Of a DNA stretch of 64,000 nucleotides, positions 1-64,000 are shown piece after piece. The stretch comes from Kineobactrum sediminis (lineage in GTDB: Bacteria > Pseudomonadota > Gammaproteobacteria > Pseudomonadales > Halieaceae), in NCBI RefSeq assembly GCF_002868715.1, contig NZ_PKLZ01000008.1:1-64000 (forward strand), written 5' to 3'. The notes below the pieces were generated by a model. That model searched no databases and was not told where the DNA came from. It saw only the letters and a list, made by a program, of their open reading frames with translations. Within the stretch, counting starts at the first letter, position 1, and each line of letters opens with the position of its first letter. The position numbers and the translations under genes are program-made.

Positions 1-9
1 TGTAACCCT

Positions 10-126
10 CTACTCAAAAGGGCGATTAAAAATGGGGGGATTACAAGCGCAGCTGACGCCGGATTGGCGCGTTTGCTCAACGGCACCGCGCTTGAACTCT
101 GGGCTGTATTTTCTTCTCTTCGACAT
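10..126 (-). pseudogene. IS3-family orfA transposase, N-terminal fragment
   Basis: A good ribosome site (AAAGGAGTG) precedes an ATG at 126. The first 27 or so codons read MSKRRKYSPEFKR and then a TRQSGVSCA stretch, the typical start of an IS3-family OrfA helix-turn-helix protein. Homology then stops abruptly around base 45, and unrelated sequence adds about ten residues before a TAG at 10-12. Normal OrfA is roughly 90-100 residues, so this is a scar of an element cut by deletion or by another insertion. It lies at the distal end of the polysaccharide locus. No function is expected. Confidence 0.75.
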
Positions 127-180
127 AAACACTCCTTTTACCCATTATGGGCTTCTTTGAAGTGTCCGTAAAAGCGGGGT

Positions 181-240
181 AGAACCCGTCGCCTGACTGC
201 CCGCTCTTTGAACTCTTCGCTATATTGTCCCACGTTGGTC
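181..240 (-). pseudogene. Possible second IS3-type orfA scrap
   Basis: On the minus strand this stretch can be read as TNVGQYSEEFKERAVRR, which resembles the opening YSEEFKxxAV motif of IS3/IS1400-type OrfA proteins. It has no clear start codon and runs directly into the leader of the fragment at 10-126. It is probably a remnant of another element in the same insertion scar. The assignment rests on one short motif only. Confidence 0.35.
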
Positions 241-442
241 TCACTGACCGCTCCCTCTCTGAGGTTTAGAGTTAAAAATGGACACGACAACTATGCTGAC
301 AGAGGGGGGGATCTGGCCGTCCGTAAATCGTGACTTTTTTATGCAGAATCTCCTGCGTCTAGATTACGAGAAAATTCTACTTTTGGGGACCGCTATTTAC
401 CGAGGGGATTACAGTCGGCCTGATGTTACCGAGAAAAGTGAG
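241..442. other. No gene recognised; IS-scar DNA
   Basis: An open frame on the plus strand (278-556) overlaps the end of the glycosyltransferase and resembles nothing known. On the minus strand a purine-rich stretch near 340-390 looks like untranslated IS leader sequence, but no inverted repeat can be defined. I see nothing else supportable here. Confidence 0.4.
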
Positions 443-1201
443 CTATCGCTTGAGAACAGCACGCCACGCGTAATTGATGAAATAAAATACAGAAATCGGG
501 AAAGGGATATTATGAACCCTACGATAAATAAACCATTGACGTTTCGCTTTTTTTAACTTGTTCCTCGAAATTGAATTTGGAACAATTCGATAATGAGTTA
601 GAACGTCGGGTAGAAGATGTGCTCTATGTCCCATCTTGAGTAAGTCAAGCCAAAACGCATAATCTTGACCAGTTCTAATATCCCGCATACGCAGAGAAGA
701 AACCAAATCACTTTTCAAAATTACCGTAGAACAACCGAGGGTCGCTCTTTTTTTAAGCATGTCCTGAAAATTAAAGGATCCTTTATTTTTGGAATCAATT
801 TTAAGGCCGGTTGGATGACCCTGGACGTTAGCCTGCTCATAGGCCGTGAATGAAAAATCTATAGTGTCACCCATAAACGATAATTGTCGCACCAATTTAC
901 CAGGCAACCATAAGTCGTCACTGTCTAGAAAGGCGGCAAAGTCTCCGCGAACATGGTCCAGGCTATTATTTCTTGCGATTGCTGCCCCCGAATTAATATT
1001 GAGAGAAAAAACCCTCACCCTAGAATCTTCCGCGCTAAGTTGACTTAAAATCGACATAGTGTCATCTGTCGAACAATCATCAGTGACTAACCATTCCCAA
1101 TTTTTATAACTCTGCTTAACTATAGATTCGTAGGTGCTCTTAATAAAACGGCTTGAATTATAAGTCGGAGTAATGATGGAAACTAAGCCGAATTTATCCA
1201 T
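443..1201 (-). CDS. Family 2 glycosyltransferase (GT-A fold)
   Basis: A 252-residue cytoplasmic sugar transferase of the GT2 type. It begins with the nucleotide-binding strand VSIITPTYNSS, carries DDCSTDDT about 30 residues later, and has the metal-binding DxD region as FLDSDDLW near residue 100. GQDYAFWLDLL further on fits the acceptor-side motif of this family. The longer open frame runs to 1333, but the ATG at 1201 is the better start: it overlaps the preceding gene's stop by eight bases (ATGGATAA) and opens directly on the GT2 strand. It is the last gene of the polysaccharide cluster and probably adds one sugar to the repeat unit. Donor and linkage cannot be read from the sequence. It is AT-rich compared with the rest of the window. 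Confidence 0.85.
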   Translation of the reverse strand: MDKFGLVSIITPTYNSSRFIKSTYESIVKQSYKNWEWLVTDDCSTDDTMSILSQLSAEDSRVRVFSLNINSGAAIARNNSLDHVRGDFAAFLDSDDLWLPGKLVRQLSFMGDTIDFSFTAYEQANVQGHPTGLKIDSKNKGSFNFQDMLKKRATLGCSTVILKSDLVSSLRMRDIRTGQDYAFWLDLLKMGHRAHLLPDVLTHYRIVPNSISRNKLKKAKRQWFIYRRVHNIPFPISVFYFINYAWRAVLKR

Positions 1202-2024
1202 GAGTTCTCTTGGTTTTAATATATGAAAACGTACCGTGAAAAATATCACGGAGCGAACAAAAAACAGATTTAAAAGGAACTTCTTTTCGTATAACTCGTT
1301 TTGCGACGTAAGGTAAAGCAAGCACAAAACCACTTAACCCAAAAATTCGAGCAAACATGGCACCCTTACTACGTAGTATAAATGAACTGCTAAAATTTCT
1401 TCCCGACGTCATGGGTGGATGCCTCGCAACTACAATAGGATAAAAAATGCCCCAAAGACCAGCTTTTAAAGCATCACTTAAAAAAATATTTTCTTCCCCC
1501 GATGGATACTTTGCACCGAGGCCAAACTGATTGTCGAACTTGATCCCTGCATCTATGAATTGACATCTTTTGACAAAAATCTCAATTGAACTAACTCTCA
1601 TTACGGTTAACTGACTATGAAAAAAACACTTACTTGAATAATTTTTAAACTGATTGCCATCCAAATCTTCGAACATAGCGGTCAAAAAGTCAGGCTCTTC
1701 GGATTTAATTACATCAACAATATCTAGCAATCCTGAAAACTGGACATCAATATCATCATCTAAAAACCAAATATATTGAGCGGTGGACAGAGAAAGCGCC
1801 AATCCCCTACTTTGCGATAATCCTTGTGTGCTAGAAAATTGCACATAACCAAAATCAAAATACTCTCGAACCCCATCTTCAATATCGTTAATCTGATCAA
1901 ACGTTTGACATACGACAATACTCCGAATACCGATTGAATTATAAGCTGACGCTGCAATTAATTTAGCGCCTTCTATACGGCTTAACGTTGTGGAAATAAG
2001 GATTTCGAGAAACATAGGAGTCAT
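1194..2024 (-). CDS. Glycosyltransferase, GT2-like
   Basis: A 276-residue protein with GT-A features. The N-terminus (LEILISTTLSRIEGA) gives the first strand, SQSRGLALSLSTAQYIWFLD lies at about residues 70-90, and DDDID is a likely metal-binding acidic cluster. PSGEEN near residue 190 resembles the acidic acceptor-side motif of GT2 enzymes. The start overlaps the end of the upstream polymerase gene by 62 bases, a longer overlap than at the other joints. An alternative start is the second Met at 2015. It probably transfers one residue of the surface polysaccharide; the sugar is unknown. The gene belongs to the AT-rich block at 443-4253. Confidence 0.75.
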   Translation of the reverse strand: MTPMFLEILISTTLSRIEGAKLIAASAYNSIGIRSIVVCQTFDQINDIEDGVREYFDFGYVQFSSTQGLSQSRGLALSLSTAQYIWFLDDDIDVQFSGLLDIVDVIKSEEPDFLTAMFEDLDGNQFKNYSSKCFFHSQLTVMRVSSIEIFVKRCQFIDAGIKFDNQFGLGAKYPSGEENIFLSDALKAGLWGIFYPIVVARHPPMTSGRNFSSSFILRSKGAMFARIFGLSGFVLALPYVAKRVIRKEVPFKSVFCSLRDIFHGTFSYIKTKRTHG

Positions 2025-3147
2025 ATAAACCTACAAGTGTTAAATAGTAAAAAAAGAAAACTGGATGTATATACACAGACAGTCCAAATATTGCCACGAC
2101 CAAAGCGACAAAGGACGGGAACAGGAATCGTAGCTCATTACATTTTAGTGAAATACGAAGCGATAAAAAGAGGGAAAATAATATAAAGGAAGAAAAAATA
2201 ACAAAGCCGATTATCCCGGTCTCAAATAACACTTCTAAATATGTGTTGTGTGCGTGCCGATAGTCGTTAAATACCTCCCCCAAAACATCCTGGAAAGAAA
2301 ATATCCCATAACCAAACACTGGTCTGCTTTCCCAAAGCTCCAATGCATTTCTCCAAATAATCGTTCGACCACCTGCCGTTTCGATTCCAGAAACACGTTT
2401 GTCTATATATATCCCGATGACGTCAACTAGATAACCTGCGGGCCAAAAAAAATACACGGTTAATAGAATCGAAAAGCTCAATATTATATAAACCCAAGCC
2501 CTTGGACGTGCCATAACAATAACGCCGACTAAGCCAAAGATAAATGCTACCCCCCCTCCTCTGGACATTGATAATAATAATGAAGCCACCCCAAGACCAG
2601 CAAACATTCTTGACCACCGACCTGAAGAATATATAAAGTAAAATATGAAAATCAATATTGTAAATGCAAAAATATTAGGATCATTCGATAAGCCAATCAT
2701 TCTTGGGACGCCCTTTTCTATGGTCAAACCAAAAAAGTCAACATGTTCTGCCCCCAGATCCATTGTCAATAGACCAAAAAAATAATTTAAAAGGCTACCA
2801 AGTAAAAATAATTTAGCCGCGCGGTCAAAATAAATAATCAAATTAAATTTATGACGTGAAATATATGCCCGTGAGAGGACGTAGGTAGAGCAGGCAAGTG
2901 AAAACCCTGCTATAAACCTTAGTGAAGAATCTATCGAAAAAGTATAAAGCGACGTAAACATCGCGTAAATGTAAAAAATAAAAGCAAAGTATTCGATCGG
3001 ATAGAACTTAACAGATAACCTATCTCCTCTAATTAAACATCGCAATAAAATAAAAAGCAGAAGTAAATAGATCGGTATAAGTTTAAAGCCAACATCTAAA
3101 GAAATTCTGTTTATTGGATAAAGTGTTAGTAGAAATGAAGGTAGCAT
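1963..3147 (-). CDS. O-antigen/polysaccharide polymerase, Wzy/O-antigen ligase-like
   Basis: A 394-residue integral membrane protein with about ten to twelve hydrophobic segments. The segment GGRTIIWRNALELW, then GYGIFSF and HAHNTYLEVLFETGIIG (about residues 265-325), is the large periplasmic loop typical of Wzy_C/O-antigen ligase-like proteins. Such proteins polymerise lipid-linked repeat units in the periplasm or ligate glycan to lipid A core. Next to a flippase and glycosyltransferases, the polymerase role is more likely. It starts five bases after the sialyltransferase-like gene ends. Wzy proteins diverge strongly, so the substrate is not predictable. Confidence 0.8.
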   Translation of the reverse strand: MLPSFLLTLYPINRISLDVGFKLIPIYLLLLFILLRCLIRGDRLSVKFYPIEYFAFIFYIYAMFTSLYTFSIDSSLRFIAGFSLACSTYVLSRAYISRHKFNLIIYFDRAAKLFLLGSLLNYFFGLLTMDLGAEHVDFFGLTIEKGVPRMIGLSNDPNIFAFTILIFIFYFIYSSGRWSRMFAGLGVASLLLSMSRGGGVAFIFGLVGVIVMARPRAWVYIILSFSILLTVYFFWPAGYLVDVIGIYIDKRVSGIETAGGRTIIWRNALELWESRPVFGYGIFSFQDVLGEVFNDYRHAHNTYLEVLFETGIIGFVIFSSFILFSLFLSLRISLKCNELRFLFPSFVALVVAIFGLSVYIHPVFFFYYLTLVGLYDSYVSRNPYFHNVKPYRRR

Positions 3148-3152
3148 AAGCC

Positions 3153-4253
3153 CTACAGATTTTGATCATATAAGCGGACAAGTTCATTTATGGCAGTCTC
3201 TAGAATTTCGTCACTCGAAAATCTTGTCCACATATCAACAGAATCAATAAGATTTAAGACGTTTACAGAGGAATTCGGGCCGAGAGAAAAGCTACTCGTT
3301 CTCAATGAATAGACTTTAAGATCGTGTTTTCCATCAATTTTCAGAGAGATAGCCTCGAATGGTACGTGTCCGGAAATTATCGTGACTCGACTAAAACCGG
3401 CAAATAATTTCGTATACTCTTTTATATCTTCAGATGGATGTATTTTTACGACTATTTTTGGCGAGTAATAATCAAGAAGCTTTTGAACTAGTACGTAATA
3501 AATATTGAGCTTGTCCTTTTTTGAACATAATCCCGCAATATCAAGCCCTTGGGTGAGGACGAGTATCGCGTTACTTTCCATCGCTTCAACTCTAAAAAAA
3601 GAAATTATTGTTCTGACTGTATCATTGCTTAGTCTGTTTACAAATTCAGTTAACGGCTTTACTTTTCCTTTAATACAGCAGGGGGCATACTCTGGCTTCA
3701 TCAGATACACGGATGAGATTTCACTAGACTCCCCGAGAAACTGATATTGATAACTGTATCCTAAAACAAACCTAAGTGTTCGCTTCAAATAATTTCGAAC
3801 GATCTTTCTTCCCTGATAGTTTGCGCGACCATCTTCAATCAAATTTACTTTATCAAAAGACTTAAAGTACTTTGATAAATAGGTCCTATCATGAAACAAG
3901 TAAATTTCCTCCACATCTTCATGAACTAAAATATCCTGAAGTTCATGTCTAATAATATTCTTTATATGGCATAGTCTATTTAGGCTTAAAAACAGATTAT
4001 TTGACAAAAAATGATTGATGCGAAAAATATTTTTTTTATTTATTCGATCTCTAATATTAGATTCATTTATAAAAATAAGCTCGACATTTAATTGTTCCAG
4101 GATTGACGTATCGTAGCAATCTTCATTACCTGCGTAATGATCAGAGCAAGCAAGTATCAAAAATGACCCCGTATTCCCCTTACTTTTAAGATGAAGAATT
4201 ATAAGTATAGAAGTGAGAATATGACGGGGATTCAAGCATAAGTAGATTGTCAC
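3153..4253 (-). CDS. Sialyltransferase-like glycosyltransferase (GT52/polysialyltransferase type)
   Basis: A 366-residue soluble protein. The N-terminus MTIYLCLNPRHIL resembles bacterial sialyltransferases of the GT52 or polysialyltransferase groups. A central IEDGRANY stretch (about residues 140-147) and KIHPSEDI followed by FEAISLKI in the last third match the acidic, HP and S/T-type motifs known for bacterial sialyltransferases. Context supports this: seven genes for a CMP-activated nonulosonic acid lie upstream on the same strand. It would transfer that acid (legionaminate-like) from CMP to the nascent glycan. The insertion scar separates it from the pathway genes, so its present transcription is uncertain. 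No obvious signal peptide. Confidence 0.6.
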   Translation of the reverse strand: MTIYLCLNPRHILTSILIILHLKSKGNTGSFLILACSDHYAGNEDCYDTSILEQLNVELIFINESNIRDRINKKNIFRINHFLSNNLFLSLNRLCHIKNIIRHELQDILVHEDVEEIYLFHDRTYLSKYFKSFDKVNLIEDGRANYQGRKIVRNYLKRTLRFVLGYSYQYQFLGESSEISSVYLMKPEYAPCCIKGKVKPLTEFVNRLSNDTVRTIISFFRVEAMESNAILVLTQGLDIAGLCSKKDKLNIYYVLVQKLLDYYSPKIVVKIHPSEDIKEYTKLFAGFSRVTIISGHVPFEAISLKIDGKHDLKVYSLRTSSFSLGPNSSVNVLNLIDSVDMWTRFSSDEILETAINELVRLYDQNL

Positions 4254-4314
4254 GTGATTCGATCCAACTTTTTTAGAGGATATTCAAAAATCTGTATCAG
4301 CTAATCAGCAGTCA

Positions 4315-4496
4315 TTACCTGATGTAGTCATCAAGCCGATCCGGGAATTGGATCGTCAGCTGGGACAGCGTTAGATTCCAGTTTTAGATTGGATGCGTCC
4401 ATAGCTCGGAGTCTTTGAGTATACCGGATAAAGGAGCTTGAGTAAGCTGTTATCCTTGGCGAAGCCGCCCTTGGCTTTGGTCAACTTGCGGAACTT
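4315..4496 (-). pseudogene. IS256-family transposase, C-terminal remnant
   Basis: Reading the minus strand, one frame gives FRKLTKAKGGFAKDNSLLKL and then, after a frame change, GILKDSELWTHPI, a stop, and NWNLTLSQLTIQFPDRLD. Together these match the last 60 or so residues of IS256-type (mutator) transposases. At least one frameshift and one internal stop are present, ending at TAA 4315-4317. The N-terminal part is missing: the homology runs straight into the end of the IS3 element at 4497 and does not resume on the element's other side. This is a dead fragment lying downstream of the sialyltransferase-like gene's promoter region. Confidence 0.7.
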
Positions 4497-4534
4497 TGAT
4501 CCTACCCACCAACAGTGGACACGCCCCTAAGCGA
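4497..4534. repeat. Right terminal inverted repeat of the IS3 element
   Basis: Read inward from 4497, this end shares the blocks TGATCCT, CCCACCA, TGGACAC and TAAGCGA, in the same order and spacing, with the opposite end at 7528-7565. By eye about 29 of 38 positions agree. The orfB stop codon at 4527-4529 lies within it. Confidence 0.8.
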
Positions 4535-4711
4535 CTTGTTTTGCCTCAAACGCCGCAGGGCTGATATAGCCATTGGCGCTGTGTCGACGATCTAGATTGT
4601 AGTCCACTTCAATGTACTCGAATACCGCTTGTCTCATTTCTTCCCTGGTGCCAAAACGTTCACCATGGATCGCCTCCACCTTAAGCGAATGAAAGAAGCT
4701 CTCAGCGCAGG
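4527..4711 (-). CDS. IS3 transposase OrfB, 3' exon (catalytic E part)
   Basis: The final 61 codons of OrfB. Joined to base 6522, the first codon becomes GCC and the sequence reads [20 protein letters not shown]. This supplies the catalytic Glu of the DDE triad and then the usual IS3 tail ([20 protein letters not shown]). Combined length is 289 residues, normal for the family. The exon has no start signal of its own. A longer unspliced open frame from 5063 reads through intron sequence and is not a gene. Confidence 0.9.
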
Positions 4712-4753
4712 GTCGTCGAGTAGCCCGGCGGAACCTCCCCGCCAGGCTCTCAC

Positions 4754-4788
4754 AGAACCGTACGTGAGCCTCTCGACTCATACGGCTC
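4754..4788 (-). ncRNA. Group II intron domain V
   Basis: The minus strand folds as a 35-base hairpin: GAGCCGTAT pairs with the ACGGTTC end, with an internal bulge and a terminal loop around GTCGAGAGG. This is the conserved catalytic domain V form, with the AGC triad near its base. It is followed by a domain VI-like stem containing CTGGCGG and CCGCCGGG and an unpaired A before the last bases. It marks the 3' part of the ribozyme, which looks intact. Confidence 0.85.
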
Positions 4789-5995
4789 TTGTCATCCAGC
4801 CTTGATGCTGCCAATGGACAAAAAGCCCAGGGGCACGCCGGGCGACTGCCTTTAACCACGCATTCGCGCGAGTGAGCCGACGACGCAACCGTTTGAACTT
4901 TCGCATTGCCCAGCCAACCAGCGCAGAATTGATGTGGTTGAGGACAGAATGGAGTGCTGATCGACAAAAACGACCGTAGTAGTTGATCCAGCCTGCGATG
5001 ACAGGATTGAAGCGCCGAGCCAATTCGTCCAGATCCGCATATGTACGCGCCTTGAGCTGCCATCCCCGCCGTACTTCTTGGCGTAGGGCCCTGGCGGCCT
5101 TCTGGCTGATCGCGGGGCTGAAGCTCACAAAGAACTTGCCCTCTCGATTCCGCGCCGATCTAGGTCGAAACGTATACCCCAGAAAATCAAAGCTTTGACA
5201 CTCCCAGCTCTCAGGCTGACGTGAGTCTTTGCAGTAAACAACTCCCGTCTTTTCGTTCGATACGCTCTTTGATCCAATTTAGCTGCTTGAACGACCGGCA
5301 GTGCACGACAATATCGTCGGCATACCGCTCGAAGTGAATGGCAGGGAAATTCTCCTTCATCCACAGATCAAACGCTAAATGAAGAAAGATATTGGCAAGC
5401 AGTGGACTGATTATGCCGCCTTGAGGTGCACCGATTGAGCGCGGTAGCCGCTCCCCGCCCTGCAATTGAACATCCGCCTGCAACCATCTCTCGATGTACA
5501 GAAGGACCCATTTGCAGTCGGTGAACCACCGAACTGCACGCAACACAAGCTCATGATTCAATGTATCAAAAAACTTGGAAACATCCAGATCAAGCACCCA
5601 ATTGTCCCGCCAATAACGTTGTCGTGCCCGCGCAACCGCATCCAGAGCAGAGCGCCCAGGGCGATACCCATAGGAATCCTCATGAAAATGAGGCTCCACC
5701 AGTGGTTCAAGGTACCGTTTAGCGGCTGCCTGCGCTAGCCGGTCACTGATAGTCGGAATCCCGAGCTGTCGGACACCTCCATCGGATTTCGGTATTTCAA
5801 CCCGAAGTACCGGCGGAGGCATGTAACTACCCGACGACATCCGATTCCAGATCTTGTACGCCGATTATCTCTGTCTTTATCGAACTCCTCCATTGTTTGC
5901 CGATCCACACCGGGCCCACCTTTGGCACGCTTAACCTCCCAGTAGGCGCTCCACACCAGTGACTTCGGTATATCAAAGACCTTGTTCAAGCTCAC
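4778..5995 (-). pseudogene. Group II intron reverse transcriptase/maturase, degenerate
   Basis: Three frames in succession give one intron-encoded protein. The N-terminus (VSLNKVFDIPKSLVWSAYWE) is in one frame. The reverse-transcriptase core, with GYRPGRSALDA, FFDTLNHEL, GAPQGGIISPLLANIFLH and the catalytic FERYADDIV, is in a second. The end of the RT domain and the GIIM maturase domain ([14 protein letters not shown]) are in a third. The first shift, near 5859, looks like loss of one base. The second, near 5255, appears to remove about ten or more residues after KERIER as well as changing frame. No HNH endonuclease is seen at the C-terminus. The protein should be non-functional. Confidence 0.85.
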
Positions 5996-6521
5996 ATGCT
6001 CCTCCCGTTTCCGGTTGGCATACGAGCTGAACCACATGACGTAGCCCCTTCGCTCCACAACCTTTCAGCCGCTTCAACACTACTACGGGCTACTCCGCCC
6101 CTGTGCCTCGCATCGGTACTCTTCTCCTTCAGGGGGCTGCCCTTTCGGATTTCTCCCTTATCATCGAGGCGACAGGTTCCCACGTTCCCCATGAGAGCCT
6201 GAAATGGACTCACGCTGCCTCCACACCGGAAACCGCCCAACCCGTAAACAGGTAACGTCTGGACTTGCCCCGAGCCAACAACGCTGCTCGGTTTTGATGT
6301 CAGTTGAATTGCTTTTCGACGCGTCATCAGCAGTTCACTTACGTTCGTCTTTCCATTCCACACATGACGTCTTAATGGACGCCTTTTCATTGACGCTCAC
6401 CACCATGACTCTTAACCACAGCAGCTCAACGTAGTTTGAAACCAGGTCCTGCAACCCGATTCCGAGGGGCCCACCCTCATCTCCCATGGAACACCACTTC
6501 TATGAAGTGTTCGTGGCACAC

Positions 6522-7206
6522 CATTATCGTAGCAATTGCCTTTGCCACTCATGCTGCAAATCAAGCCATGCTTGGCCAGCAGCGCCTGGTAAGCAGCTGA
6601 GCAATATTGGCGGCTGCCACGATCGGAGTGCACAATCATGCCGGTGGGCATGCCACGGCGCCAGAGCGCCATCTTCAGCGCATCGCAGACCAGTTGGGCG
6701 GTCATCCGCTCCGATATCGCCCAACCCACTACCATGTGTGAGTACAGGTCAATGATCGTGGCGAGATACAGCCAGCCTTCATCGGTCCAAAGGTAGGTGA
6801 TGTCGCCGACGTATTTCTGGTTTGGCGCTGTCGCGGTGAAATCCTGCTTCAACAGGTTGGGTGCCACTGGCAGATTGTGACTGGAGTTTGTGGTTGCCTT
6901 GAATCTCTTCGCGGCCTTGGCCCTCAAACCCTGACGACGCAGGCTGTTGGCCACTGTTTTGCGATCATGCTGGTGCCCGGAGTCTGCTAGCTCCAGCGTC
7001 AATCGAGGCGCCCCGTAACGACTCTTCTTGCGTTCGAAAGCCTCTTTCACCACCTCGTCCATATAGCGTCTTTCTTCCTGAGGGAGCGAGGGCTGCTGTT
7101 GTCGCTCGCGCCACCGATAGAAGCCACTGCGGGACACCTTCAGCACTCGGCCCATCGTCGTCACTCTAAAATTGCCTGCATTCTGGTCCATAAACACATA
7201 CGTCAT
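6522..7206 (-). CDS. IS3 transposase OrfB, 5' exon (catalytic DD part)
   Basis: The upstream 228 codons of OrfB. They cover the HTH_21 region, then the rve integrase core with the first catalytic Asp in VGDITYLW and the second in VHSDRGSRQYC, ending at GKGNCYDN plus the first base of the next codon. The catalytic Glu is not here: the coding sequence is cut at base 6522 by the group II intron, whose GTGTG starts at 6521. Without splicing, translation would run into intron sequence and end near 6412, giving a 264-residue protein with no catalytic Glu. With splicing it joins the exon at 4527-4711 in frame. Confidence 0.9.
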
Positions 7207-7502
7207 TTCAGGCTTTTGGCGAAGTATGTTGCCGCCTTTTTTACTATGGCGAGCTCCTCTGCCTGCTCGGCCAACTGGCGCTTGAGGCGGGCAATCTCGA
7301 CAGCCTGTTGCTGTTCAACCTCAGACCGATCCTGAGCTGCCCGGGCTTTTGTTCTCCAGCTATACAGCTGCGATTCCTGCAATCCAAGCTCTTTGGCGGC
7401 CTTGGCCACTCCGACCTTTTCCGCCAGGGCCAATGCTTCGGCCCGGAACTCCGGAGTGTGTTGCCGCCGTGGCGTTGATTTCTTTTCTGTTTGCTTTGTC
7501 AT
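7203..7502 (-). CDS. IS3-family transposase OrfA
   Basis: A 99-residue DNA-binding protein. The N-terminal helix-turn-helix includes RRQHTPEFRAEALALAEKVG and AAKELGLQESQLYSWR; a leucine-rich coiled coil follows (ARLKRQLAEQAEELAIVKKA), typical of the HTH_Tnp_1/OrfA family. Near its end the codons for VKKA contain the slippery run A AAA AAG. This is the usual site for a -1 ribosomal frameshift that makes the OrfAB fusion transposase in this family. The orfA stop overlaps the orfB ATG. The gene appears intact. Confidence 0.9.
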   Translation of the reverse strand: MTKQTEKKSTPRRQHTPEFRAEALALAEKVGVAKAAKELGLQESQLYSWRTKARAAQDRSEVEQQQAVEIARLKRQLAEQAEELAIVKKAATYFAKSLK

Positions 7503-7527
7503 GATTCACCTCTGTAGCGTAGTTTAC

Positions 7528-7565
7528 TCGCTTAACAGGGTGTCCATCACTGGTGGGCAGGATCA
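7528..7565. repeat. Left terminal inverted repeat of the IS3 element
   Basis: Partner of the end at 4497-4534, read inward from 7565 on the minus strand. It lies just upstream of orfA and starts immediately after the interrupted codons of the flanking orfA remnant. Confidence 0.8.
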
Positions 7566-7688
7566 TAATGCTGTTTCTCCGATTTCCAGAGACCGGCTGG
7601 CTTCCTCCACGGAGTAACCCTGGTTAAGCACCAGGCTGGCAGCTTCACGTTTGAACTCGGTTGCAAATGACCTGCGTCGTTTTACCAT
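7563..7688 (-). pseudogene. Second IS3-family orfA, truncated by the IS3 element
   Basis: From ATG 7688 the reading is MVKRRRSFATEFKREAASLV and continues to EIGETAL, the start of a different IS3-family OrfA. After 40 residues the coding sequence meets the left end of the intron-bearing element at 7565 and ends in a TGA formed by that end. Upstream at 7741-7752 the sequence TGTAGTGGTCTA looks like the outer end of this second element, so the whole remnant covers about 7563-7752. The rest of the element is not found on the far side at 4496. Confidence 0.75.
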
Positions 7689-7873
7689 TGAACACCTCTC
7701 TGGGGGCGATTTTACCACCCATATTGGTGTCCGGTTTCAGTAGACCACTACAATTTCTCTCACGCCCCTTACCCGAAAGCCGGTAAATAATTCCATTGTT
7801 TTGGCCAGAAAACTGCAAACTCAGCTCAACCGCCACCAATGCCTGAAGTGCTGATTCAACGATAAATAAGTTA

Positions 7874-8569
7874 TCAACCACTTACAAAAGTCTCACAGAC
7901 CCGAAAATCAACTGGTTCGTCAATATCAAAAGACCTGGCCCTAGGCATTATCGATGCCCGCAACCGGTCAGTGAACAATGTCTTCTTATTCATCAAAGTT
8001 TCTGCCCTAGCCACATAAACAGCCCCATTTAATCGATACTCTATTCGGTAGCCCTGAGACCGATTACCCGACAAATCAACGCCGCTGAAAGTCGAGTGAT
8101 CATCGATAACACCAACCCAGGACGTCGGGTGATCAACCTCGCAAACGCTTACAACGGTGTCGCTGCAACCCGTTTCCTCAAACACCTTTACCGCTGCCAG
8201 GATATCATCCGTATTGCGAAGCGGAGATGTCGGCTGTAAAAGAATCAAAATATCCGCTGCATAACCGGCTGCATGCTCTGCTTTAATAGCATCAATCAGC
8301 ACATCCGCAGTTGTTGCAGTATCAGTTGCCAGCTCATCAGGGCGCTTGTGAGCGATGACACCCTGCTCTGCGTATTCCTGTGCCAGGCTTAAAATTTCGT
8401 CGTCATCGCTTGTTACCAAAATGCGTGCATCCAAGGATGTTGCTAAGGCTGTTTCGATGGACCAGCAAATCAGAGGCTTGCCGGCAAGTGGAAGTATGTT
8501 TTTCCGGGGTAGCCGCCTGCTTCCACCCCTGGCAGGGATCACCATAAGTACTTTGTGGGAATCATCCAT
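7874..8569 (-). CDS. legF: CMP-nonulosonate (acylneuraminate) cytidylyltransferase
   Basis: A 231-residue enzyme that activates a nonulosonic acid with CTP to give the CMP-sugar used by the sialyltransferase. It shows the nucleotide-binding start MVIPARGGSRRLPRKNI, the LLQPTSPLR motif near residue 95, and the closing SFDIDEPVDF, all typical of NeuA/PseF/LegF. The longer open frame starts at 8611, but the ATG at 8569 is preferred because it overlaps the upstream stop (AATGGATGA) and begins just before the conserved strand. Last gene of the legionaminate-type pathway before the insertion scar. The cognate acid is inferred from the neighbours; neuA is the alternative name. Confidence 0.8.
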   Translation of the reverse strand: MDDSHKVLMVIPARGGSRRLPRKNILPLAGKPLICWSIETALATSLDARILVTSDDDEILSLAQEYAEQGVIAHKRPDELATDTATTADVLIDAIKAEHAAGYAADILILLQPTSPLRNTDDILAAVKVFEETGCSDTVVSVCEVDHPTSWVGVIDDHSTFSGVDLSGNRSQGYRIEYRLNGAVYVARAETLMNKKTLFTDRLRASIMPRARSFDIDEPVDFRVCETFVSG

Positions 8570-9617
8570 TGAAGCCACTCGCCGCCTCGCCTTGGGCACG
8601 CTGGAAGTCATCCATCCGCCCTATATCCAACCAATACTCGTGGATCGGAAACATGTAAACCGGCTTCTCTGCGTCGATCTGCTGCTCCAGTAGCGTGGGC
8701 ATATCAATTCTGATGTCAGGCCCAACACTTTTAACGAGTTCAGGGTTGAGCAAATAGATACCGGCATTCACGAAAAATTTCTGTATCGGTTTCTCAACCA
8801 TCGATTTGATCTGTGTACCCTGGCTGGTAATTACACCATAGGGAACTTGATACTCATATTCCCTCACACACATGGTTGCAGCGCTACCATGATTTTCGTG
8901 AAACTCCAGAAAGCTGTGTATGTTTAGCGATGTCAGTAAATCTCCGTTCATCATAAACAGCGGCAGATCTATTTCATCATGCGGCAAAAGGCCCAGAGCA
9001 CCACCTGTCCCCAGAGGTTCGTCTTCGTAAACGTACTGAATACTGATCCCCCATTTTTCACCATTACCAAAGTGCTCGCGAATCACTTCCGGCATGTAGT
9101 GGGTCGATATGTAGAAGCGGTGAAAGCCAGCATCTACAAAATTGAGAAGGATCTGCTCCAAAATTGGCTTGTCACCCACTTTCAACATTGGCTTGGGGCA
9201 ATTGTTAGTCAATGGGCGCAGCCGAGTACCAAACCCTCCTGCCATTAGAAAGACTGGGTTGTCATGGCGGTGTTTGTTCAGCAGATCATGTAAGTTCGCG
9301 AGACCAACTACTTTTCTATAGCTATCCACCAGCGGTAACTGAAGCACCTCGTACTGCTCCATGAGTGCCAGAAGACGACTCTCAGTCCAGCCTTGCCCCG
9401 CAGTTTTGGGATTGGCATTCATCACCTTGTTAACCGGCGCATCCAGCGGTAAGCGTTTCAGCAAAGCGCGTCGAACATCACCATCTGTGAGCGTACCAAG
9501 TAAAACGTCGGCTTCATCCACAACCAGAACAATACGAAGGGCTGCTTTGTCCAGAACCGCAATGGCTTGTTCCAGGCTCACGTCAGGATTCACTAATGCG
9601 TTACGCCACTGCTTCAT
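8562..9617 (-). CDS. ptmE: CBS-domain sugar-1-phosphate nucleotidyltransferase (PtmE-like)
   Basis: A 351-residue two-part protein. Residues about 1-115 are a pair of CBS motifs (LTDGDVRRALLKRLPLDAPV and LPLVDSYRKVVGL). Residues about 120-350 are a nucleotidyltransferase with MAGGFGTRLRPLT, PKPMLKVGDKPILEQIL and the metal-site MNGDLLT. In Campylobacter jejuni the equivalent, PtmE, makes GDP-GlcNAc as the entry sugar of legionaminate synthesis. The same CBS-plus-transferase layout in the same gene neighbourhood argues for that role. The CBS pair may bind nucleotide and regulate activity. Start ATG 9617 overlaps legG by four bases. Confidence 0.78.
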   Translation of the reverse strand: MKQWRNALVNPDVSLEQAIAVLDKAALRIVLVVDEADVLLGTLTDGDVRRALLKRLPLDAPVNKVMNANPKTAGQGWTESRLLALMEQYEVLQLPLVDSYRKVVGLANLHDLLNKHRHDNPVFLMAGGFGTRLRPLTNNCPKPMLKVGDKPILEQILLNFVDAGFHRFYISTHYMPEVIREHFGNGEKWGISIQYVYEDEPLGTGGALGLLPHDEIDLPLFMMNGDLLTSLNIHSFLEFHENHGSAATMCVREYEYQVPYGVITSQGTQIKSMVEKPIQKFFVNAGIYLLNPELVKSVGPDIRIDMPTLLEQQIDAEKPVYMFPIHEYWLDIGRMDDFQRAQGEAASGFNG

Positions 9618-10807
9618 TGCTGTTCCCTTGCTTTGTAAGTACCCGAAAGTGACAAATTGTAAAAAGATTTTTTCAATAGGTTATCGAGCGAGGAGTCTGC
9701 AAGTACCTGCACAATCGCTTTACTCGCACCACCATTACCATATGGGTTGTCGACGGCATCAAGCGAGCTCCTAAAAGTTGGCGAGTACAATCTATCGATT
9801 GCCTCAAGAATAGCGGCTTTAGTGGGTTCACAATCAATTACGCTCGCAGCTTTCAGACGCCCTTTTTGCCGATCTCCGATATTGACAGTACCAATGTTAA
9901 AAGCCGGTGCTTCCAATAGACCACTTGAAGAATTACCAATAACACCGTCTACCTGAGCCATGCAGGAAAAATATCGAAGTTGGCCAAGAGAGGCATACAT
10001 GCTGGCATTGTCATGAGAACTTACGAACTCATGAACTATCTTGGTTAGTTCACGTCCGCCAGTGTCAGCGTTGGGCATAGTGAAGATGAGGTGAGTCTGC
10101 TTTAGCTCGGCTAGAGCATTAAGCAGGGCATTCAGTTGCTCTTTAGAACTTTCCTCCCTTTCAAGAGTCACCGGATGAAAGGTGATCAGTAGGTTCTTAT
10201 CATCCAAAACAGCGTCGATTGACTTTTCCAGCTCTTCCCGGCTCAACAACTCAAGACGCTTAATAGCATCGATACCCATTCCCCCGACATTGAACACACG
10301 CTCCGGAGACTCACCTAGTTGAATGACACGGTGCCGATACTCTTCCGCTGCCACAAAATGCAGGTGAGACATTTTTGTAATCGAATGCCGGATAGCCTCA
10401 TCAAACGCACCCTCTGTCGTTTCTCCACCATGCAGGTGTGCGATCGGAATCCCTGCAATCAAAGCTGCAGATGTCGCTGAAAAAATCTCGAACCGGTCAC
10501 CCAATACCACAACGATATCAGGCTTCAAGCGTTGGTAGGCATCTGCAAAGCCTATAACACCAAGCCCCATAGATTTCGTGACAGCTGTGCTCGTGTCGGA
10601 ACTTAGCAGCATTTCAACTTTTATATCAATGATGAAACCAGCAGCTTCAATTTCCTGGTAGGTAGATCCGAACTCTGGTGACAGGTGCATTCCGGTTACA
10701 GCAACCTGGAGTTCAAGCGCCGGATGTTGCCGAATATCTTCCATTAAGTAGCGCAAAAGACCAAACTCGGCTCTAGTACCAGTGACAACACAAACCTTTC
10801 GGGTCAC
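9614..10807 (-). CDS. legG: Hydrolysing NDP-sugar 2-epimerase (LegG/NeuC family)
   Basis: A 397-residue enzyme that removes the nucleotide and inverts C2, releasing the free mannosamine-type sugar used by the synthase. Family signs are the N-terminal VCVVTGTRAEFGLLRYLM, VVVLGDRFE near residue 95, HLHGGETTEGAFDEAIRHSI, and the late GNSSSGLLEAPAF and VNIGDRQKGR motifs. Length matches NeuC/LegG/NnaA. Overlaps of four bases on both sides place it in one operon with legI and the nucleotidyltransferase. The GDP-sugar substrate is inferred from the PtmE-like gene and not read from the protein. Confidence 0.85.
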   Translation of the reverse strand: MTRKVCVVTGTRAEFGLLRYLMEDIRQHPALELQVAVTGMHLSPEFGSTYQEIEAAGFIIDIKVEMLLSSDTSTAVTKSMGLGVIGFADAYQRLKPDIVVVLGDRFEIFSATSAALIAGIPIAHLHGGETTEGAFDEAIRHSITKMSHLHFVAAEEYRHRVIQLGESPERVFNVGGMGIDAIKRLELLSREELEKSIDAVLDDKNLLITFHPVTLEREESSKEQLNALLNALAELKQTHLIFTMPNADTGGRELTKIVHEFVSSHDNASMYASLGQLRYFSCMAQVDGVIGNSSSGLLEAPAFNIGTVNIGDRQKGRLKAASVIDCEPTKAAILEAIDRLYSPTFRSSLDAVDNPYGNGGASKAIVQVLADSSLDNLLKKSFYNLSLSGTYKAREQQ

Positions 10808-11808
10808 AACTCTATCAACTCATCTTCGTCAAAGCCCCGGGGTGCTTTACGACCAAGGACCTCATCCCATCGCATGGGAGAAACGCCTGTACCGGGCCGC
10901 TTTGCAACAAGGTTTTCAGCGCTGAAAAGTTCGCCCCGTCTGATTGGCTGAGCCGCTACCAGCGACTTACGGGCTATAGGTTTGTTCTTTAGTTCACTGG
11001 AGCCCGGGCGTTTAATGCCGTCTCCCATAGCTTTTTCTATGTTACGGATGGCCGATACCATGGCCTTTAGCTCATCTGGTTCAAGGCTTGCGCGATGATC
11101 GGGGCCTGGCAAGGAGCGGTTCAACGTGAAATGCTTTTCAATCACTGATGCGCCCAGCGCAACCGCTGCAATGGGGACTTCGATACCTTGCGTGTGATCA
11201 GAGTATCCAATTCCGACACCAAAGGCCTTACCCATGTTAGCCATAGCGTTTAGATTCACTTCATCCATGGGCGTTGGGTACTCTGTGGTGCAATGCAGAA
11301 CAGTAATGCACTCCCTAGGGGTGCCGGCTTTTTCAACCGCGTCTATGGCAGCTTCGATCTCACCCATCGTGGCCATCCCAGTGGAGAGGAATACCGGCTT
11401 ACCGTGCCGGGTCAAATATCTGAGATAAGGCAGATTGGTCAACTCTCCAGAGGGGACTTTCACATAATCCAGCGCGTGCAGATCTTCGAGTAAATCAATG
11501 CTCTCATGGTCAAAGGCTGTTGAGAAAAATCCGATCCCGTATTTCTTACATTCATCTATTAATTCGACATGATTCTCTCGGGTCAACTCAAGTTGTCGGA
11601 TCATATCCCCCTGAGATTCCGCAGGGTCGGTTGTGTTTTTTTGGTAGTCCGCTTTCGGGGCAGATTTGGAAACGATCTTATTCGCAATAAACGTCTGGAA
11701 TTTGACAAGGTCTGCACCGGCTTCTGCCGCAGCAGCAATCAGCTTTTTCGCCAGAACCATGTCACCGTTATGGTTAACACCCGCTTCTGCTATGATCAGA
11801 GTTTTCAT
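10804..11808 (-). CDS. legI: Nonulosonic acid synthase (LegI/NeuB family)
   Basis: A 334-residue enzyme that condenses phosphoenolpyruvate with a six-carbon sugar to make the nine-carbon acid. The TIM barrel starts with IIAEAGVNHNG, contains KFQTF, VPSGELTNLPYL, LSTGMA and HCTTEYP, and has the barrel-end GYSDHT and EKHFTLN motifs. Residues from about 275 form the SAF/antifreeze-like domain (ARKSLVAAQPIRRGE) that closes the neighbouring active site in the dimer. The length is slightly short but normal. Embedded in the operon with four-base overlaps on both sides. LegI is preferred over NeuB because of the legB/legC neighbours. Confidence 0.87.
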   Translation of the reverse strand: MKTLIIAEAGVNHNGDMVLAKKLIAAAAEAGADLVKFQTFIANKIVSKSAPKADYQKNTTDPAESQGDMIRQLELTRENHVELIDECKKYGIGFFSTAFDHESIDLLEDLHALDYVKVPSGELTNLPYLRYLTRHGKPVFLSTGMATMGEIEAAIDAVEKAGTPRECITVLHCTTEYPTPMDEVNLNAMANMGKAFGVGIGYSDHTQGIEVPIAAVALGASVIEKHFTLNRSLPGPDHRASLEPDELKAMVSAIRNIEKAMGDGIKRPGSSELKNKPIARKSLVAAQPIRRGELFSAENLVAKRPGTGVSPMRWDEVLGRKAPRGFDEDELIEL

Positions 11809-12443
11809 TTAATCCTCTTTGCCGGCACACCTACATAAATGCCATTTGGTTCGCAGTCTTCGGTCACCACAGCACCGGAACCGATAACCGAATTCATGCC
11901 AATAGTAAGTCGGCGCTTGTCGTCACCCTGATTAATGACGGCACCTGCTCCAACCCAAACGCCTTGTCTTAGGTGAACATTGCCCGATATATTGGCTCCA
12001 GGAGCGACGTGGACAAAGTGCTCAACCACGCAGTCGTGTGCGATGGTGGCGTTTTGATTGAATAGCACAAAGCTTTCAACTGCGATGTTACTAGTAAAAC
12101 GAACACCTGCGGCAACTATGACGCCCTGAGCTTCATTGATTACTTTCCGCTGCCTGTAACCAAATGTGGCGCTTGGATGAACGAGGTTGGAGAAATCTAA
12201 TTTGCCCTCAAATCGAAGAGCCACTTTTCGCCGAATTTCGTTGTCACCAATCCCAATCACAAATGGATAATGAGAATAAGCTCCAACCTCTTTTTCGAGA
12301 ATGACTTCTCCGGCACCTATCCAACCCGCAACCTCGATCTCATCTCGCGCAACATAAAACGGTTCAATCCCACAAGCCCGAGCAACGTCACCCGCTTCTC
12401 GACCCATACCAGAAGTTCCGAAAATACCAATACGCTTTTTCAT
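11805..12443 (-). CDS. legH: Sugar O/N-acetyltransferase, left-handed beta-helix (LegH/NeuD type)
   Basis: A 212-residue protein with an N-terminal Rossmann-like half (KRIGIFGTSGMGREAGDVA) and a C-terminal hexapeptide-repeat helix (FTSNIAVESFVLFNQNATIA, HVAPGANISG, VWVGAGAVINQG). It ends in IYVGVPAKRI, typical of PglD/NeuD/LegH. The His in IAHDCVV is the likely catalytic base. In the legionaminate pathway this enzyme acetylates the 4-amino sugar made by the aminotransferase. Four-base overlaps with both neighbours. PglD-like bacillosamine synthesis is the main alternative, but the legI/legG genes favour legionaminate. Confidence 0.82.
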   Translation of the reverse strand: MKKRIGIFGTSGMGREAGDVARACGIEPFYVARDEIEVAGWIGAGEVILEKEVGAYSHYPFVIGIGDNEIRRKVALRFEGKLDFSNLVHPSATFGYRQRKVINEAQGVIVAAGVRFTSNIAVESFVLFNQNATIAHDCVVEHFVHVAPGANISGNVHLRQGVWVGAGAVINQGDDKRRLTIGMNSVIGSGAVVTEDCEPNGIYVGVPAKRIK

Positions 12444-13588
12444 AGACGCTCAAGCACTACACTGCTCGGCAAATTCACCACCCGCTCTTCCAGCCATTGT
12501 GCGTTGGTTAGATCCCCTCGCCGGCAATTTTGGTACATTATCAGATGATTCATCAATGCCCATATAGGGCGGGTCATCACCCCTTTTTTATTCGTACTAT
12601 CGAGCAGACTATCCCGGTCTTCTTTGCTTTCACAAATAACTGCATTAAGCCAATAGTTAGAGCGGCAATCGACGGGCTCTTTCACAAACTGTAGCGCACC
12701 GCCTTTAAAAAAGGTCTCGTAGGCAGCGGCAAGCATTCGCTTGGCTTCTATAAAGGAGCCCAGCTGTTCTAACTGGGCGCAGCCAAGCGCAGCATTCAGG
12801 TTGGGTAGCCGATAGTTGTAACCCACTTCATCATGAATGTATTCGTAGGTATGGGGTTTTTTGGCCGTTGTTGTCAGGTGTTTAGCTCTATCCGCCATAG
12901 CCTTTCCCGCCAAAATCATGCCGCCACCGCCAGTGGTCATAATTTTGTTGCCGTTAAAGCTCAAGATGCCAATAGCTCCAAAAGTACCGGTATGTTGACC
13001 TTTATAGAAGCTGCCAAGGGATTCCGCGGCATCCTCAACCATGTGGAGACCCCAGCGCTGAGTCACCTCACATAACCCATCCAGGTCGGCAGGATGACCA
13101 AAGGTGTGCATCGGTACGCAGGCTCGTATGGCTTTACCATCCGATTTAGTGCGGCACACTCCCTCAGTATCGACTTGAGCGTTTTCGTCCAGCCAGGCTT
13201 CCAGTGCGTCTGGCGACAAACCCAGCGTATCGCGATCGACATCTACAAATACCGGTTCAGCGCCGCAATAGGCAATAGCATTACAAGTCGCTACAAACGT
13301 CAGAGGCTGTGTGATTACCAAATCCCCGGGCTCAACTCCAGTCAGCTTCAAGCCGACATGCAACGCGGCCGTACCGTTCACAGTGGCAACCGCCCGGGGC
13401 GACCCTGTGTAATTCGCCATGTCTTTCTCAAAGCGATCTACATAGGCGCCAACACTGGAAACAAACGTGGATTCTATAGTGTCAACCACATACTCTTTCG
13501 CTCGGCCCGGGAAAACCGGCGCGTGAAGTGGAATAAATTCGCTGGTACCGAAGTAATCCCGAACAAACTCAGTCAGGTGCTTACTCAA
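12440..13588 (-). CDS. legC: PLP-dependent sugar aminotransferase (LegC, DegT/DnrJ family)
   Basis: A 382-residue pyridoxal-phosphate enzyme that aminates C4 of the 4-keto-6-deoxy nucleotide sugar. Cofactor-site motifs are NGTAALHVGL (phosphate-binding), VEDAAESLGS (Asp to the pyridine nitrogen) and the Schiff-base lysine in SFNGNKIMTTGGGG. The N-terminal FIPLHAPVFPGRAKEYV is characteristic of the LegC/neighbour subfamily. Seven bases separate it from the dehydratase, and it overlaps legH by four. Cytoplasmic. Confidence 0.85.
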   Translation of the reverse strand: MSKHLTEFVRDYFGTSEFIPLHAPVFPGRAKEYVVDTIESTFVSSVGAYVDRFEKDMANYTGSPRAVATVNGTAALHVGLKLTGVEPGDLVITQPLTFVATCNAIAYCGAEPVFVDVDRDTLGLSPDALEAWLDENAQVDTEGVCRTKSDGKAIRACVPMHTFGHPADLDGLCEVTQRWGLHMVEDAAESLGSFYKGQHTGTFGAIGILSFNGNKIMTTGGGGMILAGKAMADRAKHLTTTAKKPHTYEYIHDEVGYNYRLPNLNAALGCAQLEQLGSFIEAKRMLAAAYETFFKGGALQFVKEPVDCRSNYWLNAVICESKEDRDSLLDSTNKKGVMTRPIWALMNHLIMYQNCRRGDLTNAQWLEERVVNLPSSVVLERL

Positions 13589-13595
13589 AATGGCC

Positions 13596-14786
13596 TCACA
13601 TCTTACTGTCGAGGTATTTGCCGGTTTCTTTATGGCCGAAATCCGGAATTAGGCGAAAAAATAGTTGCACGATATCTTCTTTTCTCCAGGCTAGCTTATG
13701 TTTCATCGACGCTATGCGCTCCTCGAATTCACTCAGCAGCTCCTCATCAAATATAGCTTCATTCTTAATGATCCCCATGTTGTCAAAACGTTCCATGTCC
13801 AGCACTTCTTGATCTGTGTAGAACTCTTCGAAATCCTTTTCTCCAGTGGTATCACTATTGCTAAACAGGCACGGCCACTTCCCTTGCTCCGGAAGGGTCT
13901 TTGCCAACTCTCTAGCCTCATCCTCATCACGGCACAGTACCGGCTCCAGCCCCTTCTGTCTGAGGTACTTCACGGCGATATCAGCAAAAGAGACCAGGTG
14001 AAGCACTTCGCTCAGCTTCGGGAAAAAAATATCCCTGTTATCACCAAAAATGCAGGACATCAGGCAAAGCTCGCCAGATTCTTTTGGCGTAACAAAGTAA
14101 CGCCGGACATCCATGGGGGCAACGATGGGTTGCCGTTTTTCGAGGCGTTGGTTAAAGCCATGAAGCAATGAGCCATCCGAAAACGCCACGTTGGCGAACC
14201 GCGCAGTGGAAATTTTCATACCCTGGCTACGGCGCATCAGGAACATTTCCATGATGCGCTTCGACGCACCCATCATATTCACTGGATTCGCCGCCTTATC
14301 CGTGGACACACAGAAATACTTGGTCACGCCTGCCTCACTTGCCTGCCGCACAGTTTTGTCTGTGTTAAACACATTGACGTCGACCATACGCATGAGCGTA
14401 AAAGGATCTTCCTCACTGCGCACATGCTTAAGCGCTGACAGATTAAGAACGTAGTCGTAACCGCCATCGGCCTTGAAAAACGCATCGTACTCAATGGAAC
14501 CAATATCTAGCGCGAAAGTACGGAAATCACCCGGGATATAACCAAAACTACTTCGAATGTCGCGAACCAGCTCCACCAAATTGTTTTCACTAATATCGAC
14601 AACGTGGAGCCTTGTAGGGGCACGTTTGAAGATTTCTTTGGTGACAGCCTGGCCTATCGAGCCGGCACCGCCGAGGATTAGGAATCGAGAAGCGCCAACA
14701 ATTTCGGAGAGTTCGGCTTCATGGTTTTGGATGTCGGTGGAGAAGAGCTCTTTGTCTCTGTCTATCAGACTTAGAATTGAATTCAT
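13596..14786 (-). CDS. legB: NDP-GlcNAc 4,6-dehydratase (LegB)
   Basis: A 396-residue extended short-chain dehydrogenase. The NAD site is FLILGGAGSIGQAV (residues about 32-45) and the catalytic region is CVSTDKAANPVNMMGASKR. Met-x-x-x-Lys replaces the usual Tyr-x-x-x-Lys, as is normal in the FlaA1/PglF/WbpM/LegB group. It lacks the membrane helices of WbpM and PglF, so it is the soluble type. It performs the first committed step, making the 4-keto-6-deoxy sugar for LegC. First enzyme gene of the pathway, 15 bases after the flippase gene. Confidence 0.85.
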   Translation of the reverse strand: MNSILSLIDRDKELFSTDIQNHEAELSEIVGASRFLILGGAGSIGQAVTKEIFKRAPTRLHVVDISENNLVELVRDIRSSFGYIPGDFRTFALDIGSIEYDAFFKADGGYDYVLNLSALKHVRSEEDPFTLMRMVDVNVFNTDKTVRQASEAGVTKYFCVSTDKAANPVNMMGASKRIMEMFLMRRSQGMKISTARFANVAFSDGSLLHGFNQRLEKRQPIVAPMDVRRYFVTPKESGELCLMSCIFGDNRDIFFPKLSEVLHLVSFADIAVKYLRQKGLEPVLCRDEDEARELAKTLPEQGKWPCLFSNSDTTGEKDFEEFYTDQEVLDMERFDNMGIIKNEAIFDEELLSEFEERIASMKHKLAWRKEDIVQLFFRLIPDFGHKETGKYLDSKM

Positions 14787-14801
14787 ACTTCATTCCAAAA
14801 G

Positions 14802-16079
14802 TTAATTCCTCAATGCAAACCAAGGCATGGAGTGTCGTTTCTGAGCGACATACCATGAAAGTAAAAAACGGAGTGCCATTGAGAAGCAAAAGGCGTATGC
14901 CGCGCCCTCAAGGCCGAGGTGACGAACTAAGACAAGCAGCAGGAAAAAATTAACCAAACCCGCAAGCACGCTTGCTACAGACAGGAGGCCCGTTCGCTTT
15001 GAGAAAAAAATGTAATTTGTAACCATTAAATACATGCCACTAAAGACGTGCCCCAATATGAGCCATCCAATGACGTCGCCAGCTCTGGCGTAATCTGCTC
15101 CGGCAACAAATAATATCAACCAGGGCCCAACGAGGAATCCAACACCTGCCCCCAAAAGGATAAAACAAAACCAAGCATAGGTATAACGAACAATCTGTCG
15201 CTTTTCAGCTTCATCATCTCGCTTTAGTCGCTCAAAAAGCCACGGTACGTAAGCTTTATTGATAGCGTCAAATACTAACGATATAGCCATCCCGAACTGC
15301 ACCGCAACCATGTAAATACCTGCTTCAGCCAAACCTAGTTCAGCGCTGATCACGAAACGGTCTACGGTGGTTAACAGGAATACACCTCCCACATGCGGGA
15401 TGAGTGGAACACCGAACCTAAGCGCTTCTCGAATATAGTCAGCCCGCCACACAAAAAATTTGAGTAGATCATCTCTTTTCAATAGCCACAACGCTAAAAG
15501 TCCAAAACTCCCCGCCGCCACAATCTGCGCGAGAATACGACCGTCTGATCCTTGCAAGAACACAACAACCAGAAGAAGTGACAGACCAACGTTAAGGAGA
15601 CTCTTGGAAATCTGCAGCGCTCCATAGGATTTGGCCTTTTTTCTGACTTGCCACTGCCCCAGCCGAATCTGAGCGATTATGGTTGCTGCTGTTGTCAGGC
15701 CGGCTAAAAGCACCCATTTAGTGTCAAGACCTAGCCATTGCCCAAATTCACCACTGAACACAAACAGAATACTGAGCATAATCAACGTCGTTACAAGCAG
15801 GATTTGCAAGCAAGAGCCGATAAATTCTTTTAAGTCATTTGCCGCCAAGTTTCCATCATAAAACTTCCGGCCGGCAGCGCCATGAAGACTCAGCCCGATG
15901 AACGCAGTTAAGGCCCCAAGCAAAGTTTGGAACATGGCAACTTGACCGTACTCCTCCGGGCTAAGATAACGTGTCAATACTGGAAGTAGCGCGAAAGGTA
16001 TGGCTGCATTCAGAATATTGGAAGCCAAGTATACAGCCGAGCCTGCCAAAAACGTATTGCCTTTTAATTTGGAAAACAA
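14802..16079 (-). CDS. wzx: Polysaccharide flippase, Wzx/MOP superfamily
   Basis: A 425-residue inner-membrane protein with about twelve to fourteen hydrophobic segments. It opens with AVYLASNILNAAIPFALLPV and LTRYLSPEEYGQVA, which is typical of Polysacc_synt (Wzx/RfbX) flippases. It would move the lipid-linked repeat unit from the cytoplasmic to the periplasmic face for the Wzy-like polymerase. The open frame begins with a TTG at 16079 and no better ATG is nearby. It stands first in the biosynthetic block, downstream of a 417-base gene-free leader. Confidence 0.82.
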   Translation of the reverse strand: MFSKLKGNTFLAGSAVYLASNILNAAIPFALLPVLTRYLSPEEYGQVAMFQTLLGALTAFIGLSLHGAAGRKFYDGNLAANDLKEFIGSCLQILLVTTLIMLSILFVFSGEFGQWLGLDTKWVLLAGLTTAATIIAQIRLGQWQVRKKAKSYGALQISKSLLNVGLSLLLVVVFLQGSDGRILAQIVAAGSFGLLALWLLKRDDLLKFFVWRADYIREALRFGVPLIPHVGGVFLLTTVDRFVISAELGLAEAGIYMVAVQFGMAISLVFDAINKAYVPWLFERLKRDDEAEKRQIVRYTYAWFCFILLGAGVGFLVGPWLILFVAGADYARAGDVIGWLILGHVFSGMYLMVTNYIFFSKRTGLLSVASVLAGLVNFFLLLVLVRHLGLEGAAYAFCFSMALRFLLSWYVAQKRHSMPWFALRN

Positions 16080-16496
16080 TAGCTAGCTCTGCCTTTCTGG
16101 TTTTCGCGTGAATATTTGGTCAAATTTTTCCTTCAAGGCCCATTAGTCTGAGATTTAATCTCCGTTCGTCCGCAAAGCACGGGCACCGACCAAATGCATC
16201 TCAACAACGTCGAGAGTTGTGATCGCAATGTTTTTCGGCTGGTGTTTCTCAGTGAGGGCAATTCAGCTCCAACGGGATCATTATGCACTTTCTTGAAGAA
16301 GGGAAACGATAGCGTTTTCCCTGCAACAGATCGACGGGAGTGCCCAGCACCTCGGACGGGAAGCGTATAGACTGGCGCAGGGTTGGTACGCTTTCCTACC
16401 TGTGATTTCTCATTTGCGTGGAATGTGTGCGAACACCTGACTTTGTCTTGGCGTGCATCCGGTATCGTTCAAGTTTGATTAAATATGGCACGGTAC
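16080..16496. other. Leader region without a recognisable gene
   Basis: A 417-base gap between the MarR-type regulator and the flippase gene, on the path of minus-strand transcription. No credible open frame, and no ops/JUMPstart (GGCGGTAG) match was found by eye. It could be a long untranslated leader or the remains of a lost gene; nothing further can be supported. Confidence 0.4.
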
Positions 16497-16823
16497 TTAC
16501 GTCCGCTTAGACGTCTCCGTACGCAACACTTCGATTTCCACCTTCAATGCCTCATACTCTAAAAGCTTGCGCTTCAGGAACCGGGCGGTGAGCACTGTCT
16601 TCGCCTTAACGCCACGCGGGGTGAGTAGATAAGTATATTTCAGCTTGTTTGAGTTCCGACTGAAATTTTCCATCTTCACCCACCCCTTCTGCACCAGGGC
16701 CTTAAGGCAATAGTTCAACCCACCCAGGCTGATACCCAGGTGCTGGGCCATCTGCCGTTGGGTGATGTCAGGGTTTTCCTGCAGCAGGCGCAGTACCTTG
16801 AGGTGCTGTTCGGTGTCTGACAT
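16497..16823 (-). CDS. MarR-family EPS-associated transcriptional regulator
   Basis: A 108-residue winged-helix protein. After MSDTEQHLKVLRLLQENPDI the helix-turn-helix reads TQRQMAQHLGISLGGLNYCL and the wing LLTPRGVKAKT; a basic C-terminal helix follows. This matches the small MarR_EPS family found at the head of exopolysaccharide and capsule loci. The open frame can be extended to a TTG at 16832, but ATG 16823 is the more likely start. Its place upstream of wzx and the leg operon fits a local regulator of that locus. Direct targets are inference. Confidence 0.8.
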   Translation of the reverse strand: MSDTEQHLKVLRLLQENPDITQRQMAQHLGISLGGLNYCLKALVQKGWVKMENFSRNSNKLKYTYLLTPRGVKAKTVLTARFLKRKLLEYEALKVEIEVLRTETSKRT

Positions 16824-17237
16824 GGGGGGCAATTTTGTGACAAAAACCGGGGGTTCGGGCAGGCTACCGCAGGGAATGCATGAGAATGCTACCCGCTGGG
16901 TGGATCGGATTGTTCAGAGCGTGAACAGGTTATACGGGGTTAATGGGCCTTGCAAGGCAATTTCTTCCGAAAAGTAGCGTTAGCTGCCCCGCACAGGTAA
17001 GGAGTTAACGGCCTACGGGTTGTCGCGATTGAGCTGTACCTGTATGCCACAAAATCCTGTTTCTATTTTGAATACCGCCAGTTGCGCAATCACCATTTGT
17101 TAAGATAAACCCATCACGATATCGTATCATGCCTCGATTGAGAGGAACGCCCTGAATAAACCCCGATGGGCCAAAAACGTTTATCAAATGGGTGTTTAAT
17201 TCATCACTATCAAATTTAAGTTACCGCGGAGCACCCC
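16824..17237. other. Divergent intergenic region
   Basis: About 414 bases between the MarR-type gene and the DUF938 gene. It should hold the promoters for both directions. The only clear structure is the TGTTCA/TGAACA inverted repeat at 16911-16927. A short minus-strand open frame (17005-17187) resembles nothing and is left out. Confidence 0.45.
16911..16927. promoter_or_regulatory. Inverted repeat, possible operator
   Basis: TGTTCA and its exact complement TGAACA are separated by five bases (GAGCG). It lies about 90 bases upstream of the MarR-type regulator start. Size and symmetry suit a dimeric winged-helix protein, so autoregulation is possible, but no second copy was found to support it. 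Confidence 0.3.
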
Positions 17238-17846
17238 ATGACCACCCCACCCCCCTTCTCCCGGGCCCGCGAAAACAACAAGCAACCCATCCTCGAGCAC
17301 CTGCGGAACATCTTCACCGCCCCCGCCACAGTCCTGGAGATCGGCACCGGTACCGGCCAGCACGCGGAATATTTTGCCACCGCCCTGCCCCACCTGCTGT
17401 GGCAGCCCAGTGACCACCCGGATAACCTGTGGCAGTGTGAACAGCGCCTGCAGGAGGCCGCACTACCCAATATTGCGCCCCCCTTGGGATTGGATGTGGG
17501 TGCGGCCAAATGGCCACTAGCCGAAGCCAACGCTGCTTTTTCCGCCAATACCGCGCACATTATGGCCTGGCCAGAGGTGCAGGCCATGTTCCGCGGGCTG
17601 GCACGCGTGCTCACTGCGGGTGCGCCCTTTTGCCTGTACGGCCCATTTAACTATGGGGGCCGGTTCACCAGCGAGAGTAACCAGGCATTTGACGCTCACC
17701 TGCGCGCACAGGCGGCGCACATGGGCATCCGCGATAGGGATGACCTCATTCACCTGGCACAGGAAGTCGGCATCGCGCTGGAAGCCGACCACCCCATGCC
17801 CGCCAATAACCGCCTGCTGGTGTGGCGCCAGGCTCGAGCGCACTAG
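17238..17846 (+). CDS. DUF938 SAM-dependent methyltransferase
   Basis: A 202-residue class I methyltransferase-like protein of the DUF938 family. The SAM-binding motif I is VLEIGTGTGQHAEYFA near residue 32, and motif II-like WQPSDHP follows. LYGPFNYGGRFTSESNQAFD is a family signature. A ribosome site (GCGGAG) precedes the ATG. The substrate is unknown. It is followed without a gap by the VanZ-like gene, so the two may be co-transcribed. Confidence 0.85.
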   Translation: MTTPPPFSRARENNKQPILEHLRNIFTAPATVLEIGTGTGQHAEYFATALPHLLWQPSDHPDNLWQCEQRLQEAALPNIAPPLGLDVGAAKWPLAEANAAFSANTAHIMAWPEVQAMFRGLARVLTAGAPFCLYGPFNYGGRFTSESNQAFDAHLRAQAAHMGIRDRDDLIHLAQEVGIALEADHPMPANNRLLVWRQARAH

Positions 17847-18301
17847 TGGTCGATAAGCGGGTTACTGTTTTGCATGCCGGTCACTCCCAGGCGTTCGCCC
17901 TCTTCGCCCTGGTCGGTACGCTTGTGCTGCTGTTATTGCCGGGCCCTGCGGTGGAAGTGTTGGTTGATCTGGCAAGAGGATGGTTTCCTGCGTCTGCGCC
18001 GGATGTGCCGGGACTTGAGCTTCCCATGGACAAGCTCGGCCACGCCAGTTTGTTTGCCCTGTGCGGTGTGCTGCTGGTGTGGGGGTGGCTGCAGGGTGCT
18101 ACGGTTTCACGCTTTGTGCTGGCTTTTATGGGGCTGACGGTAATGGCCGTGTGCACAGAGCTGGCACAGTTGGCTATACCGGGACGCTCGGGCGATGTGT
18201 GGGATGTTGTGGCGGATATGGTCGGGGCGGTGCTGGGAATCTGGTTGGGGGTGCGGTCAGGAGCGTGGCTGGTGGCGCGGCGAGTCGAGGTGCGGCAATA
18301 A
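17846..18301 (+). CDS. VanZ-like membrane protein
   Basis: About 151 residues with four hydrophobic segments. The VanZ signature is seen as DKLGHASLFALCGVLL, TELAQLAIPGRSGDVWDVVA and DMVGAVLGIWLG. The open frame begins at a GTG at 17822, but the GTG at 17846 is a tidier start because it overlaps the preceding stop (TAGTG). VanZ-family proteins are inner-membrane; in some bacteria they alter glycopeptide resistance, but here the role is unknown. Confidence 0.72.
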   Translation: MVDKRVTVLHAGHSQAFALFALVGTLVLLLLPGPAVEVLVDLARGWFPASAPDVPGLELPMDKLGHASLFALCGVLLVWGWLQGATVSRFVLAFMGLTVMAVCTELAQLAIPGRSGDVWDVVADMVGAVLGIWLGVRSGAWLVARRVEVRQ

Positions 18302-18398
18302 TCATCCGATGCGGGCAGCGGCTTGCTCGGCGCCCTGCCTTGTTCGACAGTGAGGTTTGAAGGTCAGAAAACCTGATACAACCGCCACGGAGGGCGCG

Positions 18399-18884
18399 AT
18401 GGTTGCACTGCTGGGAACCGCGCTACAATTGACGGTGATCGAGCTGAAGAAGGCGGATCGGCTGGGGCAGTTACCCACCCAAACGGGCGACTGGGTCCGC
18501 TTTTTCGAGCACTGGCAGGAGGACAGCATCATGACCGACATCACGCATGAACCCGTCAAGAAAGCGATGGGCCGCATTCTGGAACTCAGCGCTGATGAGG
18601 AAGCCCAGCGCCTGGCGTTTGTGCGCGAGCGCGGGTTGCGGGACTGGAATTCATCGATTCGGGCGGCGCGGGAGGAAGGGCTGGAACAAGGACTGGAACA
18701 GGGTTTGGAGCAAGGGTTGGAGCAGGGCGAGCGCAGGGTTCTTCAGCGCCAACTGGTCCGCCGCTTCGGTGAACTGCCTGTCTGGGCTGCTGAAAAGCTG
18801 GAGGCCGCTTCCGCGGAGCAGCTGGATACCTGGGCTGATGAGATTCTGGCGGCCAAAACACTTGACGAGGTGTTTGGGCGGTAA
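18399..18884 (+). pseudogene. Rpn-family nuclease, internally deleted copy
   Basis: A 161-residue derivative of the next gene. It starts with the same MVALL after the same upstream sequence (CACGGAGGGCGCG), then jumps directly to GTALQLTVIELKKADRLG. The missing 432 bases contain the whole front of the PD-(D/E)XK domain, including the acidic and ExQ catalytic residues. The remaining part keeps the linker, the LEQG repeats and the C-terminal tail. In the intact copy the missing segment is flanked by direct repeats of ACTGCTGG, pointing to slippage or recombination. The frame stays open, so a protein could still be made, but not an active nuclease. Confidence 0.75.
18681..18730 (+). repeat. 12-base coding repeats (LEQG units)
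   Basis: Four imperfect 12-base units encode consecutive Leu-Glu-Gln-Gly blocks between the nuclease-family region and the C-terminal tail. The intact neighbour has similar units at about 19758-19805 with one changed to LELG; the third gene has none. Unit number can change by replication slippage without a frameshift. Confidence 0.7.
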
Positions 18885-19042
18885 CGTTTTGTTTAACCTC
18901 GGGTGCGGTCACCGGGTGCTTGGACCATTGGCGCCTGCGGCTATTTCGTCAGATCCAGCCATTGGCTTGCCCGGCGCCCTGCCCTGCTCCACAGTGAGGT
19001 CTCCAGGTAAGGAAGCCTGACACCACCGCCACGGAGGGCGCG

Positions 19043-19960
19043 ATGGTCGCACTGCTGGACCCAAAAAACGATTACGTATTTAAGCGCCTGTTTGCCGGCG
19101 ACCCGGATCTAACGGTCGCACTGATCAATGACCTGCGCCCGGACCTGCCGCGGGTGACTTCAGTGGATATCGTCAACCCCACTATCGAGGCCTCGGAACT
19201 TACCGGAAAGGGCATTGTGCTGGATGTGCGGGCCCGGTGTGTGGACGGCCACGAATACAATATCGAGATGCAGGTCCGGCGGCAGCTGGATTGGGGTGCC
19301 CGGAGCCTGTTTTATCTGGCGCGACTGCTGTCCCAGCAGCTGAGCGCGGGTGAGGTCTATCAGGCGGTGGCCAGTGCGATTGGCATTCATTTGCTGGATT
19401 TTGAGCTGTTTACAGCCAACGCATCCCAGCGCAACCAGGCCCTGTGGCGGTTTGAAATGCGCGACGCGATACAACCTGACGTACTGCTGGGAACCGCGCT
19501 ACAATTGACGGTGATCGAGCTGAAGAAGGCGGATCGGCTGGGGCAGTTGCCCACCCAAACCGGCGACTGGATCCGCTTTTTCGAGCATTGGCAGGAGGAC
19601 AGCATCATGACCGATATCACGCATGAACCCGTCAAGAAAGCGATGGGCCGAATTTTGGAACTCAGCGCCGATGAGGAAGCCCAGCGCCTGGCGTTTGTGC
19701 GCGAGCGCGGGTTGCGGGACTGGAACTCATCGATTCGGGCGGCGCGGGAGGAAGGGCTGGAACTGGGTTTGGAGCAAGGGTTGGAGCAGGGCCTGGAGCA
19801 AGGTGAACGCAGGGTCCTTCAGCGCCAACTGGTCCGCCGCTTCGGTGAACTGCCTGCCTGGGCTATTCAAAAACTGGAGGCGGCATCCGCGGAACAGCTG
19901 GACATCTGGGCTGATGACATTCTGGCGGCCGGTAGCTTGGATGAGCTTTTCAAGCTTTAG
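19043..19960 (+). CDS. Rpn family recombination-promoting nuclease (PD-(D/E)XK transposase family)
   Basis: A 305-residue protein of the Rpn/PDDEXK_2 group, cited in the family literature as a DNA endonuclease that stimulates RecA-independent recombination. The N-terminus LLDPKNDYVFKRLFAGD is typical. The catalytic set is seen as IVLDVRARC and, about 15 residues later, YNIEMQVRR (Asp and Glu-x-Gln). Next come a middle helical region with HWQEDSIMTDI, the LEQG repeats, and a DUF4351-like tail (RRVLQRQLVRRFGELPAWA). The start ATG follows CACGGAGGGCGCG. This is the only one of three neighbouring copies that looks intact. Confidence 0.82.
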   Translation: MVALLDPKNDYVFKRLFAGDPDLTVALINDLRPDLPRVTSVDIVNPTIEASELTGKGIVLDVRARCVDGHEYNIEMQVRRQLDWGARSLFYLARLLSQQLSAGEVYQAVASAIGIHLLDFELFTANASQRNQALWRFEMRDAIQPDVLLGTALQLTVIELKKADRLGQLPTQTGDWIRFFEHWQEDSIMTDITHEPVKKAMGRILELSADEEAQRLAFVRERGLRDWNSSIRAAREEGLELGLEQGLEQGLEQGERRVLQRQLVRRFGELPAWAIQKLEAASAEQLDIWADDILAAGSLDELFKL

Positions 19961-20072
19961 AGCCTCGGCACCTCAATATCCCGGATAGTCAGATTCGTCC
20001 ATTCGCTTGCAGACCGCCCTGCCCCGAGCCAGACTTAAAGCGCCCAGATAATTGGTCGCAGGCAGGGACGCC

Positions 20073-21022
20073 ATGGCCAGCCAGCATCACGACACCGGCT
20101 ACAAGGAACTGTTCAGCCACCCGGAGTTCGTCCAGCAACTGATCGAGGGCTTCGCCCCGGCGGAAATTGCAGGGTTGATGGACTTCACGACGCTGCAGAT
20201 CCACTCCGGCAACTACATCACGCCACTGTTCGAAGAAAAATTCGAGGACGTGGTCTGGTCAGTCGCTATCCACTCGCAGGGCGTTAGCTCAACGGTCTAC
20301 CTCTACATCCTGCTCGAGTTTCAGTCCTCGGTGGACCGGCGCATCCCCATCCGCCTGCTGCACTATGTGCGTGCTTCTACGATCATCTGTTCAAGTCCGG
20401 CGTTACCACACCGTCGAAGGGGCTGCCGATTGTGCTTTACAACGGCGCTCGCCGCTGGACTGCCTGTCACGATATTTACCACATGATTCGGCCAGAGCCG
20501 CCAGTCTTTCTGCAGGCCTACCAGCCACACCTGCGCTATTACCTGGTCGATGAAGCGCGTTATACTGACCAGGAGCTGGCCACACGGCGCACGCCCTTGA
20601 GCGGGGTGTTTGGCATCGAAAAAGCCTCGCGAAACCGGCAATCGCTGCAGCGGGCCGTGGATCGGGTCGTCACCATCATCCGCGCTGATCCCCAGAAAGA
20701 GCGCACCGATGCAATCGTCACCCGCTGGCTCAAGCGACATTTGCAGCAGCTCGGTGCGCATATCGATCTGGAGAAGTTGAATAGCTTGGTGGAGGAACGG
20801 GACATGTTAGCGGAAAATCTGGAACATTGGGCAAAGATAGAGCGGCAGGAAGGGCGTCTGGAAGGCGAGCGCCGGGTGCTCCAGCGCCAACTGGTCCGCC
20901 GTTTCGGTGAACTGCCTGCCTGGGCTGCTGAAAAGCTGGAGGCCGCTTCCGCGGAGCAGCTGGACATCTGGGCTGATGACATTCTGGCGGCTCAAACCCT
21001 TGACGAGCTGTTTGGCCGGTAG
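20073..21022 (+). pseudogene. Rpn family nuclease (YhgA/Transposase_31 type), frameshifted
   Basis: Starting at MASQHHDTGYKELFSHPEF the protein follows the YhgA-like Rpn branch, distinct from its neighbour, with a Glu-x-Gln site in YILLEFQSSVDRR. At about base 20374 one base is missing: the first frame leaves at LLHYVRA and the other resumes at FYDHLFKSGV and runs to 21022. Restoring one base would give about 316 residues. The last 50 residues (ERRVLQRQLVRRFGELPAWA to LDELFGR) are nearly identical to the two upstream genes, although the nuclease part is only distantly related. A sequencing error cannot be excluded. Confidence 0.75.
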
Positions 21023-21164
21023 CGCCTTGGCGGGCGCAATTATCGCTCTTCTATTATTGCCCGACCCTCCGATGTAAGCGCGGCATCGCGGTGCATGGCA
21101 GTAACCTTCCGCAAAAAATGGTGCTCACGGCTATAACACTGTACCTAACAACCGGAGCAGATGA

Positions 21165-22193
21165 ATGGAATCACCCCTCGGTACGTTTGAAAGGCTCCTG
21201 AGCCTGTGGATTGCGCTCTGCATCGGCTTGGGTGTCTGGCTTGGGATTGCCTCGCCGGAGGCTTTCGCAGCCATAGCCGAGCTCGAATACGCTCACGTTA
21301 ACCTGGTTGTGGCGGTTTTTATCTGGGTCATGATCTACCCGATGATGCTCCAGATCGACCTGGCTTCCATCAAGGCCGTTGGCCAGCGTCCCCGGGGCCT
21401 GGCGCTCACCCTTGTGGTTAACTGGTTGATCAAGCCTTTCACTATGGCGGCGCTGGGCTGGTTGTTTTTCCGGGTATTCTTCGCGGGGTTTGTAGAACCG
21501 ACCACGGCCACCGAATACATCGCCGGCATGATTTTGCTCGGTGTTGCCCCCTGCACGGCAATGGTGTTCGTATGGAGCCAGCTCGCCCGTGGCAACCCCA
21601 ATTACACCCTGATCCAGGTGTCGGTGAACGATCTGATCATGATCTTTGCCTTCGCACCCCTGGCCGGCTTCTTGCTGGGCATGACTGACATTCAGGTGCC
21701 GTGGGAAACCCTGTTATTGTCCGTGCTGCTCTACGTGGTACTACCGCTGGTCGCTGGGGTACTCACCCGCCGGTACCTGCTGTCGCGCTCTGGCGAGGCT
21801 GGAGTCCAGCGCCTGGTGCATCGTCTGAAACCGGCATCCGTGTCCGGCCTGCTGGCCATGGTGGTGCTCCTGTTCGGCTTTCAGGCCGAAGTCATTTTAC
21901 AGCAACCGCTTCATATCTTCCTGATTGCGATCCCGCTGACCATCCAGAGTTATGGGATTTTCTTTATCGCTTATTTCGCGGCGCGACGGCTACGGCTGAC
22001 GCACGACATCGCCGCGCCGGCCTGCCTGATCGGCACCTCGAATTTTTTCGAACTGGCCGTGGCCGTGGCGATTTCACTGTTTGGTCTCAATTCCGGCGCG
22101 GCGCTGGCGACGGTCGTGGGCGTATTGGTGGAAGTGCCGGTGATGTTATCGCTGGTGGCTTTCGCTAACCGGACGCGGCATTGGTTTGAATAG
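21165..22193 (+). CDS. arsB: ACR3-type arsenite efflux permease
   Basis: A 342-residue inner-membrane transporter with about ten helices. ACR3 signatures are [25 protein letters not shown] and [15 protein letters not shown]; the Cys in this last motif is essential in studied ACR3 proteins. A later [18 protein letters not shown] also fits. It exports arsenite and perhaps antimonite using the proton gradient. The ATG at 21165 has GGAG seven bases upstream. No arsR or arsC is adjacent, which is unusual; an AraC-type gene follows. The name acr3 is equally used. Confidence 0.85.
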
Positions 22194-22288
22194 AGGGATG
22201 GCACACGTATCAAGGGGCAGTTTTCCAGCCGCAGATAGCTGAATCGACGGGGCCGGTACACTACTACGGTTGGGGAGAAATTGGAAAC

Positions 22289-23461
22289 TTGGCAAGTTTT
22301 TCAACCCCTGTTGAAGTTGTTAACGTAGCAGGCGTCAATAATCCGTCACGCGGTAGTGTTTCCCCGCTAAGGTCCCCTGTGAGTCCTGATTCAGTCACCC
22401 CAATAAAACCCGAACCGGTGGCCGCAACCCACTTTGTTCCGGGCGAAATACCGCGGCAATACCACCTGCAGCTGTGGCGTCAGGCCTGCGGCTTTGGCAC
22501 CCGCGTAGAGCCACTGGAAGAACAGTGGCGATTTCTCGGCACCACCTCTACCTGGCATGCGGGTGACCTGGTGTTCATGCATGCGCACACCTCCCCTACT
22601 CAATATCGCCGCACCCCGCAGCACACCCGACCCGGCCGAAAAGGCTGTGTCATGCTCAAGCTGTTGTTGCAGGGCAGCCATAACAGTGTGATTGATGACC
22701 GCCATCATTTTCATGCCCGGGTAGGTAACATCACGGTACAAGACTGGTTGCAGCCTTTTACGACGGCCACCAGCGCCTGTGAGATGCTGTCCGTAATGGT
22801 GCCCAGGGATCTGCTGCGCAGCAGCTCCCTGATGAACACCAGGGCACCGGTAACCGTCTGGTGCGCGGACTCAACCGAATACCTGTTGCTGAAATCCGCC
22901 CTGTTCACCATGAGAGCCCAGCTTGAACAGGCCACCGCGGAGCAGGCACGAGTGCTGGCCGCCGGCTTTATCGGCCTCCTTGATGGCCTGCTGCTCAATG
23001 ACCGTGAGTTGTTGCGTCACCAGTACACGGACGACAGCCGGCTGAACCTGATGAAGCAGTATCTCAATCAACATTTGCAGGAGCGTGGCCTGGGACCGGA
23101 GCGGCTGGTCGCCATCTTTCACTGCTCCCGGGCCACGCTATACCGCCTGTTCCAGCCCGACGGTGGGGTGGCGGCCTATATCCAGAAACAACGGCTGCAG
23201 CAATGCCTGCATGAACTGTCCCGCATGCAACGCGGCCACCAGGGTTTACTGGACGCTTTAGCAACTACCTGGGGATTCAGTACGGTGGGCACCTTTGCTC
23301 GCCAGTTTAAGAAGCATTTCGGTATCAGCGCGCTGGATGCGCTTCAGGCGAGGAATACCGCCAGCGTCGCCGTGCCTGCGGCCAATACCAGTAATCCCCT
23401 CGCCGGCTACTGGCGCCAAGCCACCCGCATCGATGACTGGGTGCGGGAGTGTTCGGGGTGA
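22289..23461 (+). CDS. AraC-family transcriptional regulator
   Basis: About 390 residues. The last 100 form the AraC DNA-binding domain: GPERLVAIFHCSRATLYRLF is the first helix-turn-helix and GFSTVGTFARQFKKHFGISA the second. The N-terminal region (WHAGDLVFMHAHTSPTQYRR) resembles the AraC-binding-like sensor domain (PF14525 type). The open frame begins at a TTG (22289) with GGGGAG upstream; a GTG near 22379 is an alternative. It is codirectional with the arsenite exporter but 95 bases away. The ligand and targets cannot be inferred. Confidence 0.78.
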   Translation: MASFSTPVEVVNVAGVNNPSRGSVSPLRSPVSPDSVTPIKPEPVAATHFVPGEIPRQYHLQLWRQACGFGTRVEPLEEQWRFLGTTSTWHAGDLVFMHAHTSPTQYRRTPQHTRPGRKGCVMLKLLLQGSHNSVIDDRHHFHARVGNITVQDWLQPFTTATSACEMLSVMVPRDLLRSSSLMNTRAPVTVWCADSTEYLLLKSALFTMRAQLEQATAEQARVLAAGFIGLLDGLLLNDRELLRHQYTDDSRLNLMKQYLNQHLQERGLGPERLVAIFHCSRATLYRLFQPDGGVAAYIQKQRLQQCLHELSRMQRGHQGLLDALATTWGFSTVGTFARQFKKHFGISALDALQARNTASVAVPAANTSNPLAGYWRQATRIDDWVRECSG

Positions 23462-23465
23462 GGGT

Positions 23466-23719
23466 GAGGCTGGCGTCAGGTCTCGCATGGTAGCATTTGG
23501 TTGTGGTGGGGTGGGAGCTGGGGTCAGGTCTCGCATGGTAGCATTTGGGTGTGGGGGGGTGGGAGCTGGGGTCAGGTCTCGCATTGTTGCATGCGCCCGT
23601 CGGGGCACATGCAACAATGCGAGACCTGACCCCAGCCTTTAAATTTCACCGCCAAATGCTACCATGCGAGACCTGACCCCAGCCCTTCAAGCCTCACCAC
23701 CAAGTGCTACCTGACCCCA
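23466..23719. repeat. REP-like palindromic repeat cluster
   Basis: The core GGTCAGGTCTCGCAT occurs three times on the plus strand (around 23475, 23521 and 23570) and, inverted, twice as ATGCGAGACCTGACC (around 23617 and 23663). A partial inverted copy near 23710 has only CTGACCCC. The middle pair forms a long hairpin: about 30 bases from GCTGGGGTCAGG pair with their complement at 23606-23635 around a 14-base loop. The outer copies extend the symmetry, so the region is one nested palindrome between two convergent genes. The GGGGTCAGGTCTCG motif is reminiscent of REP elements mobilised by Y1 (RAYT) transposases; none is in the window. Confidence 0.75.
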
Positions 23720-23723
23720 CCTT

Positions 23724-24779
23724 TCAGCTATGCGGCCCGCTATTATGCTGCCACAACTTGAGGACACTGCGCTCGACGGCGCCACTGGCGGCGAGGCCCA
23801 GTTTTTCCTGCCAGTGTTTCTTTTTGGCGTAGCGCACTTCGAATACGTCCTTGTTCTTTAGCTGTTCCTGGACGAAGGCGTCGCTGGTTTGCAGGGCGTC
23901 AATCAGCCCCATCTTCAATGCGTCACTGCCGTACCAGATCTCGCCGGTGGCCACTTTATCGATATCCAGGGTGGGGCGGTTCTCGGCCACGAAAGCCTTG
24001 AACAGCTTATGGGTGATTTCCAGGTCTTCCATGAACTTCTCCCGGCCCTTGTCGGTGTTTTCACCGAACAGGGTGAGGGTGCGCTTGTACTCGCCGGCGG
24101 TTAACAGTTCAAAATCGATATCGTGCTTTTTAAGCAGGCGATGGAAATTGGGCAGTTGCGCCAGTACGCCGATGGAGCCCAGTACCGCAAAGGGCGCGGC
24201 GATGATGTGCGGGGCAACACAGGCCATCATGTAGCCGCCACTGGCGGCCACTTTATCCACCGCGATGGTGAGTGGCGCGCCGGCATCGGTGATGCGCTTG
24301 AGCTGGCTTGCGGCCAGGCCGTAGCCGTGTACCAGGCCGCCGGGGCTTTCCAGTCGCAGCAGGATCTCGTCACCATCGCGTATGTGCGGCAGGACCGCGG
24401 ACACTTCTTCGCGTAACTGGTCGGTGGCGCTGGCTCTCATGTCTCCATCAAAGTCCAGTACATACAATCGCTTACGGGTGCTTTCTACAGCGTCTTCTCC
24501 CTTCTTGCGCTGCTTCTTTGCCGCCTTGGCGGTCGCCTTGTCGGACTTGTTACGGGCCTTTAGCAGGGCCTTGCGCCCCTGCTGGTCGGTTACCGCCTCG
24601 TTCAGGGTGTCGCTGATGTCTTTGTATTTGTCGTTGACCTTGTGCACTTCAATGTGGCCTTCCTGCTCGGCTTTCCTGCGCTGGCTGATGGCGACGATGC
24701 CGCTCATTAGCAAGAGCACGGCCACCACAAAGGTAATGGTCTGGGCCAGAAAAAGTCCGTAATCGAAAAGGTATTCCAA
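23724..24779 (-). CDS. sohB: SohB-type S49 inner-membrane protease
   Basis: About 351 residues. One N-terminal membrane helix (QTITFVVAVLLLMSG) is followed by a lysine-rich charged region and the S49 peptidase domain. The latter has LRLESPGGLVHGYGLA and the nucleophile in VAASGGYMMACVA, then APFAVLGSIGV. A matching Lys in the C-terminal half completes the Ser-Lys dyad in this family. The preferred start is TTG 24779, seven bases after AGGGGAG; the open frame also permits a start at 24806 inside the end of nudC. Located at the cytoplasmic membrane with a periplasm-facing domain. Function in E. coli is multicopy suppression of degP loss. Confidence 0.87.
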   Translation of the reverse strand: MEYLFDYGLFLAQTITFVVAVLLLMSGIVAISQRRKAEQEGHIEVHKVNDKYKDISDTLNEAVTDQQGRKALLKARNKSDKATAKAAKKQRKKGEDAVESTRKRLYVLDFDGDMRASATDQLREEVSAVLPHIRDGDEILLRLESPGGLVHGYGLAASQLKRITDAGAPLTIAVDKVAASGGYMMACVAPHIIAAPFAVLGSIGVLAQLPNFHRLLKKHDIDFELLTAGEYKRTLTLFGENTDKGREKFMEDLEITHKLFKAFVAENRPTLDIDKVATGEIWYGSDALKMGLIDALQTSDAFVQEQLKNKDVFEVRYAKKKHWQEKLGLAASGAVERSVLKLWQHNSGPHS

Positions 24780-24783
24780 GAGT

Positions 24784-25602
24784 CTACTCCCCTGTGAGGT
24801 TGCCAATATAGTGGCGGATAAGCTGCCCGGCTATGGAGGTGGCGGGCGGTATTTGTGGTAGGTCACGGTAGTGAAACCAGTCGGCGTGCGCAATCTCGCC
24901 GGGTTCGCAGACGATCTCACCGGCTTCGTATTCGGCGAAATAGCCCAGCATCAGCTGGCTGGGAAACGGCCAGGACTGGGAGCCAAAATAGCGCAGCTGC
25001 CCTATCGTCACGCCGACTTCCTCCAGCACTTCACGGTGCAGGGTTTGCTCGGCACTTTCCCCGGCTTCAATAAACCCCGCCAGTGTACTGTACAGGCGTC
25101 CGGGAAAGTTGACGTTGCGGGCCAGCAGCAGCTCTTCTCCCCGGTGCACCAGGGTGATGACACAGGGATTGATGCGCGGGTAATTAACGGTTCTGCAGGG
25201 TGCACAGCGCATGGCGCGCTCGGTGATGTCCACCGCCATGGGAGCGCCGCAACGCCCGCAAAACTGGTGGTCGCGCTCCCAGGCCAGCAGCTGCAGGGCC
25301 CGCCCGGCCAGGGCGAACAGGCTGTCGTCCATGCGCCCCAGCATCTGGTAGAGGTTGCCGCGGTGAAACCGCAGCGGGTCCAGTTCAATGCCACTGTCGA
25401 TATCCACGGCGTAACAGGGAGTGCCCTGCCAGTAGCCGAGAAACTGCTCACGCAGTACGTCCCAGCCGGCTTGCTGCAACTGCGACCGCGGCAACAACGG
25501 ATCCGGCGACTGCATATCACTCACCAGCTGTTCGCGCTGGAACACGATGTGCAGTGCGCCCTCGGCAGATACAGGTGGGATATTGCCTGCCTGGAAACTC
25601 AT
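24784..25602 (-). CDS. nudC: NAD+ diphosphatase NudC (Nudix hydrolase)
   Basis: A 272-residue enzyme that hydrolyses NADH/NAD+ to NMN and AMP and, in E. coli, removes NAD caps from RNA. Zinc-ribbon cysteines are present as FCGRCGAP and MRCAPCRT. The Nudix box is GFIEAGESAEQTLHREVLEE, followed by the NudC-specific SQSWPFPSQLM. The start at 25602 is chosen because the ATG overlaps the dnaQ stop (ATGA). Part of a minus-strand run with dnaQ, rnhA and the methyltransferase. Confidence 0.92.
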   Translation of the reverse strand: MSFQAGNIPPVSAEGALHIVFQREQLVSDMQSPDPLLPRSQLQQAGWDVLREQFLGYWQGTPCYAVDIDSGIELDPLRFHRGNLYQMLGRMDDSLFALAGRALQLLAWERDHQFCGRCGAPMAVDITERAMRCAPCRTVNYPRINPCVITLVHRGEELLLARNVNFPGRLYSTLAGFIEAGESAEQTLHREVLEEVGVTIGQLRYFGSQSWPFPSQLMLGYFAEYEAGEIVCEPGEIAHADWFHYRDLPQIPPATSIAGQLIRHYIGNLTGE

Positions 25603-26324
25603 GCGTCTATCCTCTCTCGCCATAACACGGTGCCGCCGCTACTGCGGGCAATGGCCTCCAGCTGTTCTTCGTGGGCGCGCAACTCATCGGCGCTGGCGCG
25701 AATAACCGGCAGCGGTGCACGGCCCGCAGCCAGCCGCTGGATACCTTCGCTGCGACCATGACCACCGGCCTCACCGGGACCGTGGTCCGCGAGCTGGAAG
25801 GTCGTCTGGCCGCCGGTGATGGCCAGGTAGACATCCGCCAGGATCTCCGCATCCAGCAGCGCCCCATGCAGGTCGCGCTGGGAGTTGTCCACGCCATAGC
25901 GCTGGCACAGGGCATCCAGGCTGTTGCGCTGCCCCGGGTGCTTGCCGCGAGCCATCACCAGGGTATCGGTTACCCGGCATACGGATTCCAGCCCGGGATG
26001 GGTATCATCCATGCGCCGTAGCTCGGCATTGAGAAAGCCCATATCAAAGGGCGCATTGTGAATGACCAGCTCGGCACCGCTGACAAAGGCCAGGAAATCC
26101 GTTGCCACCTGCTTGAATACGGGCTTGTCTGCCAGCATTTCCCGGGTGATGCCGTGCACCTCGATGGCGCCCTGGTCAATCTCCCGCTCGGGGTTGATAT
26201 AACGGTGGAAACGGTTGCCGGTCAGGCGCCGGTTCACCATCTCCACGCAGCCGATTTCAATGATGCGGTGGCCCTGGCTGCTTTCCAGGCCGGTGGTTTC
26301 GGTATCGAGTACGATCAGCCTCAC
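25599..26324 (-). CDS. dnaQ: DNA polymerase III epsilon subunit (3'-5' exonuclease)
   Basis: A 241-residue proofreading subunit of the replicative polymerase. DEDDh exonuclease motifs are [10 protein letters not shown] (Exo I), [14 protein letters not shown] (Exo II) and [14 protein letters not shown] (Exo III, with the catalytic His and Asp). The C-terminal tail from about residue 180 is the region that binds the alpha subunit. It overlaps rnhA by four bases. The rnhA-dnaQ pair is divergent in E. coli, but codirectional here. Confidence 0.93.
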
Positions 26325-26779
26325 AATGTATCCTTCCCGGGCGTTCGCTTGAGTTCGTCTATGCCACGATTGGCGAGCTGGTCGGCAATCTCGTTTTCGC
26401 GGTGGCCACTGTGGCCCTTGATCCAGTGCCAGCTAATCTGGTGTTGGTGGGTTTCCTGCTCCAGCGCCTGCCATAAATCGATGTTTTTAACCGGCGCGCG
26501 GCCGGCGGTTTTCCAGCCCCGCGCCTTCCAGGCGGGGAGCCAGCGGGTAATGCCGTCGCGCACATAGGCGGAATCGGTAGTCAGTTCTACCTGGCAAGGC
26601 TCCTTCAGCGCCCGCAGTGCCTCGATGGCGGCCCGCAATTCCATCCGGTTATTGGTGGTGTCAGGCTCGCCACCATACAACAGGCGCTCGCGGCTGCCAA
26701 AACGCAGTAACGCTCCCCAGCCACCGGGGCCCGGATTACCGCGACAGGCGCCGTCGGTAAAGATCTGCACGGCTTTCAC
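26321..26779 (-). CDS. rnhA: Ribonuclease HI
   Basis: A 152-residue enzyme that cuts the RNA strand of RNA-DNA hybrids. It begins at [19 protein letters not shown], includes [22 protein letters not shown] and the C-terminal [18 protein letters not shown], giving the D-E-D-D metal site. The open frame extends to 27088, but that part overlaps the methyltransferase. The GTG at 26779 is the true start by homology and overlaps the methyltransferase stop (GTGA). Confidence 0.93.
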
Positions 26780-27528
26780 GCCGCATGATCCCCCTGCCGG
26801 GGCGTGGCCGCGGGTACTGACAGGCCTATCAACCGCGGCCTGCTGCGGGCGCGACGCACTGGCCGGGCACTGCCGCCTACCTGCTTTACTGCGTGCATGA
26901 CATATACGCCGCCCAGGGGCAGCTTGTGGCGCTCGCTCCAGGCGTTGAGGCGGCCCGCGAGCCGCGCGCCACTGCCCGAGCCCCCCACGGGTAACGGGCT
27001 CAGGAAATGACAGTTTTCCTGCTCGAAGCCCAGCAACCGCAGCCAGTCCAGCAAGCGGGTACGACCCACCGCATGTTGTTCCTGCCACAGGCTATTGCCC
27101 ACCAGGCCGCGCAGGCGCTGCACCATGCCTAACAGGCTGTAGGGATTGAAACCGATCAATAACAGTTGCCCCTGGGGCGTGAGTACCCGGTGCAGCTCTC
27201 GCAATACCTGGTGCGGCTGGGCGGAGAATTCCAGGCAATGGTGTGCAACCACCACGTCCACACTCTCGCTCTCCAGCGGTAGCTCCGCAGCCTCTGCCAC
27301 CAGGCTGATATGTTGACCACCCTGGGGCGCAATATAGGCCCGATGGTGAATACGGCTATTATTACACAGGGGCTGCTGGCGAGTGTGGCCCACCTGTACC
27401 AGATGGTAACCGAAGGCGGTGTCCAGAATCGGTTCCAGGGCACTTTGCAGGCTGGCCTGCAGGTTTAATCCCTGGTCAGTCTGATACCAGGATTCCAGTT
27501 CCGTTAGAATATCGCTACACTCGCCCAT
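26776..27528 (-). CDS. SAM-dependent methyltransferase (YafS-like)
   Basis: About 250 residues. Methyltransf_11-type features are [19 protein letters not shown] (motifs II/III) and [18 protein letters not shown]; motif I is unusual ([13 protein letters not shown]). The position between gloB and rnhA-dnaQ matches E. coli yafS. The C-terminal 35 residues are basic and low-complexity. The first in-frame start is a TTG at 27555; ATG 27528 is preferred because AGGG lies five bases upstream. Substrate unknown. Confidence 0.8.
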
Positions 27529-27622
27529 CATCACCCTGGTGGCAGGTGCCGGCAAACCGGCCTGTCTGTTGTTGGCTCAAGGGCCCATGTTACTGCATTT
27601 TTAAAGCTTTGGGAGGTTATGC

Positions 27623-28405
27623 ATGCTGACAATTGAACCCATTCGCGCCTTCAGCGACAACTATATCTGGTTGCTCACTGATACCGCCAACAACCACTGT
27701 TTCGTGGTTGACCCGGGTGACGCCGAACCGGTACTCGAGGTATTGGCTGAGCGTCAGTTGACCCTGGCCGGCATTCTGGTGACCCACCACCATTTTGACC
27801 ATGTAGGAGGCCTGCCGCTGTTGCGTGAGCACACCTCCGCCGTAGTCTATGGCCCCCACAACCCCGCTATTGAGGGCGTTGACCATCGGCTCGCGGAGGG
27901 TGACACCCTGACGGTGCTGGGCCTGGAGTTCAGTGTGCTGGCGGTGCCGGGGCATACCATGGATCACATCGCCTACTATTGTGCCGGGGATAGCGAGCAG
28001 CCACCGCTGCTGTTTTGCGGTGATACGCTGTTTGCCGGTGGCTGCGGTCGCATGTTTGAAGGTACCGCGCCGGTGCTTCACGGCTCACTGGCAAAACTGG
28101 CTGCCCTGCCCGGTAGTACCCGGGTATACTGTGCCCACGAATATACCCAGGCCAACCTGCGGTTCGCCAGGGCCGTGGAACCCGACAATGAGGCCCTTGC
28201 CGAGAGAGCCCGCGAGGTGGCTGCGCTACGCGCCACTGATGACCCCACCGTCCCCTCGGAGCTGGCGCAGGAACGCGCCACCAACCCATTCCTGCGCTGC
28301 GCGGAGCCGGCGGTCGCCGCCACCCTGCACAGCCAGGGTAAGTGGCAGGGTGAAAAACCGGAAGAGGTGTTTGCCGCCCTCAGAACCTGGAAGGATTCCT
28401 TTTGA
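27623..28405 (+). CDS. gloB: Hydroxyacylglutathione hydrolase (glyoxalase II)
   Basis: A 260-residue metallo-beta-lactamase-fold enzyme that cleaves S-lactoylglutathione to D-lactate and glutathione, completing methylglyoxal detoxification. Metal ligands are seen in VTHHHFDHVGG, VPGHTMDHIAYY and LFCGDTLFAGGCGRMFEG. The C-terminal glutathione-binding region has YCAHEYTQANLRFA and ERATNPFLRC. A strong ribosome site (GGGAGG) precedes the ATG. It diverges from the yafS-like gene and overlaps mltD by four bases. Confidence 0.94.
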   Translation: MLTIEPIRAFSDNYIWLLTDTANNHCFVVDPGDAEPVLEVLAERQLTLAGILVTHHHFDHVGGLPLLREHTSAVVYGPHNPAIEGVDHRLAEGDTLTVLGLEFSVLAVPGHTMDHIAYYCAGDSEQPPLLFCGDTLFAGGCGRMFEGTAPVLHGSLAKLAALPGSTRVYCAHEYTQANLRFARAVEPDNEALAERAREVAALRATDDPTVPSELAQERATNPFLRCAEPAVAATLHSQGKWQGEKPEEVFAALRTWKDSF

Positions 28406-29787
28406 ATAACGCACTAAAAAACAATACGTTAAAACTAATTTCTATAGTATTTTCGAGCATTTTTTGGGTCACGGGCTGCCAGCTTCTACCACCGTCTGAG
28501 GAGTCAGCCGAGGTGAGTGCTGCCACCAGCAGGCTCCCGCAACCGGCCCCCTCCGTGGCCGGGGTACCGGCACCAAAAGCGAATGCGTCGATAGTGGCAA
28601 AGATGCCTGTCAGCGAGCCTCCGGTGGATCTCTGGGATCGCATGCGTCAGGGCATGGCCTGGCAGATACCGGACAACCCACAGGTGCACAAGGCGAGAAC
28701 CCATTACCTTGGGCAGAACAATTACCTGGAGGCCCTGGGGCCACGCAGCACGCTCTACCTGCACTACATTGTGGACGAGGTGGAGCGCCGCGGCATGCCC
28801 ATGGAGCTGGCCCTGTTGCCGCTGGTGGAAAGCGGCCTGAATCCCTTTGCCCGCTCCTCCCAGCACGCCCTGGGCCTGTGGCAGATCATGCCCGCCACAG
28901 GCCGCCAGCTGGGTATCACCAGTGACTGGTGGTACGACGGTCGCCGCGATCTGCGGGAATCCACCGCGGCGGCGCTGGACTACCTGCAAAGCCTGCACGA
29001 CACGCTGGACGGCGACTGGATGCTGGCCATTGCCGCCTACAATGGGGGTATCGGCCGGGTCGGCCGGGCCGTGCGCGCCAACCGGGCCAAGGGCCGCAAG
29101 ACCGATTTCTGGTCATTGCCTCTACCGCGGGAAACCCGCGCTTATGTGCCGCGGTTGCTGGCACTGAGCAGTATGGTCAGCGACCCGGACACCTGGGCAG
29201 TTAGCCTGCCGCCACTGGCCAATGCACCGGCCTTCGTGGCGGTACCCACCGGCGGCCAGATCGAGCTTGCCCGGGCAGCGGAGCTGGCGAATATTGAGCT
29301 GGCCCACCTGCAGGCACTGAACCCCGGCCATCGGCGCTGGGCCACAGCACCCACAGCGGCCGAATTGTTACTGCCACCCGAGAGCGCCGCGCACTTTGCC
29401 GAACGCCTGGCCGACCTGGATGCGGACCAGCGTGTTAACTGGCAGCACTACACCATTCGTAACGGCGACACCCTGGGGGCGATTGCGCGCCGCTTCAACA
29501 CCCAGGTGACCCTGCTGCAGGAAGTGAACAAACTCAATGGCAGCTTTATTCGCGCCGGCAAGAGCCTGATGATCCCCCAGGGCGGAGACTGGGCCACCAG
29601 TCTGGCCGGGCGCAGTGCCGGCCAATCCAGGGAGACCGATTACAAAGTGCGCCGCGGCGACTCCCTGTACCGTATCGCGGGCCGTTTCAAGGTCAGCATC
29701 GATGACATCATTGCCTGGAATGCCCTGAATCCCCGTGGTTACATTTATCCCGGCCAGCAACTGACCCTGTATGTCGGAGACGGTTGA
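28402..29787 (+). CDS. mltD: Membrane-bound lytic murein transglycosylase D
   Basis: A 461-residue lipoprotein. The signal peptide ends in the lipobox VTGC near residue 26, so it is anchored to a membrane, most likely the outer one. The SLT domain shows ELALLPLVESGLNPFARSS, with the catalytic Glu, then ALGLWQIMPATGRQLG and IAAYNGGIGRV. Two LysM peptidoglycan-binding repeats follow (HYTIRNGDTLGAIARRF and DYKVRRGDSLYRIAGRF). It cleaves glycan strands to anhydro-muropeptides. The start is a TTG overlapping the gloB stop. Confidence 0.93.
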   Translation: MNNALKNNTLKLISIVFSSIFWVTGCQLLPPSEESAEVSAATSRLPQPAPSVAGVPAPKANASIVAKMPVSEPPVDLWDRMRQGMAWQIPDNPQVHKARTHYLGQNNYLEALGPRSTLYLHYIVDEVERRGMPMELALLPLVESGLNPFARSSQHALGLWQIMPATGRQLGITSDWWYDGRRDLRESTAAALDYLQSLHDTLDGDWMLAIAAYNGGIGRVGRAVRANRAKGRKTDFWSLPLPRETRAYVPRLLALSSMVSDPDTWAVSLPPLANAPAFVAVPTGGQIELARAAELANIELAHLQALNPGHRRWATAPTAAELLLPPESAAHFAERLADLDADQRVNWQHYTIRNGDTLGAIARRFNTQVTLLQEVNKLNGSFIRAGKSLMIPQGGDWATSLAGRSAGQSRETDYKVRRGDSLYRIAGRFKVSIDDIIAWNALNPRGYIYPGQQLTLYVGDG

Positions 29788-31024
29788 CACCCCCTTTGGC
29801 TCGTTTGCACTAAGCCGCTATCCGGCCCGACGCAAGGAACCCCTGCGCGCCTGGTGCGGCGCAGACACCCTGTTGCTCGATGCGGCGGCGGCGCTGGACA
29901 CATTGCCCCCGCGGGTGCTCACCGTTAATGATGAGCACGGTGCTCTGAGCGTGCCCCTGGCGACAGCACAAGCCACGGTGACTCTCTGGACCGATTCCGC
30001 GCTGGCCGCCCTGGCAGTTGCCGCCAACCGCGAGGCCAACCAGTGCCCGCCAATAGCAGTGGTGTGGAGCACCGAGCGACCGCCGCCGGCCAGCCTGGTG
30101 CTGTTGCGTATCCCCAAGCAAAAGGCCTTTCTTGAATACCAGCTGGCGTTACTGGCCGCGCAGCTGCCCGTCGGTGCACAGGTGCTGGCGGCGGGCATGG
30201 ACAAACACCTGCCAGGCGACGTGGCGGCGCTGATGGAGCGTTACCTGGGCGCCTGCGAGCGTCACCATGGGCGCTACAAGGCACATTACTTCAGTGCCCG
30301 TATGGGTGACCGTATGGGCACAACCACCGCACCGCTGGCAGCCCATCAGCCACCACTCGCCCCTGCGCACCGGCCTGCTGCAAGCCCGGGCACGAGCCCC
30401 GACAATGCCTGGGTCGAATACGACTGCCCATTGCTGGGCGGCCCCCTCGCGGCGCTGCCCAACGTATTCAGCCGCGACCGCTTGGACCAGGGCAGCCGCT
30501 TCCTGATCGAACAGCTGGGCCAGCTGGCACCCGTGCAAAACGCGGTGGATCTGGCCTGTGGCAACGGCGTACTGGGGCTGGCGGCATTGCAACAGGGCGT
30601 TGCACAACACGTGTTGTTTTGTGACGAATCGGCCATGGCACTGGCTTCGGCCCGGGCCAACCGGGAACGGCTGCTACCCGCGGCGCAGGCCGGCTTCCAC
30701 CACGGCGACGGACTGCTGGATAACGTATTGGAGTCCCCACCGGGCGGGGTTTCGGACTCAATCGTGGACGCACCCGCACCCGAGCTGATCCTGTGCAACC
30801 CGCCCTTCCACCTGCAACATGCGGTGGATGACTTTGCCGGCCGCCGCCTTCTTGGCCAGGCGGCCAACAGCCTGGCGCCGGGCGGCCATCTGTGCCTGGT
30901 AGCCAATCGCCACCTGGATTACCGCCCTACCCTGCAGCGCCACTTCCGTACTGTGGTGCTGGCACAGAATAGCAAATTCAGGGTCTACCTCGCCCGCCGC
31001 GAAGGCGGGGGTATGACAAATTGA
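29771..31024 (+). CDS. rlmG: 23S rRNA (guanine-N2)-methyltransferase, RlmG-like
   Basis: A 417-residue protein. The N-terminal half is the degenerate MTS-N-type domain (FALSRYPARRKEPLRAWCGA, VLTVNDEHGALSV). The C-terminal half is a class I methyltransferase with AVDLACGNGVLGLAAL and the base-methylation motif ILCNPPFHLQHAVDD. ANRHLDYRPTL near the end is characteristic of RlmG. It would modify G1835 of 23S rRNA. RsmC/RsmJ-like enzymes are the alternative, but NRHLDY favours RlmG. The start overlaps mltD by 17 bases. Confidence 0.85.
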   Translation: MSETVDTPFGSFALSRYPARRKEPLRAWCGADTLLLDAAAALDTLPPRVLTVNDEHGALSVPLATAQATVTLWTDSALAALAVAANREANQCPPIAVVWSTERPPPASLVLLRIPKQKAFLEYQLALLAAQLPVGAQVLAAGMDKHLPGDVAALMERYLGACERHHGRYKAHYFSARMGDRMGTTTAPLAAHQPPLAPAHRPAASPGTSPDNAWVEYDCPLLGGPLAALPNVFSRDRLDQGSRFLIEQLGQLAPVQNAVDLACGNGVLGLAALQQGVAQHVLFCDESAMALASARANRERLLPAAQAGFHHGDGLLDNVLESPPGGVSDSIVDAPAPELILCNPPFHLQHAVDDFAGRRLLGQAANSLAPGGHLCLVANRHLDYRPTLQRHFRTVVLAQNSKFRVYLARREGGGMTN

Positions 31025-31142
31025 CCGCTCGCCTTCTGATTATTCCCTTTCATACGCGAGCGACGTCCCACCGCTGCCAGCGGCCGCCCAAGGTTGCTAG
31101 AGTAAGGCCATAACACCAAAAATTCCTTGCGGAGTCCTGATT

Positions 31143-32012
31143 GTGAAATTTGTCCTTTCCACCTCGTTCAGCACCGTTGCCCATCTCACCCGGATTGCGC
31201 CAGTGGCAGACGAATATGGCTGGGAAGCGATGTCGTTTTCCGATCACGTGGTGCATCCCGAACAGATCAGCCACGACTACCCCTACACCGAGGATGGCAG
31301 CCGCCGCTGGTCGGCCTTTACCGATTGGCCGGACCCCTGGGTTGTCATCGGCGCACTGGCAGCTATCACCACCCGCCTGCGTTTTACCAACAACATTTTC
31401 GTGCTGCCCATGCGCAACCCGTTCCTGGTAGCCAAGGCCATTAGCACCGCTGCCATTATCTCCGACAACCGGGTTACTCCGGCCTTTGGGGTGGGTTGGT
31501 CCGAGGATGAATTTGCGCTGATGCAGCAGGATTTTCGGACTCGCGGCAAGCGCACCGATGAAATGCTGGAAATCATGCGCCTGCTCTGGAGCGGCGAGAT
31601 GGTGGAGTACCAGGGCCAGTTCTACCAGTTTGACCGACTGGAGATGAACCCTGCCCCCAGCGAACGCATCCCCTTCTGGATTGGCGGCATTTCAGACCCG
31701 GCCATGCGTCGGGCAGCGCGTCTGGCCGATGGCTGGGTGACCGACCTGCAGCCCTCCGCGGAGATCATCGAAAGCATCGAGCGCATCCGACAGTGGCGCA
31801 GAGAATACGGCCGGGAGCACGAACCCTTTGAGGTCATGGCCACCCCCAACGATGCCTGGGACGCCGACGGTTACAAGCGGCTGGAGGATGCCGGCGTCAC
31901 CCATATCCTGACCATGCCGTGGATGTTCTACCACGGCGACACGGAAGACGTGGCGCTGAAAATCGACGGCACCAGGCGCTATGCGGACGAGGTGATCGCG
32001 CCGCTTTCCTGA
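31143..32012 (+). CDS. LLM-class flavin/F420-dependent oxidoreductase
   Basis: A 289-residue luciferase-like TIM-barrel protein. SFSDHVVHPEQ, TTRLRFTNNIFVLPMRNPFL, FGVGWSEDEFALMQQDF and PFWIGGISDPAMRRAARLAD GW are typical of the F420-type LLM subfamily. Whether it uses F420 or FMN cannot be decided; no F420-synthesis gene is in the window. Start is a GTG at 31143 after GGAG. It is a single gene convergent with recD. Substrate unknown. Confidence 0.82.
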   Translation: MKFVLSTSFSTVAHLTRIAPVADEYGWEAMSFSDHVVHPEQISHDYPYTEDGSRRWSAFTDWPDPWVVIGALAAITTRLRFTNNIFVLPMRNPFLVAKAISTAAIISDNRVTPAFGVGWSEDEFALMQQDFRTRGKRTDEMLEIMRLLWSGEMVEYQGQFYQFDRLEMNPAPSERIPFWIGGISDPAMRRAARLADGWVTDLQPSAEIIESIERIRQWRREYGREHEPFEVMATPNDAWDADGYKRLEDAGVTHILTMPWMFYHGDTEDVALKIDGTRRYADEVIAPLS

Positions 32013-32052
32013 ACCATGCCCGAACCATGCCCGAACCATGCCTGAACCACGG
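32009..32052. repeat. 11-base tandem repeat, four units
   Basis: Four near-identical units of the form CTGAACCATGC (second and third CCGAACCATGC; fourth ends CACGG). The array begins at the last codons of the LLM gene and lies between it and the convergent recD. The first unit carries the LLM stop codon. Confidence 0.8.
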
Positions 32053-32079
32053 CCTGAGCCGCCTGACTGTGCCGGGTAA

Positions 32080-34215
32080 CTACCGCGGTAACAGCCCGCT
32101 GATGCGCCTGACCGGTGTGGCCACCGCCTGTTCAAATACCTCTGCCCGGGTTGTCACCAGGGTGAACTGCCGACTGGCCCGGGTGATGCCGGTATAGACC
32201 AGCTCCTTGGTGAGCACCGGGCTGCGGCGCTCGGGAAGCACCAGTGCGGCGTGGCTGAACTCCGAACCCTGGGATTTGTGTACGGTCATCGCAAACACGG
32301 TTTCGGCGTCGGTCAGCTGGCTGGGCAACACAAAGCGGATTCCGCCGCGACCGTCGTTGCGTGGAAATGCCACCCGTAGTTGCGCCTGGCTGATGCCTGA
32401 TCGTGCCACCAGGGGTACCTGCAGGGTAATACCCACGTCCCCGTTCATCAGGCCCAGGCTGTAATTGTTGCGGGTGACCATCACCGGGCGCCCCTCGTAC
32501 CAGCCCTGCGCCGCCGGCAACAGACCCTCGCCCTGCAGCAAAGCTGCTACCCGGACATTGACCGCCTCCACGCCCCAGTCGCCGCGGCGCACCGCACACA
32601 ACAGCTGGAACTGGTCAAAAGTTGCCAGCACCGTGCGTGCCCAGGCCTCCCAGGCCAGATCTCCCGGTGCGGCGGCTGCAGGACGCAGTGCCTGCAGCTG
32701 TCGCAGGTAAAGGCCGTAACCGGGCGTGTTATCGCGGCCCACCACCAGGGCTGCAAAAGCCGGGTCACTGGCACTGTTCATACGCCGCCAGGCAATATCG
32801 GCAAACTCGCCGGCACCGAGCAGACTGGCCGCCCGAGCTACATCGCAGCGGTTGACCGCCCGCGCCAGTTCACCGATGCCACTGTTGGCCCCAAACCGGT
32901 GTGACCGGCGCAGCATCACGGTCTGCTGGGCCAGGGCATGTTGCCCGGGTACACCGGGTCGCAAGCCTGCAGCGGCCAGGGACTGGCCGCTCACCGACTC
33001 CAGCCACGCCACGGTGTCGTCGGTGTAATGCCCCGCCTCGGCGTCGCGGCACAAGTCCCCCAGCACCGCGCCCGCTTCCACCGAGGACAACTGGTCCTTG
33101 TCACCCAACAGGATCAACCGTGCCGCGCGCGGTAGCGCGGCCAGCAGGCAGGCCATCATTTCCAGGTCAATCATCGAGGCTTCGTCCACCACCAGTACGT
33201 CCAGCGGCAGTGGGTTACCCGCGTGGTGGCGGAAATGACGGCTGTCCATGCGGCTGCCCAACAGGCGGTGCAGGGTGCTTACTGTGGCAGGAATATGCTG
33301 GCGTACTGTCTCCGGCACTGCCAGGTCGCCCACTTGCCGACCAATGGATTCGGTGAGCCGGGTGGCGGCCTTGCCGGTGGGTGCCGCCAGCCGAATACGC
33401 AGCGGCTGGCCAGCGGCCACTGCCGAGGATTGCAACAGGGCCAGCAGCCGCACCACCGCCGTGGTCTTGCCGGTACCCGGGCCACCGGTGATGATGCTGA
33501 AAGCGCCGCGCGCGGCCAGGGCACAGGCCAGGCGCTGCCAGTCGGGCTGGTCATCCCCTGCGCCGCCCTGATCCTCACCCTGGCCCGTATCGGCAAACAA
33601 TTCCGCCAGGCCCTCGAAGAGCCCGTTCACCGGTGTCGGCGGCCGGCTGACCCGCTCGTGGAGGGCCGCCATAACCTCGTGTTCGTAGCGCCAGTAACGG
33701 CGCAAATACAGCCTCTGCCCCACCAGCACCAGGGGGCTCTCGGGAGCCGCGGCACAGCTATCGACCAGGGGGCTGGCGGCCAGCCGGGCAAGCCAGTCCG
33801 TGGCCGCCAGACCAGCCAACAGTTGCGAGGGCAGCAACGCCGCCGGTGCTGCCTGCTGCCCTTCGGGCGGCAGTGACAACGCCAGGTCGGGCGCCGCGAG
33901 TGTCGCCGCCAGATCCATACAGATATGGCCGTGGCCGAGCTGGTGGCTGACCAGCGCCGCCGCCAGTAGCAGGGCGGGGTCACTATCCGGCTCAAGCTCC
34001 AGCAGAAATCCCGCCAGTGCCCGGTCCAGCGCTCGCAGCCAACCCAGTTCCACCCACTGGTCAAGCTGTGCCAGCAGCGCCCCGGTGCTCTCCAGGGGGC
34101 TCCTGGAGCCGTTCTGCAGCGGGTCTCCGGGTTGGCCACCGGGGCCGCGGTCCGCCGTTTCGGTGGCGGCGAGTGGGTCCCCCAATGGCAACACGGCCTG
34201 TTCGTATTCCGTCAT
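32080..34215 (-). CDS. recD: Exodeoxyribonuclease V alpha subunit RecD
   Basis: A 711-residue 5'-3' helicase, the fast motor of RecBCD. Walker A is IITGGPGTGKTTAVVRLL near residue 240; Walker B is LVVDEASMIDLEM; late motifs include FAMTVHKSQGSEFSHA and VYTGITRASRQF. The N-terminal 230 residues are the poorly conserved RecB-binding region. The start codon overlaps the recB stop. The gene order recC-recB-recD on one strand implies co-translation of the complex. Confidence 0.94.
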   Translation of the reverse strand: MTEYEQAVLPLGDPLAATETADRGPGGQPGDPLQNGSRSPLESTGALLAQLDQWVELGWLRALDRALAGFLLELEPDSDPALLLAAALVSHQLGHGHICMDLAATLAAPDLALSLPPEGQQAAPAALLPSQLLAGLAATDWLARLAASPLVDSCAAAPESPLVLVGQRLYLRRYWRYEHEVMAALHERVSRPPTPVNGLFEGLAELFADTGQGEDQGGAGDDQPDWQRLACALAARGAFSIITGGPGTGKTTAVVRLLALLQSSAVAAGQPLRIRLAAPTGKAATRLTESIGRQVGDLAVPETVRQHIPATVSTLHRLLGSRMDSRHFRHHAGNPLPLDVLVVDEASMIDLEMMACLLAALPRAARLILLGDKDQLSSVEAGAVLGDLCRDAEAGHYTDDTVAWLESVSGQSLAAAGLRPGVPGQHALAQQTVMLRRSHRFGANSGIGELARAVNRCDVARAASLLGAGEFADIAWRRMNSASDPAFAALVVGRDNTPGYGLYLRQLQALRPAAAAPGDLAWEAWARTVLATFDQFQLLCAVRRGDWGVEAVNVRVAALLQGEGLLPAAQGWYEGRPVMVTRNNYSLGLMNGDVGITLQVPLVARSGISQAQLRVAFPRNDGRGGIRFVLPSQLTDAETVFAMTVHKSQGSEFSHAALVLPERRSPVLTKELVYTGITRASRQFTLVTTRAEVFEQAVATPVRRISGLLPR

Positions 34216-37200
34216 CAGACGAGCTCTCTCGTGGGGTTCGGCGCGAGTAACGGCGCAGACAGCGGGTCCTCGCCGGCAAACTGCCGATCCAGGGTTTCAA
34301 TCAGGGCGCGCGGTGGGCGCTGGTGCCAGATACCGGCGTCGCTATCCGCGCTGCCGCGCACAAACCAGTACACGGCGCCGCCGATATGGCGGTCGTAGTC
34401 GTAACCGGGCAGGCGGGCCTTCAACTGCCGGTGCAAAGCCAGCAGGTAGAGTGTGAACTGCAGGTCATAGCGGTGCTCCAGCACGGCCTCCTCCATCGCC
34501 TGTGCGTGGTAGGCCACGGCATCGGTGCCCAGCCAGTTGGACTTGTAATCCACCACGTAATAGCGGCCCTCATGTTCCAGCACCAGATCAATATAACCCT
34601 TGAGCAGGCCGTTGACCTGGTCGTCAAGCGCGGGCGGTCGCGGCCGGCCGGGCAAAATGTGCTGCTGGATCAACGCATCCATTTCCGCCACCTGTACATG
34701 ACTGGCGGCGAACAGGAACTCCAGCTCCGGCTGGAAGGCAGCGGGCGGCAAGCCGGCCAGTGACAACCCCGGGGTTCCGGGCAGGGGCCATTCGCGTTCC
34801 AGCAGCTCACTGAGCCACAGGCCCAGTGTTTCAACCCATTCACCCAGACCCCGCCGCAGGCAGCGAGGTCGTAACCCCTCGGCACAGGTGGCGGAGTCTG
34901 CCAGGGTGCCAAACCCCTCCCGGGCCGCCAGTTCCAGCAGGCCATGCAGGAAGGTGCCCGGCCCCGGCCCACGGGGGAAACGGTGGATGGTGGGAGTTTC
35001 GCCTGGCCGCAGGGGCAGGAATACGGCGTGCCGTTCGTCGTCACTGGCCTTGGCGGCAGCGGCGCTCTCCGGGCCGGCGTCATCGGTACGCAACTGGCCA
35101 CCCTGGCGACTCGCGGCCTGGGAGTCCATGCGCAGTGCACTGTAAGAGGCGATCCACCAGTGTTCCGCCGCGGCGCGCACCGGGGTGCGAGCCTGCAGAT
35201 CAGGCACGCCGGCCTCTTCCGGTATGAAACGCAGGTGAGCCACCACCGGCGCGTCGGTAACCGCCACCCCTTCAAATGCCTGCCATCGCGCGAGATGACC
35301 ACCAAGATCGGCGGCGGTCGCTACTTCTTCACCGCCGCTCAACAAGCGGCCAATCGCCGACAAGTGCAGTACCGGGTGTTTGCCGGCGCCGCGCACCAGG
35401 TCGGTCAGCCCCAGCCAGCAGGCGTGGCGGGCGCGGGTGACCGCCACGTACAGGAGTCGCATATCCTCCGCCATGCGCTCGTGGTCCGCCAGTACCAGGT
35501 CGGGTTCGGTGGCTGACATGACCAGGCGCTGAGTACCATTCTCGCGCACTCGCAGCGGCTTGCCCTTGCCTTCTTCCAGGCGGGCATTACTGATGAAGGG
35601 CAGAAACACCAGGGGGTATTCCAGCCCCTTGGACTTATGGATGGTCACGACTTTGACCAGCTCGGCATCACTCTCCAGCCGCAGTACCTGGTCATCGCCG
35701 TCGCCCCCTGCCCTGCCCTGAACCTGGTCATCCAGGTGGCGGATCAGTGCCTGCTCACCGTCCAGCTCGCGCGAAGCCTGCTGCAATAACTCAGCCAGAT
35801 GCAGCAGGTTGGTCAGGCGGCGCTCGCCATCATCACTCGCCAGTAACTGTGCCGGCACATCAAAGTCGTGCAGCACTACCTGCAACATCGGCAGCACGCC
35901 CTGGCGTAACCACAGGTTGCGATAGCCGCGAAACTGCAGCACCCGCTCCTCCCACTCACGCTCATCCTGGTTCAGTCGGTCCAGCAGCGCCCAGGGCTGG
36001 GCCAGGGTGGGACTGGCGAGTGCGGCCCGCAACAGGCGGTCGTCATCGGGGGCCGCGCAGGCACGCAGCCAGCGCAGCAGGTCCGCGGCCTCCGGGCTTT
36101 CCAGCACCGAATCCTTGTCCGACAGGTACACGCTCTTCACCCCGCGCGCGGACAGTTCAGCGCGCATGGCCTGGGCCTCCCTGAAGTTGCGCACCAGTAC
36201 TGCCATATCGGCCGGGCGCACCTGCTGCCAGTGACCGTCGGGGCCGGCAAAACCCGCCTGTCCCTGCTGGCCCAGGGTGAGCAGGTGCACCATCTCACTG
36301 GCACAACGCTGCGCCATGGAGCGTATATAGGCCGGGGCGCCCAAGGACTCCCCCACATCCAGCTGCCAGGCGGTCAGCGCCGGAGCCGGCTGGCCGTTCA
36401 CCTGCCAGCACTCGTTGCGGCCCTTGGCGGCAACGCCGGCAAACGGTAGTGGGTTCTCGCTCTCCGTGGCCAGTGCAAAGGCACCACCCGGCCGGGGCTC
36501 CGCCGACCCGAAAAGTGTGTTGACCGCCGCTACCATGGCCTGGCTGGAACGAAAATTGGTGCCCAGGTGTTCGTGGCGTTCCGCCGTATCCCGTCGCGCC
36601 TGCAGGTAGGTGTAAATATCGGCCCCGCGGAAGCTGTAAATGGCCTGTTTGGGATCACCGATCAGGAACAGGCCGCAGTCGCGATTGTTCGCCGCCACCT
36701 GGTACACCGCGTCAAAGATGCGGTACTGCACCGGGTCTGTATCCTGGAACTCGTCGATCAGGGCCACGGGGAACTGCTGCCGGATGACCTGCGCGAGACG
36801 CTCGCCATTGCCGCCCTGCAGGGCACTGTCCAGTCGGCTGAGCATGTCGTCAAAACCCATTTCCGCGCGCCGTCGCTTGGCCGCCTCAAATTCCGCCTGC
36901 ACCCAGCCGGCGGCGTGTTGCAGCGCGGCCCACGCCGGCTCCGGCAGCCCGGCCAGCCGCTCGGGCAGCAGCGCCAGGGCCGCGAACGCCGGGTGTTGCG
37001 GTGGTGCATCACTCTTCCAGGCTTCGGCCATTCCCTCGGGGCTGAGTCGATGCAGGGCAGAGTCGGTAAGCCCCGGTTTTTCCAGTGCGGGATCACTCGC
37101 CCATGCCCGCAACAGGCCCAGCCAACCTTTGTAGTGGCGCGCCTGTAATTTGTGTCCATTCACCTGTTTTTGCGCAACGGCGGCGTCCAGCAGGGGCTCT

Positions 37201-37931
37201 ACTTCCTCAAGCCAGCGGCTCCAGGGCGCCTTGAGTTGCGCCAGTTGCTCGGCACGCTGGCGCAGCACCGGCACAATAACCGAGCCGATATCCACCGTGG
37301 GCGACGGCGGCGCATCCGCCAGCGCCAGCCGGATCTTTTTCACCAGCAAGTCCGGCGTTGCCCAGTGCTCGTTGACCCAGTCCAGCGCGTCGCCCTGTAA
37401 GGGGTAACAGTGCCGACGCCAGTAGTCGCGCACCACTTCCAGAAACAGCTCGCTGTGGTCGGTTTCCAGGGTCTGGGTGAACAGGCTGCCGCTATCGAAT
37501 GCGTGCTCGCGCAACATACGCTGGCACCAGCTATGGATGGTGGATACCGCGGCCTGGTCCATCCATTGCGCGGCGATATCCAGGCGCCGGGCGCAGGCGG
37601 GCCACGCCGCCGGCTCAAAGTCCTCCCGCAGCGCCAGCAACAGGGCGTCAGCTTCCGGGGCCTCATCACGGAACGCAACGGCAGCCCGTACCAGGCGCTG
37701 GCGGATGCGGTCGCGCAACTCACGGGTTGCCGCCTCGGTATAGGTGACCACCAGGATATCCGGCGGCAGCAGCTCCCGGCCCAACCCGGCGTCGGTCCCG
37801 CCATGGCCCAGAATCAGCCGCAGATACAGCGCCGAAATAGTCCAGGTTTTGCCGGTGCCGGCGCTGGCCTCAATCAGACGGCTGCCGTACAGGGGAAAAC
37901 GCAGCGCCAGGGGCCGTTGTTCACTGGTCAT
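34215..37931 (-). CDS. recB: Exodeoxyribonuclease V beta subunit RecB
   Basis: A 1238-residue UvrD-type helicase and nuclease. Walker A is LIEASAGTGKTWTISALYLR at residues 18-37, followed by VVTYTEAATRELRDRI; motif II region is ALIDEFQDTDPVQYRI; motif V/VI are VVTIHKSKGLEYPLVFLPF and LLYVAVTRARHACW. The C-terminal RecB nuclease has LVLEHEGRYYVVDYKSNWLG with the Asp-Tyr-Lys active site. It processes double-strand ends and loads RecA after Chi. It overlaps recC by four bases. Confidence 0.95.
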   Translation of the reverse strand: MTSEQRPLALRFPLYGSRLIEASAGTGKTWTISALYLRLILGHGGTDAGLGRELLPPDILVVTYTEAATRELRDRIRQRLVRAAVAFRDEAPEADALLLALREDFEPAAWPACARRLDIAAQWMDQAAVSTIHSWCQRMLREHAFDSGSLFTQTLETDHSELFLEVVRDYWRRHCYPLQGDALDWVNEHWATPDLLVKKIRLALADAPPSPTVDIGSVIVPVLRQRAEQLAQLKAPWSRWLEEVEPLLDAAVAQKQVNGHKLQARHYKGWLGLLRAWASDPALEKPGLTDSALHRLSPEGMAEAWKSDAPPQHPAFAALALLPERLAGLPEPAWAALQHAAGWVQAEFEAAKRRRAEMGFDDMLSRLDSALQGGNGERLAQVIRQQFPVALIDEFQDTDPVQYRIFDAVYQVAANNRDCGLFLIGDPKQAIYSFRGADIYTYLQARRDTAERHEHLGTNFRSSQAMVAAVNTLFGSAEPRPGGAFALATESENPLPFAGVAAKGRNECWQVNGQPAPALTAWQLDVGESLGAPAYIRSMAQRCASEMVHLLTLGQQGQAGFAGPDGHWQQVRPADMAVLVRNFREAQAMRAELSARGVKSVYLSDKDSVLESPEAADLLRWLRACAAPDDDRLLRAALASPTLAQPWALLDRLNQDEREWEERVLQFRGYRNLWLRQGVLPMLQVVLHDFDVPAQLLASDDGERRLTNLLHLAELLQQASRELDGEQALIRHLDDQVQGRAGGDGDDQVLRLESDAELVKVVTIHKSKGLEYPLVFLPFISNARLEEGKGKPLRVRENGTQRLVMSATEPDLVLADHERMAEDMRLLYVAVTRARHACWLGLTDLVRGAGKHPVLHLSAIGRLLSGGEEVATAADLGGHLARWQAFEGVAVTDAPVVAHLRFIPEEAGVPDLQARTPVRAAAEHWWIASYSALRMDSQAASRQGGQLRTDDAGPESAAAAKASDDERHAVFLPLRPGETPTIHRFPRGPGPGTFLHGLLELAAREGFGTLADSATCAEGLRPRCLRRGLGEWVETLGLWLSELLEREWPLPGTPGLSLAGLPPAAFQPELEFLFAASHVQVAEMDALIQQHILPGRPRPPALDDQVNGLLKGYIDLVLEHEGRYYVVDYKSNWLGTDAVAYHAQAMEEAVLEHRYDLQFTLYLLALHRQLKARLPGYDYDRHIGGAVYWFVRGSADSDAGIWHQRPPRALIETLDRQFAGEDPLSAPLLAPNPTRELV

Positions 37932-40900
37932 GCATCATCCTCCAGGGCGCCGGGAGTAACGGCAAAGGTGATCTGCTCAGCCCTGAAAGCCTGCAACAGA
38001 CCGGCGTACAAGCCCTCGCAGTACTCGCTGAAACGGCCGTCGGCGCTGAGTGCATTAAAATCCGGGTACTGGCTTGCCAGGGCGGTACTGCGGGCAACCT
38101 CGCCCTCGTTGAAGGCCCCGTTGCCGTCGAATACGAGGCACGCTTTTGCCGCTGCCTGCTCCTCGCCCTTCTCCAGCCCCTCGAGCCAGGCAAAGGCGGT
38201 TTGGGGAGCACAGGGCAGGGGTTCACAAAGCCCCGCCAGCCATGCCCGCAGCCACCACTGCAGCTGCTCCCGGGCGACCTCCCGGGGCAGCGGTTGCAGA
38301 TGAACCACCGCATCGGTGGCCACCAGGTAACTGTTGATCGGGCGGCCACTGGCGGCGGCCAGCACATGCACCACCCAGTCATTCAACAGGCTGTGCCAGC
38401 GCAGTTTTTTGGGACTCTTGCCCAGTAATTTGCCAGGCAGCAATACCAGCCGTGCGAGCGAGGCGCCATCAGGGCTGCTGCGCAGGCCCCCCAGCCAGCT
38501 TTCCAGCTGGGCTTCCGGGATGCCGTCCGCCAGCACCAGGGGGCTGTCCAGCAGTAGCGGCCACTGCTGCAGCAGGCCCTGATACTGCTGTAACTGGGCA
38601 GCGAGTGGCTCCAGCACCTGCGCCCTCGCCAATGCCCCAAACCCCGCCAGCGGCAGTTGACCGGCGCGCTGCAGGCCATCGGCCAACGACTCCAGCACCT
38701 CAGCCATATCGGCCTGCGGCGGCAACTGGCCCGCCACCGCCAGGACCTGCTGCCGTAATTGCCAGAGCTGCAGCCCATCCAGGGCGAAAGTCTCGGCATC
38801 GTCCTGGGCCTCGCTGCCAGTATCCAGCCAGGCATTGAACCGGCCGCTGAAAAAGTGCGCGGCCGGATCCCGTAAAAAACGCTGCACGCTCGGCACTTCC
38901 AGCGGCGCTTCCGGCAACAGCGGGGGCAGTGCAGCCTGGCCTGTCACCGCGGCCCTGACGGCATCGCTGCCGGCGCGGTGCATCGGCAGCCATTCCCGGG
39001 CATAGCTGAACAGCGCCGGATTCAGGCCATCAAAATAGGCGGGGCTGAAAGGTTGTAGCGGATGGCAGGTGGTGAGCGCCGCCAGCAGGTCGGCATCGTT
39101 TGCGCAGCGCCAGCCACTGCTGAAGTGATCGCGTAACTGGCCGACCAGCACCGAAGGGGGCCGCTCACTGTTATCGCGTATGCTATGCCCCACCCAACTG
39201 ATATACAGCCGCTCCCGGGCGGAGAGTAACGCCTCCAGTGCCAGGTAGCGATCATCCTCCCGGCGGGAGCGGTCGCCGGGGCGATAATCCCGGGCCATCA
39301 GGTCAAAATCCAGGGGCACATGGGCCCGGGGGTAGTCACCGTCGTTCATGCCCAGCAGGCACACCCGGCGGAAGGGAATCGCGCGCATTGGCATCAGCGT
39401 ACAGACATTCACCGCCCCAGCCAGAAATCGCTGGTTGAGCGGGCTCTGCTCAACCGCTGCCAGCCACGCCTCCCGCACCACATTGAGTGGCAGCGCCTCT
39501 TCCAGCGCGACGCTGTCGCACAGCTCCAGCCACTGGTCCAGGGCTGTCTGCAACTGCGTCAGCAGACGCTCATCGCGGTCTCCCCCGGGCACAAAAAACT
39601 GCGCCAGTAGCGCCCGCAGGCGCTCGCCCCAACGCGCCGGGGATGCCGGCTCGGTAAGGAGCGAGGTAGCGTCATCCAGGGCATCCAGCAACTGTACCAG
39701 CGGCCCTATCAGTGCCGCATCCAGGCCACCGATTTCATCGTAGGGTTCAATCCCCGCCAGGGCCTCGCCGCTACCCGAGGCATAACCCAGTAACATGCGC
39801 CGCAGGCCAAAACGCCAGGTGTTGGTGTCCAGCCCCGCGGACAGGCCCAGGGCCTCGCGTCGCCGCGCGTCCAGGCCCCAGCGGATGCCCGCACCGTCCA
39901 GCCAGCGGCGCAGCATGGGCAGATCCGCTTCGGCAATGGCAAAGCGGGCGCGCAGCGCCGGCACATCCAGCAGGTCCAGCACTTCGCTCACCGGCAGGCG
40001 GCTGTCGGGCAGGCCCAGCAGGTGCTCCAGGGCGATCAACAGCGGCTCTCGCCCGCGCTGGCCCTGGTCGGCCAGGGTAAAAGGTATATAGCGCTGTTCC
40101 CCGGGAGCGTACTGGCCGAACACCGCCTGTACCGATGCCGCGTACAGGTCGATATCCGGAACCATGACGATAATATCCCGCGGTCGCAGGGTGGTATCCT
40201 CGCTGAACCAGGCCAGCAGCTGGTCGTGCAGTACCTGTACCTCACGCTGGGCACTGTGGGCGCTGTGAAACCGTACCGATTGATCCCGGGCGGGGTCCAC
40301 CGGCGGCCAGTGATCGCGGCTTTCATTGAGCGGTGCGAGGTCGAGAATATCGTGTTGCAGCTGGCCCAGCAGGTGGTCCCGGGGCGGCGGCTCAAACAGG
40401 TCGATCCGGCCCTGGGTAATGTCCCGGAACAGGTGTTCGTAACTGCTGCGCTCGTCGTGGCTATCCAGAAGGTTAATGTAGTCCCGGCCCTGCTTGCCCC
40501 ACGCCGCCAGCAGCGGATGGGCATGCTGGTGCAGGCTGGCATCGTCCAGTTGAACGGGCATGCCCGGGCGCCGTGCCTGGCGCTGGTAGGCGTGGCGCAG
40601 CAGGTCCTGGTCCGCCACGATGTCACTCCAGTGATGCTGGCAGGGATTGAGCACGCACAGCAACACCTGGCTGAACCGGCTCATGGCCGCCAGGGCCTCC
40701 AGGGACTGGGCCGGCAGCGAGGATATGCCGAACACGATCACCCGCCTCGGCAGGCCCTGGGGGCGCTGCTCAAGATCGCCGAGGGTTTTGATGAACTGCG
40801 GGTGAATGCCCACCCGGCTGTCCGCCAGGCGCTGCTCGCCCACATCCTCCAGCAGTGCCCGCCACAGCGCCGGCTGCCAGGTATCCGCCTCCGCCAGTAG

Positions 40901-41416
40901 CCCGGGCCCTTCGCGCAAACCCCGAATGCGATCGTGTCCCGCAGACCAGTCCGCCAGCCAGTCGGCGCGGTACACCTGGTACTGGTCAAACAGGTCCGCC
41001 AGCCGCTCGGCCAGCTGGTAGCGCTTGCGGCAGTCGACATCATCCGCCATGAAACGCTGCAACGGTGCATATACGGGTTTATCCAGCAATGTGGGCAGCA
41101 GTCGGACAAGGCGCCAGGTGAGTGGCGCCTTGTCCAGTGGCGAGGCCACGGGCACGGCATCAGCGCCCAGCACCGCCCGGTAAGCCTGCCACTGCAAACG
41201 GGCCGGCAACTGCACATCCAGCGCTGCTGCAATGCCGCAACCGCCGCCACCGGAGGCAGAGGGATCCGCCGCCAGGGCCTGTTGCAGCCACTGGGCAATG
41301 CCGTTGCTCTGCACCAGCACGACTTCGTTTTCCAGCGGCGCCAGCGGATAGCGACGCATCCACGCTACCACCAGCTCGCGCAGGGACTCCAGGCGATTGC
41401 CGTGAATAATCATCAT
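37928..41416 (-). CDS. recC: Exodeoxyribonuclease V gamma subunit RecC
   Basis: About 1162 residues, the Chi-recognition subunit of RecBCD. The start MMIIHGNRLESLRELVVAW and VLVQSNGIAQWLQQAL match the opening of RecC; later, CLLGMNDGDYPRAHVPLDFD and a RecB-nuclease-like C-terminal fold lacking active-site residues fit the family. The open frame runs up to a GTG at 41446, but homology to RecC begins at the Met at 41416, preferred here. First gene of recC-recB-recD. Confidence 0.93.
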   Translation of the reverse strand: MMIIHGNRLESLRELVVAWMRRYPLAPLENEVVLVQSNGIAQWLQQALAADPSASGGGGCGIAAALDVQLPARLQWQAYRAVLGADAVPVASPLDKAPLTWRLVRLLPTLLDKPVYAPLQRFMADDVDCRKRYQLAERLADLFDQYQVYRADWLADWSAGHDRIRGLREGPGLLAEADTWQPALWRALLEDVGEQRLADSRVGIHPQFIKTLGDLEQRPQGLPRRVIVFGISSLPAQSLEALAAMSRFSQVLLCVLNPCQHHWSDIVADQDLLRHAYQRQARRPGMPVQLDDASLHQHAHPLLAAWGKQGRDYINLLDSHDERSSYEHLFRDITQGRIDLFEPPPRDHLLGQLQHDILDLAPLNESRDHWPPVDPARDQSVRFHSAHSAQREVQVLHDQLLAWFSEDTTLRPRDIIVMVPDIDLYAASVQAVFGQYAPGEQRYIPFTLADQGQRGREPLLIALEHLLGLPDSRLPVSEVLDLLDVPALRARFAIAEADLPMLRRWLDGAGIRWGLDARRREALGLSAGLDTNTWRFGLRRMLLGYASGSGEALAGIEPYDEIGGLDAALIGPLVQLLDALDDATSLLTEPASPARWGERLRALLAQFFVPGGDRDERLLTQLQTALDQWLELCDSVALEEALPLNVVREAWLAAVEQSPLNQRFLAGAVNVCTLMPMRAIPFRRVCLLGMNDGDYPRAHVPLDFDLMARDYRPGDRSRREDDRYLALEALLSARERLYISWVGHSIRDNSERPPSVLVGQLRDHFSSGWRCANDADLLAALTTCHPLQPFSPAYFDGLNPALFSYAREWLPMHRAGSDAVRAAVTGQAALPPLLPEAPLEVPSVQRFLRDPAAHFFSGRFNAWLDTGSEAQDDAETFALDGLQLWQLRQQVLAVAGQLPPQADMAEVLESLADGLQRAGQLPLAGFGALARAQVLEPLAAQLQQYQGLLQQWPLLLDSPLVLADGIPEAQLESWLGGLRSSPDGASLARLVLLPGKLLGKSPKKLRWHSLLNDWVVHVLAAASGRPINSYLVATDAVVHLQPLPREVAREQLQWWLRAWLAGLCEPLPCAPQTAFAWLEGLEKGEEQAAAKACLVFDGNGAFNEGEVARSTALASQYPDFNALSADGRFSEYCEGLYAGLLQAFRAEQITFAVTPGALEDDA

Positions 41417-41672
41417 GCCGGGTTCGAGGTCTGCGGTTGCCTGCACGGAGGGCCCTGTCGTTGAGGATTTCAGCGGCGCTTGGCAAGCGGCCGGAGTTGA
41501 GCTGCAAGGTTACCCTGCCGCCGCGGGATGTCCAGCCATATGCCTTTTCCCTGTCGCCTTTTCAGTCACGTTTCTATCCACAGGTACCGGCCTGTTATAG
41601 AATGGCGCGCCGCGATTAGCGCCCCGGCCATGGTGCCGGCGCCGGCTGGAACACTTTATCAGGTAATGAGCA

Positions 41673-42752
41673 ATGAACACGATGGAAGTACACAACGTTA
41701 ACGTGGCATCCCAGGAAGTACTGGTGACACCGGCGCAGCTGAAGCAGGCACTGCCGATCAGCGCCGCCGCGCGCGCCACCCTCACCGAGAGCCGCCGGGT
41801 CATCCAGGATATTCTCGACCGCAAGGATCACCGCATATTCGTGGTAGTGGGTCCCTGCTCCATCCACGACATCGATGCCGCCATGGATTACGCCCGGCGC
41901 CTCAAGGCCCTGGCGGATGAACTGTCAGACACCCTGTACATTGTCATGCGGGTATATTTTGAAAAACCCCGTACCACGGTGGGCTGGAAAGGACTGATCA
42001 ACGACCCGCACCTGGATGATTCCTTCAGGATTGAAGAGGGGCTGCATATTGGCAGGCAGCTGTTGCTGGACATTCTGGAACTGGGCCTGCCAACCGCAAC
42101 CGAGGCCCTGGACCCGATTTCCCCGCAATACCTGCAGGACCTGATCAGCTGGTCCGCCATTGGCGCCCGCACCACGGAATCCCAGACCCACCGGGAAATG
42201 GCCAGTGGCCTGTCCTGCGCGGTAGGCTTCAAGAATGGCACTGATGGTGGTCTTACCGTGGCTACCAACGCACTCAACTCGGTGGCCAAGCCGCACCGCT
42301 TCCTCGGCATCAACAGCCAGGGCAAGGTGTCGGTATTCACCACCCGGGGCAACCGTTACGGGCATATCGTGTTACGCGGCGGCAGCACCGGCCCCAACTA
42401 TGATTCGGTACACATCCGGCTCTGCGAACAGGCGCTGGAAAAAGCCGGGGTGCCGCAAAACATCATGGTGGACTGCAGCCACGCCAATTCCAACAAACAG
42501 CCGGAACTGCAGCCACTGGTGGTGGAAAATGTGGGCAACCAGATCATCGAGGGCAACCGCTCGCTGGTGGGGCTGATGATCGAGAGCCACATAAACCCGG
42601 GCAGCCAGGCAATACCCGCGGATCTGGAGCAACTGCAGTACGGTGTGTCGGTAACCGACGGCTGTATCGGCTGGGAAGAGACCGAGGACTCACTGCGCGC
42701 CCTGCGCAGACAACTGCGCGAGGTATTGCCGGCGCGCCTGGGAGTGGCCTGA
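41673..42752 (+). CDS. aroG: 3-deoxy-7-phosphoheptulonate (DAHP) synthase, class I
   Basis: A 359-residue AroF/G/H-type enzyme, the first step of aromatic amino acid synthesis from PEP and erythrose 4-phosphate. Motifs include VVVGPCSIHDIDAAMDYA, MRVYFEKPRTTVGWKG, GARTTESQTHREMASGLS, FKNGTDG and VDCSHANSNK. The N-terminal extension that carries allosteric control in this class is present. Which aromatic amino acid inhibits it cannot be told safely. It diverges from recC; 256 bases separate the two and should contain both promoters. Confidence 0.92.
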   Translation: MNTMEVHNVNVASQEVLVTPAQLKQALPISAAARATLTESRRVIQDILDRKDHRIFVVVGPCSIHDIDAAMDYARRLKALADELSDTLYIVMRVYFEKPRTTVGWKGLINDPHLDDSFRIEEGLHIGRQLLLDILELGLPTATEALDPISPQYLQDLISWSAIGARTTESQTHREMASGLSCAVGFKNGTDGGLTVATNALNSVAKPHRFLGINSQGKVSVFTTRGNRYGHIVLRGGSTGPNYDSVHIRLCEQALEKAGVPQNIMVDCSHANSNKQPELQPLVVENVGNQIIEGNRSLVGLMIESHINPGSQAIPADLEQLQYGVSVTDGCIGWEETEDSLRALRRQLREVLPARLGVA

Positions 42753-42754
42753 CC

Positions 42755-42790
42755 ACCCGCCGGCCTCGCGTGGAGCGGCGGCCGGCGGGT
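42755..42790. terminator. Hairpin between aroG and nfuA
   Basis: ACCCGCCGGCC (42755-42765) pairs exactly with its complement at 42780-42790 around a 14-base loop. There is no real U-run in either direction, but the position between convergent genes suggests a bidirectional terminator. Confidence 0.55.
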
Positions 42791-42803
42791 TAGCGCGGGC
42801 TAA

Positions 42804-43379
42804 TCAGTAGTAGGCGTTACTGCGATCCGAGTGGTCGGTTTCATCGCGCACACCCTTGAGCTCGGGCAACTGTTCCAGCAGGGTCTTCTCAACACCGCTT
42901 TTCAGGGTCTGGTCGACCATGCCGCAGCCCTGGCAGCCACCACCGAATTTCAGAATGGCATAGCCGTCCTCGGTAATGTCGAGCAGGCTCACTTCACCGC
43001 CGTGGGCAGCCAGGGCCGGGTTGACCTCGTTGTAGAGTACATAGTTGATGCGATCTTCCAGCGGACTATCGGCATCCACGCGCGGCAGTTTGGCGTTGGG
43101 CGCCTTGATGGTGAGTTGCCCACCCATGCGGTCTTTGGCGTAGTCGACCAGGGCGTCCTCCAGAAAAGGCAGGCTGCGGGCATCAAACCACGCGGTGAGT
43201 TCACCGTAGTTGCGTTTTTCATCGCCCTCTGCAAGGTCGCCCTCGCGCGCGTAAGCGATACAGGTTTCAGCCTTCGGTGTGCCGGGTTGGTTAATGAACA
43301 CCCGAACGCCGAGGGCGTCCTCCTGCTTGGAGAGCAGTTCGGCCAGATAACCCTGAGCCGATTCTGTAATGGTGACCAT
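42804..43379 (-). CDS. nfuA: Fe-S biogenesis protein NfuA
   Basis: A 191-residue iron-sulphur carrier. The N-terminal degenerate A-type domain ([17 protein letters not shown]) is followed by the Nfu domain with [19 protein letters not shown] and the cluster-binding [15 protein letters not shown] (Cys-x-x-Cys). It transfers 4Fe-4S clusters to targets such as aconitase under oxidative stress. It diverges from metH across 140 bases. Confidence 0.94.
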
Positions 43380-43519
43380 GGATTCCTTCCATTCCGAGTA
43401 AATTAGTCAAGTATTCTAGCAAACTTCTGCCGGGCTGCGCGAGTAGTGTTTACACACAGCCAAAGTCGATCCGAATCTGCTAGAATGCGCCCCGTTTAGT
43501 ATGGACCGAATCTCTAAGG

Positions 43520-46500
43520 ATGACGGGAACAAATATGGCGAGTAACAAGCAGGCAGAGCATCCACTGGCACGGGCGCTGAAAGAGCGTATTCTGGTGCTG
43601 GATGGGGCCATGGGCACCATGATCCAGGCTGAGGAGCTGCAGGAAGCCGATTATCGCGGCGAACGGTTCCTGGACCACCCGGCAGACCTGAAGGGCAACA
43701 ATGACCTGCTGTCGCTCACCCGCCCGGACGTGGTCGCCCGTATTCACCGCCGTTACCTGGAGGCCGGCGCCGACATTATCGGCACCAACACCTTCAACAG
43801 TACCGCGGTGGCGCAGGGCGACTATGATCTCTCCGGCGTGGCCGTGGAACTCAACCTGGCGGGGGCCAGGATCGCCCGCGAAGTGGCCGATGAGCTCACT
43901 GCCCGGGAGCCTGCCAAACCCCGTTATGTGGCGGGTGTACTCGGCCCCACCCCGCGCACGGCCTCCATCTCGCCAGATGTTAACGACCCGGGCGCGCGCA
44001 ACATACACTTTGCGCAACTGCACGATGACTACGCCGCTGCCACCCGCGCGCTGATTGAGGGCGGTGTCGACCTGCTGATGATCGAAACCATTTTCGATAC
44101 CCTCAACGCCAAGGCCGCCATCTTTGCGGTGCACTCGGTGTTCGAGGAACTGGGCATGGAAGTGCCGCTGATGATCTCCGTCACCTTCCCCGATATCAGC
44201 GGCCGGGTACTGTCCGGGCAGAGCCCAGAGGCCTTCTGGAACGCCATCGCCCACGCCAACCCGCTCATTGTGGGTAGCAACTGCGGGCGCCGGTTCAAGG
44301 AGATCCAGCCGTTCCTGGAAGAGTTGTCCACGGTGGCCGATTGTTATTTCAGCGCCCACCTCAATGCCGGCCTTCCCAATGCCTTTGGCGAATACGATGA
44401 GACCCCCGAAGACATGTACGCCGACTTTCGCAGCTTTGCCGAGCGCGGCTTTCTCAACCTGGCCGGTGGCTGTTGCGGCACTACCCCCCATCACATTGAA
44501 GCCATTTCCCGCGCGGTACAGGGCGTCGCACCCAGGCCCCTGCCCGAGCGCGAGCCGGCCTGCCGCCTGAGTGGGCTGGAACCGTTCAACATCACCGCCG
44601 ACAGCCTGTTCGTGAATATCGGCGAACGCTGCAATGTCACCGGTTCCGCGCGTTTCAAGCGGCTGGTGCTGGACGGTAACTATGAAGCGGCGCTGGATGT
44701 CGCCAGGCTGCAGGTGGAAGACGGCGCCCAGATCATCGACATCAACATGGACGAGGGCATGCTCGACGCCGAAGAGGCGATGGTGACCTTCCTCAACCTG
44801 GTGGCCTCGGAACCGGATATCTCCCGGGTGCCGATCATGGTGGACTCCTCGCGCTGGTCGGTGATTGAGGCAGGCCTGCGCTGCATCCAGGGCAAGCCGG
44901 TGGTGAACTCCATCAGCCTGAAATCCGGTGAGGCGGAATTCATAGAGCAGGCCACCCTGTGCAAGCGCTACGGTGCCGCTGTGGTGGTCATGGCTTTCGA
45001 CGAAAACGGCCAGGCGGATAACCTGCAAAAGCGCAAGGCGATCTGCCGGCGCTCCTGGGACCTGCTGGTAGACACCGTGGGCTTCAACCCCAACGACATC
45101 ATTTTTGACCCGAACATTTTCGCCGTTGCCACCGGTATTGAAGAACACAACAACTACGCGATGGACTTCATCGAGGCCACCCGCTACATCAAGGATTTCC
45201 TCCCCGGTGCACTGATCTCCGGCGGGGTGTCCAATGTCTCGTTTTCCTTCCGTGGCAACAACATGGTACGCGAGGCCATTCACTCCGTATTCCTCTACCA
45301 CGCCATTCGCGCGGGCATGGATATGGGCATCGTCAACGCCGGTCAGCTCGCGATCTACGACGACCTCCCCACGGAGCTGCGCGATGCGGTGGAGGATGTC
45401 ATTCTCAACCGCCGCAGCGACGGCACCGAGCGCCTGCTGGAACTGGCCGAGCGCTACCGTGATGATGGCGGCGGCAAGGCCCGGGTGGAAGACCTCAGCT
45501 GGCGCGAGGCCCCCGTGACCAAGCGCCTTGAATATGCGCTGGTCAAGGGCATCAACACCTGGGTGGTGGAAGATGCCGAGGAGGCCCGCCAGCAGTTTGC
45601 GATGCCCATCGAAGTGATTGAAGGGCCTCTGATGGACGGCATGAACGTGGTCGGCGACCTGTTTGGCGAGGGCAAGATGTTCCTGCCCCAAGTGGTCAAG
45701 AGCGCCCGGGTGATGAAGCAGGCCGTGGCGTATTTGCAGCCCTACATTGAAGCCAGCAAGTCCGACAGCACCCAGACCAACGGTAAAATCCTGATGGCCA
45801 CGGTGAAGGGCGATGTGCACGATATCGGCAAGAACATTGTCGGGGTGGTACTGCAGTGCAATAACTTCGAGGTGATCGATCTCGGCGTGATGGTGCACTG
45901 CGATGAAATCCTGCGGGTTGCGCGGGAACAGAAGGTCGATATCATAGGCTTAAGCGGCCTGATTACACCGTCCCTGGATGAAATGGTGCATGTGGCCAAC
46001 GAGATGCAACGCCTGGACTTCCAGGTGCCGCTGATGATTGGCGGTGCCACCACATCCAAGGCCCACACCGCAGTTAAAATCGAGCCCCGCTACAGCAACG
46101 ACCTGGTGGTCTATGTACCCGATGCCTCGCGCAGCGTGTCGGTGGCGACCTCCCTGCTGGGCGAGGGCAAGGGCAAGTACGTGGCGGAGAGACGGCAGGA
46201 ATACACTACCGTGCGCGAGCGCGTGGCCAACCGCAAGCCCCGCACCCGGCTGATGCGTTACCAGGAAGCCGTCGCTCACGCGCCGGAGTTGAACTGGTTT
46301 GACTACACGCCGCCCAAGCCCTCCTTTATCGGCACCCGGGTATTTGAAAATTTCCCCCTGGCTGACCTGGTGGACACCATCGACTGGACGCCATTTTTCA
46401 TCTCCTGGGAGCTGGCCGGCAAATACCCCAACATTCTCGAGGATGAGATTGTGGGTGAACAGGCGCGGGAACTGTTTGCCGACGCCCAGGCCATGCTCAA

Positions 46501-47227
46501 GCGCATTATCGACGAAAAGCTGATCACTGCCAGCGGCACCATCGGCTTCTGGCCCGCGGCCCGCAACGGCACCGACGACATCGACCTGTTTAGTGATGAA
46601 AGCCGCCAGGAGACCGTGGCTACCGTGCATCACCTGCGCCAGCAAATGGCCAAACCCAACGGTGAACCGAACCTGTGCCTGGCGGATTATGTGGCACCGA
46701 TGGCCTCCAGCGCGCCGGATTACCTGGGCGCATTCTGCGTGACCACCGGCCACGGCGTGGATGCCCTCTCCGACCGGTTTCTGGCGGACCACGATGACTA
46801 CAACAGTATTCTGCTCAAGGCCCTGGCAGATCGTTTGGCGGAAGCCTTTGCCGAATACCTGCACAGGCTGGTGCGCACCGAATTGTGGGGCTACGCACCG
46901 GATGAGCAGCTGAGCTCCGCGGACCTTATTCGTGAGCGTTACCAGGGTATTCGTCCCGCGCCGGGCTATCCGGCCTGCCCGGATCACACCGAAAAAACCA
47001 TCCTGTTTGAGCTGCTGAAGGCACCCGAGACCTGCGGCGTTACCCTGTCAGATAATTTTGCCATGTCGCCCGCCTCCTCGGTCAGTGGATTTTATTTTTC
47101 CCACCCCCAGGCGCGCTACTTTGCGGTGGGCAAGATCGGCCGCGACCAGGTGGCTGACTTTGCGCAGCGCAAGGGCATGACAACCGATGAAGTGGAACGC
47201 TGGCTGGCCCCGGTACTGGATTACTGA
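43520..47227 (+). CDS. metH: Cobalamin-dependent methionine synthase
   Basis: A 1235-residue, four-module enzyme that methylates homocysteine from methyltetrahydrofolate. Homocysteine domain: [11 protein letters not shown], with zinc ligands in [10 protein letters not shown] and [11 protein letters not shown]. Folate domain: [20 protein letters not shown] region and FDENGQAD. Cobalamin domain: the B12-ligand [16 protein letters not shown] and [13 protein letters not shown]. The C-terminal AdoMet reactivation domain ends with [13 protein letters not shown]. The ATG at 43520 is used, though the Met at 43535 is possible. A 794-codon open frame antisense to this gene is a shadow. Confidence 0.96.
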
Positions 47228-47270
47228 CCCGACGGACTTGCAGGTAAAGCCCCACGTATGGAGAGCCAAC

Positions 47271-47573
47271 ATGGCTGAACACCCGAACAATGAAGAAAGC
47301 GAACAGCAACACACAGAACAGGCAACGCAAGAAGGCGCTGAACGCGCAGGGAGCCCGCAGGAACCGGAGCAGAAAAGCGGGATGAAGGTATGGCAGGTGA
47401 TTACCAGCGTGCTGGCGGCCGGGCTTGGTGTACAAAGCAGCCGCAATCGCGAGCGTGATTTCAAGCAGGGCAAGGCCGGCGTATTTATCGCTGCCGGCTT
47501 CATCTTTACCCTGTTGTTCATCCTGGCGGTGGTGGGCATTGTGCAGCTGGTTATAAAAGGGGCCGGCTCCTGA
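47271..47573 (+). CDS. DUF2970 small membrane protein
   Basis: A 100-residue protein. The first 45 residues are acidic and Glu/Gln-rich; then comes VWQVITSVLAAGLGVQSSRN, RERDFKQGK and a long hydrophobic helix (VFIAAGFIFTLLFILAVVGI). This matches DUF2970, a small inner-membrane family of unknown function. ATG 47271 has GGAG eight bases upstream; an earlier in-frame start at 47187 lies inside metH. It may be co-transcribed with metH. Confidence 0.82.
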   Translation: MAEHPNNEESEQQHTEQATQEGAERAGSPQEPEQKSGMKVWQVITSVLAAGLGVQSSRNRERDFKQGKAGVFIAAGFIFTLLFILAVVGIVQLVIKGAGS

Positions 47574-47596
47574 CCAGCGTGCACATGGTTCCGTTA

Positions 47597-47713
47597 TTAA
47601 CCGGGCATGCCCGACAGCCACAGGTAGAGGGCAAATATGACGATGCTGATAACAGCGGTGGCGGCAATCGCGTCCGCGGCACCATCCTTGTCCGGCTTGG
47701 GTTGGTCTGTCAT
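47597..47713 (-). CDS. 38-residue single-helix membrane protein
   Basis: A small open frame: MTDQPKPDKDGAADAIAA, then TAVISIVIFALYLWLSGMPG and TAA. The start has AAGGA nine bases upstream. The charged N-terminus followed by one hydrophobic helix of about 18 residues is what a small inner-membrane protein looks like. It lies alone in the gap between the DUF2970 gene and the sulfite reductase gene, on the opposite strand. I do not recognise a family. The coding call rests on ribosome site, composition and clean stop. Confidence 0.55.
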   Translation of the reverse strand: MTDQPKPDKDGAADAIAATAVISIVIFALYLWLSGMPG

Positions 47714-47988
47714 GGAGAGGATTCCTTGTAATGGGTGGTCGGGCCAAGCCGAGGCATAACACCCGGCGGTAAAACGGTCGCGGGATTATAGCAGGAAAAG
47801 CCGTTTAACCAATCCGTGAATACCACATCGCTGCTACCCGAAACCGGTAATCCGGCGGGTGAGCCGGCCACACCACTGGTTCTAACCTTATACATATTCA
47901 GCATAATTAACGCCCCTCTTTTCTGGTAAGGTAACGCCTCAAATTTTTTGGTTCCGTGACTTCGGTTCCATAATGACAGGACGCCCAG

Positions 47989-49653
47989 ATGTACCTCTAT
48001 GACCAGTATGATCAGCGCATCGTTGACGAACGGGTTAACCAGTTCCGGCAGCAGACCACCCGCTATCTGGAAGGTGAGCTCAGCGATGCCGAATTTTTGC
48101 CGCTGCGCCTGCAAAATGGCCTTTATGTGCAGCGCCTGGCGCCCATGCTCCGCATCGCCGTACCCTACGGCATGCTCAACAGCGCCCAGTTGCGCAAACT
48201 GGCGCACATTACCCGACACTACGACAAGGGTTATGCCCATGTCAGTACCCGCCAGAATATCCAGCTGAACTGGCCACAACTGGAAGAGGTTCCGGATATC
48301 CTGGAAGAACTGGCCAGCGTGCAGATGCACGCCATCCAGACCAGTGGCAACTGCATTCGCAATACCACCACTGACCAGTTTGCCGGGGTGGCTGCCGATG
48401 AACGCGAGGACCCCCGCCCCTGGTGCGAACTGATTCGCCAGTGGTCAACATTTCATCCCGAATTCGCCTTTTTGCCGCGCAAGTTCAAGATTGCGGTCTG
48501 TGCCAGCGAAGAGGATCGCGCCGCCATTCATGCACATGATATCGGCGTGGAACTGCTCGCCAATGCAGCGGGCGAATACGGTTTCCGGGTGCTGGCGGGC
48601 GGCGGCCTGGGCCGCACCCCGGTGATTGGCGCCGTGGTCTGCGACTGGCTTGAGAAAAAGCACCTGCTTACTTATCTGGAAGCCATCCTGAGGGTTTATA
48701 ACCAGCACGGTCGCCGCGACAACAAATACAAGGCGCGGATCAAGATCCTGGTCAAGGCGATGGGTGTTGACGCTTTTCGGGAAGCGGTTGAACGGGAGTG
48801 GGAAATCCTGCGCGACGGGCCCTCCACGCTTACCGAGGAGGCTATCGCGCGCTCAAAATCTTTCTTCACCGCTCCTGCCTACGCCACCCTGGATGGCGAG
48901 GCCAGCGCCCAAAGCCTGCAGGCACGTTGTGCCGCAGAGCCCATATTCGGCAACTGGGTGCTGCGCAATACCAAGGCGCATCGAGTGCCCGGCTATCGGG
49001 CCGTCACCATCTCCCTCAAGGCCACCGGGTTCGCCCCGGGAGATGTTACCGACCAGCAGCTGGAACTGCTGGCCGACATGGCGGACGGCTTTTCATTCGG
49101 CGAGCTGCGCACCACTCACCAGCAGAACATGGTGCTGGCAGACGTTGAGGAATCCGCGCTCTACACCCTGTGGCAGCAGCTGCAGGCCGCCGGCCTGGCA
49201 ACGGCGAATATCGGTTACCTTACCGATATCATCTGCTGCCCGGGGGGCGATTACTGCTCGCTCGCGAATGCCAAATCCCTGCCGGTGGCCGAGGCTATCC
49301 AGGTCCGCTTTGAAGACTTCGACTACCTGTATGACCTCGGGCCGCTGGAACTGAACATCAGCGGCTGCATGAACGCCTGTGGTCACCATCACATTGGCCA
49401 TATCGGCATTCTGGGCGTGGACAAGAAAGGCGCCGAGTTCTACCAGATCAGCCTCGGCGGCAGCCAGTCAAAAGACGCCGCTATCGGCAAGATCCTCGGC
49501 CCCTCCTTCAGCCAGGAGGATGTGCCGGAGATTGTTGAAAAAATTCTCGCCACCTACGTAGCGCTGCGCGAGGAGGAAGAGACTTTCCTGCAAACCTATA
49601 ATCGCGTGGGCATAGCGCCCTTCAAGGAGCAGGTCTATGCCAAAACTCATTAA
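47989..49653 (+). CDS. cysI: Sulfite/nitrite reductase haemoprotein (CysI-like)
   Basis: A 554-residue NirB/CysI-type haemoprotein with two ferredoxin-like half-domains and a duplicated sirohaem/4Fe-4S fold. First repeat: GYAHVSTRQNIQLNWPQL and TSGNCIRNTTTDQFAG. Cluster cysteines are in DIICCPGGDYC and NISGCMNACGHHHIGH. The family pairs with the DUF934 protein in many proteobacteria and replaces NADPH-dependent CysIJ in assimilatory sulfate reduction. The electron donor is probably ferredoxin, but this is inference. A promoter is expected in the 275 bases upstream, apart from the small antisense gene. Confidence 0.87.
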   Translation: MYLYDQYDQRIVDERVNQFRQQTTRYLEGELSDAEFLPLRLQNGLYVQRLAPMLRIAVPYGMLNSAQLRKLAHITRHYDKGYAHVSTRQNIQLNWPQLEEVPDILEELASVQMHAIQTSGNCIRNTTTDQFAGVAADEREDPRPWCELIRQWSTFHPEFAFLPRKFKIAVCASEEDRAAIHAHDIGVELLANAAGEYGFRVLAGGGLGRTPVIGAVVCDWLEKKHLLTYLEAILRVYNQHGRRDNKYKARIKILVKAMGVDAFREAVEREWEILRDGPSTLTEEAIARSKSFFTAPAYATLDGEASAQSLQARCAAEPIFGNWVLRNTKAHRVPGYRAVTISLKATGFAPGDVTDQQLELLADMADGFSFGELRTTHQQNMVLADVEESALYTLWQQLQAAGLATANIGYLTDIICCPGGDYCSLANAKSLPVAEAIQVRFEDFDYLYDLGPLELNISGCMNACGHHHIGHIGILGVDKKGAEFYQISLGGSQSKDAAIGKILGPSFSQEDVPEIVEKILATYVALREEEETFLQTYNRVGIAPFKEQVYAKTH

Positions 49654-50104
49654 AGACGGCGACATTACCGAAGACAACTGGTTGCCCGCGGACACAGATG
49701 CGGAAGCCCCGCCGGCCGGTCATTTGCCCAGCCTCGCCCAGTGGCAGGCGCTGCCGGATAAATCCGGCTCTGCACTGCAGCTGGAGCCTGGCGATGATGT
49801 CAGTAACGTGCTGCCGTCACTGGATCAACTGGTGTTGGTGGCGGTGCATTTCCCGGTTTTTACCGACGGCCGCGGCTTCTCCTATGGCCGGGAGCTGCGG
49901 GAGCGCGGCTATCGCGGTGAGCTGCGTGCTCTGGGGTATTTCCTGCCGGACCAGATCCACTACCTGCAGCGCTGCGGTTTTGACGCGTTCCAGTTCAGTG
50001 ACGAGGCGCGGCTCGAGGAAGGCTTGCGACAGGCAAACCTGTCCGCAGAGCACTATCAGGCTGCAATTGATGAGCCCCTGCCCCTGTTCCGGCGGCGTGT
50101 CTGA
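49637..50104 (+). CDS. DUF934 protein, sulfite-reductase partner
   Basis: A 155-residue protein with the DUF934 signature: LVLVAVHFPVFTDGRGFSYG, RGYRGELRALGYFLPDQIHY and CGFDAFQF. It overlaps the cysI-like gene by 17 bases, the standard arrangement. Its role in sulfite reduction is inferred only from constant linkage. It ends 32 bases before the convergent copper ATPase gene. Confidence 0.88.
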   Translation: MPKLIKDGDITEDNWLPADTDAEAPPAGHLPSLAQWQALPDKSGSALQLEPGDDVSNVLPSLDQLVLVAVHFPVFTDGRGFSYGRELRERGYRGELRALGYFLPDQIHYLQRCGFDAFQFSDEARLEEGLRQANLSAEHYQAAIDEPLPLFRRRV

Positions 50105-50136
50105 ACCACTAACCACCACCGGGCCAGCTCACCGGC

Positions 50137-52236
50137 TCAGATCGAAGCCCGCCGCAACAATTGGGCGTTAATCGCCACAATCACGGTGCTGGCCGACATC
50201 AAGATGGCCCCCACCGCCGGCGATAACAGCACGCCGGCCCAGACCAGGACCCCGGCGGCCAGTGGAATCGCAACAATGTTGTAGCCCGCGGCCCACCACA
50301 GGTTCTGTATCATCTTGCGGTAAGTGGCGCGACTGAGGGTAACAATACGCGCCACGTCCCGCGGGTCCGAGCGCACCAGCACCACATGCCCGGCCTCGAC
50401 CGCAACATCCGTACCGGCGCCAATGGCGATGCCGATGTCGGCGGTGGCCAACGCGGGGGCATCATTGACGCCGTCACCGACCATGGCAACCCGCTTACCC
50501 TGGCTTTGCAGTTCCTTGATCTTCTCTGTCTTCTTGTCGGGCAGGACCTGGGCAAACACGGTATCAATGCCCAGTTCTTTCGCGACACTGTCGGCCACGG
50601 CCTGGGAATCGCCTGTCATCATCGCCACCTCAATACCCATTTCATGCAAGGTATCAATGGCCTCGCGGGACTCCGGTCGAATCGCATCGGCGATGGCAAA
50701 TACGCAGAGTACGCGATCGCCCTCAAGCAAATAGATTGCGGCCTGCCCCTCCTCACCAAAGCGTTCACCCGCCTGCTTCAACTTGTCCGGCACATCGATA
50801 GCCTGGTCTTCCAGCAATGCCGGCCCGCCTACCTGTAATTCACGTCCATTTACAGTAGCGCGCACCCCCTGGCCGGCTATGGCTTTAAAGTCTTTCGCTT
50901 GCGGCAACTCGAGATCGCGTTCTTCCACACTCTTCAGCAGCGCCTGGGCAATCGGGTGCTCCGAATCACGCTCTACAGCGGCGGCCAGGCGCAATACGTC
51001 ATCTTCGCTCTCGCCCTCTGCCGCTTGCGTTGCCACCACCCGGTGCTCGCCCAGCGTCAGTGTGCCGGTTTTATCAAACATCACCACAGTAAGATTGCGC
51101 GCTTCATCCAGGCCAGTACGGTCGCGTACCAGCAGCCCGTTGCCCGCACCGATAGTGGTCGAGATCGCCACCACCAGTGGAATGGCAAGACCCAATGCGT
51201 GTGGGCAGGCTATCACCAGGACTGTCACTACCCGGGAAATGGTAAAGTCCCACTCCGCACCCAGCAGCCACCAGCTGGTGAGCGTGATCAGGCCGGCGGC
51301 TATTGCCACCAGGGTCAGGTAAAAGGCCGCCCTGTCGGCGAGAGATTGCGTTCCTGACCGCGATTCCTGCGCTTCTTCCACCAGCTTCATCATTCCGGCC
51401 AGTGCGGTTTCTTCGCCCGCACCGGTGACTTTCACCCGCAGCGACCCCTCGCCATTGGTGGTGCCGGCAATTACCTCCTCTCCCTCGGATTTTTTTACCG
51501 GGCGGGATTCACCGGTAATCAATGCCTCGTTAACAGAGCTGTTGCCGGATTCAATCACGCCATCGGCGGGTATGCTACTGCCCGGGCGTATCAGAATGCG
51601 ATCACCCGAGCGCAGTTGGTCTGCGCGAACCTCTTCAGTCTGGTCGCCCTCGGTAATGCGCAGCGCAGTGTCCGGCAATAGCTTGGCCAGTTCCTGCAGC
51701 GCGCCCTGGGCCTGGGAAATGGAACGCATTTCGATCCAGTGCCCCAACAGCATGATAAGGACCAGGGTGGACAGCTCCCACCACAGTGAGGTGCCCTCCC
51801 ATCCCAGTGTCGTGGCGGCACTGAATACAAAGGCCACGGTTATAGCCAGCGCGATCAGGGTCATCATGCCCGGCTGACGACTGCTCAATTCCCGCCAGGC
51901 CCCCTGCAGAAACACCCAGCCGCCGTAAAAGAAAATGAGGGTGCCGAAAATGGCGGGGATATGCTGCGCGCCGGAGAATTCGGGGGCGGCAAACCCGAAC
52001 CATTGCTGTAGCATGTCGCTCCAGATCAGCGTTGGAATCGTCAAAACGAGAACAATGAAGAACCGGCGCTTGAACATGCCGGCGTGGTGGCCTGCATGTT
52101 TGCCCTGCTGTCCGCCGTGATTGTTGTGACTCTTCGCTTCCCCGTTTTTATCGGACCGGTTCCGGTCTTCCTGACCTTCCTGACCTTCCTGACCTTCCTG
52201 ACCTTCCTGGCCTTCCTGGCTTTGCTGATTATTCAT
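50137..52236 (-). CDS. Copper-exporting P1B-type ATPase (CopB/CPH type)
   Basis: A 699-residue inner-membrane ATPase. The ion-binding motif is VIACPHALGLAIPLV (CPH in place of CPC, as in CopB-type P1B-3 pumps for Cu2+/Ag+ or Cu+). Phosphorylation site is MFDKTGTLTLGEH; others are ITGESRPVKKS, HPIAQAL and MVGDGVNDAPALA. The N-terminus has no CxxC metal domain; it carries a hydrophilic EGQ repeat and a His-rich stretch (HNNHGGQQGKHAGHHAG), a likely copper-binding tail. It diverges from copA, with 170 bases between them. Confidence 0.92.
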   Translation of the reverse strand: MNNQQSQEGQEGQEGQEGQEGQEDRNRSDKNGEAKSHNNHGGQQGKHAGHHAGMFKRRFFIVLVLTIPTLIWSDMLQQWFGFAAPEFSGAQHIPAIFGTLIFFYGGWVFLQGAWRELSSRQPGMMTLIALAITVAFVFSAATTLGWEGTSLWWELSTLVLIMLLGHWIEMRSISQAQGALQELAKLLPDTALRITEGDQTEEVRADQLRSGDRILIRPGSSIPADGVIESGNSSVNEALITGESRPVKKSEGEEVIAGTTNGEGSLRVKVTGAGEETALAGMMKLVEEAQESRSGTQSLADRAAFYLTLVAIAAGLITLTSWWLLGAEWDFTISRVVTVLVIACPHALGLAIPLVVAISTTIGAGNGLLVRDRTGLDEARNLTVVMFDKTGTLTLGEHRVVATQAAEGESEDDVLRLAAAVERDSEHPIAQALLKSVEERDLELPQAKDFKAIAGQGVRATVNGRELQVGGPALLEDQAIDVPDKLKQAGERFGEEGQAAIYLLEGDRVLCVFAIADAIRPESREAIDTLHEMGIEVAMMTGDSQAVADSVAKELGIDTVFAQVLPDKKTEKIKELQSQGKRVAMVGDGVNDAPALATADIGIAIGAGTDVAVEAGHVVLVRSDPRDVARIVTLSRATYRKMIQNLWWAAGYNIVAIPLAAGVLVWAGVLLSPAVGAILMSASTVIVAINAQLLRRASI
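52165..52218. repeat. 9-base coding repeat in the ATPase N-terminus
   Basis: Six consecutive units of the form ACCTTCCTG (first GTCTTCCTG, last GCCTTCCTG) encode a Gln-Glu-Gly repeat on the minus strand just after the start codon. Unit gain or loss would change length in frame. Confidence 0.85.
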
Positions 52237-52406
52237 ATAACGCCTCCTTATCGCCGGCCGTTCTGTGGGCTTGCCCTCCTGCCGGCATCATCTCCTGACA
52301 GTATAGTCGCCGACCGGTGAGACCGCGGAATTCGCAAATACCTGATGAGCTACTAAGCTTTGCTAGAAACCAACGGCAGGCCAGAGTCCACCCATCAGGA
52401 GGCCGC

Positions 52407-54260
52407 ATGACAAAGCACCTCAGGCCCAGACGATCGGCCGCTGTAACCCGTCGCACGTTTCTCACCATGACGGGCTCTTCGGCGCTCGGCAGCTACCTGT
52501 TACTTCAAAACCAGGCCTGGGCTGAAAATCCGGCAGTGCCGCGGGCAGGGAACTTCACTGAACTCAACGCCACTGCAGAGGGAGGCATCGATCTCTACCT
52601 TGAACACCGGGAGCTGCTGATCAATGGCAGGGTCGGCCGTGCTATCGCGATAAACGGTTCTATTCCGGGGCCGGTAATACGCATGACAGAAGGCAGGCAG
52701 GCGTTAATCCGCGTTCATAACCGGCTGCCTGAATCTACCTCGATTCACTGGCACGGCATACTCCTGCCCTACAACATGGACGGCGTACCGGGTATCAGCT
52801 TTGCCGGCATTCCCGCGGGGGAGACATTTACCTACCACTACCCCGTTCGGCAGAATGGGACGTACTGGTATCACAGCCATTCCGGGCTACAGGAACAGCT
52901 GGGGCACTACGGCCAGCTCATCATAGAACCCGCCCAGGCTGACCCCGTTGCCTATGATGTGGAGCACACGGTCGTACTGTCGGACTGGACCTTTGAAAAC
53001 CCTCACGATGTTCTCCGCAACCTCAAAACCATAGAAGGTTATTACAACTTTCAGCGACCCACCCTGGCCAACATTGACGACCAGATGCGGGCCACCGGGA
53101 TGACCCTGCGTGAAGTACTCAAAAAGCGCCTGGCGTGGCAGAGAATGCGCATGGACCCTACCGACCTTGCGGACGTTACCGGCGCGACTTACACCTTTCT
53201 CATGAATGGAAAGGCGGCACGGGAGAACCCGGTCTTTATCGCCCAGCCCGGACAGCGCGTTCGCCTGCGTATCGTCAACGCCTCGGCACAGAGTTTTTAC
53301 GATGTCCGAATCCCGGGCCTGCCAATGACGGTAGTGCAGGCAGACGGGCAAAACACCAGGCCAGTGGTAACCGATGAGTTCCGCATCGCCGTTGCCGAGA
53401 CCTACGACGTGATAGTCACCCTGCCCGATGCACAGGCCTACACGCTGTTTGCAGAATCCATGGATCGCAGCGGCTATGCGCGCGGCACCCTGGCACCCCG
53501 GGAAGGCATGTCGGCAGCTGTACCGCAGCAGCGACCGCGGCCGATGCTGACCATGGCTGACATGGGCATGATGATGAATGGGCACGGGTCGGACAGCAAT
53601 GATATGGCCGCTATGGAACACCCAAAAAGTGACAAGCGGCACAACACGCAGTCGCTGCCGTCATCAAGTGACGGTGAGCTACCTACCGACAACCTGGTCG
53701 ACAGTATCAAACACGGCCCTGATGAGCATGGGCCCGCCAGTATTACCATGGCGGAGAATGCCTACCGGCGCCTGGATTATCCCGGCGCGGGCCTTGGCGA
53801 GGACAACTGGCGGGTGCTGACCTACAGCCAGCTCCGGGCCCTGGAGCGGCCGCCGCTTCGACGCCCACCGACCAGGGAGTTTTCCCTGCACCTGACCGGC
53901 AACATGCACAAGTTCATCTGGGGCTTCGACGGCAAGAAGTGGTCCGAAGCAGACGCGATCCGCTTCGAGTATGGTGAGCGATTGCGGATCAACATGATCA
54001 ACGACACCATGATGAACCACCCGATTCACCTGCACGGCATGTGGATGGATTTGTATGCCGGTGGCAATCTTGCTACCAATCCCCGTAAACACACGGTCAA
54101 TGTCCAGCCAGCGGAGCTGATTACTGTAGACATTACCGCTGACGCTCCCGGTCGCTGGGCCTTTCATTGCCACCTTCTCTACCACATGGACGCGGGGATG
54201 TTTCGTACTGTTGCTGTTGTGCGTTCGCTCGAGGGAGACTCAATTGAAACTGATACGTAA
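52407..54260 (+). CDS. copA: Periplasmic multicopper oxidase CopA (copper resistance system)
   Basis: A 617-residue copper oxidase. A twin-arginine signal is clear (VTRRTFLTMTGSSALGSYLL). Copper sites are IHWHGILLP and YWYHSHSGLQ in the N-terminal domain, and HPIHLHGMWMDLY and FHCHLLYHMDAGM at the C-terminus. A Met-rich insert (MLTMADMGMMMNGHG) around residues 415-430 probably binds or traps copper. ATG 52407 is chosen over the upstream frame because CAGGAGG lies just before it and the Tat signal starts there. It oxidises periplasmic Cu+ and protects the envelope. Confidence 0.93.
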   Translation: MTKHLRPRRSAAVTRRTFLTMTGSSALGSYLLLQNQAWAENPAVPRAGNFTELNATAEGGIDLYLEHRELLINGRVGRAIAINGSIPGPVIRMTEGRQALIRVHNRLPESTSIHWHGILLPYNMDGVPGISFAGIPAGETFTYHYPVRQNGTYWYHSHSGLQEQLGHYGQLIIEPAQADPVAYDVEHTVVLSDWTFENPHDVLRNLKTIEGYYNFQRPTLANIDDQMRATGMTLREVLKKRLAWQRMRMDPTDLADVTGATYTFLMNGKAARENPVFIAQPGQRVRLRIVNASAQSFYDVRIPGLPMTVVQADGQNTRPVVTDEFRIAVAETYDVIVTLPDAQAYTLFAESMDRSGYARGTLAPREGMSAAVPQQRPRPMLTMADMGMMMNGHGSDSNDMAAMEHPKSDKRHNTQSLPSSSDGELPTDNLVDSIKHGPDEHGPASITMAENAYRRLDYPGAGLGEDNWRVLTYSQLRALERPPLRRPPTREFSLHLTGNMHKFIWGFDGKKWSEADAIRFEYGERLRINMINDTMMNHPIHLHGMWMDLYAGGNLATNPRKHTVNVQPAELITVDITADAPGRWAFHCHLLYHMDAGMFRTVAVVRSLEGDSIETDT

Positions 54261-55059
54261 TGCTCGCTGGGTGACGGCAATGCTCCTTGTGGCACTGTAC
54301 TCCGTCTCGACAGCTGCACAGGACACCCCGGATATTACCCTGGATCAGGCACTGGACTATGCCGACGAAGGGCCACCCCCACATTTTCCGGACCCGGTCC
54401 CGGACGACCAGCTGTTTGCCTTCACCCTGTTCGACCAGTTCGAATACCGCGTTACCGATGATGATTCACCCGATCATCTCGGCTGGGAGGCCGAGGGCTG
54501 GTACGGCGGAGACTTCAACAGGTTCTGGTGGAAAAGCGAGGGTGAAGCCTTTTTCGACGGCCCCAATGAGGGCGAAAGCGAGAATGATCTATTGTACTCC
54601 CGTCTCCTCACGCCGTTCTGGAGTATCCAGACCGGGGTGCAGTACGCCAACGAATGGACGCCGGATGACTATACCGACCGTTGGTCGTATGTGCTTGCTC
54701 TACAGGGTATGGCGCCTTACCAGTTCGAAGTCGACAGCTCGCTCTATGTCTCCGAAGACGGCGACGTGTTGTTCGAGTTTGAAGCGGAGTATGACCTTCG
54801 GGTAACCCAACGCCTGGCAGTCCAGCCCCGCATGGCACTGGGTTTTGCGGTCGATGACATCCCCGAGAGAAACCTGGGATCCGGCATCACCGATGGTAAT
54901 CTCGACCTGCGCCTGCGGTACGCGATCGAACGCGAGTTTGCACCCTATGCAGGCGTCCGTTACCAGTTTCTTGTCGGTGATACCCGAGACATTGCCGAGG
55001 CCCAGGGACAGGATACCGAGCAGTGGTTACTGATCGCGGGATTGCGCTTTGCCTTTTGA
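54244..55059 (+). CDS. copB: Outer-membrane copper resistance protein CopB
   Basis: A 271-residue beta-barrel protein, starting at TTG 54244 with GGAG six bases upstream and overlapping copA by 17 bases. A cleavable signal peptide (VTAMLLVALYSVSTAAQ) is followed by the CopB domain: FEYRVTDDD, FWWKSEGEAFFDGP, ENDLLYSRLLTPFWSIQTGV, and the C-terminal PYAGVRYQFLVG ending in Phe. Often Met/His-rich at the N-terminus, but here that region is short and acidic. It works with CopA in copper binding or exclusion. Confidence 0.9.
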   Translation: MKLIRNARWVTAMLLVALYSVSTAAQDTPDITLDQALDYADEGPPPHFPDPVPDDQLFAFTLFDQFEYRVTDDDSPDHLGWEAEGWYGGDFNRFWWKSEGEAFFDGPNEGESENDLLYSRLLTPFWSIQTGVQYANEWTPDDYTDRWSYVLALQGMAPYQFEVDSSLYVSEDGDVLFEFEAEYDLRVTQRLAVQPRMALGFAVDDIPERNLGSGITDGNLDLRLRYAIEREFAPYAGVRYQFLVGDTRDIAEAQGQDTEQWLLIAGLRFAF

Positions 55060-55073
55060 CTATGTATCCGGGA

Positions 55074-55097
55074 CGGGCTTGAAAGCCCGCATTTTTT
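55074..55097 (+). terminator. Intrinsic terminator after copB
   Basis: CGGGCT pairs with AGCCCG around a TGAA loop (55074-55089), followed by CATTTTTT. It lies 15 bases past copB and 20 before the GAPDH start, so it could separate or attenuate transcription into the last two genes of the island. Confidence 0.7.
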
Positions 55098-55116
55098 CTT
55101 TAGCGGAGAGATCATC

Positions 55117-56109
55117 ATGAGAATAGGTATTAACGGATTTGGCCGAATTGGCCGTAATGTATTTCGAATAGCGCAGGAATACGACGGCGTGGAAGTAGTA
55201 CACATCAATGACCTGACGGACGCGGCGACACTGGCTTCGCTATTGCAGTACGACAGCACGTACGGGCGCTGGCAACATACGGTCCGGGGAGAAAACGGGG
55301 TGCTGACCATCAATGGCAAGGAGGTTTCAGTAACCGGGGAAAAGGATCCATCCCAGCTCCCCTGGGACGATAAAAATGTCGATGTTGTGCTGGAGGCAAC
55401 AGGCATGTTCCGCACCAGGGATAACGCCGAAATGCATCTCTCGGCGGGGGCGAAAAGAGTCCTCATATCAGCACCGGGCAAGGGCGACCTCGACGGAGAC
55501 TTTATTATCGGGGTGAACGAGCGCGACTATAACAAAGAGCAGCATCACGTCATCTCGATCGGCAGCTGCACGACCAATTGCCTGGCGCCCGTCGCAAAAG
55601 TGCTGCACGATGAATTTGGCATCCAACTGGGGCTCATCAACACCGTTCACGCCTACACCTCCTCGCAGAACCTGATGGATGGCCCCCATAAGAAACTACG
55701 TCGGGGACGCTCCGCATCCGAAAATATCGTACCCACCACCACCGGAGCGGCGGCGATGATCGGCAAGATTATTCCCGACCTCGACGGAAAATTAAACGGT
55801 ATCGCTGTGCGAGTGCCGGTAAAGTGCGGTTCGTTGCTCGACCTGACCTGCACCCTGGAACGCGAAGTAGACGTACAGCAGGTGAATGCAGCGCTGCAGC
55901 AATATGCCGAAGGCGCAATGAAAGGCATATTGGTCGTGGATGACGGGCCTCTGGTATCCAGTGACATTATCGGCACTGAAGCAAGCGCAATTATCAGCAC
56001 CCGGGACACCCAGGTCATGGGTGGGCACCTCGTGAAAGTACTCGCATGGTACGACAACGAGTGGGCTTTTTCCCATCGCTGCGTCGATATGATGGCCAGG
56101 ATGCGCTAA
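55117..56109 (+). CDS. gap: Glyceraldehyde-3-phosphate dehydrogenase, type I
   Basis: A 330-residue NAD-type GAPDH. The dinucleotide fold is GINGFGRIGRNVFRIA with the Asp of VHINDLTD indicating NAD preference. The catalytic site is SIGSCTTNCLAPV near residue 150, with NTVHAYTSSQNLMDGPHK and WYDNEWAFSHR following. Its place beside copA/copB suggests a dedicated or spare isozyme; GAPDH is a known copper-sensitive enzyme, and GAPDH genes also occur in arsenic islands beside arsJ, which is absent here. Whether it is copper-inducible is inference. GGAG precedes the ATG. Confidence 0.92.
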   Translation: MRIGINGFGRIGRNVFRIAQEYDGVEVVHINDLTDAATLASLLQYDSTYGRWQHTVRGENGVLTINGKEVSVTGEKDPSQLPWDDKNVDVVLEATGMFRTRDNAEMHLSAGAKRVLISAPGKGDLDGDFIIGVNERDYNKEQHHVISIGSCTTNCLAPVAKVLHDEFGIQLGLINTVHAYTSSQNLMDGPHKKLRRGRSASENIVPTTTGAAAMIGKIIPDLDGKLNGIAVRVPVKCGSLLDLTCTLEREVDVQQVNAALQQYAEGAMKGILVVDDGPLVSSDIIGTEASAIISTRDTQVMGGHLVKVLAWYDNEWAFSHRCVDMMARMR

Positions 56110-56155
56110 AACGAAAAACCGGCTCCGAACCCACAGACCAACGAGGACTTGCACC

Positions 56156-57163
56156 GTGAAACTGTATATTTTTGAAGTTGAAAACTGGGAGCGCGAAGCA
56201 TTCGATAAACTATCCGGCAGCTACGAGATCAGTTTCGTGGAAGAGACACTTAGCGCCGACAACGCCACTGATTATGCCGATGCTGAAGGCATTTCGACGT
56301 TTATTTACTCACAGCTCACCCGGGAAACGTTGGATGCCCTGCCCCACCTGGGGATTATTGCGTCGCGGTCCACAGGCGTGGATCACATTGATATGGATAC
56401 CTGTAAAGAGCGAGGCATTACCGTCTGTAACGTGCCCAGCTATGGTCGCAACACAGTGGCCGAGCATGTATTCGGATTGCTGCTGATGATCAGCCACCGT
56501 CTTGAGGAGGCCGTGGACCGAACACGTAAAGGTGATTTCTCGCCCCGGGGACTAACCGGTTTCGACCTGCGCGGGAAAACCATTGGCGTTATTGGCACCG
56601 GTGATATCGGCAAGGCCGCAATTGGCATTGCCGCGGGCTTCGGCATGAAAGTCCTCGCCTTCGACATTAAACCGGATACCTCCGCGGCTCGTGAACTGGG
56701 CTTCAATTACGTGGACCTGGATACTTTATTGGAGAATGCGGATGTCATTACGGTACATTTACCGTCGACACCGAAGACACGTGACTTCATCGGCGAGCCG
56801 CAATTCGCAAAAATGAAGCCCGGTGCGGTACTGATAAATACCGCCCGCGGCGATATCGTTAACATCACCGCGTTAGCCAAAGCTCTGGCGGAAGGTAAAC
56901 TGTCGGCTGCGGGCCTGGATGTACTCCCGGGGGAACCGGTGATGCGGGAGGATACCGAAGTGCTGCGCTCTGTGTATGAACAAAAGCACGACCTGGCTTC
57001 GCTGCTCGCAGACGAGGTGCTCCTGCGAATGAGGAATGTCGTGGTAACACCCCACAGCGCGTTCAATACCCGGGAAGCCGTAGAGCGGATCCTCAGCTCA
57101 ACCATCGACAATCTGGAGCTTTATGCGCAAGACCAACAGCCAGATAATGTGGTAGCAACCTGA
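56156..57163 (+). CDS. D-2-hydroxyacid dehydrogenase (D-lactate dehydrogenase-like)
   Basis: A 335-residue NAD-dependent enzyme. The cofactor motif is TIGVIGTGDIGKAAIGIA; catalytic residues follow family positions in IASRSTGVDHIDMD, INTARGDIVN (Arg), GLDVLPGEP (Glu region) and VVTPHSAFNT (His). Start is a GTG at 56156 with GAGG upstream. It follows the GAPDH gene by 46 bases and ends before a strong terminator. It could reduce pyruvate or another 2-keto acid, using the NADH made by GAPDH. The exact substrate is not readable. Confidence 0.87.
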   Translation: MKLYIFEVENWEREAFDKLSGSYEISFVEETLSADNATDYADAEGISTFIYSQLTRETLDALPHLGIIASRSTGVDHIDMDTCKERGITVCNVPSYGRNTVAEHVFGLLLMISHRLEEAVDRTRKGDFSPRGLTGFDLRGKTIGVIGTGDIGKAAIGIAAGFGMKVLAFDIKPDTSAARELGFNYVDLDTLLENADVITVHLPSTPKTRDFIGEPQFAKMKPGAVLINTARGDIVNITALAKALAEGKLSAAGLDVLPGEPVMREDTEVLRSVYEQKHDLASLLADEVLLRMRNVVVTPHSAFNTREAVERILSSTIDNLELYAQDQQPDNVVAT

Positions 57164-57172
57164 GGGCGTAAA

Positions 57173-57199
57173 AAAAGCCGGTCCCCTGGGCCGGCTTTT
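57173..57199. terminator. Bidirectional intrinsic terminator
   Basis: AAAAGCCGG (57173-57181) pairs with CCGGCTTTT (57191-57199) around a nine-base loop, with A/T tracts on both sides. It closes the copper island operon and the convergent etfBA operon. Confidence 0.85.
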
Positions 57200-57219
57200 C
57201 AGGGTGTTACCGTATGTAC

Positions 57220-58149
57220 TTACAGCTTTGCTTCAAGCTCGGGCAGCGCCTCGAACAGATCCGCAACCAGGCCGTAATCAGCTACCTGGAAAATCGGCGC
57301 ATCTTCGTCCTTATTAATGGCAACGATGACTTTCGAGTCTTTCATGCCCGCCAGATGCTGGATCGCGCCGGAAATCCCAACGGCGATATAAAGGTCCGGG
57401 GCGACGATCTTGCCGGTTTGGCCCACTTGCATGTCGTTGGGCACAAAACCTGCGTCCACCGCCGCACGCGAAGCACCGATAGCAGCACCCAGCTTGTCTG
57501 CGATACCTTCGAGCAGCTTGAAATTCTCGCCATTCTGCATCCCCCGCCCGCCAGAGACGACTACCGGGGCTGCGGTGAGTTCCGGGCGGTCAGAGACTGC
57601 CACTTCCTCACTAATGAAAGTGGAAAGGCCGGAATCGTGTACCGCGGGAACGGCTTCAATAGTGGCGGAGCCACCTTCCGCAGCCACAGCGTCGAATGCC
57701 GTGGCACGCACGGTGATCACTTTCTTGGCGTCTGTGCTCTGCACCGTGGCGATCACGTTACCCGCGTAGATCGGGCGAGTGAAGGTATCGGCGGATTCCA
57801 CGCTCAGGATTTCCGAGATCTGCGATACGTCCAGCAGCGCGGCGACCCGGGGCATGGTGTTCTTGCAATTGCTGGTAGCCGGCGCGACGATATTGTCAAA
57901 ACCGGCGGCAACCTCTGCAATCAACAGGCTGACATTTTCAGCCAACTGATGTTCATAGGCCGGATTATCGGCAACCAGGACCCGGCTGACGCCGGCAACG
58001 GCCGCCGCCTGCTCGCCCACCGCGGCACAATTGGCGCCGGCAACCAGGATAGCGATCTCGGCACCCATTGCCTGCGCAGCTGCTACCGCATTGAGAGTGG
58101 CGGGCTTGAGGCTGCTGTTGTCGTGTTCTGCAATAACCAGTGTGCTCAT
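57220..58149 (-). CDS. etfA: Electron transfer flavoprotein alpha subunit
   Basis: A 309-residue subunit. The C-terminal FAD domain shows [37 protein letters not shown] and [25 protein letters not shown]. The dimer carries electrons from acyl-CoA and other dehydrogenases to ETF-ubiquinone oxidoreductase, encoded just upstream in the opposite direction. Start ATG overlaps the etfB stop. Confidence 0.95.
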
Positions 58150-58898
58150 GAGATTACCTTCGCCTCGTTCTTCAGTTTGTCTACCAACTGGGCAACGTCT
58201 TCAACCTTGATGCCCGCCTTGCGCTCGGCCGGCGGCTCAACCTTGAGCTGGGACACATGCGACGTTACGGAGACACCGAGATCTTCCGGAGTGTATACGT
58301 CCAACTGCTTCTTCTTGGCCTTCATGATATTCGGCAATGACGCGTAGCGCGGCTCATTCAGGCGCAGGTCTGTGGTGACGATTGCCGGCAGGCTCAAGCT
58401 GAGCGTTTGCAGGCCGCCATCGACCTCACGAATCACATTAAGTTTGTCACCTTCAACCTTGATTTCAGAGGCAAAAGTCCCCTGGGGCATATTGGCCAGG
58501 GCACCCAGCATCTGGCCGGTCTGGTTGTTGTCGCCGTCGATGGACTGCTTGCCCAGGATTACCAGCTGGGGCTCCTCCTTGTCGACCACGCCCTTCAGCA
58601 GCTTGGCGATAACGAGCGGCTCCAGGCGACCTTCGGCCTCAACATGGATACCGCGGTCGGCACCCAGTGCCAGGGCGGTACGGATCTGTTCCTGACAGGG
58701 CTTGGCGCCCACGGAAACGGCGATCACCTCAGTGGCAACTCCGGCTTCCTTGAGTCGTACCGCCTCTTCAACGGCGATTTCACAGAATGGGTTGATGGCC
58801 ATTTTGACATTGTTCAGGTCAACGTCAGTGCCATCCCCTTTGGCACGGACCTTGACGTTATAGTCAACCACGCGCTTAACGGCAACAAGAACCTTCAT
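58146..58898 (-). CDS. etfB: Electron transfer flavoprotein beta subunit
   Basis: A 250-residue subunit with [35 protein letters not shown] and the AMP-binding region [38 protein letters not shown] is the conserved ETF-beta signature. First gene of etfBA; it diverges from ETF-QO across 272 bases. Confidence 0.95.
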
Positions 58899-59074
58899 AG
58901 GATTTCCAACATGTATGCTGAGGTGAATTTAAGGGGATCGACCTGCAGCACGCAGGCCACCCCGTTTTGTATCGGGCGGCTATGTTGCCGCCAAAGCGGT
59001 GGCAGGTCAATAGCGCCAGATGACAGCGAATTAAACCCCAGCGAACATAAAGGCTATACTTGTCATTCACCGCG

Positions 59075-59107
59075 TTGATAGTTTTTAAGTCCCAAAAATT
59101 ATATAAT
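59075..59107 (+). promoter_or_regulatory. Possible sigma-70 promoter of ETF-QO
   Basis: TTGATA (59075-59080) and the AT-rich TATATAAT (59100-59107) resemble -35 and -10 boxes, with a long spacer of 19 to 21 bases depending on the -10 chosen. This AT-rich patch stands out in GC-rich surroundings, about 65 bases before the start codon. Confidence 0.4.
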
Positions 59108-59170
59108 TACTGTCTTTAACGACTCGAAACGCCGTTTTCGGTTGCCCACCTGCAACGAGAGGAACAGTCC

Positions 59171-60823
59171 GTGGAACGTGAATCAATGGAATTTGACGTA
59201 GTGATAGTTGGTGCAGGCCCCTCGGGCCTGTCCGCCGCCTGTCGCATTATGCAACTGGCCCAGGAGCAGGAGCGCGAAATCACTGTCTGTGTCGTTGAGA
59301 AGGGTTCCGAAGTCGGTGCACATATCCTGTCCGGCGCCGTACTGGAGCCACGGGCCCTTAACGAACTGTTTCCCTCCTGGTCGGAAATGGGCGCGCCAGT
59401 GGCCACCGCGGTTACCGAAGACCGGTTTTTCTTCTACACCGGCGCCAAAAGTGCCATAAAACTGCCCAACTTTTTAATTCCCAAGCCCACCCATAATGAC
59501 GGGAATTACATTGTCTCAATGGGTAATGTCTGTCGCTGGCTCGCAGAACAGGCCGAAAACCTGGGTGTGGAAGTCTACCCCGGGTTTGCCGCGGCTGAGG
59601 TCCTCTATCACGCTGACGGCAGCGTCAAGGGTATTGCCACCGGCGATATGGGAGTCAGTGCCAGCGGCGAACACAAGGCCAGTTACACTCCCGGCATGGA
59701 ACTGCACGCCAAGTACACCCTGTTTGCCGAGGGCGTCCGGGGCCACCTTGGCAAACAACTGATCAGCAAGTTCGACCTGAATGCCGGCAAGGATCCCCAG
59801 CATTATGGGATCGGGATCAAGGAAATATGGGAAATACCCGCGGACAAACACCAGCCGGGGCTGGTTGTACACGGCCTCGGCTGGCCGCTCCAGGAAAGCA
59901 ACGCCAGCGGCGGTGCCTTCCTTTACCACGCCGAAAACAACCAGGTGTATCTGGGCCTGATTACGGACCTCAATTACAGCAACCCGCACCTGGATCCCTT
60001 TGCAGAGTTTCAGCGCTGGAAAAAACACCCGCAAACCCTGAAATATCTCGAGGGAGGCTCGCGGTTGAGCTACGGTGCCCGTGCCATTGCCAAGGGTGGC
60101 TACAACTCATTGCCGAAAATGCATTTCCCCGGTGGCCTGCTGATCGGCTGTGATGCCGGTACCCTCAACAGTGTCAAGATCAAGGGCAATCACACGGCCA
60201 TGAAGAGCGGCATGCTGGCTGCCGAGGCGGTCGTTGAGGCACTGGCAAAGGGCGAGTCGGCACCCGCTGACCTGTCGACCTATGCCGACAAGGTGGCCGG
60301 TTCCTGGCTGCAGGATGAACTGTATACCACCCGTAACTTCAGCGGCTTCATGCACAAGTTCGGTTTCCTGCTGGGCTCCGCCATGGTCTGGGTCGACCAG
60401 ACCATCTTCCGCGGCAGGCTGCCCTTTACCCTCAATGATCGGATGCCGGATTACGCCGCGTTGAAACCGGCGGCAGAGTGTAAAAAGCCGGTGTATCCAA
60501 AGCCGGACAATACGATCACCTTTGATCGCCTGTCCTCGGTGTTTCTGTCCAATACCAATCACGAGGAAGACCAGCCCTGCCACCTGACCCTTATTGATCC
60601 GAACATACCCATTGAGCATAACCTGCCGCTATACGATGAACCCGCCCAGCGCTATTGCCCGGCCGGTGTTTACGAAGTAGTGGAGGACGCCCAGGGACAG
60701 CGTTTCCAGATCAACGCGCAGAACTGCGTTCACTGCAAAACCTGTGACATCAAGGATCCGTCACAGAACATCGTCTGGGTAACACCGGAAGGCTTTGGCG
60801 GTCCCACTTACCCGAATATGTAG
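59171..60823 (+). CDS. Electron transfer flavoprotein-ubiquinone oxidoreductase
   Basis: A 550-residue membrane-associated enzyme passing electrons from ETF to ubiquinone. The FAD site is DVVIVGAGPSGLSAACRIM, with VVEKGSEVGAHILSGAVLEP typical of this family. GRLPFTLNDRMPDY and the C-terminal ferredoxin-like 4Fe-4S domain (INAQNCVHCKTCDIKDPSQN) complete it. The GTG at 59171 is used because AGAGGA lies seven bases upstream; ATG 59186 is an alternative. The gene is also called etfD or fixC-like. Confidence 0.95.
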   Translation: MERESMEFDVVIVGAGPSGLSAACRIMQLAQEQEREITVCVVEKGSEVGAHILSGAVLEPRALNELFPSWSEMGAPVATAVTEDRFFFYTGAKSAIKLPNFLIPKPTHNDGNYIVSMGNVCRWLAEQAENLGVEVYPGFAAAEVLYHADGSVKGIATGDMGVSASGEHKASYTPGMELHAKYTLFAEGVRGHLGKQLISKFDLNAGKDPQHYGIGIKEIWEIPADKHQPGLVVHGLGWPLQESNASGGAFLYHAENNQVYLGLITDLNYSNPHLDPFAEFQRWKKHPQTLKYLEGGSRLSYGARAIAKGGYNSLPKMHFPGGLLIGCDAGTLNSVKIKGNHTAMKSGMLAAEAVVEALAKGESAPADLSTYADKVAGSWLQDELYTTRNFSGFMHKFGFLLGSAMVWVDQTIFRGRLPFTLNDRMPDYAALKPAAECKKPVYPKPDNTITFDRLSSVFLSNTNHEEDQPCHLTLIDPNIPIEHNLPLYDEPAQRYCPAGVYEVVEDAQGQRFQINAQNCVHCKTCDIKDPSQNIVWVTPEGFGGPTYPNM

Positions 60824-60873
60824 TACCAAGAAGAGGTACCAAGAAGAGGTACCAAAACAGGTACCAAACCAGC
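60824..60873. repeat. 12-13-base tandem repeat after ETF-QO
   Basis: Four units starting TACCAA (two of TACCAAGAAGAGG, then TACCAAAACAGG and TACCAAACCAGC) begin directly after the ETF-QO stop codon. Confidence 0.8.
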
Positions 60874-60897
60874 ACCGCCGCGAACCCGTGGCGGTGC
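60872..60897. terminator. Hairpin between ETF-QO and DUF1285 genes
   Basis: GCACCGCC pairs exactly with GGCGGTGC around a ten-base loop. No U-run follows. Its position between convergent genes suggests transcription termination. Confidence 0.5.
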
Positions 60898-60906
60898 TGC
60901 GCTCAG

Positions 60907-61440
60907 TTACTGCAGAGGGAACCACTCGTCGCCGCTACGGACTTGTGCCCGCCCGTCCACGTCTTCCGCGCTGTCCACCAGGCGATACCAGGCCGCCCGC
61001 GACAATATCGCGGTCAGGCCATGGTCGAGCCTGACTGCGGCTACCTCACCCACAGCGGGCTCCAGAAACAGGGGATGCGCGGCGTCGATCACCACCTCAC
61101 GACCGGTGTTGAGCCGTGCCCGGAGCAGATGGCGACCGCCCTCCTCCTCAGCGTCAATCTCAGTGACAACAAGAGGGTGCAGCTCCACCTGGATACGCCA
61201 TTTTTCCGCCGGCGTCACCAGGTAGTAATCACCGTCCGCTTCGCGCCGCAAAAGACTGGCAAACAGGCGTACCAGCGCGGGCCTCACAATCGGCCTGCCC
61301 TCGTGGTACCAGGTGCCGTCCGCGGCAATACGAATATCAATATCCCCGGACAGGGGAGGATGCCAGAGATGCAGGGGCGGGGTATCGAAGTTTCGGCCCT
61401 TGCGGGCCTGCTGCTCAATAGCGGCGAGTTTATCGGTCAT
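60907..61440 (-). CDS. DUF1285 protein
   Basis: A 177-residue cytoplasmic protein. LWHPPLSGDIDIRIAADGTW, YHEGRPIVRPALVRLFASLL, and DYYLVTPAEKWRIQVE are the DUF1285 signature. ATG 61440 is preferred over the longer frame from 61485 because the conserved N-terminus begins there and AAGG is upstream. Function unknown. Confidence 0.85.
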   Translation of the reverse strand: MTDKLAAIEQQARKGRNFDTPPLHLWHPPLSGDIDIRIAADGTWYHEGRPIVRPALVRLFASLLRREADGDYYLVTPAEKWRIQVELHPLVVTEIDAEEEGGRHLLRARLNTGREVVIDAAHPLFLEPAVGEVAAVRLDHGLTAILSRAAWYRLVDSAEDVDGRAQVRSGDEWFPLQ

Positions 61441-61540
61441 CAGTCGTTGCCTTCTGCCAAAGTCACGCGACCTGTGCCAGGCCACACTCTATCCCCAGCT
61501 TACGGCTACAAACACCTGGCGGATTAGTACTCAGCCGTGC

Positions 61541-62716
61541 TCAGGCAATATGACGTACGTTGATAACACCGTCCAGGGCCTGCATCTTTGCCAGGCTATC
61601 CGCCGTCGGGGCGCGATCAATATCAATCAGGTTATAGGCGAGTTCATCGCGGCTTTTGTTGAGCATATCAACCACGTTGATATCCAGCTCCGCGAGTATC
61701 GCCAGCACACTACCCAGTATTCTGGGCACGTTGGAGTTGGTGATGGCAAGTCGGCAGGTACCGGCACGCTCCAGTTGCAGTGTGGGGAAGTTCACTGCAT
61801 TGCGGATATTGCCGTTTTCCAGGAAGTCCCGCAGTTGATCCGCCGCCATGATCGCGCAATTGTCTTCCGCCTCGTCGGTGCTGGCACCAATATGCGGCAT
61901 CAGGATCACATCCTTGCGTCCTATCAACGCCGGGCTGGGAAAATCGGCAATATACTTGCGCAGGCCGCCACGTTCCAGAGCGGCGAGCAAAGCGTCCTCG
62001 TCTACAATTTCCTGGCGGGCAAAGTTGAGCAGGCAGCTATCTGCGGGCATGGCCTGCAGCAGCTCGGCGCTCACCAGTCCGCGAGTGGATTCCAGGGCGG
62101 GAAGATGCAGGGTCACGTAATCGCTGCGGGCAAAAACCATCGACAGGGTATCGGCCTTGCGCACCTGGCTTGACAGCCGCCAGGCCGCATCGACCGACAG
62201 CGCGGGATCGTAACCGATAACATCCATACCCAGGGTAAGGGCCATATCGGCAACGAGAGAGCCTATCGCGCCAAGGCCAACCACGCCCAGCGTCTTGCCC
62301 TGCAATTCGTTACCTTTGAAACGCTTCTTGTTGGCTTCCAGCGCCTGGTTGAGTGCCGCTGCATCGCTGATACCGCGAAGCCCCGCCACATAATCCACGC
62401 CGTCGATAATACCGCGGGAACCCAGCAACAGCCCTGCAGCCACCAGCTCCTTGACTGCATTGGCGTTGGCACCCGGGGAATTGAATACCGGAATGCCACG
62501 CTGGGTACACGCATCCACCGGGATATTGTTGGTCCCCGCACCCGCACGAGCTATTGCAAGCACTGAATCAGCGATGTCAGCGGCACCCAGTTTATGGCTG
62601 CGCAGCAGGATCGCATCGGGATTGGTGAACTCGCTGGCGATTTCATAGCGCTCGCGTGGCAGGCGCTCCAGCCCGCGCACGGAAATCTGGTTAAGTGTAA
62701 GGATCCGTTTGGCCAT
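61541..62716 (-). CDS. serA: D-3-phosphoglycerate dehydrogenase
   Basis: A 391-residue enzyme starting serine synthesis. LNQISVRGLERLP opens the substrate domain; the NAD fold is LGVVGLGAIGSLVADMA; ARAGAGTNNIPVD, LLNFARQEIVDEDALLAAL and MPHIGASTDEAEDNCA carry the Arg, Glu and His positions. The last 75 residues form an ACT domain (LAITNSNVPRILGSVLAIL), likely for serine feedback. Start ATG 62716 is used instead of 62776, which falls inside ppiD. Note FSPALIG/FNSPGAN variants typical of this shorter SerA class. Confidence 0.9.
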   Translation of the reverse strand: MAKRILTLNQISVRGLERLPRERYEIASEFTNPDAILLRSHKLGAADIADSVLAIARAGAGTNNIPVDACTQRGIPVFNSPGANANAVKELVAAGLLLGSRGIIDGVDYVAGLRGISDAAALNQALEANKKRFKGNELQGKTLGVVGLGAIGSLVADMALTLGMDVIGYDPALSVDAAWRLSSQVRKADTLSMVFARSDYVTLHLPALESTRGLVSAELLQAMPADSCLLNFARQEIVDEDALLAALERGGLRKYIADFPSPALIGRKDVILMPHIGASTDEAEDNCAIMAADQLRDFLENGNIRNAVNFPTLQLERAGTCRLAITNSNVPRILGSVLAILAELDINVVDMLNKSRDELAYNLIDIDRAPTADSLAKMQALDGVINVRHIA

Positions 62717-62726
62717 GATGTCCCTG

Positions 62727-64000
62727 TCAGAATACGGTGATGTCGGCGTCGGCGAGCAGGCCCTGTTGATGTTCAACCTGCACTATTGCGCCGTACTCTT
62801 CGCTAATACGTTGAGCCAGGCCACGCTGCTCCTCGCGGGAAAGACGGGCGAGGTCGCCGGGGGTGACGCGCAGCAATTGCACTACCCGGGCATCGCCACC
62901 GGGCTCTACCACGTAATCAACAACAGGCTCCGTAGCGGGTGCTGCCAGCGCAAAAGCGCGCTGTAACACCGCTCTCGGCACCATCCGGCTATCGCGACGG
63001 GCGCCCAGCTCCACCTGCCATTCGTAACCGAGACGTGTTGCCAGGGCCTCGACACCTTCACCCGATCCGATTGCCTCCATCGCCTGTTCTGCTGCCGCAG
63101 CGAGCTCTTCCCTGGCGCGCTGTTCGATAATGGCGGCTGCTATGTCCTCGCGCACCGCTTCCAGCTCCTGCACCGCAGCGGGGTTATAGCGGTGCAGGTG
63201 CACCGCCACGAAACGATTGTCGGGCAATTCCAGGACTTCGCTGTTGTGGCCGCGTTCAAGCACATCCTCGGAAAACGCTGCCCGCAGCACCTGGGGATTG
63301 GACAAAGGTCCGGTGGGCTGGTCTCGCAACAAGGGTTCACTGCGCTTGATCTCAAGACCCAGCTCCTCGGCGGGCCGGGCCAGGCTATCCGCGGTAAACG
63401 CCAGGTCGCGCAGTTTTTCCACGGTACTCAACAATGCCAGCTTCGCCTGGCGCTCCTGTACCCGTTGTTCCAGCTCGGGCCTGAGTTGTGCAAGGCTGGG
63501 AGCACCGGCTTCGCGACGCTCGGTCACTTTCAGTATGTGAATACCGGCCTCAGTCTTCACCGGAGCTGATACTGCATCTACTTCCAGTGCCGCGATCGCC
63601 TCTTCCATTTCGTCCGGAAACGCGTCACCGGCGGTGAAGCCCAAATCACCGCCGCTGCCCGCCGAACCGATGTCGTCCGATAGCTCCGCGGCCACCTCGG
63701 CAAAATCCCTGCCTGCGGCAAGCTCGGCCTGCACCCTGGCAACACGTTCGGCAAGCGCCTCGTCGGACTCGCCACTGCGCTGCTCAAGCAGGATGTGGGA
63801 GACACGGTTCTCATCCTGGTACTGGTAACTTTGTGCTTCTATCCGGTATTCCTCTTCAATCGCCGCTTCTGCCACCGGCTCGCGAAAGTCATCAAGAGAC
63901 AGCTCGACATAGTTCAGCTCCACGGATTCAGGTGTCATGAACATAGACTGGTTGTCGGCATAGAACGCCTCAATTGCCGATTCATCAACAACCGCATCAT
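62727..64000 (-). CDS. ppiD: Periplasmic folding chaperone PpiD, C-terminal part (gene cut by window edge)
   Basis: The frame stays open to base 64000, so the N-terminus with its membrane anchor lies outside. Visible are a SurA-N/PpiD region (ESVELNYVELSLDDF), a parvulin domain (NRVSHILLEQRS, GGDLGFTAGDAFPDEMEEAI, TEAGIHILKVTER) and the long helical C-terminal chaperone part. PpiD is anchored in the inner membrane near the Sec translocon and helps fold outer-membrane proteins. The parvulin domain is often catalytically weak in this family. It ends ten bases before serA. Confidence 0.9.
   Translation of the reverse strand, partial: DAVVDESAIEAFYADNQSMFMTPESVELNYVELSLDDFREPVAEAAIEEEYRIEAQSYQYQDENRVSHILLEQRSGESDEALAERVARVQAELAAGRDFAEVAAELSDDIGSAGSGGDLGFTAGDAFPDEMEEAIAALEVDAVSAPVKTEAGIHILKVTERREAGAPSLAQLRPELEQRVQERQAKLALLSTVEKLRDLAFTADSLARPAEELGLEIKRSEPLLRDQPTGPLSNPQVLRAAFSEDVLERGHNSEVLELPDNRFVAVHLHRYNPAAVQELEAVREDIAAAIIEQRAREELAAAAEQAMEAIGSGEGVEALATRLGYEWQVELGARRDSRMVPRAVLQRAFALAAPATEPVVDYVVEPGGDARVVQLLRVTPGDLARLSREEQRGLAQRISEEYGAIVQVEHQQGLLADADITVF

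Follow-up and report, generated by a model that had tools for sequence, protein, structure and literature searches.

The 64,000-nt stretch of the Kineobactrum sediminis genome analyzed here (the window) carries an IS3-family insertion sequence whose transposase gene is interrupted, inside the catalytic DNA-x-x-E motif, by an RmInt1-type group II intron. The intron occupies exactly the same site as three relatives, its open reading frame is broken, it is present in a single copy, and its history is separate from that of the IS. Judging from the sequence, it is very probable that this copy is a degenerate resident, most likely immobile and spliced poorly or not at all, with the IS switched off.

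An intron in the catalytic motif of an IS3-family transposase

The relevant features, all on the minus strand, are the following.

4497..7565 (3.07 kb), minus: IS3-family insertion sequence (imperfect terminal inverted repeats and transpos_IS3)
7203..7502, minus: OrfA, HTH_Tnp_1, 99 aa (profile match)
6522..7206, minus: OrfB 5' exon with the rve domain and the catalytic Asp residues, ending ...GGCAATTGCTACGATAATG
6522..6528, minus: IBS1, GATAATG (the Asp-Asn codons plus G)
4715..6521, minus: group II intron, RmInt1-type (IIB3/class D), 1807 nt, GTGTG ... CTACTCGAC (Rfam, alignment with the relative L011, RmInt1 IEP)
6362..6478, minus: D1-D4 core, RF01999, 107 bits (Rfam)
6277..6283, minus: EBS1, CGTTGTT, in the hairpin loop CCGAGC-AGCGTTGTTG-GCTCGG (complementarity to IBS1)
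4778..5998, minus: pseudogene of the intron-encoded RT/maturase (IEP), RVT_1 and GIIM domains (deletions relative to L011)
4715..4790, minus: domains V and VI, RF00029, 62.5 bits, no non-standard pair (Rfam)
4712..4714, minus: extra GAC (tandem GACGAC) at the 3' splice site (relatives and empty sites without GAC)
4527..4711, minus: OrfB 3' exon, beginning CCTGCGCTGAGAGC (A-C-A-Glu-S-F-F), rve_2/rve_3

The host element shows the hallmarks of the IS3 family, namely, the OrfA/OrfB arrangement, a DDE transposase with the IS3-type rve core and terminal inverted repeats at 4497 and 7565, which are imperfect (TGATCCTrCCCACCA...TGGACAC at both ends in the IR comparison); its match to the NCBIfam model transpos_IS3 scores 266 bits (cut-off, 160 bits). 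No target-site duplication of the 3-5 bp expected for this family is seen, the flanks GGAACTT and TAATGCT sharing none, and the flank may have been rearranged, as the element abuts a truncated second IS.

The insertion point lies inside the codon that follows Asp-Asn of the catalytic motif. Removal of 4712-6521, which joins 6522 to 4711, produces an uninterrupted OrfB of 289 aa that carries GNCYDNACAESFF and regains the expected NCYDNACAESFF, and 14 intron-free relatives read uninterrupted through the occupied codon. The earlier note placed a group II intron inside the active site of an IS3 transposase and held that its excision restores OrfB; the Rfam domains, the reading of OrfB and the relatives with filled and empty sites bear out both claims.

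As for the surroundings, the second IS3-type element is a 5' fragment (7566-7760, minus; OrfA start MVKRRRSFATEFKREAASLVL, end TGTAGTGGTCTACTGAAACCGGACACC) that is cut off at its border with the intron-bearing IS. The adjoining run of surface-sugar genes, named by eye (7874-16079, minus), includes CMP-sugar transferase-like, NeuC-like, NeuB-like, aminotransferase, sugar dehydratase and flippase-like ORFs, which suggests a polysaccharide island bordered by IS remnants. Elsewhere in the window, a 794-aa open frame (43514-45898, minus) is antisense to a methionine-synthase-like gene (43520-47227); this frame is probably spurious, a product of high G+C.

Relatives at the same codon and the separate histories of intron and IS

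The same codon is found both empty, in the 14 relatives mentioned above, and filled, in three. A scan with the intact RT fragment recovered L011, from a Gammaproteobacteria bin (92% amino acid identity to the fragment), and L012, from a Nitrospirota bin (81%), and L090 turned up among 392 searched genomes from the order of the host. The introns of L011 and L012 interrupt an IS3 OrfB at the same codon and in the same phase as in the window, and the L090 OrfB exons join to ...NCWDNAPTERFF...; the IEPs of all three are open. L011 and L012 are both binned metagenomic sequences, and the organism behind L011, a contig of 5.4 kb, is uncertain. In a mirror image of the window, L011 combines an intact intron ORF with a frameshifted OrfB (about 1690). 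Intron identity to the window is 93.1% for L011, 79.3% for L012 and 67% for L090 (blastn match only), and the host transposases are 74, 53 and 37% identical, respectively, to that of the window. The four introns form a single clade (support 0.992) in a tree built from 98 IEP sequences, and the other clades target other sites. This lineage, inserted at the catalytic-Glu codon, is new here. In viral contigs, neither further copies of the exact junction pattern nor IEP relatives were found; phage records yielded a single weak hit, covering the 5' portion of the intron. Among the same-family genomes listed, none besides the host has an intron match, and the plasmid introns of the same type that were examined occupy other sites.

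A random insertion that merely looks spliceable, or a mis-assembly, might be entertained given the draft state of the genome and the missing target-site duplication of the IS, but three other assemblies carry an intron at the same codon, 14 relatives have it empty, and EBS1 matches the site at 7/7 positions. For the insertion itself, these filled and empty sites and the EBS1 match refute chance or artefact, and we assign this explanation a negligible probability.

At 4-fold degenerate sites, the window and L011 differ at 70 of 129 positions in OrfA plus OrfB and at 36 of 167 in the IEP (Fisher p = 7e-9), with silent sites of the IS ∼2.5 times as divergent as those of the intron, so the intron must have arrived later in at least one of the two. 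This comparison shows that the intron moves between ISs rather than travelling with one, contrary to the suggestion that the intron would use the IS to get around. The alternative, that intron and IS are inherited and moved as a unit, with the IS as the vehicle, might draw on the location of the intron wholly within the IS and on the presence of the pair in both the window and L011. However, besides the excess divergence of the IS, on which movement as one unit was rejected, the same intron lineage resides in ISs only 37-53% identical to that of the window, and the genomes that the window, L011 and L012 come from each lack a second intron copy. We regard such a composite element as highly improbable.

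Intron boundaries and the 3' splice site

The GTGTG 5' end at 6521, domains V and VI, and the CTACTCGAC end identify a group II intron. The D6 model places its 3' end at 4715 and the same-site relatives agree, ending ...CTCGAC, with the exon following directly in L011 and L012 (CCTGCG... or CTGTAG...). In the window, an extra GAC lies in frame between this canonical end and the 3' exon at 4711. The empty site of the 14 intron-free relatives reads GAYAAYGCCTGYGC, or close variants, without GAC, so the triplet at 4712-4714 is not ancestral exon. A cut at the canonical site would yield ...DNGPCAES, one residue too many, and would leave G as the first exon base; exact restoration of OrfB requires the second AC, 3 nt farther from the branch point than in the relatives. 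This AC, at 4712, could serve as the 3' splice site because the 3' exon would then still start with C (IBS3), which every same-site relative has there; C or T is found at this position in 31 of the 36 RmInt1-type introns with a clear end. The earlier note described the ends and domain V as intact and the transposase as exactly spliceable. The 5' end is confirmed and domain V looks intact, but an intact 3' end is not supported, given the extra GAC, and the intron of the D6 model and of the relatives ends at 4715 rather than 4712; ‘exactly spliceable' holds only conditionally, on use of the second AC.

The ribozyme domains are 95.6-98.9% identical to those of L011. Because D1-D4, D5 and D6 look intact, low-level self-splicing independent of a maturase appears possible.

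A broken maturase in a single-copy element

Relative to L011, the RT/maturase frame is broken twice, by a 1-nt deletion at 5859/5860 and a 35-nt deletion near 5254, and is left in three pieces, in which only RVT_1 and GIIM, and no endonuclease domain, were detected. The 1-nt deletion and the extra GAC could be assembly errors, which is unlikely for the 35-nt deletion. Both intron and IS are single-copy in the host genome (4.06 Mb, a 39-contig draft, 99.99% complete), other IS matches being short chance matches. A second RVT_1 domain was not found in the sequenced contigs, where the search, which an unsequenced replicon would escape, recovers only the window copy; a maturase acting in trans in the same genome was accordingly rejected. 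Introns of the RmInt1 kind need their own maturase in vivo (PMC4238363, PMC3123198). With the maturase broken and no other RVT_1 domain present, the intron is best seen as an immobile relic, poorly spliced or unspliced. The 3' end at 4715, the pseudogene state of the intron ORF, and the single copies of intron and IS with no other RVT_1 had all been overlooked in the earlier note.

These features bear on the idea, also raised there, that transposition depends on RNA splicing and that the intron acts as a brake on the IS. The anatomy and the relatives speak for the dependence, and a brake is plausible for the intact relatives, although it is not a new idea (PMC4238363, PMC6003770); for this copy, splicing itself is doubtful. 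A functional brake would mean that low-efficiency splicing, through self-splicing or an unseen maturase, yields an occasional transposase and so throttles the IS. This would be in line with the preserved ribozyme domains and EBS1/IBS1 pairing (wobbles included), the available exact in-frame junction, and the report that exon ligation of RmInt1 itself is less than 1% in vivo (PMC4238363). Against it stand the broken IEP in a genome with no other RVT_1, the extra GAC at the 3' splice site, and the single copy of the IS, which gives no hint that it transposed recently in this genome. On balance, a working brake seems unlikely here, and a relic is the preferred reading.

Comparison with known systems

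The intron kind and the idea of a brake are both already published, for RmInt1 in ISRm2011-2 and E.c.I4 in IS3 elements. RmInt1 resides in ISRm2011-2 (IS630 family) of Sinorhizobium meliloti, and its IEP is 49% identical to that of L011 over 430 aa; the L011 IEP is alignable to the RmInt1 C-terminus (strain 1021) and its ORF ends three residues later. The two share an RT/maturase without an endonuclease domain and an EBS1 in a D1 hairpin loop, and RF01999 matches RmInt1, the window, L011, L012 and L090 but not the class A intron E.c.I4. Full-length IEP identity and the shared Rfam subtype thus support assignment of the window lineage to the RmInt1 type (IIB3/class D). RmInt1 also interrupts a transposase gene, immediately behind a Phe-Ile-Asp-Glu motif, but this is the Asp-Glu motif of IS630, whereas the target in the window is the Asn-Ala-x-x-Glu motif of IS3; moreover, RmInt1 is active and multicopy, unlike the single window copy with its broken IEP. 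The ISRm2011-2 transposase requires RmInt1 splicing, and the brake was proposed there (PMC4238363). RmInt1 was located in strain 1021; by its IBS1, none was found in S. meliloti ml59 and the other replicons searched. In strain 1021, the natural RmInt1 site (L178, reverse complement, 936) immediately follows FIDE, apparently the IS630 transposase motif with the first catalytic Asp; L177, a related copy, shows silent change there (GAT GAA A).

E.c.I4 of Escherichia coli likewise occupies fixed positions in IS3-family transposases, those of IS629, IS911, ISEc16 and ISEc31 (PMC3522654), but it belongs to class A (PMC3552965), uses another codon and encodes an IEP, YkfC, only 33% identical to that of L011. 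Both K-12 and strain Z217-2 carry it in the IS911 OrfB, split at GDVTY|, just after the first catalytic Asp, and near-full copies are present in 2,190 of 5,426 E. coli genomes. RmInt1-type introns of Bradyrhizobium (L015, L017, L018, L065, L077, L078 and L123) are also inserted in IS3-family OrfB, but ∼11 codons past the catalytic Glu (ERLWRxxKYEEV|YLRAY), and form a separate clade. The Ll.LtrB intron, in the relaxase gene of a Lactococcus lactis conjugative plasmid, restrains expression of its host element, a published brake on conjugation (PMC6003770); its host is not an IS, and it acts by re-attacking the spliced mRNA.

EBS1-IBS1 pairing and third codon positions

In RmInt1-type introns, a D1 hairpin ∼240-265 nt from the 5' end has a loop with complementarity to the final 7 bases of the exon. 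In the window, EBS1 CGUUGUU pairs with IBS1 GATAATG at 7/7 positions (four Watson-Crick and three G-U pairs), as does L011 EBS1 with GACAACG (7/7, one G-U) and L012 EBS1 CGUUAUU with GATAATG (7/7); L090 forms 6/7 pairs. Between L011 and L012, a G to A change in EBS1 faces a C to U change in the target.

The tolerance of wobble was assessed at IBS1 positions 2-7 of 20 introns with five coding targets, namely, IS3 DN|A, IS3 after Glu, the YxDD box of other reverse transcriptases, IS66, and RmInt1 in IS630 at FIDE| (EBS1 of L015 and L019 was read from the homologous loop position). G-U pairs occupy 18 of the 40 third codon positions and none of the 80 first and second positions (Fisher p = 1e-10, a nominal value given the shared ancestry of the introns), a pattern that in part follows simply from silent variation of the targets. 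The departures at third positions are mostly tolerated wobbles (18, versus 4 mismatches), which depends on G or U being present opposite them in EBS1 (19 of 21 positions over 10 distinct EBS1). This regularity across five targets is new here; no paper on wobble or third-codon-position matching of EBS1 was found in the literature searched, which omits most subscription journals.

It is conceivable, with a chance slightly short of even, that RmInt1-type introns read protein motifs of mobile elements, many EBS1 loops being built on an Asp codon plus another conserved codon after it (GAY-AAY in IS3, GAY-GAY in the YADD of other intron RTs, GAY-CAY in IS66 and GAY-GAR in IS630). EBS1 G would face degenerate pyrimidines and U degenerate purines, such that synonymous drift would spare homing and a few EBS1 changes would retarget the intron between enzymes.

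Introns of the same type lie inside the YxDD box of another RT gene in L019 (1901), L041 (3303), L046 (3305), L092 (1377), L124 (2806), L134 (2953) and L135 (2306); the genes hit are apparently of the group II intron type, hence nested introns. Others lie at a conserved K[YF]xDH|LPLYR-like motif (L013 3302, L021 3307, L022 1467 and L125 2460) that looks like IS66 TnpC.

Probable origin and fate of the window copy

The scenario we favor starts with an intact ancestor that would have retrohomed, by reverse splicing, into an IS3-family transposase gene, its EBS1 loop CGUUGUU pairing with GAYAAYG, the Asp-Asn-G codons just before the catalytic Glu. This stretch would be kept by selection on the protein, and at either third codon position a C or a U would be tolerated by the facing EBS1 G. 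Intact members of the lineage are predicted to be spliced by their own maturase, probably inefficiently, giving a functional transposase. In this genome, given the broken maturase, the lack of another RVT_1 gene to act in trans and the extra GAC, the intron is most likely immobile and poorly spliced or unspliced, and the IS off. We thus infer retrohoming as the mode of arrival, followed by loss of splicing and silencing of the transposase.

If protein motifs are indeed what these introns read, an endonuclease-less retroelement tracks very divergent hosts via a codon stretch that the hosts cannot change. Pairing indifferent to silent variation would help explain the nesting of such introns in transposases and in the RTs of other introns, and targeting of this kind makes retargeting testable. 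The window copy represents an end state of the association, with both partners probably stuck.

Follow-up and report, generated by a model that had tools for sequence, protein, structure and literature searches.

A shared DUF4351 tail probably recombines between unrelated nuclease heads in an Rpn-type gene array of Kineobactrum sediminis

Rpn proteins have been described as toxin-antitoxin systems with an anti-phage role, in which RpnS, a short product translated from an internal start codon, blocks the nuclease activity of the full-length protein, RpnL (Zhong et al. 2023, PMC10327210). RpnS carries 4-residue repeats in its first helix; by the criterion given there, the repeats begin 8–20 residues after the internal Met, and the repeat number sets specificity. 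Separate RpnS genes lie beside their parents and are annotated as DUF4351 in some species. One such gene of Escherichia coli, ypaA, is annotated as a pseudogene, yet according to the same study it is made as a protein. How and why the hypervariable C-terminal part of Rpn changes was left open in that study.

The gene array analyzed here resembles E. coli RpnL/RpnS (RpnA_S structure, Protein Data Bank ID 7TH0) in several respects. A PD-(D/E)XK nuclease is joined to a C-terminal tail with a putative start codon of its own, the 4-residue repeats are here predicted to lie in a long helix, followed by a small helical bundle, and a stand-alone copy of the tail, of the family used to annotate RpnS in some species, adjoins the parent gene. 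One difference is that the sequence of E. coli RpnS does not place it in DUF4351; another is that duplicated RpnS clusters there with its own parent, whereas here two unrelated families of heads share or exchange the tail.

The window, a stretch of 64,000 nucleotides, belongs to the 4.06-Mb genome of Kineobactrum sediminis (family Halieaceae), and the nearest named loci are those of Haliea and Chromatocurvus. Three adjacent genes on the plus strand are flanked by a VanZ-like gene and a transporter gene. Their common tail is DUF4351 (Pfam PF14261), of which the genome has exactly three copies, all in the array; a genome-wide search found no additional DUF4351, PDDEXK_2, or Transposase_31 gene beyond it. 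Gene 2 alone is intact, and the tails of genes 1, 2, and 3 are all intact. The features, all on the plus strand, are as follows.

18302–18398, +: leader of gene 1, a copy of the gene 2 leader, ending in the Shine-Dalgarno sequence CGGAGGG
18399–18884, +: gene 1, an apparent head-deleted copy of gene 2 (161 aa) and candidate stand-alone antitoxin, covering PF12784 positions 143–229 only, in frame
18407–18414, +: deletion junction ACTGCTGG in gene 1; the same 8-mer occurs in gene 2 at 19051–19058 and 19483–19490
18531–18884, +: putative 117-aa product of gene 1 from its internal ATG, with AGGAGG upstream at 18517–18522
18726–18884, +: DUF4351 tail of gene 1
18944–19042, +: leader of gene 2; homologous leaders precede PDDEXK_2- and Transposase_31-type genes in other Halieaceae
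19043–19960, +: gene 2, intact PDDEXK_2 nuclease head and DUF4351 tail (305 aa), with invariant D61 and E75-M-Q77
19607–19960, +: putative 117-aa product of gene 2 from its internal ATG, with AGGAGG upstream at 19593–19598
19802–19960, +: DUF4351 tail of gene 2
19988–20037, +: weak match to the distal half of the shared leader, in front of gene 3 (nhmmer E 0.019)
20073–20486, +: gene 3 head, first frame, Transposase_31 (YhgA-like); the frame breaks near 20370
20432–21022, +: gene 3, second frame, remaining Transposase_31 and DUF4351 tail
20804–21022, +: putative 72-aa product of gene 3 from its internal ATG, with GGAGGA upstream; modeled as a long helix and short helices
20864–21022, +: DUF4351 tail of gene 3

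The head families of genes 2 and 3, PDDEXK_2 (PF12784) and Transposase_31 (PF04754), go under the NCBI name Rpn family recombination-promoting nuclease (TIGR01784). Gene 2 carries an Rpn-family PD-(D/E)XK head, scoring 114.9 bits with PF12784 and 92.6 bits with TIGR01784, and the gene 3 head scores 63.7 bits with PF04754 (Transposase_31), all above the cut-offs. Unlike regular PDDEXK_2 and Transposase_31 proteins, gene 3 is frameshifted, with its head broken across two overlapping frames, and gene 1 has the domain end only (the last third of PDDEXK_2, profile positions 143–229 of 229), with a score below the cut-off and no Rpn-family head. The first-pass annotation had assigned PDDEXK_2-type fronts to two genes and a YhgA-type front to the third, which is right for genes 2 and 3 but not for gene 1. 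The structure model of gene 2 was weak (pLDDT 66), and a structure search with it matched nothing meaningful. Head and tail ORFs in different frames, as in gene 3, were also seen at loci L078, L081, L085 (genome G412), L048 (G169), and L088 (G137).

Relative to gene 2, gene 1 has lost 432 bp of the nuclease head in frame, with the 8-bp microhomology ACTGCTGG at both ends. The leaders of the two genes are 81% identical over 124 nt, extending into the first codons, and their bodies are 95% identical over 300 nt; the two stretches join at ACTGCTGG. The bodies differ by eight silent changes and one non-silent change with the reading frame kept (dN/dS 0.005/0.138), counted since the copies separated, a span that may include time before gene 1 lost its head. 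Judged by its sequence, gene 1 is a deletion derivative of a duplicated gene 2, including about 100 nt of leader. The description of three genes with one tail on unrelated heads therefore stands for the shared tail and for genes 2 and 3, whereas gene 1 derives its remaining head from gene 2. A headless tail gene beside a full gene recalls ypaA, which lies downstream of rpnE as a second copy of RpnE_S. Whereas ypaA is a short ORF that consists of the tail, gene 1 lies upstream of its parent, keeps leader and start, and lost its head by an internal in-frame deletion. Haliea sp. E1-2-M8 provides a second, independent head loss, where the leader (CCGCCACGGAGGGCGC) leads directly into the tail (L117 6826–7009). 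That species has two orphan tails with 93% mutual identity (L117 5965–6153 and 6855–7009), one of which is this direct fusion. In Chromatocurvus halotolerans, additional degraded Transposase_31 fragments and leader half-copies are found (L116 6725–7834, L160 11602–11910).

The leader of about 100 nt, which includes a Shine-Dalgarno sequence and ends in CCGCCACGGAGGGCGC-ATG, is common to Rpn genes with heads from two unrelated families in different genera of Halieaceae, with further copies at L116 5087–5193 and L118 794–925. An nhmmer profile built from the leaders of PDDEXK_2-type genes recovers the sequence upstream of Transposase_31-type genes, both in Chromatocurvus (E 4e-10) and in Haliea sp. 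EAC94 (E 3e-7), and gives a weak match upstream of gene 3. The constant frame therefore takes in both ends of the gene, so that head exchange is inseparable from tail exchange in some cases. Such a frame is what would be expected if the heads, not the tails, were exchanged, so that nuclease heads were swapped between a fixed leader and tail; this alternative is taken up below with the order-wide data. A genome-wide repeat was also considered for the leader and ruled out, the significant matches being the array copies only.

In a profile–profile comparison of the two gene families, the tail alone aligned (68 columns, probability 99.4%), and the heads of genes 2 and 3 were unalignable. The tail spans about 52 codons, and the three copies score 36.7–40.9 bits with DUF4351 in the genome search and 34.5–44.8 bits in the protein scan (cut-off, 25). 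Genes 1 and 2 share 42/52 tail residues, genes 1 and 3 share 47/52, and genes 2 and 3 share 46/52; the nucleotide identities are 81.4%, 91.7%, and 82.1%, respectively. This likeness is not due to chance, because genes 1 and 3 match at 147 of 161 nt with an E value of 1e-63. The last 50 codons had been called almost identical, which is true of the protein and less so of the DNA, as tail dS among the three genes is 0.23–0.63. Between genes 1 and 2, dS is 0.14 in the body and 0.48 in the tail, and MaxChi finds the differences unevenly spread over the gene (p ≤ 5e-4). Head and tail have thus not diverged equally, and genes 2 and 3 likewise combine 82% identical tails with unalignable heads.

The genealogy of the tail also departs from that of the heads. 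The head of gene 2 has orthologues in Haliea sp. EAC94 (78–80% aa identity, dS 1.2–1.3), and that of gene 3 in Chromatocurvus (dS 1.3–1.5). The tails of the array are 81–92% identical to each other at the nucleotide level, versus 60–75% to the tails of their head orthologues. Approximately unbiased (AU) tests on the Halieaceae tail tree rejected a clustering of the tails according to their heads (PDDEXK_2, p 3.7e-7; Transposase_31, p 0.002). Among the tail codons, 15 place gene 1 with gene 3 and 4 place it with gene 2 (p 0.0096); a likelihood tree from 147 nt of the tail made no choice between these two pairings and did not recover the transfer direction among the three genes. With no exchange at all, the tail could be held similar in every copy by strong selection at the DNA or protein level, and RRFGELP and its neighboring residues are indeed widely conserved. 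We consider this highly improbable: silent sites of the tail are near saturation between genera (pS 0.46–0.66), which means that the DNA itself is not constrained, and the array's own tails are closer to each other than to those of the head orthologues.

In Haliea sp. EAC94, the array occupies the same interval, bordered by EPS genes plus a winged-helix gene and, at the opposite end, by sohB–nudC. This makes three separate arrivals less likely than exchange in place, although a shared hotspot for insertion is a possible alternative explanation for the common interval. When an empty site was sought in the sister species through the conserved flanking genes, the flanks lay far apart there. A search of viral contigs with gene 2 gave no match, and among plasmids none covered at least 80% of it, the best reaching 77% cover with 31% identity. 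Elsewhere in the window, a cluster of short direct and inverted repeats of the TGGGGTCAGGTCTCGCATGGTAGCATT type, forming near-perfect hairpins, lies at 23450–23720 between an AraC-type gene and sohB. The minus strand at 5211–7206 contains a reverse-transcriptase-like ORF, which is truncated, and an IS3-type transposase ORF, the end of which is altered; both adjoin the EPS/sugar gene cluster.

The tail was found in 31 of 392 genomes sampled from the order, and the majority of the positives are outside Halieaceae. Among 28 complete Transposase_31-headed genes, identities of the two head halves correlate with r 0.88; between the final 49 residues of the head and its remainder, r is 0.89, whereas head and tail correlate at 0.62. 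Two adjacent genes of genome G397 have heads that are 77% identical (silent-site difference 0.55) and tails that are 98% identical with zero silent differences. At codon 229, which lies about 29 codons upstream of the internal ATG, their nucleotide identity rises from about 55–75% to 97–100% and stays at this level up to the stop codon; the copies differ by five 4-residue repeats. The reverse case is a same-genome pair in G368, with 93% identical heads, 49% identical tails, and a break near codon 321, at the repeats. Order-wide, same-genome tails showed no excess likeness on average over the expectation from their heads (mean residual −0.035). The general signal in these comparisons is exchange in both directions, without steady homogenization. 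Together with the AU tests, this decoupling across the order supports the first-pass proposal that the tail is exchanged or homogenized as a module. It also bears on the swapping of heads within a fixed frame, for which the shared leader and the G368 pair speak, as heads and tails are separable in either direction. Nevertheless, gene 3 retains the tail likeness without the proximal leader, the G397 tract comprises tail and repeats without the head, consistent with tail copying, and each head has Halieaceae orthologues at normal divergence (dS 1.2–1.5). We therefore regard head swapping as an unlikely account of the pattern.

The likeliest role of the shared tail is that of an RpnS-like antitoxin built into the nuclease gene. 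Judged from the DNA alone, each of the three genes has an internal ATG preceded by a strong Shine-Dalgarno sequence (18531, AGGAGG; 19607, AGGAGG; 20804, GGAGGA). For the 70 tail genes that were scored, which have several head types, the mean Shine-Dalgarno duplex energy is −8.7 kcal/mol versus −6.4 kcal/mol in synonymous shuffles, with a p value (3e-11) that is too small, the sequences being related; in genes 1 and 2, the internal Shine-Dalgarno sequence is no stronger than the amino acid sequence predicts (0.39 of shuffles reach it). The internal start of these two genes lies 66 residues before the tail, farther out than in E. coli, and four GLEQ-type units begin about 45 residues after the internal Met in each. 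Gene 3 carries two such units, some 13 residues beyond its internal Met, and this repeat number is also that of its Chromatocurvus orthologue. Under the repeat-number rule of Zhong et al., gene 1 should therefore bind gene 2, and the gene 3 tail may not. The tail was modeled as a long helix followed by short helices (pLDDT 89). A Foldseek search of this model against the PDB gave no match, 7TH0 (RpnA_S) included, and the tail profile, run against the sequences of solved structures, found nothing. The E. coli K-12 Rpn tails, used as a control, were not matched by the DUF4351 model, and hhalign of the DUF4351 tail with them gave 86.8%, a modest value dominated by the repeats.

The tail could instead be a plain oligomerization or DNA-binding end of the nuclease, subject to ordinary gene conversion in a tandem array, with no antitoxin and with genes 1 and 3 as pseudogenes. 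The heads of these two genes are indeed deleted or broken, the orphan tails of Haliea sp. E1-2-M8 resemble remnants, and Kingston 2017 proposed the variable tail as the determinant of DNA preference. The body of gene 1 has nevertheless kept its frame, with eight silent differences against one non-silent. Stand-alone tails elsewhere are under purifying selection: in four species in which such a tail is conserved, 2–8 non-synonymous changes stand against 10–31 silent ones. The internal ATG and Shine-Dalgarno sequence recur across head types, and the antitoxin activity of RpnS is published (PMC10327210). Taken together, these points make the pseudogene explanation rather doubtful. Head searches of the 31 tail-bearing genomes gave 53 head matches against about 85 tails; unclassified head types exist, and the tail-based search, which catches headless tails and misses tailless heads, is biased toward tails that outlive their heads.

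Here, we propose a model for the array, to which we assign a probability of about two in three: an Rpn-type toxin–antitoxin array in which the antitoxin tail recombines between unrelated heads and the heads decay. The ancestral gene would have consisted of the leader, a PD-(D/E)XK nuclease head acting as the toxin, the 4-residue repeats, and the DUF4351 tail, which would also be made separately, from the internal start codon, as an antitoxin of the RpnS kind. Because it would be self-contained, the tail module could be moved between genes by homologous recombination, whatever the head. The three tails of the array have probably been exchanged or homogenized in this way across the two unrelated head families. 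Head losses, through the microhomology deletion in gene 1 and the frameshift in gene 3, would leave the array with a single intact toxin and with all three antitoxin tails intact, and gene 1 may protect the cell from gene 2. The limits of the module, the recombination of heads with tails, the loss of heads, the internal start with its Shine-Dalgarno sequence, and the purifying selection on stand-alone tails elsewhere come from the data, whereas the production of these tails as antitoxins and the protection by gene 1 are proposed from the architecture and from published relatives. The leader and antitoxin tail would thus form a reusable frame around exchangeable nuclease heads. A further, tentative step is that the antitoxin half is a portable cassette that can be placed on different nuclease head families, with the headless copies serving as shared antitoxins for the array. 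As part of this, the recombination tracts in some arrays might match the internal antitoxin gene (start, repeats, and tail), which we put forward with similar reserve.

Modular toxins and the S subunits of type I restriction systems also have exchangeable domains, and a conserved frame recombines there with variable parts. The present case would differ from them in that the exchanged part is the antitoxin, encoded inside the toxin gene. An antitoxin identity is a better candidate explanation for the mobility of the module than the earlier suggestion that proteins thought to promote recombination are themselves recombining: nothing connects the exchange to nuclease activity, and the published Rpn systems are toxin–antitoxin and anti-phage systems with the C terminus as antitoxin (PMC10327210). 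Within one bacterial order, the tail follows a genealogy separate from that of the heads, being copied between heads and replaced on heads, across head families, and trees of full-length Rpn proteins mix two histories. Two questions can now be tested: whether a tail takes its immunity along to another head, and whether a headless copy can protect the cell from more than one nuclease.
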